Source: Bacteroidota bacterium
Lineage (GTDB): Bacteria; Bacteroidota; Bacteroidia; Bacteroidales; B18-G4
Length of the DNA stretch: 40,302 nucleotides
Reading direction: 5' to 3'
NCBI GenBank assembly: GCA_018831055.1
Contig: JAHJRE010000181.1
Coordinates: 1 to 40,302 of the forward strand
The notes beneath the pieces are model-generated. The model had not been told where the DNA came from. It saw only the letters and a program-made list of their open reading frames with translations, and made no database searches. Positions 1-40,302 of this stretch are shown piece by piece; within the stretch, counting starts at the first letter, position 1, and the number at the start of each line of letters is the position of its first letter. Made by a program: the position numbers and the translations under genes.

Positions 1-976
1 GACTTTGAAAATCCAGTATTGCGTAGTTATCATCGGTGCCTGTGCATAACAAATTGGCACCATGCATGGAAACACCCCCATGATAATCAATGTCTTTTAA
101 CAAATTATCAAAATAGTAGTCCTTGATATAGGATTCAAATCTTGGATAACTCGAATTTTCAGAAGCCGGACTGGAAGATATCTTTTCTTCCAGTTTTCCG
201 GAGATGGGATGGTCAAAATACTCCTTATTATAAAAAGTCACCGAGTCAGCCATAAAATGAATCTGCTGGGTATTGATCGTATATGCCTCCAGTTCTGCAT
301 AAACCCTCCTTTCATCCAATCCTACCCGGTTCCAAAACACCTTACCTCCCTGTCCTTCCCAAAATTCCTGATTGAGATAATAGCGTCCTTTTGTACCTCT
401 TATCTCCGTACTGTCGTTTCCGGTCGCACAATGAAGATCCAAAGACGAAAACAGGATGATAAATACAGAATCATATTCAAACTTATAATTGCCATGTCTG
501 AAGTACCATGACCTGTTCCTGGCTTTATCCAGGATGTTCTGGTATTGAAGGTCTCTTGTATACTCAACAAAATCCGTCATGGGTTTAAACTTCTGCTCAG
601 AAGAAAGCCGGATCAGATGATCAAACCACAGAGCCATGCTCTGGCGATCCATTCTGTTTTTTCGGAAACCGTTCAAACAGGATATAAAATCGGCGAAGTG
701 AGGAAAAACCGGTATCCTTCTCATCCTCATGATATCAGATACTTCAAAAATTCTCTCCCTGAGGCCTTCATTGAAAAATCCATAGTTCCAGGTTTCGTCA
801 AAGGCTGCTGTAATATCCGCTCCTTCCTGTTTATACCTGGAATTATTGGTTTGTTGTAACAATTCCGTAACCTTCAGGAAATACCCATCCTTATCCCTTG
901 GGAATCTGTCTTCATCCTGGGAAAATGAATAAAATGAGAAAACAATAACAAAAAATGTGATACAAATAACTCTCAT
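1..976 (-). CDS. Large secreted protein of unknown function (N-terminal 325 residues; 3' end outside window)
   Basis: An uninterrupted reading frame runs on the minus strand from an ATG at 976 to the window edge, about 325 codons with no stop. The first ~20 residues (MRVICITFFVIVFSFYSFSQ) form a typical signal peptide, so the product is exported. The mature part is rich in Tyr, Phe, Asp and Arg, has no transmembrane segment, and shows no motif I recognise. The ATG lies only 3 bases after the prmA stop, so it is probably the distal gene of a tpiA-prmA transcript. The frame is absent from a plain ORF list only because it leaves the window. Identity is unknown; I call it a gene because of the long open frame, signal peptide and operon-like spacing. 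Confidence 0.8.
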   Translation of the reverse strand, partial: MRVICITFFVIVFSFYSFSQDEDRFPRDKDGYFLKVTELLQQTNNSRYKQEGADITAAFDETWNYGFFNEGLRERIFEVSDIMRMRRIPVFPHFADFISCLNGFRKNRMDRQSMALWFDHLIRLSSEQKFKPMTDFVEYTRDLQYQNILDKARNRSWYFRHGNYKFEYDSVFIILFSSLDLHCATGNDSTEIRGTKGRYYLNQEFWEGQGGKVFWNRVGLDERRVYAELEAYTINTQQIHFMADSVTFYNKEYFDHPISGKLEEKISSSPASENSSYPRFESYIKDYYFDNLLKDIDYHGGVSMHGANLLCTGTDDNYAILDFQS

Positions 977-979
977 TAC

Positions 980-1822
980 TTAAGACCTGGTTTTTTCAAA
1001 TAGTGCAGCCATCCATTGGTTTTCTGTGATAACATGTTTCCTTTTGAGGTTCAGAGTGCCTGCTTTACCCTCCAAAACAGGCAGGTCTTCAACATGAAAT
1101 CCGCTAAGTAAGATCTTTCCGTTTTCTTGTAATGCTCCTGCATATGCCGGCATGTCGTTCAGTAAAATATTACGGTTAATATTCGCAAATATTATATCAA
1201 AACTCATATTCTCCAATAAGGAAGCTCCGCCAAGGTATACCCTGATATCCGATGCATTATTCAGTTTTACATTGGAACGGGCATTTTCAGCAGCCCATTC
1301 ATCGTTATCGACAGCAACGACCTCCCCCGCCCCTTTCATTTTAGCCAGAATTGCAAGTACGCCTGTACCACAACCCATATCCAAAACCGATTTACCGGGA
1401 AAATCATTTTCCAGGATTAACCTGACCATCATGGATGTAGTCTCATGATGTCCGGTACCAAAAGCCATCTTCGGATCTATAATAATTTCGTATGGAACAG
1501 TATGGTTGGCCGGATGGAACGAAGCACGAATATGACATTGTCCTGCAATCGTAACCGGTTGAAAATTGCTTTCCCAGATCGAATTCCAGTTTTTATCCTC
1601 TATGCTGTTCCATGAATAAGCAAGTTTCTTGCCATGAAGTTCGGTTCGCAGTTCTGCTATTATTTTTTCCCGCTCTGATATTTCGGCTACTATATATGCT
1701 TTAATACAATTTTCTTCTTCCAGGATTCCTTCAAACCCAAGAATATCCAACATGGAGACGAGCAAATCTGCATCTGCCGGTGTCCAACCCGTTGTTTCAA
1801 TTACGAGTTCCTGGGTATGCAT
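980..1822 (-). CDS. prmA: Ribosomal protein L11 methyltransferase PrmA
   Basis: This 280-residue cytosolic SAM-dependent enzyme trimethylates ribosomal protein L11. Its N-terminal ~100 residues match the L11-recognition domain in length and the rest is a class I methyltransferase. Visible motifs are FGTGHHETT (about 122-130), which precedes the SAM site in PrmA, the glycine-rich motif DMGCGTGVLAI (about 148-158), the acidic VAVDND at the end of strand 2, and the ANINRNIL motif that takes the place of the catalytic NPPY in this family. Length is close to the family norm. The start ATG overlaps the tpiA stop by one base (TGATG), so the two are translationally coupled; a secreted protein gene follows after 3 bases. 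Confidence 0.95.
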   Translation of the reverse strand: MHTQELVIETTGWTPADADLLVSMLDILGFEGILEEENCIKAYIVAEISEREKIIAELRTELHGKKLAYSWNSIEDKNWNSIWESNFQPVTIAGQCHIRASFHPANHTVPYEIIIDPKMAFGTGHHETTSMMVRLILENDFPGKSVLDMGCGTGVLAILAKMKGAGEVVAVDNDEWAAENARSNVKLNNASDIRVYLGGASLLENMSFDIIFANINRNILLNDMPAYAGALQENGKILLSGFHVEDLPVLEGKAGTLNLKRKHVITENQWMAALFEKTRS

Positions 1823-2589
1823 CAGTTCTGAATACGTTGTTTGATAATATCCAGGAATTCTGTAGCATCGAGAGATGCGCCGCCAATCAGTCCGCCGTCG
1901 ACATCAGGATTGGCGAAAAGAGATGCAGCATTTTTAGCATTGCAACTTCCACCATATAATATTGTGGTTTTTCCGGCAATCTTTTCGCCATACTTTTCCT
2001 GAATAAGTGACCGGATGTAGGCATGCATCTCCTGTGCCTGCTCCGGCGTTGCATTTACGCCGGTTCCAATGGCCCAGACAGGTTCATAGGCGATGATAAC
2101 TTTTTTAAAATCATCAGATTCCAGGAAAAACAATGATTCTTCCAATTGAGATTTAACAATCTCATTCTGGATTCCCTTTTCCCTTTCATCCAATAATTCT
2201 CCGCAGCAAAAAACCGGATGTATTTCGTTTCGGATTGCCGATTCCACCTTGGCTGCCAGTTGTTTCCCGGTTTCATGGAAGAATTTTCTACGCTCAGAAT
2301 GTCCGATGATACAATATTCAACATCCAAAGATTTGAGCATGGGTGCCGAAATTTCCCCTGTATAGGCGCCGAAGTCTTTCTCGTGGAGATTCTGTGCTCC
2401 CAGTTTGATCCTGGTCCCTGTGATGGCATCTGCAGCCATCTCCAGGTAAAGGAAAGGCGGGCAGAGGATCACCGATGTATCCCGCAAATTCATATCCTGG
2501 ATTCCTTCGGTAATCTCATATATAAGGTCTTCAGCTTCCTCAAAGCTTTTGTTCATTTTCCAGTTTCCGGCGATGATTTTTTCTCTCAT
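1822..2589 (-). CDS. tpiA: Triose-phosphate isomerase
   Basis: Interconverts dihydroxyacetone phosphate and glyceraldehyde 3-phosphate in glycolysis. The product has 255 residues from the chosen ATG at 2589, the usual TIM length, starting MREKIIAGNWKMN with the substrate-binding Asn and Lys. The catalytic His lies in CIIGHSERR, the catalytic Glu in AYEPVWAIGTG, and the phosphate-binding loops near the C-terminus read ILYGGSC and GGLIGGASL. An upstream ATG at 2628 would add 13 residues with no homologue in the family, so I prefer 2589. A TATCTTTG box upstream (2646-2653) suggests its own promoter after the permease gene. Its stop overlaps the prmA start. Confidence 0.96.
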   Translation of the reverse strand: MREKIIAGNWKMNKSFEEAEDLIYEITEGIQDMNLRDTSVILCPPFLYLEMAADAITGTRIKLGAQNLHEKDFGAYTGEISAPMLKSLDVEYCIIGHSERRKFFHETGKQLAAKVESAIRNEIHPVFCCGELLDEREKGIQNEIVKSQLEESLFFLESDDFKKVIIAYEPVWAIGTGVNATPEQAQEMHAYIRSLIQEKYGEKIAGKTTILYGGSCNAKNAASLFANPDVDGGLIGGASLDATEFLDIIKQRIQN

Positions 2590-2645
2590 AGGTAATGGCT
2601 TTTTGTAAATACTTAAACTGATATCCATTTAATAAAGTTCCCTGA

Positions 2646-2653
2646 CAAAGATA
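2646..2653 (-). promoter_or_regulatory. Candidate -7 box for tpiA-prmA
   Basis: Minus-strand TATCTTTG is a full match to the Bacteroidota -7 consensus TAnnTTTG, 56 bases upstream of the tpiA start, between the permease stop and tpiA. I see no clear TTTG at the -33 position, so this is moderate evidence only. Confidence 0.4.
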
Positions 2654-2659
2654 GTATTA

Positions 2660-3742
2660 TTATGAAAGTCTTATCCTGGGATCAAGCCATGCATAAATAA
2701 TGTCTACCATAATATTGATTACAACCAGGAGAACAGAAATAAACATTACGGCTCCCATCAGCACGGGAAAATCATATTTTTCAAGGGCATCTACAATTAC
2801 AACTCCGATGCCTTTCCAGTCAAAAACATATTCTACAAATACTGCTCCGGCCAACAATGAGGCAAACCATCCCGAAACGGCTGTAATAACAGGATTCATA
2901 GCATTCTTAAGAGCGTGGCCCATTATGATACGAAACCGGCTCAGGCCTTTGGCTTTGGCTGTACGAATATAATCCTGGGAAAGGACATCCTTTAATGAAG
3001 TTCGCGTTAGCTCAACCACTATGGCCAGAGGTCTTATACCTAATGTTATGGCCGGTAAAATAAGATTTTTCAGATCAAGATATTCTCCATTACCGAAGTC
3101 ATCCACAGAAAAAAGGCTTCCGGTCATATTCAACCCGGTGACATCAGCAAGCACAAATGCGAAGATCCAGGCGTTAAGGATAGCAGCAAAAAACGACGGC
3201 AATGACATTCCCAGTACAGAAAAAACCAGGGCTACCTTATTTAGCACGGCATTCTGCCAGACTGCAAGCATGATTCCTGTTAAAATCCCAACAACCATAG
3301 CAAAAGCGATAGAAACTAAAGCCAGCAATATGGTTTTTGGAAAAGCCTCCGCAAGGATATCGGATACCTCTCGTTGAGATTGATATGACCGTCTCAGGTA
3401 TGGGGCTTTCAGAACCAATACGTTGTTTGTCGAGAACCTGAACAACTGAGTATTTTTAGGATATTTTCCGGGATCAAGATACCAGTAACTTTCAGGATTT
3501 TTATCATTATGCACGCTTAACGGCAACAAATCATTCAGGAAATTAAAGTACTGGGTTAATACGGGTTTGTCACGCCCCAGATCTTTATTGACTGCCTCCA
3601 AAGTTGCGATATCGCTTCTTTGCCCCATCACCATACGGGCAGGATCACCGGGCAATACATTGAAGAGAATAAATACAAGTGTAATAACGCCAAGTAAAAC
3701 CAGCAATCCATAGAAGCACCGTTTGAGAATGAACCTGGCCAT
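2660..3742 (-). CDS. DppB/OppB-type ABC transporter permease (orphan)
   Basis: Inner-membrane permease of the dipeptide/oligopeptide/nickel ABC importer class (BPD_transp_1). It starts MARFILKRCFYGLLVLLGVI with the usual first helix followed by NVLPGDPAR, the family N-terminal signature. The C-terminal half contains the ATPase-coupling EAA loop (from YIRTAKAKGLSRFRI into GHALKNAMNPV) and ends with LDPRIRLS, as DppB proteins do. I chose the ATG at 3742, 2 bases after the preceding stop; a longer frame to 3805 would overlap that gene by 61 bases and precede the canonical N-terminus. The product has 360 residues, some 40 more than common DppB proteins, mostly from an expanded extracytoplasmic loop at about residues 65-140. 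No DppC, ATPase or binding protein is in the window, so the substrate is unknown. Confidence 0.85.
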   Translation of the reverse strand: MARFILKRCFYGLLVLLGVITLVFILFNVLPGDPARMVMGQRSDIATLEAVNKDLGRDKPVLTQYFNFLNDLLPLSVHNDKNPESYWYLDPGKYPKNTQLFRFSTNNVLVLKAPYLRRSYQSQREVSDILAEAFPKTILLALVSIAFAMVVGILTGIMLAVWQNAVLNKVALVFSVLGMSLPSFFAAILNAWIFAFVLADVTGLNMTGSLFSVDDFGNGEYLDLKNLILPAITLGIRPLAIVVELTRTSLKDVLSQDYIRTAKAKGLSRFRIIMGHALKNAMNPVITAVSGWFASLLAGAVFVEYVFDWKGIGVVIVDALEKYDFPVLMGAVMFISVLLVVINIMVDIIYAWLDPRIRLS

Positions 3743-3744
3743 AA

Positions 3745-4863
3745 TCAATCTTTGAGATACCTGTTCCTGATATCCACAAAAACAGGAAAATCGTTGTAAT
3801 GCCATTTTGCCAGTACAACGCCATCTTTCATAAGAATGATTCCGGGATTGGAACGTATCATAGTCTTCAGGACAATGTCGTCGGCATAAAAAATCTCAAG
3901 ATGGGGATGAAACTGATCACGCATCGCATCCACATCTGAGGGTAATGTACTGGTAACCAATATCAAAGAAACACCTACATGATCAGCATCCTCGTATAAT
4001 CTGGAGATATGCGGAAAAGTTTTCCGGCTGGATCCTTTTAAATCATAAGCAACAACGAGCAATTGATAATCCGGATTTTCTATATAATTAGCTGTCACGT
4101 CTTCTCCATCAGCCGTCTCTAAAACCAGCTCATGTCCTCTGACCACTTCAGAATCATCCGTCCTTTGATCAACAAATTCCCATTTGGCCATCCATAGGGA
4201 ATCGTTCCAGGGATAGTCAGGCGAAAGGTATTCTCGTGTCTCCCCGTTTTCAAGGTTTCTGAATGTGAGGTATATTTTTGCTTCTCCGCGATCATCCGGG
4301 ACCATATCGTTTCCCACCTTCCAATCACGAAAATCGATAGCAGGCAAATGAAAGTAATTCTGCATGGAAAACCCTGTAAAACCCACAGCGAATAATAGAA
4401 TGAATGCATTCTGTGCCATGGGGCCTATGGCTGAGCGAAAGTTCTTCCTTTCGAGAAAAACCACAACCGTAAAAGCCATCAAGAAAAGATTCTTTAAGAA
4501 TGTACCCCAGTTCGACAGTTTAATGGCATCGCCAAAGCATCCACAATCAGGAACCGGTTCATACAGTGCAACGTAAAAAGTAATAAGGGTGAAAAATATC
4601 ATCAGAATAAAGAGTATCCAGGAAAACTCCCTGATCCTGATGTTGAGGATTAATATTGTTCCAAGTAAAAATTCCAGTGTACAAAGAGCTATTGAAGCAT
4701 AAAGGCCGAATGGAAGTCCCCAGTCCATGCCGTATGCAATAAGATAATCTTCAATACGGTAAGCTGTTCCCATCGGATCCACACCTTTGACAAATCCTGA
4801 AAAAACAAAAACAAGTCCCAGAATTAATCTGCTCAGATTCCTTAGCATCTTCATAATATCCAT
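3745..4863 (-). CDS. DoxX-like membrane protein with thioredoxin-like C-domain (BT_3928 family)
   Basis: A 372-residue protein. Four hydrophobic segments in about the first 140 residues form a DoxX/MauE-like membrane domain, starting with LRNLSRLILGLVFVFSGFVK. A CGC in the second half of this domain (PDCGCFGDAIKLSNW) resembles the redox Cys pair of MauE/DoxX-like proteins. A further hydrophobic segment lies at about 147-166. The rest looks like an extracytoplasmic thioredoxin-fold domain without an obvious CxxC, ending in a strand that contains PGIILMKDGVVLAKWHYND. From memory this corresponds to the BT_3928 family found beside tpiA and folP in Bacteroidales. The permease gene follows after 2 bases; folP is divergent. 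A role in envelope redox chemistry is an inference. Confidence 0.8.
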   Translation of the reverse strand: MDIMKMLRNLSRLILGLVFVFSGFVKGVDPMGTAYRIEDYLIAYGMDWGLPFGLYASIALCTLEFLLGTILILNIRIREFSWILFILMIFFTLITFYVALYEPVPDCGCFGDAIKLSNWGTFLKNLFLMAFTVVVFLERKNFRSAIGPMAQNAFILLFAVGFTGFSMQNYFHLPAIDFRDWKVGNDMVPDDRGEAKIYLTFRNLENGETREYLSPDYPWNDSLWMAKWEFVDQRTDDSEVVRGHELVLETADGEDVTANYIENPDYQLLVVAYDLKGSSRKTFPHISRLYEDADHVGVSLILVTSTLPSDVDAMRDQFHPHLEIFYADDIVLKTMIRSNPGIILMKDGVVLAKWHYNDFPVFVDIRNRYLKD

Positions 4864-4941
4864 GTTTGAAAAACGTAAATTAGCAGCGTGATTTAGCTAA
4901 AAATTTCGAAGGGTAAAGTTACATTTTTTATACAAATTTAA

Positions 4942-5778
4942 ATGATTTGCAACGGTAAAATCCTTGATTTGTCGACTCCCGCGGTAATGGGCATCCTGAA
5001 TCTGACACCCGATTCCTTTTTCGATGGAGGGATGAATACGGACAACAGATGGGAACACCATGTTGATGCCATGATCCATGAAGGAGCTGATATCATTGAC
5101 ATAGGAGGTGTTTCAACCCGCCCGGGATCTCTTCCCGTGGCTGAGAAAGAAGAGATCAGCAGATTGCTTCAGCCATTCCGGAAAATAAGGAAGAATTTCC
5201 CGGATGCCATTTTATCCATTGACACTTACCGCTCAGAAACAGCAAGAGTTTTGCTGGAAGAAGGAGCGGATATGATAAACGATATTTCGGGAGGCACCTT
5301 TGATCCACTCATTTTTCATACTATCAGAAAATATAATGTACCCGTTATCATCATGCATATCCTGGGTACACCCCGAAACATGCAGGATAATCCTGAATAT
5401 AAAGATGTTGTTAAAGAGGTCAGGCAATTCCTTATGGAACAGGCAGGAAAGTTGATCAATCAGGGACATACCGACATCATCCTTGACCCCGGGATTGGAT
5501 TTGGCAAGTCAATACGTCACAACTTTGAATTGCTTGAAAACCTGGATAGCATTACAAACACAAAATTTCCTGTATTAGTGGGAATATCGAGAAAATCGAT
5601 GATAAACAAAATACTGGGTACCACACCGGAAACGGCTCTGAACGGTACTACCGTTCTGAATACCATTGCACTGTTAAAAGGTGCCTCCATCCTGAGGGTG
5701 CATGACGTAAAAGAAGCCAGGCAAACTATCAGGCTTGTGAGTGCATTGCAGGATGTAAAAAAAGGGACTCCGGAATAA
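4942..5778 (+). CDS. folP: Dihydropteroate synthase
   Basis: Condenses p-aminobenzoate with 6-hydroxymethyl-7,8-dihydropterin diphosphate in folate synthesis; the sulfonamide target. The 278 residues form a single TIM barrel with all signature motifs in order: GILNLTPDSFFDGG (about 17-30), DIGGVSTRPGS (about 51-61), SIDTYR, NDISGG, LDPGIGFGKS, GISRKS and the C-terminal RVHDV. Length is normal. It is divergent from the DoxX-like gene, with a 78-base spacer that must hold both promoters, and cdaA follows after 26 bases, so the two are probably co-transcribed. Confidence 0.96.
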   Translation: MICNGKILDLSTPAVMGILNLTPDSFFDGGMNTDNRWEHHVDAMIHEGADIIDIGGVSTRPGSLPVAEKEEISRLLQPFRKIRKNFPDAILSIDTYRSETARVLLEEGADMINDISGGTFDPLIFHTIRKYNVPVIIMHILGTPRNMQDNPEYKDVVKEVRQFLMEQAGKLINQGHTDIILDPGIGFGKSIRHNFELLENLDSITNTKFPVLVGISRKSMINKILGTTPETALNGTTVLNTIALLKGASILRVHDVKEARQTIRLVSALQDVKKGTPE

Positions 5779-5804
5779 AAGAAAGATTTTTACCTTTACA
5801 AAGT

Positions 5805-6644
5805 ATGATTCAACTTTTCATAACCGCGTTTATAGAAATCAGGCTGCTTGACATTATCGACATCCTGCTTGTAGCCATACTTTTGTTTGAATTATATAAT
5901 CTTCTTAAAGGGACGGTAGCCATAAATATTTTTATTGGTATCCTGGCCATTTTTCTTTTATGGCAGCTTGTTTCAGCCTTTCAGATGGAATTGCTGAGCA
6001 AAATTCTCGGTGCTTTTTTTAGCGTTGGTTTTATTGCCCTGATCGTTATTTTTCAGCCGGAGATCCGGCGATTCTTGCTGGCATTGGGCACACCTGCACT
6101 TATCCGAAAGAAAAACAAACGGTTTCTTTTTTGGAGATTCAGTATAAACAATGGTGATCAACCGGATATAGACACGATTATTGTTGCCTGCCAGCGCATG
6201 GCCGATGCTCATACAGGTGCCTTAATAGTTATTACCCGCCAAAACGAACTAAAACCATACGTTGACACCGGGGAGGTATTGGATGCTAAAATCTCTGTTG
6301 CCCTGTTGGAAAATCTTTTTTACAGGAACAGCCCTTTGCACGACGGAGCAGTCATCATCACCGGCAATCAGATCCGGGCCGCCGGATGTGTGTTACCGGT
6401 ATCCAACAATACGGAACTCCCAAAGCGACTCGGCTTAAGACACAGGGCTGGCGTTGGCATTACAGAGTATTCGGATGCTCTGTCCATCATCGTTTCGGAA
6501 CAAACAGGCCGTATTGCACTGGCAAACCGTGGGCATATTACCCTAAGGGTTGCACCTGCCCAGATTAAAGATTTCCTGGAAAGTGAGCTAAATATGGAAA
6601 ACAGCAGCAAGTCAAAGCAGTCAGAAACCACTCAGACCTCATAA
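5805..6644 (+). CDS. cdaA: Diadenylate cyclase CdaA (c-di-AMP synthase)
   Basis: Makes cyclic di-AMP from two ATP at the inner membrane. The 279 residues start with three hydrophobic segments (about 16-34, 38-56 and 66-85), then a cytosolic DAC domain with the two catalytic motifs: DGA at 180-182 in SPLHDGAVII and RHR at 212-214 in LGLRHRAGVG. This is the CdaA architecture, not DisA or CdaS. The C-terminal ~20 residues are polar and probably disordered. It lies downstream of folP rather than beside cdaR and glmM as in Firmicutes. The last 13 bases overlap the 3' end of the convergent Dabb gene. A PgpH-type hydrolase for the same messenger is encoded at 16592-18664. Confidence 0.95.
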   Translation: MIQLFITAFIEIRLLDIIDILLVAILLFELYNLLKGTVAINIFIGILAIFLLWQLVSAFQMELLSKILGAFFSVGFIALIVIFQPEIRRFLLALGTPALIRKKNKRFLFWRFSINNGDQPDIDTIIVACQRMADAHTGALIVITRQNELKPYVDTGEVLDAKISVALLENLFYRNSPLHDGAVIITGNQIRAAGCVLPVSNNTELPKRLGLRHRAGVGITEYSDALSIIVSEQTGRIALANRGHITLRVAPAQIKDFLESELNMENSSKSKQSETTQTS

Positions 6645-6934
6645 TCCACTACGGCCATTTTATCTGTATTATCAAAGATAACACTCAGTACTTCAAGATG
6701 ATCAACACTTTCCCTGTATTTCTCCAAACCTTTCAGATCATCAAATTTGGCAATTAGGGAAATATCATAAGCAATCGGACGACTTACAATATTAATACCA
6801 ACCTCCATCGATCTTAATTCTGGTATAACATCCAGAAGATGCTCCAGTCTTTCTTTGATAATCTTCAGGGTTTCTTCACGCTCATCGGAATCCTCAAAAC
6901 TCTTGAGTTTGATTAATACAATGTGCTTAATCAT
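6632..6934 (-). CDS. Dabb (stress-responsive alpha/beta barrel) domain protein
   Basis: A 100-residue single-domain protein starting MIKHIVLIKLK, with the His and the alternating pattern typical of the Dabb family (Pfam PF07876), ending with DNTDKMAVVDYEV. These ferredoxin-like folds dimerise into small barrels; several members are enzymes or stress proteins, but no catalytic role can be read here. It lies 47 bases downstream of ftcD on the same strand and may be the last gene of a hutI-ftcD-Dabb transcript. Its 3' end overlaps that of cdaA by 13 bases. Confidence 0.85.
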   Translation of the reverse strand: MIKHIVLIKLKSFEDSDEREETLKIIKERLEHLLDVIPELRSMEVGINIVSRPIAYDISLIAKFDDLKGLEKYRESVDHLEVLSVIFDNTDKMAVVDYEV

Positions 6935-6981
6935 AATTTCAATTTTTTGGTCATTTAGAACACCGGGATTACCGGTATTTG

Positions 6982-8673
6982 TTATTTATCCTTTATTTTT
7001 CCATTCACGGTTTGAAGTATCTCCTTTTCCAGCTCTATAGCTTTATTTTCCAATTCCTGGCCTTCGGTTAACAATCTACCAGTAAAATCTTTATCATCGA
7101 CACCGGCGGCATTAATTTTCACATTCAGGAATGCTCCCATCACAGCCGTGCGAGCACACATTGCTCCAACACCCGTATCGGAAGCAGATGCCTGTAAGCC
7201 TATCTCTGCCATTGCCTTCATTACCTGCATCGAATCAAAGGCTTTATGCATCACTCTGAAAGGGATTTCCATTGCATATTTTGAAGCTTCCTGGATGGCG
7301 TGGTGTCTGGCCGCTTTCTCTTCATCACTGCCTTTGGGCAAACCAAATGCGTCCATAATACGATTAAAGGCACGGGTATCTTCATCAACCAGGAATAACA
7401 ATTCATCTTTTATTGCCTGTCCCTTTGCTGCCCAGGTTGAAAACTCTTCCCAACGATCATCCCATCCGCGTTTGTGTGATGACAGATTGGCAACCATAGT
7501 TCCCAATGAAACACCCAGGGCTCCCACATAGGCGGAGATGGATCCACCACCGGGAGCCGGTGATTCGGAGGCCGTTTCATCAGCAAAGTCACTCAGATTC
7601 ATATCAACAAGTTGTTTCCCGGCATTGTCGGCAATCATATATTCAATGATCTTTTCCTTTGGATTGAAAGGCTTAAGGTCGTCGAGGCCCATGGACCGAA
7701 CAGCTATCTTAATAAGCTCCTTTTGAGAAACACCAATGGAACGTTGTTGTTTCTCCAGGAAGTACTTACCCGCATCCAGCAAAGCGGAAAGCGGGATCAA
7801 CCCGACCAGTTCGGAGCCCGTAACCCGAAGCCCCCTTTCGGCCGCTTTCCTGCATACTTCATCAAAAGCAATGTGGACCGGAGTTATGGTAATATTGGTC
7901 AGATTCATGGATATCTGTGCAATACCGTATTCTTCAATGAACCATCCTATGGCTTTGACAGCTTTAAGGGTTCCCGGTTCAAATACCTGATTTCCGTTTT
8001 CATCTTTGACGATAGGGCCTGTAACCGGATCGCCCGTTCTTTTCACCCGACCTTTTTCCCTTACATCAAAAGCAACAGAATTGGCTCTTCGTGTAGAGGT
8101 AGTGTTTAGATTTACATTGAAGGCAACCAGGAAATCACGTGCACCAATAGCTGTCACGCCTGCTTTTGGATGAAAGGCTCCGGAGCCAAAATCTGGTTTC
8201 CACTTTGGATCCTTTAGTTTATCTGCCATCCCTTCATATTCACCGGCCCTGATATTCGCCAGGTTTTTCCTTTCCTTTGTGAATGCAGCGTATTCATAAC
8301 AAAACACTGGAATATCCAGTTCCTTTCCTACACGCTCTGCAAGTTTCCTCGCGTATTCGACCGTTTCCTCCATGGTAATGTTGGAAATGGGGACGAAAGG
8401 ACAAACATCAGTAGCGCCCATCCTGGGATGTTCCCCTTTGTGTTTACGCATATCGATGATTTCCGATGCTTTTCTGATGGCAAGAAATGCAGCATCCACA
8501 ACAGCATCCGGAGTTCCCACAAAAGTAACAACCGTGCGGTTTGTGGCAGCCCCCGGATCAATATCAAGCAGTTTTACTCCTTCTACCTTCTCAATTTCAT
8601 CGGTTATCTGCCGGATAATGCCCATGTCCCTTCCTTCACTGAAATTCGGAACACATTCGATTAATTGCTTCAT
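6982..8673 (-). CDS. ftcD: Bifunctional glutamate formimidoyltransferase / formimidoyl-THF cyclodeaminase
   Basis: A 563-residue cytosolic fusion enzyme that ends histidine degradation: it moves the formimino group from formiminoglutamate to tetrahydrofolate, then releases ammonia to give 5,10-methenyl-THF. The N-terminal domains (about 1-325) begin QLIECVPNFSEGRD and include HKGEHPRMGATDVCPF and the FNVNLNTTS strand. The cyclodeaminase domain (about 355-560) contains ESPAPGGGSISAYVGALG and the LVDEDTRAFNRIMDAF helix. Both halves look complete, as in mammalian FTCD; many bacteria encode them separately. hutI is 19 bases upstream on the same strand. HutH and HutU are not in the window. Confidence 0.95.
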   Translation of the reverse strand: MKQLIECVPNFSEGRDMGIIRQITDEIEKVEGVKLLDIDPGAATNRTVVTFVGTPDAVVDAAFLAIRKASEIIDMRKHKGEHPRMGATDVCPFVPISNITMEETVEYARKLAERVGKELDIPVFCYEYAAFTKERKNLANIRAGEYEGMADKLKDPKWKPDFGSGAFHPKAGVTAIGARDFLVAFNVNLNTTSTRRANSVAFDVREKGRVKRTGDPVTGPIVKDENGNQVFEPGTLKAVKAIGWFIEEYGIAQISMNLTNITITPVHIAFDEVCRKAAERGLRVTGSELVGLIPLSALLDAGKYFLEKQQRSIGVSQKELIKIAVRSMGLDDLKPFNPKEKIIEYMIADNAGKQLVDMNLSDFADETASESPAPGGGSISAYVGALGVSLGTMVANLSSHKRGWDDRWEEFSTWAAKGQAIKDELLFLVDEDTRAFNRIMDAFGLPKGSDEEKAARHHAIQEASKYAMEIPFRVMHKAFDSMQVMKAMAEIGLQASASDTGVGAMCARTAVMGAFLNVKINAAGVDDKDFTGRLLTEGQELENKAIELEKEILQTVNGKIKDK

Positions 8674-8692
8674 AGTTAGTATACTTTTAAAT

Positions 8693-9937
8693 TTATTTTA
8701 TTATCTTACCTTTCAGGATGATTTTCTCTGCTTTGTTAAAGCCATAATAGTAGGGCATATAGGAATATGTTGGAATTTCTTTGGTGATAAAAAGATTGGC
8801 TGTTTTACCTACAGCAATACTTCCATGGGTTTCTCCAATACCCATTGCATAGGCTCCATTCAGAGTAGCCGCATTTATTGCTTCCTCAGGAAGCATTCGG
8901 TACGAAACACACCCCATGGAAACAATAAGTTGCATGTTCCCTGATGGAGAAGACCCAGGATTAAAGTCGCTGGCCAGGGCAAGCGGTAACCCTGCATCCA
9001 TCATCTTCCTGGCCGGAGCATAAGGCATACCCAGGAAAAATGAGGCTCCGGGAAGCAATACCGGCATGGTCTCAGAATCCTTCAAGACCTCAATTTCCTC
9101 GTCACCTGTGTATTCCAGATGATCCACCGATAATGCATTATATTTCACTCCCACCTGAATTCCACCGGAATAATCCAGTTCATTGGCATGGATCTTCGGC
9201 CTGAGTCCGTATTTCATACCCGCATTAAGGATGCGGTCGGTATCTTCGGTACTGAAAAAACCACGGTCGCAGAAAACATCAATATAATCAGCAAGATCCT
9301 CAGCAGCGACCATGGGGATCATTTCCTGAATAATAAGGTCAACATACTCCTCTCGCCTTGTACGAAATTCTGCCGGAAAAGCATGGGCACCAAGGAAGGT
9401 TGCCTTTATTGTAAGAGGTGAAGACTCTTTAAGCCGCCGTATAACACGCAGCATTTTAATTTCATTTTCCGTATCAAGACCGTAACCGCTCTTGATTTCT
9501 ACCGCCCCGGTGCCCCAGGCAATGATTTCCTGCAAGCGCTCCATGGCATCGATAAACAATGTTTCCTCCGAAGTCTCCTTCATTCTAAGGGCCGAGTTCA
9601 AAATTCCTCCTCCCCTTTTGGCAATTTCTTCGTAAGACAATCCTTTTATCTTGTCCACATACTCAAGTTCCCTCGATGCCGGATATACCAAATGAGTGTG
9701 AGAATCACACCAGGAGGGAAAAACCATCCTACCGCCGGCATCCAAAATATCATCAAAATTCTCCTCTCCTTCCCCTAATTCCTTCATCTCCCCAAAATCA
9801 ACAATCAATGATCCTTCAATCCTGACAAAAGCATCTCTGATTACCGGCAGCCGTTTCATTTCAGCACCACAAGCCTTTAAACGAGGTTCCTTTTCTGCAA
9901 GGATTAATTCTTTGATATTTTTTATCAGTATGGACAT
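8693..9937 (-). CDS. hutI: Imidazolonepropionase
   Basis: Hydrolyses 4-imidazolone-5-propionate to formiminoglutamate in histidine breakdown. From the ATG at 9937 it has 414 residues, the usual HutI size. Amidohydrolase metal and substrate motifs are all present: CDSHTHLVYPASRELEY, KRGGGILNSA, KSGYGLD, GAHAFPAEFR, KIHANELDYSGG, DHLEYTG and LASDFNPGSSP. A longer frame to 9994 adds an N-terminus (KPQRFLLISPGNNLRK) absent from the family, so I prefer the internal start. The product is the substrate of FtcD, encoded 19 bases downstream. Confidence 0.95.
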   Translation of the reverse strand: MSILIKNIKELILAEKEPRLKACGAEMKRLPVIRDAFVRIEGSLIVDFGEMKELGEGEENFDDILDAGGRMVFPSWCDSHTHLVYPASRELEYVDKIKGLSYEEIAKRGGGILNSALRMKETSEETLFIDAMERLQEIIAWGTGAVEIKSGYGLDTENEIKMLRVIRRLKESSPLTIKATFLGAHAFPAEFRTRREEYVDLIIQEMIPMVAAEDLADYIDVFCDRGFFSTEDTDRILNAGMKYGLRPKIHANELDYSGGIQVGVKYNALSVDHLEYTGDEEIEVLKDSETMPVLLPGASFFLGMPYAPARKMMDAGLPLALASDFNPGSSPSGNMQLIVSMGCVSYRMLPEEAINAATLNGAYAMGIGETHGSIAVGKTANLFITKEIPTYSYMPYYYGFNKAEKIILKGKIIK

Positions 9938-10104
9938 TACGGTTTTTCTTAGATTATTTCCGGGCGAAATTAATAAAAACCTCTGTGGTTTCAAATGCCG
10001 TAGAAATTTATAAAACTAAAACAGGGCAACCTGCAACCATAATCCGATGTCAGTATCATTGAGGATAAAATCAACAGTAAGTGCTCTATTTATTCATTCT
10101 TTTA

Positions 10105-10112
10105 TATATTTG
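10105..10112 (+). promoter_or_regulatory. Candidate -7 box for first C10 protease
   Basis: TATATTTG matches the Bacteroidota -7 consensus TAnnTTTG exactly and would give a leader of about 30 bases before the ATG at 10150. No clear TTTG is visible 18-20 bases upstream. Confidence 0.45.
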
Positions 10113-10149
10113 TGAAGAAAAATTTAGTTAACAAATCAACAAGATCATT

Positions 10150-12252
10150 ATGAAAACAAGGCTATTCATTGTCCTTTTAACAGCCTTTCTGCTTGGACAA
10201 TCTGTTCAGTCGAAAGAAGTATCCCTTATGGACGCGAAGAAAGCGGCCATAAACTATTATTACGAACGAGTAAACCAGTATGGTGATGGTATCGACTACA
10301 AAACCATTGAGATTACCAATATTTTTGTCAGGGAAAATAACGGATTGCCTGTATATTATGCATTCGACCTTAAAGACGGTGGATTTATCATCATCTCAGG
10401 GGATGATGCTTATACACCTGTTATTGGATATTCTTATAAAGGATCCTTTCCTTCCCATGACCAGGCATACGTTTATGCCAGTTTTATGCAGGGTTATGCG
10501 GATATGATCGAATACATCAGGGAAAAGAGTATCGTAGCTGATGAAACAACGGCACAATCATGGGCTACCCTTTTAACAGATGACATCTCTACCCTTAACA
10601 CCGAAGGTGGAAACAGAGATGTTGCGCCGCTTGCCGATTTTATACTCTGGGACCAGAACGATCCATATAACCTTATGGCACCGGCCGATGCGGCAGGCCC
10701 GGGAGGCCACTGCTATGCAGGTTGTGTGGCTACAGCGATGTCGATGATCATGTATTATTACCGCTATCCCACCAACGGTACCAACGACCACACTTACAGT
10801 TGCCCACCTTATGGCAACCTCAGCGCAGACTTTGAAAACACATATTATCAGTGGGATGGAATGCAGGATGAAATTGACAACCATTATCCGATGCCTATTG
10901 CAGAACTTCAATACCATTGCGGTGTTTCTGTTAACATGCAGTTCAGCCCCAGCGGATCGGGATCTTACTCTTATATGGTACCCAACCGCCTGGATGTTTT
11001 CTGGAGATATGAAGATGCGCAATACCTTGAAAAGAGCAATTATTCACAGACAGCCTGGATCAATTTGCTGAAAGCAGAAATAGATCTCAGCAGACCTCTT
11101 TATTATTCAGGAAGCTCCACCGGCGGTGGCCATGCCTTCCTTTGCGACGGCTACCAGGGGGATGAATTTCATTTCAACTTCGGCTGGAGCGGCTCCGGTA
11201 ATGGGTTTTACACACTTAGTAATGTAGGTGGTTTCTATATAGGACAAGCCTGCGTCAGGAACTTTTATCCAAGCGACCCTGATTATCCTTACTATGCAGA
11301 AGGTGCTCATACAATTACGCATATGTCAGGCTCATTCACCGACGGCTCCGGCCCTATCGATGATTACATCAACAACCAGAGCGCTAGTTGGCTGATCGAT
11401 CCGCAAAATGGTGAAGACAGCGTTACTAATATAAAAGTCAGCTTTACACAGTTTGATCTGGCATCCGGTGATTATGTCAGGGTATATGACGGACCTACTA
11501 CTTCCGATCCTCTTTTAGGTGAGTTCACAGGTTCCACTCTACCTTCCATGGTTACGTCTACCGGGAATAAAGTCCTTGTAACATTCGACAGCGACGCAAG
11601 CGGTGTTGCCAAAGGTTTTACCGCAGCTTTTGAAACCACAAGCCCTGTATGGTGCGTAGGCCTCACTCAGCTTGAAGATGTATCAGGTACATTTGATGAT
11701 GGTAGCGGTTCATTCTATTATAACAATGGTGCTACCTGTATGTGGAGAATACAACCGCAATACGCATCTGTTATCACCCTGTATTTTAATTCATTTGACA
11801 CTGAAGAAGGATATGATGTTATGAAGATCTTCGACGGATCTACCCAAATCGCGTCTTTCTCCGGTTCCGATGTCCCCGATCCCGTTGAAGCTACCAGCGG
11901 CAGTATGTTTGTTACCTGGAGCTCCAATTCCTGGATAAACGGACCGGGATGGGAAGTATATTATGAAATTAACAACGTCGGAGTTGAGGAACCCGGAGTG
12001 ATCAACGACTTCCTGGTATTCCCCAACCCGGCAAGAAATGAACTGAATATTGCCTTTAACCAAAACTCAACCGATGATGTTGTTATCAGACTGATGAGCA
12101 TGACCGGTGAAGTGGTTATTGAGCAGGCATATTATTCCATAAATGGTGTTTTTGATCAAAACATAGATCTATCGCAGATTGCCGGAGGAGTTTATATCCT
12201 GACGGTAACCAATTCTACCGGGATGAAAACGGAAAAAATCGTAATAGAATAA
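10150..12252 (+). CDS. Secreted C10 (streptopain-like) cysteine protease with two CUB domains and T9SS tail
   Basis: A 700-residue secreted protease. Order: signal peptide (about 1-21, ending SVQS); a propeptide like that of streptopain (about 22-155, including GGFIIISGDDAYTPVIGYS); a C10 papain-fold domain (about 160-375) with catalytic Cys192 in GCVATAMSMIMYYYRYP, His328 in GGGHAFLCDGY, and the FNFGWSG motif supplying the Asn and Trp of the active site; two CUB domains (about 392-495 and 500-610), recognisable from DGSGPIDDY / VRVYDGPTTSDPLLGEFTG and DGSGSFYYN / MKIFDGS; and a type A sorting domain (about 620-700) starting DFLVFPNPARNELNI. The tail sends it through the outer membrane by T9SS. 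A paralogue of the same design follows after 80 bases, beyond a terminator. The target is unknown; nutrition on protein is plausible. Confidence 0.93.
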   Translation: MKTRLFIVLLTAFLLGQSVQSKEVSLMDAKKAAINYYYERVNQYGDGIDYKTIEITNIFVRENNGLPVYYAFDLKDGGFIIISGDDAYTPVIGYSYKGSFPSHDQAYVYASFMQGYADMIEYIREKSIVADETTAQSWATLLTDDISTLNTEGGNRDVAPLADFILWDQNDPYNLMAPADAAGPGGHCYAGCVATAMSMIMYYYRYPTNGTNDHTYSCPPYGNLSADFENTYYQWDGMQDEIDNHYPMPIAELQYHCGVSVNMQFSPSGSGSYSYMVPNRLDVFWRYEDAQYLEKSNYSQTAWINLLKAEIDLSRPLYYSGSSTGGGHAFLCDGYQGDEFHFNFGWSGSGNGFYTLSNVGGFYIGQACVRNFYPSDPDYPYYAEGAHTITHMSGSFTDGSGPIDDYINNQSASWLIDPQNGEDSVTNIKVSFTQFDLASGDYVRVYDGPTTSDPLLGEFTGSTLPSMVTSTGNKVLVTFDSDASGVAKGFTAAFETTSPVWCVGLTQLEDVSGTFDDGSGSFYYNNGATCMWRIQPQYASVITLYFNSFDTEEGYDVMKIFDGSTQIASFSGSDVPDPVEATSGSMFVTWSSNSWINGPGWEVYYEINNVGVEEPGVINDFLVFPNPARNELNIAFNQNSTDDVVIRLMSMTGEVVIEQAYYSINGVFDQNIDLSQIAGGVYILTVTNSTGMKTEKIVIE

Positions 12253-12272
12253 AGATCCCTCAGATAATCTTC

Positions 12273-12304
12273 AAAATGCCACTTCCTTCGAAGTGGCATT
12301 TTTT
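12273..12304 (+). terminator. Rho-independent terminator after first C10 protease
   Basis: A perfect 13-bp stem (AAAATGCCACTTC against GAAGTGGCATTTT) with a CTTC loop runs into a T-rich tract, 20 bases after the stop. It separates the two protease genes into probable individual transcripts. Confidence 0.9.
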
Positions 12305-12332
12305 GTATTTTTAGCTTTCAAATTATTAACCA

Positions 12333-14450
12333 ATGAAAAAGTATTTTTTAATCTATTTATCCTGTCTGCTTGTTTTTCAGATCAGCAGCCGTGCCGCCCA
12401 TCTCGACTCACAAACTGCTGCCAGGATAGCAAAAAACTTCTATTACGAACGTTGTTATGTGAAATCAGGATTTGCATATGATGACCTGTCGACCGGCGCG
12501 ATCATACCGATAAGTTGCGATGGGGTTGTGACCCTGTATGTTGTGAACCTCAACAAACCAGGGTTTGTGGTTGTTTCAGCCGATGACTCAGTAATCCCCG
12601 TTCTGGCTTACTCCTTTGATGGCAGATATACTGGTGCAGGCCTGCCTCCTTCTATGCAGGAATGGATTGAAAAATACAGCCAACAGATTAAGGGGATATT
12701 GGATGGAAGCCTCGAAACCAAATTCCGATTCGAAGAAGAATGGCAAAGATTGCTTTCTCAGGATACTGAAAAGCTTATACTATATACCGGAAGAGAAGTT
12801 GAACCCATGCTCACCTCTACCTGGGACCAGGGCAGCTTTTATAATGAAATGTGCCCGGAAGACCCGGCAGGGCCAACCGGACACTGCTACGCAGGATGTG
12901 TAGCCACAGCCATGGGGCAGGTTATGAATTATTTTCGCTGGCCCATAAACGGAACCGGATCCTATACTTATGAGTGCCCACCCTATGGAACGCTTAATGC
13001 TGATTTCGAAAATACAACCTATCGCTGGGATGAAATGCCCCTTTTCGCTGGTCGAAGTAATCTCCCTGTCGCTGAGCTTCTTTACCATTTGGGCGTTTCC
13101 GTTGACATGGTTTATGGCCCCAATGGATCGGGTATGTACAACCACAAAGCGGCGTATTCGCTCAGGACATATTTCAAATACTCCCCGCAAACACAGTATG
13201 TTTACCGCGATAGCACTACCATGAACTGGGATAGCCTGCTGGTAAGCCACCTCGAAAGAAATATCCCCATGTACTATGCCGGATGGTCGGTTCCCAACAT
13301 AAACGGTCATGCATTCGTTTGCGACGGTTATCAATCAGGAAATTATTATCATTTCAACTGGGGATGGAGTGGATCCTACGATGGATATTTCTACACTGAC
13401 AATCTTTCTCCCGGAGGGTCGAACTTCAACCTTGCCCAGGAAGTGATCATTAATGCCGTACCCGATACAAATCAGTATTCCTATCCCGTTTTTTGTGATG
13501 GTAACAAGATCCTCGGATCTATCGACGGAACCATTGACGATGGCAGCGGGCCCAATTACAACTACCAGAGCGGCAGCTCCTGTTCCTGGCTCATCGCACC
13601 CGATGATTCGGTGATGAACATCAGCATTTCTTTTGTCAGGTTTTCAACCCAACCTAATGACATCCTGACCGTTTATGATGGAGAAAATGCTTCCGCACCC
13701 ATCCTGGGCAGTTACAGTGGAGGCACCATACCCGCTGAACTAATATCAAGCGGCGACCGCTTGTTCCTGGCTTTTGAAACAACAGAACCGCAGACGGCAC
13801 CAGGCTGGCTCCTTTCCTATACCTGCGAGTTGCCGGTTTATTGCAGTGGTATGCAAATGCTTACCGATCCCTCGGGTGTGTTCTCCGACGGAAGCGGACC
13901 TGCAGAATACCATAACGGAACCAATTGTATATGGGTGATCAATCCCAGCACCGAATCCGATGTGCTTGCAATCGAATTCACTTCATTTTCAACGGAAGAA
14001 GGCCATGACTGGGTGAAAATATATGATTATGTAACCCAGGATCTTCTCGGTGAATTCTCCGGGGATTCTCTGCCTGATCCCATCTTTGTGGAAAGTAATA
14101 AAGCATTCATCACCTTCAGTACCAATTCCACCGTTACCAGGCCAGGATGGGAAGCATCCTGGCATTCCTTCCCAATTGGTATGCCTGATGATATCGATAA
14201 TATTGGTTTTGAAGTTTTCCCCGTCCCAGCCACCAATTCGCTGAACATTCTGATTTATGCCAAAGAAAATATAAATGCCTGCATAACATTACTTAATCTT
14301 CAGGGTCAGGAAGTTTTAAGTCTTAACCTGGAATTTGACGGAGGAAAATACGAAAAGACTATTAATGTGGAAGATTTACCTGCCGGTGTTTATGCAATCA
14401 TTTTGCAAACAAATGAAAGGAGAATAACAAAGAAGGTCGTCATCCGGTAA
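12333..14450 (+). CDS. Second secreted C10 cysteine protease with two CUB domains and T9SS tail
   Basis: A 705-residue paralogue of the preceding protease with identical domain order. The signal peptide ends near ISSRAA; the propeptide includes KPGFVVVSADDSVIPVLAYS; the catalytic domain has Cys189 in GHCYAGCVATAMGQVMNYF, His326 in NGHAFVCDGY and the FNWGWSG motif. CUB domains lie at about 390-490 and 500-605 (DGSGPNYNY, DGSGPAEYHNG). The T9SS type A sorting domain begins FEVFPVPATNSLNI and ends ITKKVVIR. A TAGCTTTC box (12312-12319) shortly before the ATG could be its own -7 element. The 3' end overlaps the convergent zinc-ribbon gene by 11 bases. The pair looks like a tandem duplication that has diverged well, with CUB and tail conserved in layout. 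Confidence 0.93.
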   Translation: MKKYFLIYLSCLLVFQISSRAAHLDSQTAARIAKNFYYERCYVKSGFAYDDLSTGAIIPISCDGVVTLYVVNLNKPGFVVVSADDSVIPVLAYSFDGRYTGAGLPPSMQEWIEKYSQQIKGILDGSLETKFRFEEEWQRLLSQDTEKLILYTGREVEPMLTSTWDQGSFYNEMCPEDPAGPTGHCYAGCVATAMGQVMNYFRWPINGTGSYTYECPPYGTLNADFENTTYRWDEMPLFAGRSNLPVAELLYHLGVSVDMVYGPNGSGMYNHKAAYSLRTYFKYSPQTQYVYRDSTTMNWDSLLVSHLERNIPMYYAGWSVPNINGHAFVCDGYQSGNYYHFNWGWSGSYDGYFYTDNLSPGGSNFNLAQEVIINAVPDTNQYSYPVFCDGNKILGSIDGTIDDGSGPNYNYQSGSSCSWLIAPDDSVMNISISFVRFSTQPNDILTVYDGENASAPILGSYSGGTIPAELISSGDRLFLAFETTEPQTAPGWLLSYTCELPVYCSGMQMLTDPSGVFSDGSGPAEYHNGTNCIWVINPSTESDVLAIEFTSFSTEEGHDWVKIYDYVTQDLLGEFSGDSLPDPIFVESNKAFITFSTNSTVTRPGWEASWHSFPIGMPDDIDNIGFEVFPVPATNSLNILIYAKENINACITLLNLQGQEVLSLNLEFDGGKYEKTINVEDLPAGVYAIILQTNERRITKKVVIR

Positions 14451-14853
14451 AATTCAGGGCATCCATACCCTTATCCTTGCATTCCAGCACACGCTTCTTG
14501 AACTTCCAGCAAGTCATCTGGCGATGCTCAAAGGAATCCGATAACTTGTAAGAAGATATTTCAGGATTATTACAAACCTCGAAAGCTATTTCAAAGGCGG
14601 TTTTCAGTGGAATGCGGCAATGATGAAAAATTGTATGGGCAGTGGCAGATTCCTCCCGCTTGCATCGGGTGCACCGACGGGAATAGGGAGATTTACCCCT
14701 GCAGAAATTCGTATGCCCGCAATGCCGGCATCGAAAACCATTCTTCCACTTTAAATCAGCCAATAAGGCATAACAGTCATCTTCCGTGCATAAACGGGCT
14801 TTGAACAATTCGCTATTCTTAACGTTAAAGTATCTGAATAAATCTTCTGACAT
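14440..14853 (-). CDS. IS1595-type transposase N-terminal zinc-ribbon domain, standalone
   Basis: A 137-residue protein from the ATG at 14853. The centre matches the N-terminal zinc ribbon of IS1595-family transposases (Zn_Tnp_IS1595): ADLKWKNGFRCRHCGHTN, then SRRCTRCKREESATAHTIFH, i.e. two CxxC pairs. It is followed by a helical segment ending QMTCWKFKKRVLECKD. The DDE nuclease that normally follows is missing, and no second fragment is visible nearby, so it cannot transpose alone. It may be a degraded remnant or a domesticated DNA-binding protein; the intact frame slightly favours the latter. It ends inside the 3' end of the C10 protease gene (11-base overlap). Confidence 0.75.
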   Translation of the reverse strand: MSEDLFRYFNVKNSELFKARLCTEDDCYALLADLKWKNGFRCRHCGHTNFCRGKSPYSRRCTRCKREESATAHTIFHHCRIPLKTAFEIAFEVCNNPEISSYKLSDSFEHRQMTCWKFKKRVLECKDKGMDALNFTG

Positions 14854-14928
14854 TTTGTCGTCTGGAATAATTTTTGATGCAAAAATAAACAAAAGTGATA
14901 AATATGCGATTTAAGATAAAAAAAATTA

Positions 14929-14936
14929 TATATTTG
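14929..14936 (+). promoter_or_regulatory. Candidate -7 box for thioredoxin operon
   Basis: TATATTTG matches TAnnTTTG exactly, 33 bases before the ATG at 14970, in an A/T-rich stretch divergent from the zinc-ribbon gene. The -33 element is not clear. Confidence 0.45.
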
Positions 14937-14969
14937 CATCGTTTAATTAACAAAATTAAAATCCTGAAA

Positions 14970-15488
14970 ATGAAGAAACTTTTTGTTGCTATTATTGCCA
15001 TAAGCACGGCCACATTAATCAGTTGTGGAAACGCGAGCGACACACAGGCCCAAAAAGCTGCTCAACCGGAGAAATCCACCAGCGTAAGCAAATCTGATGA
15101 ATCCGGAAAACCGGTACATCTTACCAAGGAAACGTTCCTGGAAAAAGTCATGGATTATGAGAAAAACCGCGACACATGGGTTTATGAAGGCGACAAGCCA
15201 TGCATCATAGATTTCTATGCTGACTGGTGCAAGCCCTGTAAGCTTATTGCTCCGATCATGGAAGAACTGGCGAAAGAATATGAAGGTCAGATTTATGTAT
15301 ACAAAATCGACACCGAGGAACAACGTGAACTGGCCAGCATTTTCGGGATACGCAGTATTCCATCTGTTCTCTTCGTTCCGATGGAAGGCAAACCGCAGAT
15401 GTCGACCGGAGCATTACCCAAAGAAACTTTCAAGCAGGCCATTGACAATTTTCTGCTCAAGCCTGACAATTCAACGAATAATCAATAA
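14970..15488 (+). CDS. Thioredoxin-like lipoprotein
   Basis: A 172-residue envelope protein. From the ATG at 14970 it begins with a lipoprotein signal (MKKLFVAIIAISTATLISCG) whose Cys19 would be lipidated; the longer frame from 14895 would put basic residues in front and lies upstream of the promoter box. After a ~30-residue polar linker comes a thioredoxin domain with the active site DFYADWCKPCKLIAP (WCKPC) and the cis-Pro motif RSIPSVLFV. It should act in the periplasm or on the outer membrane, probably in disulfide reduction or redox delivery. It shares the unusual pre-domain KETFLEKVMDYEKN with the cytosolic thioredoxin 14 bases downstream, so the two arose by duplication and are co-transcribed. 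Confidence 0.9.
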   Translation: MKKLFVAIIAISTATLISCGNASDTQAQKAAQPEKSTSVSKSDESGKPVHLTKETFLEKVMDYEKNRDTWVYEGDKPCIIDFYADWCKPCKLIAPIMEELAKEYEGQIYVYKIDTEEQRELASIFGIRSIPSVLFVPMEGKPQMSTGALPKETFKQAIDNFLLKPDNSTNNQ

Positions 15489-15502
15489 TAAAACAGGATA
15501 AC

Positions 15503-15874
15503 ATGGAATTTTTAAGCAAACAGACTTTCCTGGAGAAGGTCTTTAATTATGAAAAAAACCAGGAATGGAAATATGAGGGAAATCTGCCCTGTCTGATCGA
15601 TTTTTACGCAGATTGGTGCCAGCCATGCAAAATGGTTGCTCCCATCCTGGAAGAATTATCAAAAGAATACGCAGGAAAAATCAATATTTACAAGGTTGAT
15701 ACCGAAGCAGAACGTGAGCTTTCAGCAGCTTTTGGTATCCGCAGTATTCCTTCCCTCCTGTTCTGTCCTATGGACGGACAGCCTCAAATGGCCATGGGAG
15801 CCCTGCCAAAGGAAACACTTAAGCAGGTGATTGATGAAGTATTGCTAAAAGAAACTGCTTCCAAAGAAGCATAA
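15503..15874 (+). CDS. Cytosolic thioredoxin
   Basis: A 123-residue thioredoxin without signal peptide. The active site is DFYADWCQPCKMVAP (WCQPC instead of the classical WCGPC) and the cis-Pro loop is IRSIPSLLF. The N-terminus (KQTFLEKVFNYEKNQEWKYEG) is longer than in E. coli TrxA and resembles that of the lipoprotein encoded just upstream. Together they look like a matched pair acting on two sides of the inner membrane. A terminator closes the operon 27 bases after the stop. Confidence 0.93.
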   Translation: MEFLSKQTFLEKVFNYEKNQEWKYEGNLPCLIDFYADWCQPCKMVAPILEELSKEYAGKINIYKVDTEAERELSAAFGIRSIPSLLFCPMDGQPQMAMGALPKETLKQVIDEVLLKETASKEA

Positions 15875-15901
15875 TAACCAGGATTTATTGAATGAAAGGT
15901 G

Positions 15902-15933
15902 TGCAGGACAAGCAATTGTCCTGCATTTTTTTT
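15902..15933 (+). terminator. Rho-independent terminator of thioredoxin operon
   Basis: A perfect 10-bp stem (TGCAGGACAA against TTGTCCTGCA) with a GCAA (GNRA) tetraloop is followed by eight T residues. It also argues against starting the next gene at 15892, since that would put the terminator inside the coding region. Confidence 0.93.
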
Positions 15934-15981
15934 GATATTTGCGAAAAGATGTCAATTCCATGTCAAATACCCACGGTTTAC

Positions 15982-16614
15982 ATGTCAACAGCCTTGTTGC
16001 CACCTGTCGCATATATGGCTGTCATCAGAAAGATGTCCAATGTTAAGCTTGAAGCCCTGGAAACGTACAGAAAACAATCGTTCCGAAACCGGTTTGAAAT
16101 CCTTACCACAAATGGCAGGGTTGCCTTAACCATCCCGGTAAGAAAAACGTTCGGAAATCATACTTTGACCAGCGAGATTAAAATCTGTTATGCACAACCA
16201 TGGCAAAAAGTGATCCGGGGTGGACTGGAAGCTGCATATAACTCCTCCCCTTATTTCCTGTATTTCAAAGATGAGCTGTTCTCAATCTTCGCCGAAAGGC
16301 ACGATAAGCTTATTGACCTCAATCATACTCTGTTGATGAAGATACTAGATTGGACAGGCATTCAGGCATCAATATCGTATACTCATGAATTTTATCATGA
16401 AGTACCAGGATGTCTGGATCTCCGCTATGCGATCCATCCTGGTAAAATCATTCCTGAAATGGTATTTCCTGAATATTTTCAAACGTTCTCTGACCGTTAC
16501 TGTTTTCAGGCCAATCTGAGTATATTGGATTTACTCTTCAACTTGGGTCCGGAAGCAGGTAATTACCTTGATAATGTCAGACTACCCTGGATTAGCGGGG
16601 GTACTCAATCCTGA
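15982..16614 (+). CDS. WbqC-like family protein
   Basis: A 210-residue protein starting MSTALLPPVAYMAVIRKM, which fits the WbqC-like family (Pfam PF08889) start pattern of a short strand followed by LPPVxY. Other family-like features are EALETYRKQSFRNRFEI, LTIPVRK, and the KVIRGGLEAAYNSSPYFLYFKDEL segment. Upstream ATGs at 15892 and 15949 are less likely: the first lies before a strong terminator and the second leaves no room for a leader after a GATATTTG box at 15934-15941. WbqC was named for polysaccharide loci, but its biochemical role is not settled as far as I know. It overlaps the 3' end of the convergent PgpH gene by 23 bases. Confidence 0.8.
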   Translation: MSTALLPPVAYMAVIRKMSNVKLEALETYRKQSFRNRFEILTTNGRVALTIPVRKTFGNHTLTSEIKICYAQPWQKVIRGGLEAAYNSSPYFLYFKDELFSIFAERHDKLIDLNHTLLMKILDWTGIQASISYTHEFYHEVPGCLDLRYAIHPGKIIPEMVFPEYFQTFSDRYCFQANLSILDLLFNLGPEAGNYLDNVRLPWISGGTQS

Positions 16615-18664
16615 TATGATAGATAGTCATAAGCTTTTTCTTGAAGATCTTCTTGATCCGTGTAATTTCTTTCAGGGTAATATTGGAATTGTCAAACTGA
16701 CCCGTTTCAAGTTGCTTATCAATGATGTTATCCACCAGGGCATTGATAGAATCGCTGTCGTATGACTTCAGGCTCCGTGAAGCAGCTTCCACAGAATCTG
16801 CCATCATCAGGATTGCGGTTTCCTTGGAAAACGGAATAGGGCCATGATAGGTAAAATCTCTCTCATCTATCTCCTGGTCGGGAAATTCCTTCTTCTGCAT
16901 TATATAAAAGTATTCCACCTTTCTTGTACCGTGGTGGGTTCTGATAAAATCTATGATCTGCTCAGGCAGCTTATGCTTTTTGGCTTTTTCTATACCTTTG
17001 ATTACATGGCCAATTATTATCCTTGCACTTTCCTCATAGGTGAGTTCATCGTGCGGATTGACCCCTGTAGTCTGATTCTCAATAAAATATACCGGCATGT
17101 CCATTTTGCCAATATCATGGTATAGCGCTCCTGTTCTGACCAACAATGCATTTCCACCGACCTCAAATACAGCTTCTTCCGAAAGATTTGCAACCTGCAG
17201 GGAGTGCTGGAAAGTTCCGGGAGCTTTTAACGACAATTCCCTAAGCAGAGGATTATTAGTATTCGATAACTCTATCAGGGTTACATCGGTTATCAAACCA
17301 AAGAGTTTTTCGAAAATATATATCAGGGGATACGCAAACAAAGTCAGTACTGAATTACCGGCAAAAAAGGCGAAATTCAACGGGGCTATTTCTCTCAGAC
17401 TTCCTTCCTGGATGAGATTTAACCCTGAATAAAGAACAGAATAGGTGAAGAAAATTGAAACAGAAGTCAGGAAAAATTGCGATCTGCGCTGAAGATTAGC
17501 AACAGTGAGAATTGCGCTTATACCCGCCATCATTTGGAGAAAAAGAAACTCAAAACTGTTGGGAACAAGGAAACCTGTAATAATAACTGTAATCAGGTGA
17601 ACATACAGCGCCATCCGAGTGTCGAAAAATGCTCTTACCAGTATGGGTACCAGGCAGAGTGGAACAAGGTAAAGGTATGCAGGATGGTATGTAACAACCA
17701 GACTGGTAATAAACACAAGGAGCAATAAAATAACCAGAATCAGAAGAACTTTTTTATTGTCACGGAATACATCCTTCCGGAAATAATAAAGAAACATAGC
17801 CATTGCCCCCATGGCAATGCTGATCAGGATTATTTGTCCGGCAAGAATGAAATAATATGCCCCGCCGGCACCCAATTGTTCCTCATAATATTTCTTCAAT
17901 GAAATCAACACCTGATACTTTTCGGTTGTAACCAAATCTCCTCTTGAAATTATTTTTTCTCCCGATAACACCATTCCCCGTGTTGGAGAAATTTCCGCCA
18001 GGATTTTTTCTCGCTCGTTAACTGTTTTAATCTCATCAAACAAAACATTATGTTGCAAATGATCAAATAAAAGAACGGAAAGCAACTCATGATCGAAAGT
18101 TGTACCAGGTCTTAACCAGCGGTTAATCAAATCATTGGCTTTATGAATGGTGAGTATACTGTCGGGGTTTGTCTCTTTAGCGATATTCCCCCTGATTAAG
18201 ATAACATTAGCAGGTTTCGTAACAGGATCAAAAACAAAGGCAGGATCATAAATACCTTTATTATATAGCCTGTTAAGGAATAATTCAGCTTTTTCCAGGT
18301 TTCTGTCGTGAGACTGAATCTTCACCGTCGTATCGCCATACCTTTCTATCCAGGCTCTGTTAAACGCTTTGTGAAAATCGGCCCTGATCCGTGGAAAAAT
18401 TGTCGTATCCAGGATAAAGTATGGTTTTGTTTGCCTCAATGCTTCAACCTGTTCTGCTTTTATCTGCTCCTCCGGCTTTAAGATGGAAAAGTCGAACGGG
18501 GCAAAGAAATCTTCGTGAAGCCAGGGTTTATTCCTGGAAAACTCATATTTAAATTTACCCTCTCTCGGGAAAACCAACACCAGGATGACAATAGCAGACA
18601 GAAACAATGCCGTCTTGTAAATATCCTGATACTTGTTGCGAAAAAAATTTAAGAGTTTTCCCAT
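16592..18664 (-). CDS. pgpH: 7TM-HD domain c-di-AMP phosphodiesterase, PgpH family
   Basis: A 690-residue inner-membrane hydrolase that linearises cyclic di-AMP. A first membrane segment (about 17-33) is followed by an extracytoplasmic 7TMR-HDED domain (about 40-265), a block of seven hydrophobic helices (about 270-455), and a cytosolic HD domain. The HD motif is ALYHDIGKMDMP (His516-Asp517), preceded by PGTFQHSLQVANLSEEA and followed by IIIGHVIKGIE, FIRTHHGT and MMADSVEAASRSL, which supply further metal ligands. This order is diagnostic of PgpH/YqfF. With CdaA (5805-6644) the window encodes both making and breaking of the same messenger, though not in one operon. Confidence 0.93.
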   Translation of the reverse strand: MGKLLNFFRNKYQDIYKTALFLSAIVILVLVFPREGKFKYEFSRNKPWLHEDFFAPFDFSILKPEEQIKAEQVEALRQTKPYFILDTTIFPRIRADFHKAFNRAWIERYGDTTVKIQSHDRNLEKAELFLNRLYNKGIYDPAFVFDPVTKPANVILIRGNIAKETNPDSILTIHKANDLINRWLRPGTTFDHELLSVLLFDHLQHNVLFDEIKTVNEREKILAEISPTRGMVLSGEKIISRGDLVTTEKYQVLISLKKYYEEQLGAGGAYYFILAGQIILISIAMGAMAMFLYYFRKDVFRDNKKVLLILVILLLLVFITSLVVTYHPAYLYLVPLCLVPILVRAFFDTRMALYVHLITVIITGFLVPNSFEFLFLQMMAGISAILTVANLQRRSQFFLTSVSIFFTYSVLYSGLNLIQEGSLREIAPLNFAFFAGNSVLTLFAYPLIYIFEKLFGLITDVTLIELSNTNNPLLRELSLKAPGTFQHSLQVANLSEEAVFEVGGNALLVRTGALYHDIGKMDMPVYFIENQTTGVNPHDELTYEESARIIIGHVIKGIEKAKKHKLPEQIIDFIRTHHGTRKVEYFYIMQKKEFPDQEIDERDFTYHGPIPFSKETAILMMADSVEAASRSLKSYDSDSINALVDNIIDKQLETGQFDNSNITLKEITRIKKIFKKKLMTIYHIRIEYPR

Positions 18665-18741
18665 GCTTACCGACTAAACCACGAATATATGAATTTTGTT
18701 GTTATCAATGCTTTCAAGGGGCAATTTGTTCAAGCGATTCA

Positions 18742-18749
18742 TATCTTTG
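18742..18749 (+). promoter_or_regulatory. Candidate -7 box for NlpC/P60 gene
   Basis: TATCTTTG matches TAnnTTTG, 19 bases before the ATG at 18769. A TTTG lies upstream at 18725-18728 but the 13-base spacing is shorter than the usual 18-20, so I mark only the -7 box. Confidence 0.4.
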
Positions 18750-18768
18750 TATCTTCATCCAGGAAAAT

Positions 18769-19542
18769 ATGGAAAAAGGATTTTGCAATATAGCCATGAT
18801 ACCGGTAAGAAGAGAACCTTCACATAAATCGGAATTGGTTACCCAATTGCTCTTCGGAGAGCCTTATCATGTTGATCTTCAGCAAGGGGAATGGCTTTTG
18901 ATCCGTGGAGGATTTGATGATTATCCGGGTTGGATGGATGCTGGTCAGCACGAACCTGTTTCTGAAGAAGGCTTTAATTCATTGATAAAAAGTGAGTGGG
19001 TAGTTTCACAGCATCATTCAATTATAAAGGATACGATGACAGGATTGGATTTTGAAGTATATCCGGGATCTACCATACCGGAAGCGAACTTCAAAATTGG
19101 CAACAGGGTCTATAGCTTTGAAGGAAAGGCTTTACAAAAGAGTGAAGTTCTGCACCCCCGGGAAATAATCCTCCGGATGGCAGGATCATACATCAATTCA
19201 CCGTATTTGTGGGGTGGTCGCACACCTTGTGGTATCGATTGCTCCGGGTTGGTACAGGTACTATTTAAAATTGCAGGCATTAATCTCCCCCGCGATGCTT
19301 TCATGCAGGCCAAACTCGGAGAGGATATCCATTTTATATCCGATGCAGTACCCGGTGATCTTTTGTTCTTCGACAACAACGAAGGAGAAATTGTACACAC
19401 AGGAATTCTTTATAAACCTGATCTTATTCTTCATGCCTCAGGAAGAGTAAGGATCGACAAAGCAGACCATCACGGAATTTTTAGTCTTACCACCGGGAAA
19501 TATACTCATAAGCTCAGGACGATAAAAAAAATCCTCTCATGA
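18769..19542 (+). CDS. NlpC/P60 cysteine peptidase (cytosolic, SH3-containing)
   Basis: A 257-residue protein starting MEKGFCNIAMIPVRREPSHK with no signal peptide. The first ~75 residues form an SH3b-like domain (YHVDLQQGEWLLIRG), a second SH3-like stretch follows, and the NlpC/P60 domain occupies about 130-257. Catalytic residues are the Cys in GIDCSGLVQVLF, the His in EIVHTGILY, and a third polar residue expected near LILHASGRV. The arrangement resembles YkfC-type gamma-D-glutamyl-L-diamino-acid endopeptidases of Bacteroides that process recycled murein peptides in the cytosol. A longer frame from 18607 runs through the divergent PgpH start and the promoter, so 18769 is preferred. Confidence 0.9.
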   Translation: MEKGFCNIAMIPVRREPSHKSELVTQLLFGEPYHVDLQQGEWLLIRGGFDDYPGWMDAGQHEPVSEEGFNSLIKSEWVVSQHHSIIKDTMTGLDFEVYPGSTIPEANFKIGNRVYSFEGKALQKSEVLHPREIILRMAGSYINSPYLWGGRTPCGIDCSGLVQVLFKIAGINLPRDAFMQAKLGEDIHFISDAVPGDLLFFDNNEGEIVHTGILYKPDLILHASGRVRIDKADHHGIFSLTTGKYTHKLRTIKKILS

Positions 19543-19572
19543 TTTGAAATTTAATTTATTCGCATATCTTTG
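19543..19572 (+). promoter_or_regulatory. Promoter of the FMN riboswitch-TonB receptor transcript
   Basis: TTTG (19543-19546), 18 bases, then TATCTTTG (19565-19572): a close fit to the Bacteroidota consensus TTTG-N19-TAnnTTTG. Transcription would begin near 19579, just before the first riboswitch stem. It is the clearest promoter in the window. Confidence 0.75.
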
Positions 19573-19590
19573 CCCCGTTCTTTACTTCAG

Positions 19591-19725
19591 TTTCTTCAGG
19601 GCAGGGTGATCATTGCGCAAGCATGAAATTCCCGACCGGCGGTAACAGTCCGCGACTCCCGAGTTATTCGGGACTGACCCGGTGGAATTCCGGAACCGAC
19701 AGTATAGTCTGGATGGGAGAAGAAA
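19591..19725 (+). ncRNA. FMN riboswitch (RFN element)
   Basis: All landmark segments of the FMN aptamer are present in order. P1 is TTTCTTC (19591-19597) paired with GAAGAAA (19719-19725). Next come AGGGCAGGGTG, an extended P2 hairpin closing at AAATTCCCGACCGGCGGT, AGTCCGCGA, a variable stem with CCCGAG / TTCGGG, then GGTGGAATTCCGG, ACCGACAGTATAGTCTGGATGGGAGAAGA. The usual CGG / CCG near the 3' end reads CAG / CTG, a reciprocal change. It lies between a good promoter and the start of a TonB-dependent receptor gene and should lower expression when FMN is abundant. Riboflavin synthesis genes, its usual targets, are absent here. Confidence 0.93.
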
Positions 19726-19742
19726 TGATCCAAAAGGCCACA

Positions 19743-19814
19743 AGCCTTCTTGGCAACATTTATTTATTTCCCCTGCTCTGAATGAGCAATGTATAATGTT
19801 AAACCAAGAAGGCT
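19743..19814 (+). promoter_or_regulatory. Putative SD-sequestering stem of the FMN riboswitch
   Basis: AGCCTTCTTGG (19743-19753) is perfectly complementary to CCAAGAAGGCT (19804-19814). The second strand contains AGAAGG, an unusually good Shine-Dalgarno for this phylum, 8 bases before the ATG at 19820. The same upstream strand can alternatively pair over 6 bp with the 3' strand of P1 (19717-19722 with 19746-19751). With FMN bound, P1 forms and the SD is hidden; without FMN, P1 is disrupted and the SD is free. The complementarity is seen; the switching mechanism is inferred. Confidence 0.7.
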
Positions 19815-19819
19815 AAATC

Positions 19820-22384
19820 ATGAAAAAGGCATTTCTCTCCATTCTGCTGATCGTTGTTTTTGCAACATTTTCCAACGGGCAAACAAAAGTAAACGGACGG
19901 GTAAGCGATGAGATATCCGGTGATCCGATTTCCGGGGTAAACATCTCAGTCCTGCACACAAATTTGGGCACGAGCACTCAAACCAATGGAAACTTTTCCC
20001 TTGAATTGTCAGATGGAAATTTCGTTGTTGAGTTTTCCTCCGTCGGGTATGTTTCATCACAAAAACAAGTTCAGGTTATGTCAGGTCAGGATATTGACCT
20101 GGGTAACATAAAGCTGAAACCTTTTATAATTGGTCTCCAGGAAGTAAGTATTATCTCATCGGTTGGCCGTGACAGATATACACCGGTCGCAATGTCTACT
20201 ATTCCTTCGGCAAAAATTGAAACCCAACTTGGTGACCAACCCCTGCCTGATATTATGAAAATGGTACCCGGTGTTTATTCCGCGCGCACAGGAGGAGGAA
20301 GTGGCGATGCATCGGTCAGCATCCGCGGTTTTCAGCAGGAAAATGTCGCTCTCCTGCTAAATGGAATCCCTATTGGTAGTGTCGAAAACGGTCTTGTATA
20401 CTGGAATAACTGGCTCGGACTATCCGATGCCACCCAGCAAATCCAGGTGCAAAGAGGATTGGGAGCCTCCAGGGTGGCACTTAACTCTGTCGGTGGTACC
20501 ATTAATATATTAACTCATACTACCGAAGCACCGAAGGGTGGAGTGGTCAGGTATGCAATTACTGACTACGGAAACTCCAGATTCTCCCTGAGTTATAATA
20601 CAGGGAAGCTTAAAAATGGAATGGCCGTTAGTTTTCTGGGTTCCAGAATAAGCGGCCCCGGTTACGTCGATGCAACCTATGTGGATGCCTGGGGATATTT
20701 CTTATCTGTAAGCAAGGAGTTTAACCATAAACATAAATTGGTTTTTGTAGGACTTGGAAACCCGGAAAGGCATGGCCAGCGCAATATTATGCTCACACAG
20801 GCAGAGACCGACCAGTATGGACTGAAATTCAACAAAGACTGGGGAAGCTATAATGGAAAGATAAACAATGCATCCGAAAACTTTTATCACAAACCCCATC
20901 TCAGCCTTAATCATTACTGGAACATTAACGAACGCAGTATGCTTGCAACTTCGATTTACTTCTCAAGCGGAAAAGGCGGGGGTAAGTGGTCTGATAAATT
21001 TATGACAAACCTGGGAATCGGAGGTTACCGCAATCCCTCCAACCAGATCGACTGGGAGAGTATTTACGTTAACAACAATACCCATACCGATTATTATGTC
21101 CTTGCAAACGGTGATACCGTAAGAGGATTTTCCAAAAATATACAAACCAACTTCCTGGCTAGTCATGTCTGGACGGGTATCATTTCCACTCTTGAACATA
21201 AACTGGGAGATAATTTTCAAATCATGGCCGGTATTCATTACCGGTATTTTAAATCTTCATTGCAGCAAAAAGTCAGAGACCTCCTGGGTGGTGATTTCTT
21301 TATTGATAATTATGCATATGCTGTGGATGGCATTGCAGGAAGACAGGAAATCAAAGGAGTCGGTGACGTGATCAAAATAGATAACGGTGCAATCATAAAT
21401 TTCGCAAACCTTTTCGGTCAGGTCGAATATCACCGCAACCGTCTGCATGCTTTCCTTGCAGGAAGCATTTCATCCAACTGGTATCAACGCTATGATCATT
21501 ATAACTATGTAAGCAACCCTGAAAGCAAAGTAGTTGAATTGTGGGGATTCGATGTAAAAGCAGGACTCAATTACAACCTGAATGAATATCATAATGTTTA
21601 CTTTAACACAGGGTATTTCTCAAGAGTGCCTTACTATAAATACATATTTGGAAATTATACCAATGAGCCAACCCTTGAAACCAAAAACGAAAAGATCACT
21701 TCCGCTGAGCTGGGCTATGGATTCAGCCGCAACCTTACGGGGATCAAAGCCAATATATACTACACTTACTGGAAAGACAGATCATTCCTGGCCAACGAAT
21801 ACAATCAGTTTCTTGATCCAGTTATGATCAATGGTTTGGACGCTGAACATTTCGGAGTAGAAATCGAACTTTCACAAGGCTTTGGAAAGTATATAAGTTT
21901 GGGAGGATTGCTCTCCCTCGGTAACTGGCAATGGAAGAATAATGTATCGGCTGAAGTATACGACAACAATAATGTATTACAGGATACCGTGCAAATCTAT
22001 GCCGATGGTCTTTACGTCGGAGACGCTCCACAGGTGCAAACCGGTATCACAGGAAAAGTACAATTCCTGAAAATGTTTGCTTTAACGGCCAATTACATTT
22101 ACTACGACAAGCTGTATGCAGGATTCAATCCTGTATCCAGGAATAACCCGGCTGATACAGAGCAGCCTTATCGGATCCCATCGTATGCCTTGCTTGATTT
22201 GTTTCTGGATGTTAACTTCAAAATTGGATCGCTCCCGGCCGGAATCACAGTAAGTTGCTTTAACGCTTTAAACCACAAGCACATAATCAGAGGGCTCGAC
22301 GGAACATCTCACAATCTGGACACATTCTCCGGGTTTTGGGGATTTGGAAGGAACTTCAGCTTCAGTTTTTCTCTAAGGTTTTAA
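19820..22384 (+). CDS. TonB-dependent outer-membrane receptor under FMN riboswitch control
   Basis: An 854-residue outer-membrane transporter. A signal peptide (about 1-21, ending FSNGQ) is followed by a carboxypeptidase-regulatory-like domain (about 22-105), a plug (about 110-235) with VAMSTIPSAKIE, DIMKMVPGVYSARTGGGSGDASVSIRGF and VENGLVYWNNWLGLSDATQQ, and a 22-strand-type barrel ending FSFSFSLRF with the C-terminal aromatic. No SusD partner is encoded nearby, so it is not a classical glycan locus. The FMN riboswitch directly upstream suggests that the cargo is riboflavin, FMN, FAD or a related flavin. That assignment rests on regulation only; the family itself does not reveal the substrate. 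The next receptor gene is a paralogue. Confidence 0.9.
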   Translation: MKKAFLSILLIVVFATFSNGQTKVNGRVSDEISGDPISGVNISVLHTNLGTSTQTNGNFSLELSDGNFVVEFSSVGYVSSQKQVQVMSGQDIDLGNIKLKPFIIGLQEVSIISSVGRDRYTPVAMSTIPSAKIETQLGDQPLPDIMKMVPGVYSARTGGGSGDASVSIRGFQQENVALLLNGIPIGSVENGLVYWNNWLGLSDATQQIQVQRGLGASRVALNSVGGTINILTHTTEAPKGGVVRYAITDYGNSRFSLSYNTGKLKNGMAVSFLGSRISGPGYVDATYVDAWGYFLSVSKEFNHKHKLVFVGLGNPERHGQRNIMLTQAETDQYGLKFNKDWGSYNGKINNASENFYHKPHLSLNHYWNINERSMLATSIYFSSGKGGGKWSDKFMTNLGIGGYRNPSNQIDWESIYVNNNTHTDYYVLANGDTVRGFSKNIQTNFLASHVWTGIISTLEHKLGDNFQIMAGIHYRYFKSSLQQKVRDLLGGDFFIDNYAYAVDGIAGRQEIKGVGDVIKIDNGAIINFANLFGQVEYHRNRLHAFLAGSISSNWYQRYDHYNYVSNPESKVVELWGFDVKAGLNYNLNEYHNVYFNTGYFSRVPYYKYIFGNYTNEPTLETKNEKITSAELGYGFSRNLTGIKANIYYTYWKDRSFLANEYNQFLDPVMINGLDAEHFGVEIELSQGFGKYISLGGLLSLGNWQWKNNVSAEVYDNNNVLQDTVQIYADGLYVGDAPQVQTGITGKVQFLKMFALTANYIYYDKLYAGFNPVSRNNPADTEQPYRIPSYALLDLFLDVNFKIGSLPAGITVSCFNALNHKHIIRGLDGTSHNLDTFSGFWGFGRNFSFSFSLRF

Positions 22385-22413
22385 AGCTTCAACCCAAGGT
22401 TGATAGCGATAAC

Positions 22414-22577
22414 CAGGCTACAGGCTACAGGCTACAGGTTGCAGGCTACAGGCTACAGGTTGCAGGCTACAGGCTACAGGTTTCAGGTTGCAGGCCTCAC
22501 ACTCACAGCTTGTTCCTCTCGCTCCCTGCAACATGTAACCTGCAACATGTAACCTGCAACCTGCAACCTGCAACCTG
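22414..22577 (+). repeat. Inverted 7-mer repeat element, copy A
   Basis: The left arm (22414-22497) is twelve tandem 7-base units of the type CAGGCTA / CAGGTTG. The right arm (22525-22577) is built from the complementary type (TGCAACC / TGTAACC), so the RNA or single strand could fold into a long hairpin. The loop (22498-22524) carries CACACTCA...TCCTCTCGCTC, which recurs inverted in copy B at 26854-26985. It is located in the otherwise gene-free stretch 22385-22749. The frame through it (GYRLQVAGYRLQ) is a translation artefact. Confidence 0.85.
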
Positions 22578-22749
22578 ACCCAATATTAATTTTTTCTTAA
22601 AAATATAAATTTATACCCCTATATACCAATCACATAGACCATTTTTGCTTATAAAGAATTTAGCAAATTCTTAATATTTTTTTAACTTTCTGCAAATTAT
22701 TCCGTACTACTTTCGTCACAGGAATATTATTAACCAAAAACCCTAAATT
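22578..22749 (+). promoter_or_regulatory. A/T-rich leader with candidate promoter of second TonB receptor
   Basis: This is the rest of the 365-base gene-free stretch after the first receptor. It is strongly A/T-rich. TTTC (22687-22690), 17 bases, then TACTTTCG (22708-22715) approximates the Bacteroidota promoter, with a leader of about 30 bases to the ATG at 22750. I see no second riboswitch here. Confidence 0.45.
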
Positions 22750-25530
22750 ATGAAAAGAAGCAATTATCTGCTCCTCTTGTGCTTTAGTGCACTGTTTCTG
22801 GCTGTGAATATCACCTATGGCCAGGGTACCCTTAAGGGAAAAGTTAAAGATGCATCCAACAACGTACCGCTTTACGGTGCCAGCGTCATGGTAGAAGGAA
22901 CCGCTATCGGGATGGCTACCGATGAAGACGGTGTTTTCATGCTGACACTGGATGCAGGAGTTAAAAAGGTCGTCATTTCCTATGTTGGTTATGAGAAGAT
23001 AACCATGGATGTGACGATCCAGAACGGACAGGTCACCGATGCAGGGACCATCAGGCTGGAGCCTATGGCTATCGGTATGGCCGGTATTCTTATTGTTTCC
23101 GATCGTGCCCGCGATCGTGAGACTCCGGTTGCCATGAGTAACATTGAAAAGAAGGAAATCGTCGACAGGCTTGGCTCAAGGGATATCCCTCTTATCCTGA
23201 ACACCACTCCCAGCGTTTATGCTACCGCTCAAGGTGGTGGCGCCGGAGATGCCAGGATCAATGTCAGGGGTTTCAACCAGAGGAATGTAGCCATCATGAT
23301 CAACGGTGTTCCCGTTAACGACATGGAAAACGGCTGGGTCTACTGGTCAAACTGGGACGGTATTTCCGATGCTACCTCTTCTATTCAGGTACAGCGTGGT
23401 TTGAGTGCCGTAAACCTTGCTACCCCTTCTATCGGAGGTACCATGAACGTGATCACCAGCCCCTCCGAAATGAAAGGTGGTGCCAGCGGCCGTTTTGAAG
23501 TAGGAAGCGGCAACTTTATGAAAACCACCATTTCAGCCAACACAGGCCTCATTGGCGGTAAATTTGCCATGAGCGCCAGCGTGGTCAGGAAAGTTGGAAA
23601 CGGTATCATTGATGGTACATGGACAGATGCATGGGCCTATTACCTCGGCGCCAGCTACAATATTAACAAAAACCACCGCCTGGAAGTCTATGCAATGGGA
23701 GCTCCGCAAAAACACGGACAAAATATCTACAAGCAAAATATTGCAACCTACAGTCATGACTATGCAAAGTCCGTCCCCGGATATGATACCATGGCGTTCA
23801 CAAAATTTAAAGAACAAAGCTGGAGATACAACCAAAACTGGGGTCCGGTGATTTCCACCTATAACGGAAAACAGGCTTACAACGGAAAAACCGACCATGA
23901 TCGCTACTCCCCTACTATCCTGAATGAAAGGGAAAACTACTATCACAAACCTCTGGCCAACCTGAACTGGTATGCCCAGTGGAACAAGAAAGTCAGCCAG
24001 TTTACCACTGTTTATTACTCTGGTGGTAAAGGCGGTGGCTCCGGTACGGCAGGATCCCTTTTCAGAAGAGATGCTGACGGAGTCCTGGGAGGAAAAGATT
24101 ATAAATACTATTATGGACCCAGCCCGTGGTCATGGGATTTCACCGAAACTGTCCTGGCTAACCAAAGCAATGAAGACACCATATGGATCGATAAAAAAGC
24201 TATCGTTCGCAAGCAGGGCCAATCCGTTGGTATCCTCAGGAACAGCGTTAACAACCAATGGACCATCGGTGCCATTTCAAAAGTGAAAGTTGAATGGTCA
24301 GATGTTTTCCGCACAACCATTGGTATTGACTGGAGAACCGCTGAAATCGAACATTACCGTGAAGTACGTGACCTTCTGGGTGGTATGTATTTCATGGATA
24401 ATTCTGATGAATTCAATCCTAACAGACAAGTAGTTCTGGGTGATAAGATCGCCTATAACTTCACCAATAATGTGAACTGGATTGGCGGTTTCCTGCAAGG
24501 CGAATACCATACTGAACTTATTACCGCTTACGCTACAGTTGGTTATTCCACTATTAAATACAAACACAGAAACCATTTCACGAAATCCAAAACCGATCCG
24601 ACACAACAACTGGAAATAGAAGCCGATCCTATTGCAGGATACCAGGCTAAAGGTGGTATAAGCTATAAGGCTTCCAGCACAATTACGGTTTTCGGTAATG
24701 TTGGTTATGTTAGCAAGGTGCCGATCTTCGACGCTGTCATCAATGATAATACCCATGAATTGATCGATGACCCGACAAATGAAAAATTCATCTCCGGTGA
24801 AATCGGCATGAACTTCCGTTCAAACGATGAGAAATTCAATGCTAATGTCAACCTTTACCATACCAACTGGAACGACAGGGTTATCACCGACCCGTATTAT
24901 AGTATTGATAATAACGAAGGTATATTTGTCATCAATGATCTGGACGCTATCCATCAGGGTATTGAGGCCGACCTGGCACTTCAGCCCAACAAGTATTTCA
25001 GGATTGATGGTGCTTTTTCGATCGGCAACTGGAAACAGACCAACGACCCCAAAGCTACTCTGAAAAGGTACGAAGAAAACCTTCCGGATACATCCTTTAC
25101 CATTTATGTAAAGGATCTGAAAACCGGTGATGCTCCTCAGACTCAGTTTGCTTTGTCGGGAACCGTATTTCCTGCTAAAGGACTTTATATCACCCTTTCC
25201 ATGAAACACTTCGCCGATATGTATGCCGACTGGAATGTTATCAACCGTACTGACCCCAATGACAGAACCCAAAGCTGGAAGACTCCGGCATACACGGTTT
25301 TTGACCTGCACGTTGGATACACATTGCCAACCGGTCCTAAATACAAAGTGCAGCTTTTTGCACACATCTTTAACCTGTTTAATACTATGTATATCCAGGA
25401 TGCAGTGGATAACAGCCAGTACAATTCATATATGGGTGCTGATAACCGCAACACCCACAGTGCAGCTGCCGCTGAGGTATACCTCGGATTACCCAGGTGG
25501 TTCAACACAGGTATTCAGCTTTCTTTCTAA
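22750..25530 (+). CDS. TonB-dependent outer-membrane receptor, paralogue of the preceding one
   Basis: A 926-residue receptor. The signal peptide ends near NITYGQ; a carboxypeptidase-regulatory-like domain follows (about 27-110, KGKVKDASNNVPLYGASV). The plug has VAMSNIEKKEIVDRLGSRDI, VYATAQGGGAGDARINVRGF and MENGWVYWSNWDGISDATSS, matching the first receptor almost block for block. The barrel ends GIQLSF. The plug is strongly conserved between the two, while the barrel differs in length by about 70 residues, suggesting a related but distinct cargo. It has its own likely promoter and no riboswitch or SusD partner. A terminator-like hairpin and an NPP lipoprotein gene follow. Confidence 0.9.
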   Translation: MKRSNYLLLLCFSALFLAVNITYGQGTLKGKVKDASNNVPLYGASVMVEGTAIGMATDEDGVFMLTLDAGVKKVVISYVGYEKITMDVTIQNGQVTDAGTIRLEPMAIGMAGILIVSDRARDRETPVAMSNIEKKEIVDRLGSRDIPLILNTTPSVYATAQGGGAGDARINVRGFNQRNVAIMINGVPVNDMENGWVYWSNWDGISDATSSIQVQRGLSAVNLATPSIGGTMNVITSPSEMKGGASGRFEVGSGNFMKTTISANTGLIGGKFAMSASVVRKVGNGIIDGTWTDAWAYYLGASYNINKNHRLEVYAMGAPQKHGQNIYKQNIATYSHDYAKSVPGYDTMAFTKFKEQSWRYNQNWGPVISTYNGKQAYNGKTDHDRYSPTILNERENYYHKPLANLNWYAQWNKKVSQFTTVYYSGGKGGGSGTAGSLFRRDADGVLGGKDYKYYYGPSPWSWDFTETVLANQSNEDTIWIDKKAIVRKQGQSVGILRNSVNNQWTIGAISKVKVEWSDVFRTTIGIDWRTAEIEHYREVRDLLGGMYFMDNSDEFNPNRQVVLGDKIAYNFTNNVNWIGGFLQGEYHTELITAYATVGYSTIKYKHRNHFTKSKTDPTQQLEIEADPIAGYQAKGGISYKASSTITVFGNVGYVSKVPIFDAVINDNTHELIDDPTNEKFISGEIGMNFRSNDEKFNANVNLYHTNWNDRVITDPYYSIDNNEGIFVINDLDAIHQGIEADLALQPNKYFRIDGAFSIGNWKQTNDPKATLKRYEENLPDTSFTIYVKDLKTGDAPQTQFALSGTVFPAKGLYITLSMKHFADMYADWNVINRTDPNDRTQSWKTPAYTVFDLHVGYTLPTGPKYKVQLFAHIFNLFNTMYIQDAVDNSQYNSYMGADNRNTHSAAAAEVYLGLPRWFNTGIQLSF

Positions 25531-25547
25531 TGCATAACTTATCCAAA

Positions 25548-25580
25548 AAAATCCCCGGCGCCGCCAGGCCCGGGGATTTT
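25548..25580 (+). terminator. Terminator-like hairpin between TonB receptor and NPP gene
   Basis: AAAATCCCCGG (25548-25558) pairs with CCGGGGATTTT (25570-25580) around an 11-base loop. The T tract is short (TTTTGCTTT), so it may terminate only partly. It sits in a 67-base spacer, where a fresh promoter for the NPP gene would have little room, so read-through is plausible. Confidence 0.7.
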
Positions 25581-25597
25581 GCTTTATCTAATAGATC

Positions 25598-26830
25598 ATG
25601 AAAAAACTGAGAATATTACCGGCAATATTTTTAATCCTGCTCCTGAGCAGCTGTAGTAATAAAAATCAAACACCTGAACCAAATTATGTTGTTGTAGTCT
25701 CACTCGACGGCTTCCGCTGGAATTACCATGAAAACGCCAATACGCCGGTTATGGATTCGATAGCGAATGCAGGCGTTAAAGCCAAATCTCTTATCCCTTC
25801 ATTCCCTTCCAAAACGTTTCCCAACCACTATTCTCTTGCAACCGGACTATATCCCGACCATCATGGCATAGTCCAAAACAGCTTTTATGATCCCGACCTT
25901 GACAGGTATTATGAGATCCGCAACAGGGAAGCTGTATCCGACAGCACTTTCTATGGTGGTGAACCTATCTGGGTAAGTGCTGAAAAGCAAGGGGTAAAAA
26001 CAGCTTCTTTCTATTGGGTCGGATCGGAAGCGCCTGTTGGAGGAAAACATCCCACTTACTGGAAAAAGTACAAACATAGTTTCCCATTTGAACAAAGGAT
26101 AGACACGGTCATATCGTGGCTAAACCTACCTGAAGAAATAAGACCAAGACTGGTTTTGCTTTATTTCCATGAACCCGACCATGTGGGCCATGTTTTCGGT
26201 CCCGATTCCGATTCTGTCAGAGTGACCGTAGAATACCTCGACAGCCTGATGGGTGTTCTTAGCAAAAAAATCAATTCTCTCGAAATAGCCGGCAATATAA
26301 ATCTGATCATCCTTTCAGATCATGGTATGGGCTGGGTTGATCCGGAAAAAACGGTCTTCCTGGCAGATCACATTGATACAAATTGGTTCGAAACAATTCA
26401 GGGATGGAATCCCAATTTCTGCTTTAAAGTAAAACCGGAATATTATGATACCGCCTTTAACTCCTTAAAAAGAACCCCTCATATACAAGTTTGGAAACAC
26501 GGTGAAGTACCGGAAAAATTTCATTACGGAACCCATCCCAGAACACTTGATTTTATTGTGGTTGCCGATCCGGGTTGCTGTGTGATGCTAAAAGAAGGGT
26601 TTTATCAATCCCCCGGAGCCCATGGATATGATAACTTTCATAGAGATATGCACGCAATATTTATGGCATCCGGACCCGATTTCCGTAAAGGATACATAGG
26701 ACCCAGCTTCTCAAACATCCACGTTTATCCTTTGCTTGCAACCATTTTAGGCCTAACCCCGGCCCCGGTGGATGGGAAGAAAGACAGCATAGTGAATCTG
26801 CTGGATCCGCAAAAATATAGCGCTGAATGA
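25598..26830 (+). CDS. Nucleotide pyrophosphatase/phosphodiesterase (NPP) family lipoprotein
   Basis: A 410-residue enzyme of the alkaline-phosphatase superfamily. The lipoprotein signal (RILPAIFLILLLSSCS) puts lipidated Cys19 in the envelope. Metal ligands and nucleophile fit NPPs: Asp37 in VVSLDGFRWNY, Thr73 in PSFPSKTFPNHYSLATGLYP, the EPDHVGHVFGPDS motif, LSDHGMGW and the late His in GAHGYDN. NPPs cleave nucleotide pyrophosphate bonds, and mammalian members are known to split dinucleotides including FAD. Next to a flavin-regulated receptor, cleavage of extracellular FAD to FMN and AMP is an attractive but untested role; scavenging of nucleotides in general is the safer reading. Confidence 0.9.
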   Translation: MKKLRILPAIFLILLLSSCSNKNQTPEPNYVVVVSLDGFRWNYHENANTPVMDSIANAGVKAKSLIPSFPSKTFPNHYSLATGLYPDHHGIVQNSFYDPDLDRYYEIRNREAVSDSTFYGGEPIWVSAEKQGVKTASFYWVGSEAPVGGKHPTYWKKYKHSFPFEQRIDTVISWLNLPEEIRPRLVLLYFHEPDHVGHVFGPDSDSVRVTVEYLDSLMGVLSKKINSLEIAGNINLIILSDHGMGWVDPEKTVFLADHIDTNWFETIQGWNPNFCFKVKPEYYDTAFNSLKRTPHIQVWKHGEVPEKFHYGTHPRTLDFIVVADPGCCVMLKEGFYQSPGAHGYDNFHRDMHAIFMASGPDFRKGYIGPSFSNIHVYPLLATILGLTPAPVDGKKDSIVNLLDPQKYSAE

Positions 26831-26853
26831 AAGGGTTTTAATTTGGGAAAACG

Positions 26854-26985
26854 TTGCAGGTTGCAGGTTACAAGTTACAAGTTCCAAGTTGCAAGTTGCA
26901 AGGAGTGAGAGGAAAGAGATTTGAGTGTGAAGCATGCAACCTGTAACCTGCAGCCTGCAACCTGTAACCTGAAGCCTGTAACCTG
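26854..26985 (-). repeat. Inverted 7-mer repeat element, copy B
   Basis: Same design as copy A in opposite orientation: a left arm of 7-base units (GCAGGTT, ACAAGTT, GCAAGTT), a central GGAGTGAGAGGAAAGAG...TTGAGTGTG, and a right arm of CAACCTG / TAACCTG units to 26985. The reverse complement of the centre reads CACACTCA...TCCTCTCACTC, matching the loop of copy A at 18 of 19 positions outside the variable middle. It lies between the convergent NPP and AsmA genes and could serve both as a hairpin terminator. Confidence 0.85.
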
Positions 26986-27020
26986 CTCCACATTAAAGCA
27001 GCGGTTAACGTCGATGCCCT

Positions 27021-29891
27021 TTAGTTCACTTTCTTTCTCGCTTCCTCCTTCACTTTTTCCGCTTCCTGCCGGGCTTTTTGCATGATCCCATCCGATTGTC
27101 TGCTTCCTTCGGCTATGATCTGAGCTGCCTTCTTATCCGCCTCCTTCACCAGTTCTCCGGCAGTTTTCTTAGCTGCCAGTTCAGCCAGGGGGCCTTGTTT
27201 CTTGGCCTCATCAATAAGTTTCTGCGACTGCTTTGCAGCCTCATCCTTCGCTTTTTGAGCTGCAGCCTGGGCAGCACTCTTCACGTTATCGGCCTGTCTC
27301 TGGGCTTCATCCAGGATCTGCTTTGCCTCTTTATCAGCATCATCCAGGATTTTTTGGGCTTCGGCTTTTGCCTGTTGTTCCAGTTCCTCTTTCTTTTTAT
27401 CCAGTTCCTGCTGGATATTCTGCTTCATATCATCCACAATGCTTTTGCCGCTTTTTGACAGATCTGTGCTTACCTTCGGATCGGTCACCGTCCCCCCAAT
27501 CAAGACATCAAGATTGATGGTTTCACCAAGACTGAAAGAAGTACCACTTTTATTGGCCTTATCTACCAATCCCTGAAGCACATCATTGGCCTGAGCTCCC
27601 AATACCGACCTGGGTATCTGAAGATTCATCACATAATCAATCGATTGGTCAAGTGAAGTCCAGCCGCTTACCGTTGCCTTTGCATCTTTCATCACCATAT
27701 CAAATGGCTTTACATTGATCCGTCCGTCGGCCACCTCAAAAAACAATCGAATCGCATTCAGGTCGATTTTCCTGAATTTATCGGTTTTTAATACATCCGA
27801 CAAGCGATTGAGCGTGTTGACATTTTCCAGCGTAAGTTTGGAAGTATTCAATAATCCCGATGCAGCAAGGGTTTTCCAATCGGGTGTCATATCCTGTTGC
27901 AGGATGGTATTCAGTTTCATCTCCGTTGAAAAATTTCCTGCTGTATGCGCTGCTATAGGAGCAAATTTTTCCATCATAGAAAAAGCGCCAAATGCAGTCC
28001 CTATATCGATGTTGCTTAGTTTCAAGGTCATATCAGCGTATGGCTTTTCCTCGTCCCTGGTATCATACAAACCTGCCAGGCTTACACTGCCTTCAAAAAT
28101 CTTTCCTGAAAGATTATTTATCCTTATCTGTTCATCCCTGATAATTATCTGCCCATGAATGTCGGTCATGGAAAGACCATCGTAGATAAGTTTTGTGAAA
28201 TGAGAATTCATCGTAAAATCAATATCTCCTGGAACACGGAATGCACTGATCCCTGTTGTATCCACTGTTTCCGTTGATACTGTGGTCTCTTCTGTAGCGG
28301 CCTCCATGAAATCATCTGCATTGAACATCCTGGATGTTGTTTCCAGATTTCCCTGCAACTGCCCCTTCCCGAAAACATACGAAAGATAGTTAACTACTTT
28401 TCCTGTAGCCCTCATATCGCTGGAGGCATATGAAAAGTCAAGGTTAACAAGATCAAGATAGGCCGGTGAAAAATTCAACTGAGCACCGGATACCAGGAAA
28501 GGATGAGTATATCCAGGCATCCTGTATTCTAATCCTTTTACAAGCAAAGATCCCATTGCGCGAAACTTTTCATATTCCTCTTTTTCTAATGTTGAAAGAT
28601 GCCCTTCCATTGAAATGTTCATTTCAAGCAAACCTTTCATGGTTTCACCCTCCTCAAGCGGATATATTTTTTCAATATGCGACAGATCAATCTTTCCTGC
28701 CGCAGCAGCGTTAATAAATGGATCAGATACAGGGGTTTTTACCAATAACTTAATATCGAAAGGATTACCCATCATGCTGAAATGGAAATTGTCGATCTGT
28801 ACTACAGTATTGTCTATATCCCCTCCCTTGTTTTCGACATTTGCAGAAATCCTGATATCTGCCAGCGTTCCCGGCAGGTCGGGATATCGGAACGAACCCT
28901 CATTTACCGCAAGATCAAGCCCGAAAGAAGGAAGTGTATTTTCATTATACACTCCTTTTACATAACCACTAAGCGTGAAATTACCCTGGGTTTGAATCTC
29001 GCTGAAATCCTTCATATATATGGCAGGGACCATGGATAAAATATTGGAAAAAGTGTTTTCGGGAGCATTGAATGTCAGCATAAGCTGTATATCTTCCCCC
29101 GACATAGCCACGCTTCCATCAAACTCCAGGATGAGTGCATTCAATATGATACGGTTCCGGCTGAATTTGTAAATTGAATTTTTTAGATCGGCGTCCAGGA
29201 TGGCATTAAAATCAAGCCGCGTACGGTTCAGATATGGAATACCATCCTGTACCACGGTTATTCCATCGGCTGTAGTTCTGGTATCCAGGCTTGTTTGGTC
29301 TTGCGAAAAATTTCCTGATAGCATATGATTCAAATTGTCAACCTGCAGGTAAGTCTTTCCTGGAATATCATCATAATAAAAGTATGCGTTTTCCAGAGTG
29401 AATCTCCTGAGTGCAATTTTAAATCCGCTGCTTTCAGTTTTAGTCTGCTCCTCTAAAGCCGGAGCTTCTTCAGTGGCCTGAAATATATCCCAATTCGCCT
29501 GCCCTTCTTCAAGAACCTTTAATTTTACCACAGGATGAGCGACCCCTATGCTTTTAATCTCATAAGCCTCTCCCTTAAAAAGACTCATAAGATTTATGAC
29601 CGCAGAGACTGATTTGACAGAAGCCAGTGTATCATCCTGAAAATCATCTACCCCGATGACTGTCAATTCATCGAGATGAAAAGACATATTGGGAAAATGG
29701 GGTATCAGGGAAACACCAAAATCTTTGAAATCAACTCTGGCCGTTATCTGTTTATTGATTTCCTGCTTCACCATTTCCATGATCTTCGATTTGAAAATCA
29801 ATGGGATGACCGCAATGGCAATAATGAGAACAACAATTACAGATATAATAATTTTCAATATTACCCGTGACTTTTTCTTTTTCTGCTCCAT
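27021..29891 (-). CDS. AsmA-like envelope protein with long charged helical tail
   Basis: A 956-residue inner-membrane-anchored protein. A basic start (MEQKKKKSRVILK) and one transmembrane helix (about 12-32) are followed by an AsmA N-terminal region (KQITARVDFKDFGVSL, PNMSFHLDELTVIG), a long beta-rich middle, and an AsmA C-terminal-like part (about 600-800: FTMNSHFTKLIYDGLSM, RINNLSGKIFEGSVSL). AsmA-family proteins resemble lipid-transfer bridges between membranes. The last ~140 residues are quite different: Lys/Glu/Ala/Gln-rich repeats (AKAEAQKILDDADKEAKQIL, QADNVKSAAQAAAQKAKDEA) predicting a continuous amphipathic or coiled-coil helix in the periplasm. It is convergent with the NPP gene and lies 43 bases downstream of aroC. 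Confidence 0.88.
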   Translation of the reverse strand: MEQKKKKSRVILKIIISVIVVLIIAIAVIPLIFKSKIMEMVKQEINKQITARVDFKDFGVSLIPHFPNMSFHLDELTVIGVDDFQDDTLASVKSVSAVINLMSLFKGEAYEIKSIGVAHPVVKLKVLEEGQANWDIFQATEEAPALEEQTKTESSGFKIALRRFTLENAYFYYDDIPGKTYLQVDNLNHMLSGNFSQDQTSLDTRTTADGITVVQDGIPYLNRTRLDFNAILDADLKNSIYKFSRNRIILNALILEFDGSVAMSGEDIQLMLTFNAPENTFSNILSMVPAIYMKDFSEIQTQGNFTLSGYVKGVYNENTLPSFGLDLAVNEGSFRYPDLPGTLADIRISANVENKGGDIDNTVVQIDNFHFSMMGNPFDIKLLVKTPVSDPFINAAAAGKIDLSHIEKIYPLEEGETMKGLLEMNISMEGHLSTLEKEEYEKFRAMGSLLVKGLEYRMPGYTHPFLVSGAQLNFSPAYLDLVNLDFSYASSDMRATGKVVNYLSYVFGKGQLQGNLETTSRMFNADDFMEAATEETTVSTETVDTTGISAFRVPGDIDFTMNSHFTKLIYDGLSMTDIHGQIIIRDEQIRINNLSGKIFEGSVSLAGLYDTRDEEKPYADMTLKLSNIDIGTAFGAFSMMEKFAPIAAHTAGNFSTEMKLNTILQQDMTPDWKTLAASGLLNTSKLTLENVNTLNRLSDVLKTDKFRKIDLNAIRLFFEVADGRINVKPFDMVMKDAKATVSGWTSLDQSIDYVMNLQIPRSVLGAQANDVLQGLVDKANKSGTSFSLGETINLDVLIGGTVTDPKVSTDLSKSGKSIVDDMKQNIQQELDKKKEELEQQAKAEAQKILDDADKEAKQILDEAQRQADNVKSAAQAAAQKAKDEAAKQSQKLIDEAKKQGPLAELAAKKTAGELVKEADKKAAQIIAEGSRQSDGIMQKARQEAEKVKEEARKKVN

Positions 29892-29934
29892 TTGGAAATG
29901 TATTAAGGTTTATTATTAAACAAGTTAAGGATAG

Positions 29935-31014
29935 TCAAAGTTTAATCGCATGGTTGCGCAGCATATGGTCTGCAATTACCAGAGCCGTCATTGCTTCCAC
30001 GACGGGTACGATCCTTGGGACCGCACAAACATCATGACGGCCGGATATCCGGATTTCCTCTTCCTGCCCCCATTTATTTAATGTTTTCTGGGCCATACCG
30101 ATGGAGGATACGGGCTTGAATGCAATATTGAAGACAATATCATTCCCGTTGGTGATTCCACCCTGTATTCCTCCATCGTTATTGGACTTTGTTGATATCT
30201 TTCCCTGATTTAATACAAAGGCATCATTATATTCGGATCCGGTCATCCCGGCTGACTTCATCCCAGCGCCGAATTCAAATGCCCGGGCAGTAGGAATGCT
30301 TATCATTGCCCTGGCAAGATCGGCGCTTATTTTATCAAACACGGGTTCTCCGAGACCGGCAGGTATATCACTGACAACACATCGGATCATTCCTCCCAGA
30401 GTGTCACTTTTCTGAACCGAATTCTCAATCAGGCTCAGCATAGCCTGACTCGCCTCGTGAGAAGGACAATATACCGGTGAATTGTATACCGTTTCGGGAA
30501 GGAAATGTATCGGAAGCTCATCCACCTTCACCGATCCTATTTGTGTAACAAAGGCCAGGATATTTATTCCGTACCGTTCAAGCATCAGTCGTGCAATTTC
30601 CCCAGCTACCACTCTGGCCACCGTCTCCCTCCCGGAAGCCCTTCCACCACCCGAGGATTGAGGTCTTCCGTATTTGGAGTAGTACGTGTAATCAGCATGG
30701 GAAGGGCGAAATACGTTTTTAAGGTGATCATATTCAGAAGGATCGGCCATTTTGTTTTGTATCATGTACGCAATAGGACCACCCGTGCTGATCCCGCCAT
30801 CAATGCCAGACAGCCAGTTAATTGAATCTTCTTCCTTTCGCGTTGTTGTCCCGGGAATATCAGGATTGTTCCTTCTTCGTAAACCTTCCCGGATTAGAGA
30901 TTCATTTATTGCAATACCTGCAGGAAATCCATCCAATACACCCCCAACGGCAGTTCCGTGAGATTCTCCAAATGTTGTCAAACGAAGCATCAAACCAAAA
31001 TAATTCCCAGGCAT
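29935..31014 (-). CDS. aroC: Chorismate synthase
   Basis: Final enzyme of the shikimate pathway: it eliminates phosphate from EPSP to give chorismate, using reduced FMN as cofactor. The 359 residues include all three signatures: GESHGTAVGGVLDGFPAG near the start, GRASGRETVARVVAGEIARL in the middle, and SGRHDVCAVPRIVPVVEAM near the end. The start at 31014 (MPGNYFGLMLRLTTFGESHG) keeps the conserved NxFG that precedes RxTTFGESHG, so I retain it over an internal ATG at 30990. No other shikimate gene is nearby. The 222 bases upstream, before the DUF349 gene, hold no feature I can name. Confidence 0.96.
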   Translation of the reverse strand: MPGNYFGLMLRLTTFGESHGTAVGGVLDGFPAGIAINESLIREGLRRRNNPDIPGTTTRKEEDSINWLSGIDGGISTGGPIAYMIQNKMADPSEYDHLKNVFRPSHADYTYYSKYGRPQSSGGGRASGRETVARVVAGEIARLMLERYGINILAFVTQIGSVKVDELPIHFLPETVYNSPVYCPSHEASQAMLSLIENSVQKSDTLGGMIRCVVSDIPAGLGEPVFDKISADLARAMISIPTARAFEFGAGMKSAGMTGSEYNDAFVLNQGKISTKSNNDGGIQGGITNGNDIVFNIAFKPVSSIGMAQKTLNKWGQEEEIRISGRHDVCAVPRIVPVVEAMTALVIADHMLRNHAIKL

Positions 31015-31236
31015 AAAAGAATAATTAATGTATTTTCAATCTGAACACCAATGAATGATCCATTGAAAACCATATGTATAGCATACAATATTATTACAAG
31101 AATACTTTGCTACATGTGGATTCCATCATACCATTAATGCATGATTATGGCATGATGAAATTAGCAATAATACCCGGGATTGTCAAATAAAAACCAGGAA
31201 AGAATTATTCACAAACAAAAAAAATGAGACAGAGTA

Positions 31237-33474
31237 TCAATCACGAAGCATCTTCATCTTGGCTTCCATGAGAGCAAGCTCTTCTTTGGCCTTCTGAATC
31301 TTCTTTTCAAACTCTTCTTTCAGGATATTAGCCTTTTTTGAATTGGCCAGAAAACCAATATTGTTTTCCCAGAGCATGATTTCTTCCCTTAGCTGGCTAA
31401 TCCTGGACGACAAGGTTGTCTTTTCCCGTTTTATCATCCTGTTGCCTTCGGGAGCTTCTTTCATGTTTTCAAAACGGTTGCGATAGTCGGATACATCAAG
31501 TTCCATCGCACTGATCTTAAGCTTTTCGAGCTGTTCATTCACAACTTCCCTGAAATGACGGTTGACCCTCTCCTTGTCTTTGATCGGAACAAAACCGATT
31601 TCCATGAATTGACGCTGAAAATCCTTGATTACTTCAAGGTTCGCCGATTTATCATCTCCATAAGCATGGGTTTTGACCTTTTCTATCAGCTCCATCTTCA
31701 TTTTCAGGTTATCACCCTCGGTGGAATGTATGTTTTTAAAATATTCCGATTTCCTGTTAAAAAACTCATCACAAGCAGCCCTGAAGCGTTTCCAGATTTT
31801 ATCAGAATGCTTTTTAGGAACCGGACCTATCTTTTTCCAGTCTTTTTGAAGATTGATCAGGTCCTGAGTGGTCTTCTTCCACTCTGTGCTGTCTTTTAAA
31901 TTCTCCGCCTGTACACAGATGTCAAGCTTAAGATTATAATTGTTAAGCTGTTCCTGTTTGATAGAATTCAGGAACTCCTTTTTATTATTAAAGAAGGTAT
32001 TGATGGAGGCCTTAAATCTCGCCCATACTTCATCATTGTGCTTTTTGGGTGCTCTTCCAATACTTTTCCACAACTTGAATAACTCATCTACCTGATCGGT
32101 CAGCTCCTGCCAGTCTTTCATTTTAACAGGCTCAGCAGCAAGCACCATTTCGATGCGATCGCAAAGAGCCTGTTTTGCCAGGAGGTTCTTTTCCTGGTCT
32201 TCATGAAGCTTTTCATAGTATTCCTTACGGCGATCATTGATCTTTTCCGTGGCCATCCGGAAACGCTCCCATATCTCATCCCTTTTGTCGGCAGGTACAG
32301 GACCAACTTCCTTCCACTCGTCGTGATATTTTTGTAACTGCTTAAAAGACTTTATGATGGATGTTTCAAGCAGCAATTCTTCAGCCTTTTCGCATAATTC
32401 AACCTTTAGCTCAAGGTTCTTTTTCAGATCAAGATCTCTGAGTTCTTTGTTGATTTTTACTTTATCAAAAAACTTTTCAACAAGGAAGTGATATGACTGC
32501 CAGAGGTTAGAAACCTCACCGGAAGGAACCATTCCGATCTCCTTCCATTTGATCTGCAGCTCCTTAAATTCATCATAAGTCTTTTTAAGGGTTTCTTCCG
32601 AATTGATGAGATCCCTGAGCTTTTCCAGTATATCCTGCTTCTTCGCCAGGTTCTCTATCTTTGTATGTTCAAGCCCTTCGAGGAAAGTCCTCCGATTATC
32701 CTTATAAATGTTAAAGGCAGCATTAAATCTCATCTCAACCGGGTCTTCCGCAGCCTGAAAATCTTCAGCATTGCCTCCCTGTTTTAAAAACTCATCTAAT
32801 TGTGCCTTTTTCTCTTCTTTGCTCTTTTTCAGGAATACTACTTTAACACCTGCTACTTTGTTACGGATCAGGGAAACATTGGATTCAGTAACGAGGGCTT
32901 CCAGTTTTTCCACCAATTCTTCACGGGTCAAGGCAGCCAAAGCTTCCGGAAGGAAAGTATGATCAACCTCGTCCTCTGAAACCTCAGTTTCTTCTTCCTC
33001 TTCATCATCATCGCTATCTTCATCTTCCAGTTCCGTCAGATCAATTCCACGTACATTCTCTTCATGATCGTCAGCATCAGCCGATTCATCTGCCTTAACT
33101 TCTTCCTCTTCCTTAACCTCAGTTACCGTCAATGCCACAACAGGCTCCTCCTTTTTCGTAGGCTCATCTTCGGGTTCATCAACAGATTCAGGCTTTTCTT
33201 CCACTTCTTCTGTTACCGCTTCTTTAATGGTTTCAGCTTCATGGTCTACCTCAACAACCGGCTCATCATTGACTACAGAATCGATAGGTATGTTTTCTTC
33301 AGCAGGTTGGACTTCCCCGGACGGGAGCTCGTCCGCTATATTCTCCGGAGAAGGATCAGGAATGATTTCTTTGTTTTCAGCCGCTTCTTCAGAATGGCTA
33401 TTCGTTTGTTCATTGTTCTCAGTGTTCTCCGGCCTGATTTCAGGCTTTTGATCAAGGTGCTCTTTGTTATCCAT
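31237..33474 (-). CDS. DUF349 repeat protein with acidic N-terminus
   Basis: A 745-residue cytosolic protein. From the ATG at 33474 (MDNKEHLDQKPEIRPENTEN) the first ~185 residues are Glu/Asp-rich and probably disordered. The rest contains five DUF349 repeats of ~75 residues, each marked by an IWxRFRxAxDxFFxxRKEYF-type helix; examples are IWERFRMATEKINDRRKEYY, VWARFKASINTFFNNKKEFL and IWKRFRAACDEFFNRKSEYF. The C-terminus (about 670-745) is a coiled coil. A TTG 9 bases further upstream is possible but less likely. The function of DUF349 proteins in Bacteroidota is not known to me. A TATTTTTG box lies upstream. Confidence 0.9.
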   Translation of the reverse strand: MDNKEHLDQKPEIRPENTENNEQTNSHSEEAAENKEIIPDPSPENIADELPSGEVQPAEENIPIDSVVNDEPVVEVDHEAETIKEAVTEEVEEKPESVDEPEDEPTKKEEPVVALTVTEVKEEEEVKADESADADDHEENVRGIDLTELEDEDSDDDEEEEETEVSEDEVDHTFLPEALAALTREELVEKLEALVTESNVSLIRNKVAGVKVVFLKKSKEEKKAQLDEFLKQGGNAEDFQAAEDPVEMRFNAAFNIYKDNRRTFLEGLEHTKIENLAKKQDILEKLRDLINSEETLKKTYDEFKELQIKWKEIGMVPSGEVSNLWQSYHFLVEKFFDKVKINKELRDLDLKKNLELKVELCEKAEELLLETSIIKSFKQLQKYHDEWKEVGPVPADKRDEIWERFRMATEKINDRRKEYYEKLHEDQEKNLLAKQALCDRIEMVLAAEPVKMKDWQELTDQVDELFKLWKSIGRAPKKHNDEVWARFKASINTFFNNKKEFLNSIKQEQLNNYNLKLDICVQAENLKDSTEWKKTTQDLINLQKDWKKIGPVPKKHSDKIWKRFRAACDEFFNRKSEYFKNIHSTEGDNLKMKMELIEKVKTHAYGDDKSANLEVIKDFQRQFMEIGFVPIKDKERVNRHFREVVNEQLEKLKISAMELDVSDYRNRFENMKEAPEGNRMIKREKTTLSSRISQLREEIMLWENNIGFLANSKKANILKEEFEKKIQKAKEELALMEAKMKMLRD

Positions 33475-33547
33475 CAGATTCAAGGATCAGTTTTGATATA
33501 AAGTGTCTAATGAAAGACTTATAAGTTAAACCGTTTATAACGGAGTG

Positions 33548-33555
33548 CAAAAATA
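33548..33555 (-). promoter_or_regulatory. Candidate -7 box for DUF349 gene
   Basis: Minus-strand TATTTTTG matches TAnnTTTG, 73 bases before the ATG at 33474. The -33 region is A/T-rich without a clear TTTG. Confidence 0.4.
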
Positions 33556-33649
33556 GCAATATTTTAATATCCTAAAAACATTTTCCTCTAAACTGTACTG
33601 TTCGCTTATCCGTTGGAATCTTTCTTTGTTTTTCCTGTATTGCTTGGGT

Positions 33650-35956
33650 TTAATCAAAAGAAGACCTGTTAAACAGAATATAACCAAAATTCAGGAAAAT
33701 GCTAAAGCGGTCATTTGCCCGGTCGTAATAATTCAGGCTGAGACTGAGTGGACCCAATGGGCTGTGCCAAACAAGAGCGGCTGTCCCCATCAGGGAACGG
33801 TCAGAAAAAGGTTTTCCAAATTCTACGGTTTGATCGGGCATCTGGATAATCTCCCTGTACGGCTGGAAAATGTATACTTCCAAACGGAAATTTACTTTTG
33901 AAACAATTTTTGTCACTGACTTTAATCCTACAGAAACAAAATTGTGCGAACGGTATTTGGGAAGGAATAATACCATGCTTTCAGGAATAGGCTCAAACGC
34001 GGGTGACAATAAGATGGTTGAAGTATAATTATGGAACCGGGGCTGATTGGAAATGAGCAATTCGCTATAGAACCCAAATCCGAAGCGTCCCAGACGTTTA
34101 AAATAATCATCCCAGATCATCCGGAATTGAAACCACTGATGATATTTGATATAAACAGATTTATCTATGGAGGTCGAACCGGGAATGTTCTTTTCACGCC
34201 CGTTAATATAGCGAAGAGATAACAAAAACCGTGCTCCCCTGTTTGCATACTGTTTGTGATTCAAAGAATTTAATTCCATGAGCAACCTGGGCGAGACAAA
34301 ATCAAAATAAGTGATATCTGCTGTGTCAGTACGTGTAAAGTAATTGGTCTGGTAATATTCTTCCTTCATCCTCACCACCTCACCTCCGCCCAGAAGCTTC
34401 CCTGTATTTTTCACAGGGACACCACCATCCAACCAAAACAGACTTTCGTTTTCCCTCAGGTAAGACGGGGTCGGATCCTCATAAAAACGCACAGTGTTTT
34501 TGAAATAATCCCTGAAATTATATGTAAATCCCCCTTCCAGCATAAAAGGATTTTTCGAAGCAAAATCAATACGGGTCTTACCCTGTGCTGAGGTATAAAA
34601 CCGTCCGAAATAAACGTTGGCTGATGTGGTATAAGCCTGGTAGCCTAAATGTTTAAACATAAGTTCAACATATGCTTCGTTTGCAACCGACGACCCAAGG
34701 CTGCCTCCAAAGCTGATGCGAAACTTGTCGGCAGGTTTCATCTCCAGATGAAGATTGTAAAATCCCGTGGCCGGCTGAAATATCATTTGGGGGAAAATAT
34801 AACTTATCTTGTTGTCTGCCACTAATTTAAAATACTCAGCGGTTAATTCTTCGAGAGTAATAATTTCGGCTTTGTGCTTTAATTGCTGCGTTACGTATCG
34901 CGATTGTGCTTTGTTTAATCCGGAGATTATAATGGAATCAATAAGGTAAGCAGGCTTTTTTAGGTCAAACAGCTCCCTTCTGAAATCTTGTTCCCAGGAT
35001 GTAGTTCTGGCTTCTATAAGATCTTCAAGCTCTTTTCTGTGACGCATCGTCATGATATATCCTGAATCTATAAACTCTTGCGTCCTGCTAAAATCAACGA
35101 TATTCACCCTGCCAAGCTGATGTTCAAGGAGTATCCCGTTCTCCGGAATTACACTGTAATCCGTTTTGGCTACAAGCATATTCTGGATCTGTGATAAAAT
35201 ATCATCCTGTTCGGGAGCATCGTAATTACCGGCCGCCTTACTCCCAATGATCACATCCGGATGAAAATCTTCCATCATCACATCGGCAGGGAAATTATTA
35301 TACATTCCTCCATCGAACAAGAGCATGCTATCCAGCTCTATGGGCTTAAAATAAAATGGAAACGTCATAGAGGCTCTGACCGCCCTTCCCAGCTGTCCCT
35401 CTGATAAAATAACAGCCCGGCTGTTTTCAATATCAGACGCAACACAACGGAATGGTATCATAAGGCTGTCAAAATCATACCTTGCAGCCGCGCTGGCACT
35501 GCAGAAAAACTGCATGAACTCAAAATCCATCTCACTGGGGGAAATGAGATTCGTAGGTAGCCTGGAAATCATCTTGTTCTTCCGGGCATCATAATCAAAA
35601 CTGATACTCGCCCAGGAAGCATCCGGCCTGTCTTCCTTAAAATAATATATGTATTGCTTTTGTAATTCCCCGGTCGCCCATCTTGAGAAATCTTCCGATA
35701 CCATGATGGCTTCAATTTCTGCCGGACTGTATCCACTGGCATAAAGCCCCCCTACAATGGCTCCCATGGAAGTCCCGGTTATATAATCAACGGGTATTCC
35801 GATTTCTTCCAACGCCTTGATTACCCCAACATGCACAACCCCTTTAGCCCCTCCTCCGCTTAATACCAATCCTACCTTCTGGCCATGCAGAAACATAACC
35901 AAAAACACCAGTATGAATAATATAGAGGCTCTGAAATAATAAGGCTTCATTGACAT
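33650..35956 (-). CDS. Patatin-like phospholipase with POTRA and beta-barrel (PlpD-like, type Vd)
   Basis: About 768 residues from the ATG at 35956 (another ATG at 35950 is possible; the open frame also contains a TTG at 35959). A signal peptide ends near FLHGQ. The patatin domain (about 27-310) has the oxyanion loop SGGGAKGVVHVGV, the catalytic serine in GTSMGAIVGGLYASG (Ser63) and the aspartate in LLFDGGMYNNFP (Asp215). One POTRA-like segment follows (about 335-405, DSIIISGLNKAQSRYVTQQ), then a 16-strand Omp85-type barrel to the end. This is the PlpD/FplA layout, in which the barrel carries the lipase to the cell surface. The C-terminus (LFNRSSFD) lacks a terminal Phe but has one two residues before. 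Confidence 0.92.
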   Translation of the reverse strand: MSMKPYYFRASILFILVFLVMFLHGQKVGLVLSGGGAKGVVHVGVIKALEEIGIPVDYITGTSMGAIVGGLYASGYSPAEIEAIMVSEDFSRWATGELQKQYIYYFKEDRPDASWASISFDYDARKNKMISRLPTNLISPSEMDFEFMQFFCSASAAARYDFDSLMIPFRCVASDIENSRAVILSEGQLGRAVRASMTFPFYFKPIELDSMLLFDGGMYNNFPADVMMEDFHPDVIIGSKAAGNYDAPEQDDILSQIQNMLVAKTDYSVIPENGILLEHQLGRVNIVDFSRTQEFIDSGYIMTMRHRKELEDLIEARTTSWEQDFRRELFDLKKPAYLIDSIIISGLNKAQSRYVTQQLKHKAEIITLEELTAEYFKLVADNKISYIFPQMIFQPATGFYNLHLEMKPADKFRISFGGSLGSSVANEAYVELMFKHLGYQAYTTSANVYFGRFYTSAQGKTRIDFASKNPFMLEGGFTYNFRDYFKNTVRFYEDPTPSYLRENESLFWLDGGVPVKNTGKLLGGGEVVRMKEEYYQTNYFTRTDTADITYFDFVSPRLLMELNSLNHKQYANRGARFLLSLRYINGREKNIPGSTSIDKSVYIKYHQWFQFRMIWDDYFKRLGRFGFGFYSELLISNQPRFHNYTSTILLSPAFEPIPESMVLFLPKYRSHNFVSVGLKSVTKIVSKVNFRLEVYIFQPYREIIQMPDQTVEFGKPFSDRSLMGTAALVWHSPLGPLSLSLNYYDRANDRFSIFLNFGYILFNRSSFD

Positions 35957-35961
35957 CAATC

Positions 35962-35992
35962 GGGTAGTCTTTACGAAACTACCCTAAAGATA
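35962..35992 (-). promoter_or_regulatory. Palindrome and candidate -7 box upstream of patatin gene
   Basis: TATCTTTA (minus strand, 35985-35992) resembles TAnnTTTG. Directly downstream lies a 7-bp inverted repeat GGGTAGT-N9-ACTACCC (35962-35984) that would overlap the transcription start. It could be an operator or a 5' UTR hairpin; there is no direct evidence for either. Confidence 0.35.
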
Positions 35993-36060
35993 CAATATTG
36001 CGTGTAATTAAATAAAAAAGTCTTTAACAAAAGTTTGTTCAAAACAGTGCTTATAAAGTT

Positions 36061-37242
36061 CTAAACCTTATCCAAAGCCTGTTCAAGATCGTGAATAATA
36101 TCCTCAATATCCTCTATCCCAATTGAAAGCCTTACCAATCCATCGGTAATTCCCGCCTTTTCTTTGGCTTCCCGGGTCAGCTTTGAATGAGTCATGGATG
36201 CAGGATGTTGAATAAGGGTCTCTATTCCTCCAAGTGAAACAGCCAGTAAAGCCAGTTTCACATTATTCATCATGGTCTTGCCGGCATCTAAGCCTCCTTT
36301 GACTTCAAAGCTTATCATAGCTCCCGGTCCATCCATTTGCCGCCTGGCAAGATCAAATTGCGGATGGCTCTTCAACCCGGGATACATAACCCACTCAACT
36401 TTTGGATGCGACTCCAGATATTCGGCAACCTTTATGGCATTTTGCTGGGCCCTGTCAATACGGATACCGAGTGTCTTCAACCCCCTCCGTACCATGTATG
36501 CCTGATGCGGATCCATGTTGCATCCCATGTTGGCCATTACAGACCTGAGCAACCGGTAGTCTTTTTCAGATTTCGCAACCAACATCCCTGCTACAATGTC
36601 TGCATGGCCATTAATAAACTTAGTCATAGAATGTAATACGATATCTGCACCTAATTCCAAAGGCCTTTGAAGATATGGACTGCAAAAGGTATTATCAACG
36701 CAAAAGGTAATATTTCGCTCATGTGCAATTTTTGCCAATGCTTCAAGATCGGATATACCAATGGTTGGATTGGCAGGGGTTTCTGTGTAAATCAATTTGG
36801 TATCCGGACGAATGGCATCCAATACATTCTGTATATTGGTAGTGTCTACATAGGAATATTCCACTCCAAATCTGGAAAACAGAGTTTCCATTACCCCTCT
36901 GGCAGGCCCATAAACCGCATTATGGCTAACCATATGCGCTCCCGCACCCAGGTATGCCATGTAAACACTGGTAATTGCCCCCATCCCGGAAGATGTCGCT
37001 ATTCCTCCAAATCCACCTTCCAGATCGGCTACCGCCCTCTCCAATTCCTCTATGGTGGGATTACCAATACGTGTGTATATATAACCGTCGTCCTCTCCCG
37101 TAAAACAGGCCGCACCATGATCAGCATTTTTAAACTTAAATGTCGATGTCTGGTAAATTGGCATGGTGGCACTTCCCAGAGAATCCTCAAAACCTCCGGC
37201 ATGAATCAGTTTTGAGTTAAATCCTGCATTCTTGTTTTCCAT
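36061..37242 (-). CDS. Methionine gamma-lyase-like PLP enzyme of the Cys/Met metabolism family
   Basis: A 393-residue cytosolic PLP enzyme (fold type I). The PLP lysine is Lys208 in HSMTKFINGHADIVAG; the tyrosine and arginine that bind phosphate from the neighbouring subunit are Tyr57 and Arg59 (YTRIGNPT); Tyr111 is the stacking tyrosine. Sequence blocks such as CSPYLQRPLELGADIVLHS and VSLGGIETLIQHPASMTHS resemble methionine gamma-lyases most. However, the MGL-specific cysteine after this YG (Cys116 in Pseudomonas putida) is Pro113 here, and cystathionine enzymes have Gly there. The activity might therefore be methionine gamma-lyase, cystathionine gamma-lyase or a sulfhydrylase. NifX-like and rubrerythrin-like genes lie upstream on the same strand. 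Confidence 0.88.
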   Translation of the reverse strand: MENKNAGFNSKLIHAGGFEDSLGSATMPIYQTSTFKFKNADHGAACFTGEDDGYIYTRIGNPTIEELERAVADLEGGFGGIATSSGMGAITSVYMAYLGAGAHMVSHNAVYGPARGVMETLFSRFGVEYSYVDTTNIQNVLDAIRPDTKLIYTETPANPTIGISDLEALAKIAHERNITFCVDNTFCSPYLQRPLELGADIVLHSMTKFINGHADIVAGMLVAKSEKDYRLLRSVMANMGCNMDPHQAYMVRRGLKTLGIRIDRAQQNAIKVAEYLESHPKVEWVMYPGLKSHPQFDLARRQMDGPGAMISFEVKGGLDAGKTMMNNVKLALLAVSLGGIETLIQHPASMTHSKLTREAKEKAGITDGLVRLSIGIEDIEDIIHDLEQALDKV

Positions 37243-37306
37243 GTTATTGCATTTTGAAATTGATGATAATATCTTGTCTCTTCACTAAAGATTTCATGAA
37301 GAAAAC

Positions 37307-37645
37307 TTAATGATCGCAAAGATTCTGCCCAGCTATCAGATTGCCATTTAATAATTCCTTTGCCAGAATATCTGCATCCTTTCTTTCTGCTCCAGTGTAT
37401 ACGTTTATCCCATGTTCATTGAAAATATTAATAGCCCTCTGTCCTATCCCTCCTGTTATTACATCAGTAACACCTTGTTCAGCCAACCAACTGGGGATAA
37501 TACCGGGTGCATGTGGTGGCGGTACTAAAGAACCTTCATCATTAACATCCTGTCCCTCTGCATCATAAATCCTGAAAACAGGTGCATGACCAAAATGAGC
37601 GCTTAAAATATTGTTTTCCACAGGAATTGCAATTCTTCTTTTCAT
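37307..37645 (-). CDS. Dinitrogenase iron-molybdenum cofactor domain (NifX/NafY-like) protein
   Basis: A 112-residue single-domain protein of the NifB/NifX/NafY superfamily (Pfam PF02579). Family features are the N-terminal strand RRIAIPVENNILSAHFGHAPVFRIYD, with the FGHA signature, and DVITGGIGQRAINIFNEHGINVYTGA. Standalone members occur in many anaerobes that lack nitrogenase, where they are thought to bind or carry Fe-S or Mo-containing clusters; no nif gene is nearby. The gene is 65 bases upstream of the PLP lyase on the same strand and is separated from the rubrerythrin gene by a terminator. Confidence 0.9.
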   Translation of the reverse strand: MKRRIAIPVENNILSAHFGHAPVFRIYDAEGQDVNDEGSLVPPPHAPGIIPSWLAEQGVTDVITGGIGQRAINIFNEHGINVYTGAERKDADILAKELLNGNLIAGQNLCDH

Positions 37646-37727
37646 GGTCTGGATTTTTTTGTCAATAATCTATTGTAAAAATGCCCGGCAAATATAATGA
37701 ACATATGCTCAAAATAAAAGCGGAAAT

Positions 37728-37752
37728 AAAAAAAACCGGTCTGATCGACCGG
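37728..37752 (-). terminator. Rho-independent terminator after rubrerythrin-like gene
   Basis: On the minus strand CCGGTC / GACCGG form a 6-bp GC-rich stem around a 5-base loop, followed by eight T residues. It lies 7 bases past the rubrerythrin stop and makes the NifX-like gene a separate transcription unit. Confidence 0.85.
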
Positions 37753-37758
37753 AAATTT

Positions 37759-38262
37759 TTAAAAAGGCCAGAAATTATTGTCATTCCAGATCTTTTCCTT
37801 CAGGTCTTCATTCAACCTGTGCAATAGATGATGATGCCCCTTTTCCCAATCAGCCAGCATCTGATATAACTCCTTTTCGTTCGGGTCTGTTGCTTCAGTT
37901 GCCCGTTTCGAATATACCTCAATGGCGCGGTTCTCAAAATCAATGGCAGCCGAAATTGCAGCTGCTTCAAAACTGGCAGCCGAAATCTCATTTCTGATCT
38001 TCTCCGTCAGAATATCTGTTATGTCATGATCATCGACTACATTACCCGGGTCATTCTTCATGAACGCCTTGTTCTTTTCGTAGTGGGCAAATTGCTTCGA
38101 GAGAAACTCCACATGAGCATCCTCTTCTTCCGACATCATCTGAAATATTTGCCTGACATTCTCATTGGCAGTTTGCTGCGCAACAGTTGAATAAAAGGCT
38201 TTCCCTCTTCTTTCCAACAAAATCGCAGTCTTCAGGATATCTATCGCGGTTTTCTTTTCCAT
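37759..38262 (-). CDS. Ferritin-like diiron protein of the rubrerythrin family
   Basis: A 167-residue four-helix protein. Likely iron ligands are the Glu in ILLERRGKAFYS (helix 1), the Glu and His in SEEEDAHVEFLSKQF (helix 2, ExxH), the Glu in DFENRAIEVYSK (helix 3) and the Glu and His in WEKGHHHLLHRL (helix 4, ExxH). There is no rubredoxin domain, so it is a short rubrerythrin-like protein (COG1633 type). Such proteins handle peroxide or iron in anaerobes. It starts divergently from the kinase-RapZ gene and has its own -7 box and terminator. Confidence 0.9.
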   Translation of the reverse strand: MEKKTAIDILKTAILLERRGKAFYSTVAQQTANENVRQIFQMMSEEEDAHVEFLSKQFAHYEKNKAFMKNDPGNVVDDHDITDILTEKIRNEISAASFEAAAISAAIDFENRAIEVYSKRATEATDPNEKELYQMLADWEKGHHHLLHRLNEDLKEKIWNDNNFWPF

Positions 38263-38273
38263 GTTTTTTTCTG

Positions 38274-38281
38274 CAAAAATA
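38274..38281 (-). promoter_or_regulatory. Candidate -7 box for rubrerythrin-like gene
   Basis: Minus-strand TATTTTTG matches TAnnTTTG. It is only 11 bases before the ATG at 38262, which would give a very short or absent leader. No -33 TTTG is obvious. Confidence 0.35.
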
Positions 38282-38332
38282 CCGTATTTTGCTTACGTTT
38301 CCTATTCAGGAATGACAGCAATGGTTTTTTTC

Positions 38333-38340
38333 TAACTTTG
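38333..38340 (+). promoter_or_regulatory. Candidate -7 box for kinase-RapZ operon
   Basis: TAACTTTG matches TAnnTTTG exactly, 20 bases before the ATG at 38361. The -33 region reads AATG instead of TTTG. Confidence 0.45.
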
Positions 38341-38360
38341 CATATACAGGATCTTTCGTT

Positions 38361-39770
38361 ATGAGTGAAATTACAAGGTTTCTGGAAAACCTCTTCAAAA
38401 AATGGTCGGGAATAACTCCGGTTTATTCTGAAAAACTGAGTCCATCGGGTTCTAACCGGAAATACTTCAGGATTGCCGCAGAAAGTATCAGTGTTATTGG
38501 CACCTTCAACGAAAACGTAGAAGAAAACCAGGCTTTCTTTTATCTTACCGGCCATTTTAGAAAACAACAGCTTCCGGTTCCTGAAATTTATGTCATCGAC
38601 GATTCGGGTAAATTTTACTTACAGGAAGACCTTGGTGATACTACGCTTTTTGAGTTGATCAGCAAGTCGATGAACGATGGAAGTCTGAATGATAAGGTCG
38701 TTAAGCTGATAAACCAATCTATAGAAACATTGCCTTCCTTCCAGATTATGGCTTCAAAAGGACTCAATTTCTCGCATTGCTACCCTGTAAAGGCTTTCGA
38801 TAAGCAATCAATTTCATGGGATCTTAATTATTTCAAATATTTCTTTGCAAGGCTCCTCGACATCCCTTTTAATGAAAAAAGGCTGGATAATGATTTTCAT
38901 TCCCTGATACGCTTCCTCACGGAAAAACCTTTCAAATATTTCATGTACAGAGACTTCCAGTCGAGGAATATTATGATAGTAAACGATAAACCTTATTTTA
39001 TCGATTATCAGGGTGGAAGAAAAGGCCCTATTCAATATGACGTCGTTTCGTTTCTTTTTCAGATTAAAGCCGGATTTTCAGAAGCAGATCAGGATAAATT
39101 TCTGAAAAGATACCTTAATAGCATCTCACAATTTGAAGCAATCAGCAAAGCTGAATTCCTTAAATATTTGCCCGCATTCATTCTTCTGCGATATATGCAG
39201 GTATTGGGTGCTTATGGATACCGGGGAATCATAGAAAGAAAAAGTCATTTCCTGGAAAGCCTGCCGCTAGCCATCAACAAATTCAGATCCGGAATTCACA
39301 AGCTTAATATTCCCGTCCACCTTCCTGAAATTATAAATATTTTTGAACATTTGCCCATAACCTCACAGAAAAAACCTGACGAACTAACCGTTATTGTTAA
39401 TAGTTTTTCTTACAAACAAGGAGTACCTCTTGATGATAGCGGACATGGCGGTGGTTTTGTTTTCGATTGCAGAAGCCTGCCCAACCCTGGCAGAGAAGAG
39501 CACCTGAGCCGTTTTACAGGCAAAGACCAACCCATTATCACTTACCTCGCGGAAAAAAGAGAAACCTCTGTGTTTCTTTCCCATGTTTTCTGTCTTCTTG
39601 ATAAAGCCATTGAAAACTACCTTTCCAGGGGCTTTACAAACCTGCAGGTGAACTTTGGCTGTACGGGAGGAAAACACCGCTCTGTTTATTGTGCAGAAAA
39701 AACCGCCTGGCATATCAAACAAAAGTTCTCCGTAATTGTAAAGTTAAATCACAGGGAAATTGAATCTTAA
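38361..39770 (+). CDS. AmgK-like sugar kinase fused to RapZ C-terminal domain
   Basis: A 469-residue cytosolic fusion. Residues 1-325 are an aminoglycoside-phosphotransferase-fold kinase (APH, PF01636): SPSGSNRKYFRI in place of the nucleotide-binding loop, YLQEDLGD at the hinge, the catalytic loop YRDFQSRNIMI (Asp198, Asn203) and FIDYQGGRKGPIQYDVVSFL (Asp215). These last motifs are very close to AmgK, the MurNAc/GlcNAc anomeric kinase of Pseudomonas. Residues 340-469 match the C-terminal domain of RapZ, which senses glucosamine-6-phosphate in E. coli: FSYKQGVPLDDSGHG, FDCRSLPNPGREE and FGCTGGKHRSVYCAEK. The RapZ P-loop ATPase domain is absent. A MurU-like gene lies 149 bases downstream. The likely role is phosphorylation of recovered amino sugars with feedback sensing. 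Confidence 0.9.
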   Translation: MSEITRFLENLFKKWSGITPVYSEKLSPSGSNRKYFRIAAESISVIGTFNENVEENQAFFYLTGHFRKQQLPVPEIYVIDDSGKFYLQEDLGDTTLFELISKSMNDGSLNDKVVKLINQSIETLPSFQIMASKGLNFSHCYPVKAFDKQSISWDLNYFKYFFARLLDIPFNEKRLDNDFHSLIRFLTEKPFKYFMYRDFQSRNIMIVNDKPYFIDYQGGRKGPIQYDVVSFLFQIKAGFSEADQDKFLKRYLNSISQFEAISKAEFLKYLPAFILLRYMQVLGAYGYRGIIERKSHFLESLPLAINKFRSGIHKLNIPVHLPEIINIFEHLPITSQKKPDELTVIVNSFSYKQGVPLDDSGHGGGFVFDCRSLPNPGREEHLSRFTGKDQPIITYLAEKRETSVFLSHVFCLLDKAIENYLSRGFTNLQVNFGCTGGKHRSVYCAEKTAWHIKQKFSVIVKLNHREIES

Positions 39771-39782
39771 GATGAAATTACT

Positions 39783-39914
39783 ATGGCAAAAAAAATATGC
39801 TCCTCCACGAAACAGGATAGAATTGACAAACAGAAAAATGCAAAGTTTAAATGTAAATCATGCGGGATGACTGCCAAACAAGAAAAACACCTTTGTAAAC
39901 CATCTAAAATCTGA
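39783..39914 (+). CDS. 43-residue zinc-ribbon-like small protein
   Basis: An ATG 12 bases after the kinase-RapZ stop opens a short frame encoding MAKKICSSTKQDRIDKQKNA and then FKCKSCGMTAKQEKHLCKPS to a TGA at 39914. The CxxC pair, a His-x-x-Cys and an N-terminal Cys look like a small metal-binding fold, and the protein is very basic. The next gene starts 5 bases later, so spacing on both sides fits an operon. It is too short for usual ORF cut-offs. The function is unknown; it could be a zinc knuckle that binds nucleic acid or a partner protein. Confidence 0.65.
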   Translation: MAKKICSSTKQDRIDKQKNAKFKCKSCGMTAKQEKHLCKPSKI

Positions 39915-39919
39915 ACGAA

Positions 39920-40302
39920 TTGAATGCCATCATACTTGCTGCCGGCTTAGGAACTCGATTGCGTCCACTTACCCTTGACAGGCCGAAAGCTTTAGTGGAA
40001 ATAGATGGTATTCCAATGCTGGAACTCACTATCCACCGGCTTAGAAATGCAGGTTTTACCCATATCGTGATTAATGTTCACCATTTTCACGATAGAATCA
40101 AAAGTTTTCTTGAAAGCAATATCTTTTCGGGAGTCAGGATTGATATTTCAGATGAATCCTCTTTGCTGCTCGATACAGGAGGTGGAATAAAGAAAGCTTC
40201 GCTGTTCCTGCAAAAAGATACCCCCATTCTCGTTCATAATGTTGATGTTTTTACTGATCTTGATTTTTCTGAAATGATGGCCTGGCATAAAAAAAATCAG
40301 GC
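39920..40302 (+). CDS. MurU-like sugar-1-phosphate nucleotidyltransferase (5' part; 3' end outside window)
   Basis: The frame begins at a TTG (39920) and reads NAIILAAGLGTRLRPLTLDR, the classic nucleotide-binding signature of NTP-transferases (PF00483), then PKALVEIDGIPMLE, INVHHFHDRI and LLDTGGGIKKAS, and VHNVDVF, which supplies the metal-binding Asp. About 127 residues are present. The LVEIDGIPMLE and LDTGGGI features resemble MurU, which makes UDP-MurNAc from MurNAc-1-phosphate, more than RfbA-type enzymes. A CTG at 39911 is another possible start; the TTG puts the conserved NAIILAAG directly at the N-terminus. The AmgK-like kinase two genes upstream would provide the substrate. Confidence 0.85.
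   Translation, partial: MNAIILAAGLGTRLRPLTLDRPKALVEIDGIPMLELTIHRLRNAGFTHIVINVHHFHDRIKSFLESNIFSGVRIDISDESSLLLDTGGGIKKASLFLQKDTPILVHNVDVFTDLDFSEMMAWHKKNQ

Follow-up and report, generated by a model that had tools for sequence, protein, structure and literature searches.

The question raised by this locus is what an outer-membrane receptor would bring into the cell when its gene is preceded by an FMN riboswitch aptamer. The window (the whole stretch of 40,302 nucleotides analyzed here) encodes a TonB-dependent outer-membrane receptor of 854 residues, T1 (19820-22384, forward strand), which we propose is a flavin transporter based on its Pfam domains, its AlphaFold model and its conserved pairing with the aptamer. 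The aptamer (19588-19728, forward strand) ends 92 nt ahead of the start of T1 and matched RF00050 over model positions 1-138 of 138 with 99.8 bits (E 3.9e-22), clearing the gathering score of 66.2 bits over the full model. The 4.19-Mb assembly (342 contigs) contains no other FMN aptamer. A Bacteroidota-type promoter could be read in the sequence ahead of it (19543-19572, forward strand), consisting of TTTG (19543-19546), 18 nt and TATCTTTG (19565-19572), and a TAnnTTTG box was found 5' of the aptamer in nearly all the relatives.

Analyses of the T1 protein identified a CarboxypepD_reg-like domain and a Plug domain (PF07715, E 7.8e-14), and PF00593 was under threshold in the Pfam search. The AlphaFold model (pLDDT 86, pTM 0.82) has a plug and a barrel and aligned with BtuB, FhuA, FecA and PqqU. 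T1 has the architecture of a TonB-dependent transporter, a Plug and then a beta-barrel, the latter as predicted by the model. It scored far below the cut-offs of two named classes, with 58.7 bits against 368 for SusC/RagA (TIGR04056) and 35.8 bits against 599.7 for BtuB/TonB-B12 (TIGR01779). The residues that are constant in T1 and differ in its sister receptors include W412, A447, S479, Y498, R508, F836 and W840, and these positions are candidates for cargo recognition. The ranking of structural matches, in which PqqU was first in Foldseek and BtuB first in VIA-align, was set aside as a clue to the cargo because TonB-dependent transporters all share this fold. These results bore out the initial annotation, made from the letters alone, in its description of a complete FMN aptamer behind a near-consensus promoter and ahead of a TonB-dependent receptor; its statement that no rib gene lies around the receptor also held, as none adjoins T1 by domain annotation.

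Folding of the leader revealed an 11-bp hairpin (19743-19814, forward strand) formed by AGCCTTCTTGG (19743-19753) and CCAAGAAGGCT (19804-19814), which is the putative expression platform. The 3' arm of this hairpin contains AGAAGG, 7 nt ahead of the T1 ATG, and a hairpin in this position points to translational control in the window. A candidate alternative pairing segment, CCCTGCTCTGAA (19771-19782, forward strand), is complementary, with one G-U, to the aptamer 5' strand TTCAGGGCAGGG (19595-19606). This CCCUGCUCUGAA segment could form that pairing when FMN is absent, and segments resembling it were present in some of the relatives. Many relatives have a GC-rich hairpin and a T-run between the aptamer and the start codon, by appearance an intrinsic terminator. 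Based on the known behavior of FMN riboswitches, we infer that the leader is an OFF switch: when FMN is abundant in the cell, the aptamer would fold and the leader would switch the T1 gene off, through the hairpin masking the ribosome-binding site in the window and through an intrinsic terminator in most relatives. A drop in FMN would then lead to production of the receptor, and the riboflavin brought in would be turned into FMN and FAD via RibF.

The value of this single locus depends on whether its arrangement recurs. In a first set of 60 relatives, an aptamer was present in 15, the window's own not counted; nine of these aptamers lie ahead of T1 orthologues, from the family of the window and four others, and six ahead of rib genes. 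A named set comprised 80 loci encoding T1 relatives, drawn from a collection with one genome per species, and was scanned with a covariance model built from 13 aptamers (the window's and those of 12 relatives); the scores of these 13 species are high by construction, those of the remaining species are not. An aptamer was upstream in 50 of the 80 loci, its end 53-311 nt ahead of the receptor, and was unseen in the other 30, a few of which have little upstream sequence. In a tree of 79 proteins, one fully supported clade (the T1 clade) had the aptamer in 47 of its 48 members, and the contig of the lone exception ends 174 nt upstream of the receptor. One T1-clade receptor of a smaller tree (G007) lacked an aptamer in the 1.4 kb upstream, which counts against strict conservation. 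An aptamer-bearing receptor outside the T1 clade (L106, genome G058) was placed beside an aptamer-less Marinifilum receptor and is, judged from the tree, a second, separate association of aptamer and receptor. The frequency of aptamers ahead of receptors of this family, proposed in the initial annotation as a check, was thus strongly positive.

These counts also bear on whether the junction of aptamer and receptor could be due to chance or an assembly artefact. The assembly is split into 342 contigs, of which the window is one (40 kb), and the related genomes are mostly metagenome-assembled, but dozens of genomes from many families, each assembled separately, have the same junction, and this conservation has already refuted such an origin. 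A scan of the sister receptors for other riboswitches able to name a cargo found none. Behind the aptamer-less sister receptors there is usually a lipoprotein gene (21 loci, L125:7541 and 20 others), which none of the aptamer-bearing receptors has; the lipoprotein has no Pfam match, and the two form an uncharacterised receptor-lipoprotein pair.

To see what lies behind the aptamer at the level of the order, a strict FMN core pattern was searched for in 393 Bacteroidales genomes; as variant cores are missed by this pattern, the result is a sample. The pattern search replaced a class-wide RF00050 search (396 genomes) in which only eight candidates were scored per genome, making it worthless as a negative. 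The pattern matched 54 of the 393 genomes, with one aptamer each, and the core was followed by a T1-type receptor in 33, by a ribD-ribE-ribBA-ribH operon in 20 and by a contig end in one. None of the 54 had both a T1-type receptor and the rib operon.

The genomes with the aptamer and T1 were also found to be deficient in riboflavin synthesis, as read from draft assemblies. The window assembly lacks RibH, RibE and RibB and has kept the flavokinase RibF. In the first set, RibH (PF00885) was missing in all 10 FMN-T1 genomes (the window's and those of nine relatives) and in only nine of the remaining genomes (Fisher p 1e-6; 2e-4 with one count per family, the family count being the sole correction for kinship in the RibH comparisons). 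RibE (PF00677) and RibB (PF00926) were absent from all ten FMN-T1 genomes examined. In the named set, 48 of 50 FMN-T1 genomes (a count that includes the window genome) had no RibH, versus 4 of the 27 genomes whose T1 relative is aptamer-less, RibH being present in the other 23 (Fisher p 1.9e-13). The two comparisons overlap and are not independent, as six loci (L064, L066, L071, L094, L097 and L106) appear to be of species also in the first set. RibF (PF01687) was identified in 49 of the 50 FMN-T1 genomes. As RibF is kept with the synthesis genes missing, these cells can still turn riboflavin into FMN and the riboflavin must come from outside, the profile of genomes that need a riboflavin transporter. 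Many FMN-T1 genomes (e.g., G455, G458 and G461) have a second, more divergent RibF-like flavokinase gene.

There were exceptions in both directions. Two genomes with the aptamer and T1 (L077 in G465 and L098 in G486) have retained RibH, indicating that T1 is able to coexist with riboflavin synthesis. One genome (G024) is without RibH and RibE, has RibB and had no FMN aptamer found; it is possibly an auxotroph with another uptake route. Several relatives without RibH had no detected FMN aptamer, indicating that other uptake routes or assembly gaps exist.

The relationship between receptor and operon was seen most directly where the two occupy one chromosomal site. Two genomes of one genus (g273), G551 and G650, both have an NlpC/P60 gene, the promoter and the aptamer, followed by T1 in G551 versus the rib operon in G650, and then by the same T2, a second TonB-dependent receptor with 91% protein identity between the two. 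The two are homologous at the DNA level up to and including the aptamer; the similarity declines within the terminator leader and returns ahead of T2. In a second genus (g310), the rib operon of G588 and the T1 gene of G762 both come after the same WbqC-like, 7TM-HD and NlpC/P60 genes, and a further member, G684, has a truncated T1 at that same site. The upstream gene order of the window is the same. Its NlpC/P60 endopeptidase (18607-19542, forward strand; Pfam) is the conserved upstream neighbor marking the site, being in the same place in T1 loci and some rib-operon loci, and among the rib-operon loci examined, four have NlpC/P60 ahead of the aptamer. Judged from these draft assemblies, T1 and the rib operon appear to be swapped in place behind the same aptamer in both genera. 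The truncated receptor of G684 (L235, one of the 33 in the survey) is shortened to its N-terminal part (+228 to +1493 from the aptamer core) and is followed by a T2-like receptor and an ENPP-like enzyme. An aptamer ahead of such a shortened receptor counts against flavin import as the function of T1.

Since the aptamer controls T1 across dozens of species of Bacteroidales whose genes for vitamin B2 synthesis have been lost, the substrate that T1 brings in through the outer membrane is very probably riboflavin or a related flavin, with FMN repressing the receptor; we infer the cargo, the direction of transport and the inner-membrane step. The initial annotation had reasoned from FMN regulation to flavin uptake, and this reasoning gained support from the conserved pairing, the lost synthesis, the kept RibF and the interchange with the rib operon. 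An improbable alternative is that T1 carries something other than a flavin, such as an iron chelate or another nutrient needed variably with FMN, and that FMN control is a metabolic cross-signal. The solved TonB-dependent transporters that match the T1 model do carry mostly iron complexes or cobalamin, and a regulatory link between riboflavin and iron has been described in Vibrio cholerae (PMC5816637). A cross-signal, however, predicts neither that T1 should coincide with lost riboflavin synthesis nor that it should stand in for the rib operon behind the same aptamer. A point against uptake through T1 is that porins might also let riboflavin, at 376 Da, into the cell.

If the cargo is a flavin, regulation alone cannot separate riboflavin, FMN and FAD, and riboflavin is favored because RibF has been kept. 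Downstream of T1 are T2 (22750-25530, forward strand; Pfam), which is ~30-32% identical to T1, has no aptamer and adjoins T1 in several relatives, and an ENPP/NPP-like nucleotide pyrophosphatase/phosphodiesterase (25598-26830, forward strand; PF01663; solved relatives, 2gsn E 4e-73). The latter, two genes downstream of T1, leaves FAD open as a cargo, and it is possible, speculatively, that this neighbor is a flavin-nucleotide hydrolase. T1 would then mainly carry flavin nucleotides (FAD or FMN) in place of free riboflavin, and FAD would be split in the periplasm by the ENPP-like enzyme. The product of 25598-26830 is closely related to nucleotide pyrophosphatases and its gene recurs near T1 in 12 loci, but the enzyme and T2 are absent beside many T1 loci, the window gene sits behind T2 and is not the gene that the aptamer itself precedes, and G650 has kept T2 with no T1 present, and we regard nucleotides as the less likely main cargo. 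That T1 imports another member or analogue of the flavin pathway, such as a lumazine precursor or lumichrome, is permitted by FMN regulation on its own but is very improbable, as RibE and RibH are missing, so that a lumazine precursor is not convertible to riboflavin, and RibF is kept. The T2 and ENPP-like pair (22750-26830), which has no aptamer itself, recurs beside T1 in several genomes. Between T1 and T2 is a run (22410-22580) of short direct repeats (caggctacaggttgcaggctacagg) and their inverted forms.

Riboflavin import by T1 would also involve a carrier in the inner membrane, and none was identified for the T1 genomes, which counts against our reading. PnuC was dropped as a candidate partner; in the window genome (L151) and in G054 (L145), it adjoins a gene whose sequence looks like that of a nicotinamide riboside kinase, and no riboswitch was near PnuC in the nine loci scanned. 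An MFS transporter 3' of one T1 subgroup (12 loci) was also dropped, with a gene on the opposite strand often lying between the two.

Based on these observations, we think it probable, with less assurance than for flavin import itself, that T1 is the founding member of a first family of flavin transporters in the outer membrane and that Bacteroidales chromosomes have a slot for flavin supply, marked by the FMN aptamer. In this slot, either the rib operon or the receptor could stand behind a single sensor, and a species would change between making the vitamin and scavenging it through an exchange of the gene, with the riboswitch retained. If this is correct, riboflavin would be scarce enough in the habitats of many uncultured Bacteroidales to require active uptake, the signature of gene plus aptamer would flag riboflavin scavengers in metagenomes, and cross-feeding of vitamin B2 would become directly testable. 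The swaps in g273 and g310 would be a natural experiment on the evolution of auxotrophy.

The named riboflavin importers in the literature searched are in the inner membrane (PMC3766115, PMC6593275). Rodionov et al. (2019; PMC6593275) list RibU, PnuX, ImpX, RibN, RfnT, RibZ and RibXY, and the FMN regulon survey of Sun et al. (2013; PMC3766115) has none in Bacteroidaceae and does not mention TonB or outer-membrane genes. In the available part of PMC4418817, a riboflavin transporter survey from 2015, the words outer, porin and Bacteroid- are absent, and flavins go unmentioned in a 2024 review on TonB-dependent uptake. Papers joining "FMN riboswitch" and "TonB", including those on E. coli btuB and Caulobacter IscR, do not describe a receptor like T1 in the portions available. 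The initial annotation knew of no characterised TonB-dependent receptor for riboflavin or FMN in Bacteroidota, and our search agreed, finding no published outer-membrane flavin receptor controlled by an FMN riboswitch in the accessible text of mainly open-access literature, so that priority is unproven.

RibU, PnuX/RibM and RibXY are similar to T1 in having an FMN aptamer before a transporter gene, and in one RibXY case the FMN-controlled transporter compensates for a missing rib operon (PMC3766115); however, their products cross the cytoplasmic membrane and T1 is in the outer membrane. The nearest precedent for T1 is OMthi/BT2390 of Bacteroides thetaiotaomicron, likewise a TonB-dependent receptor of the Bacteroidota for a B vitamin, thiamin, whose homologue in Caldithrix has a TPP riboswitch upstream (PMC6977713; PMC5317091). 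The logic of the two is alike in that the riboswitch senses the cofactor made from the imported vitamin, thiamin and TPP for OMthi and a flavin and FMN for T1. Unlike OMthi, T1 has neither an inner-membrane transporter nor a kinase beside it, and it lacks the partner lipoprotein of its sister family. BtuB is the cobalamin receptor and is under a cobalamin riboswitch. It shares with T1 a vitamin as the cargo (proposed for T1), the riboswitch logic and the fold of TonB-dependent transporters, being the best match in VIA-align (Z 37, 2.5 A over 531 residues), but the two are 14% identical, the aptamer of T1 is for FMN and not cobalamin, and T1 is far under the BtuB/TonB-B12 cut-offs. PqqU/YncD, the first Foldseek match to the T1 model (9c4o, 6v81), is a TonB-dependent transporter for PQQ, a small aromatic redox cofactor; it has 14% sequence identity to T1, and the rank of the match says nothing firm on the cargo. 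We know of no FMN riboswitch for PqqU/YncD. TonB-dependent transporters for vitamins under riboswitch control are therefore already known, and what would be new in T1 is a flavin as the cargo.
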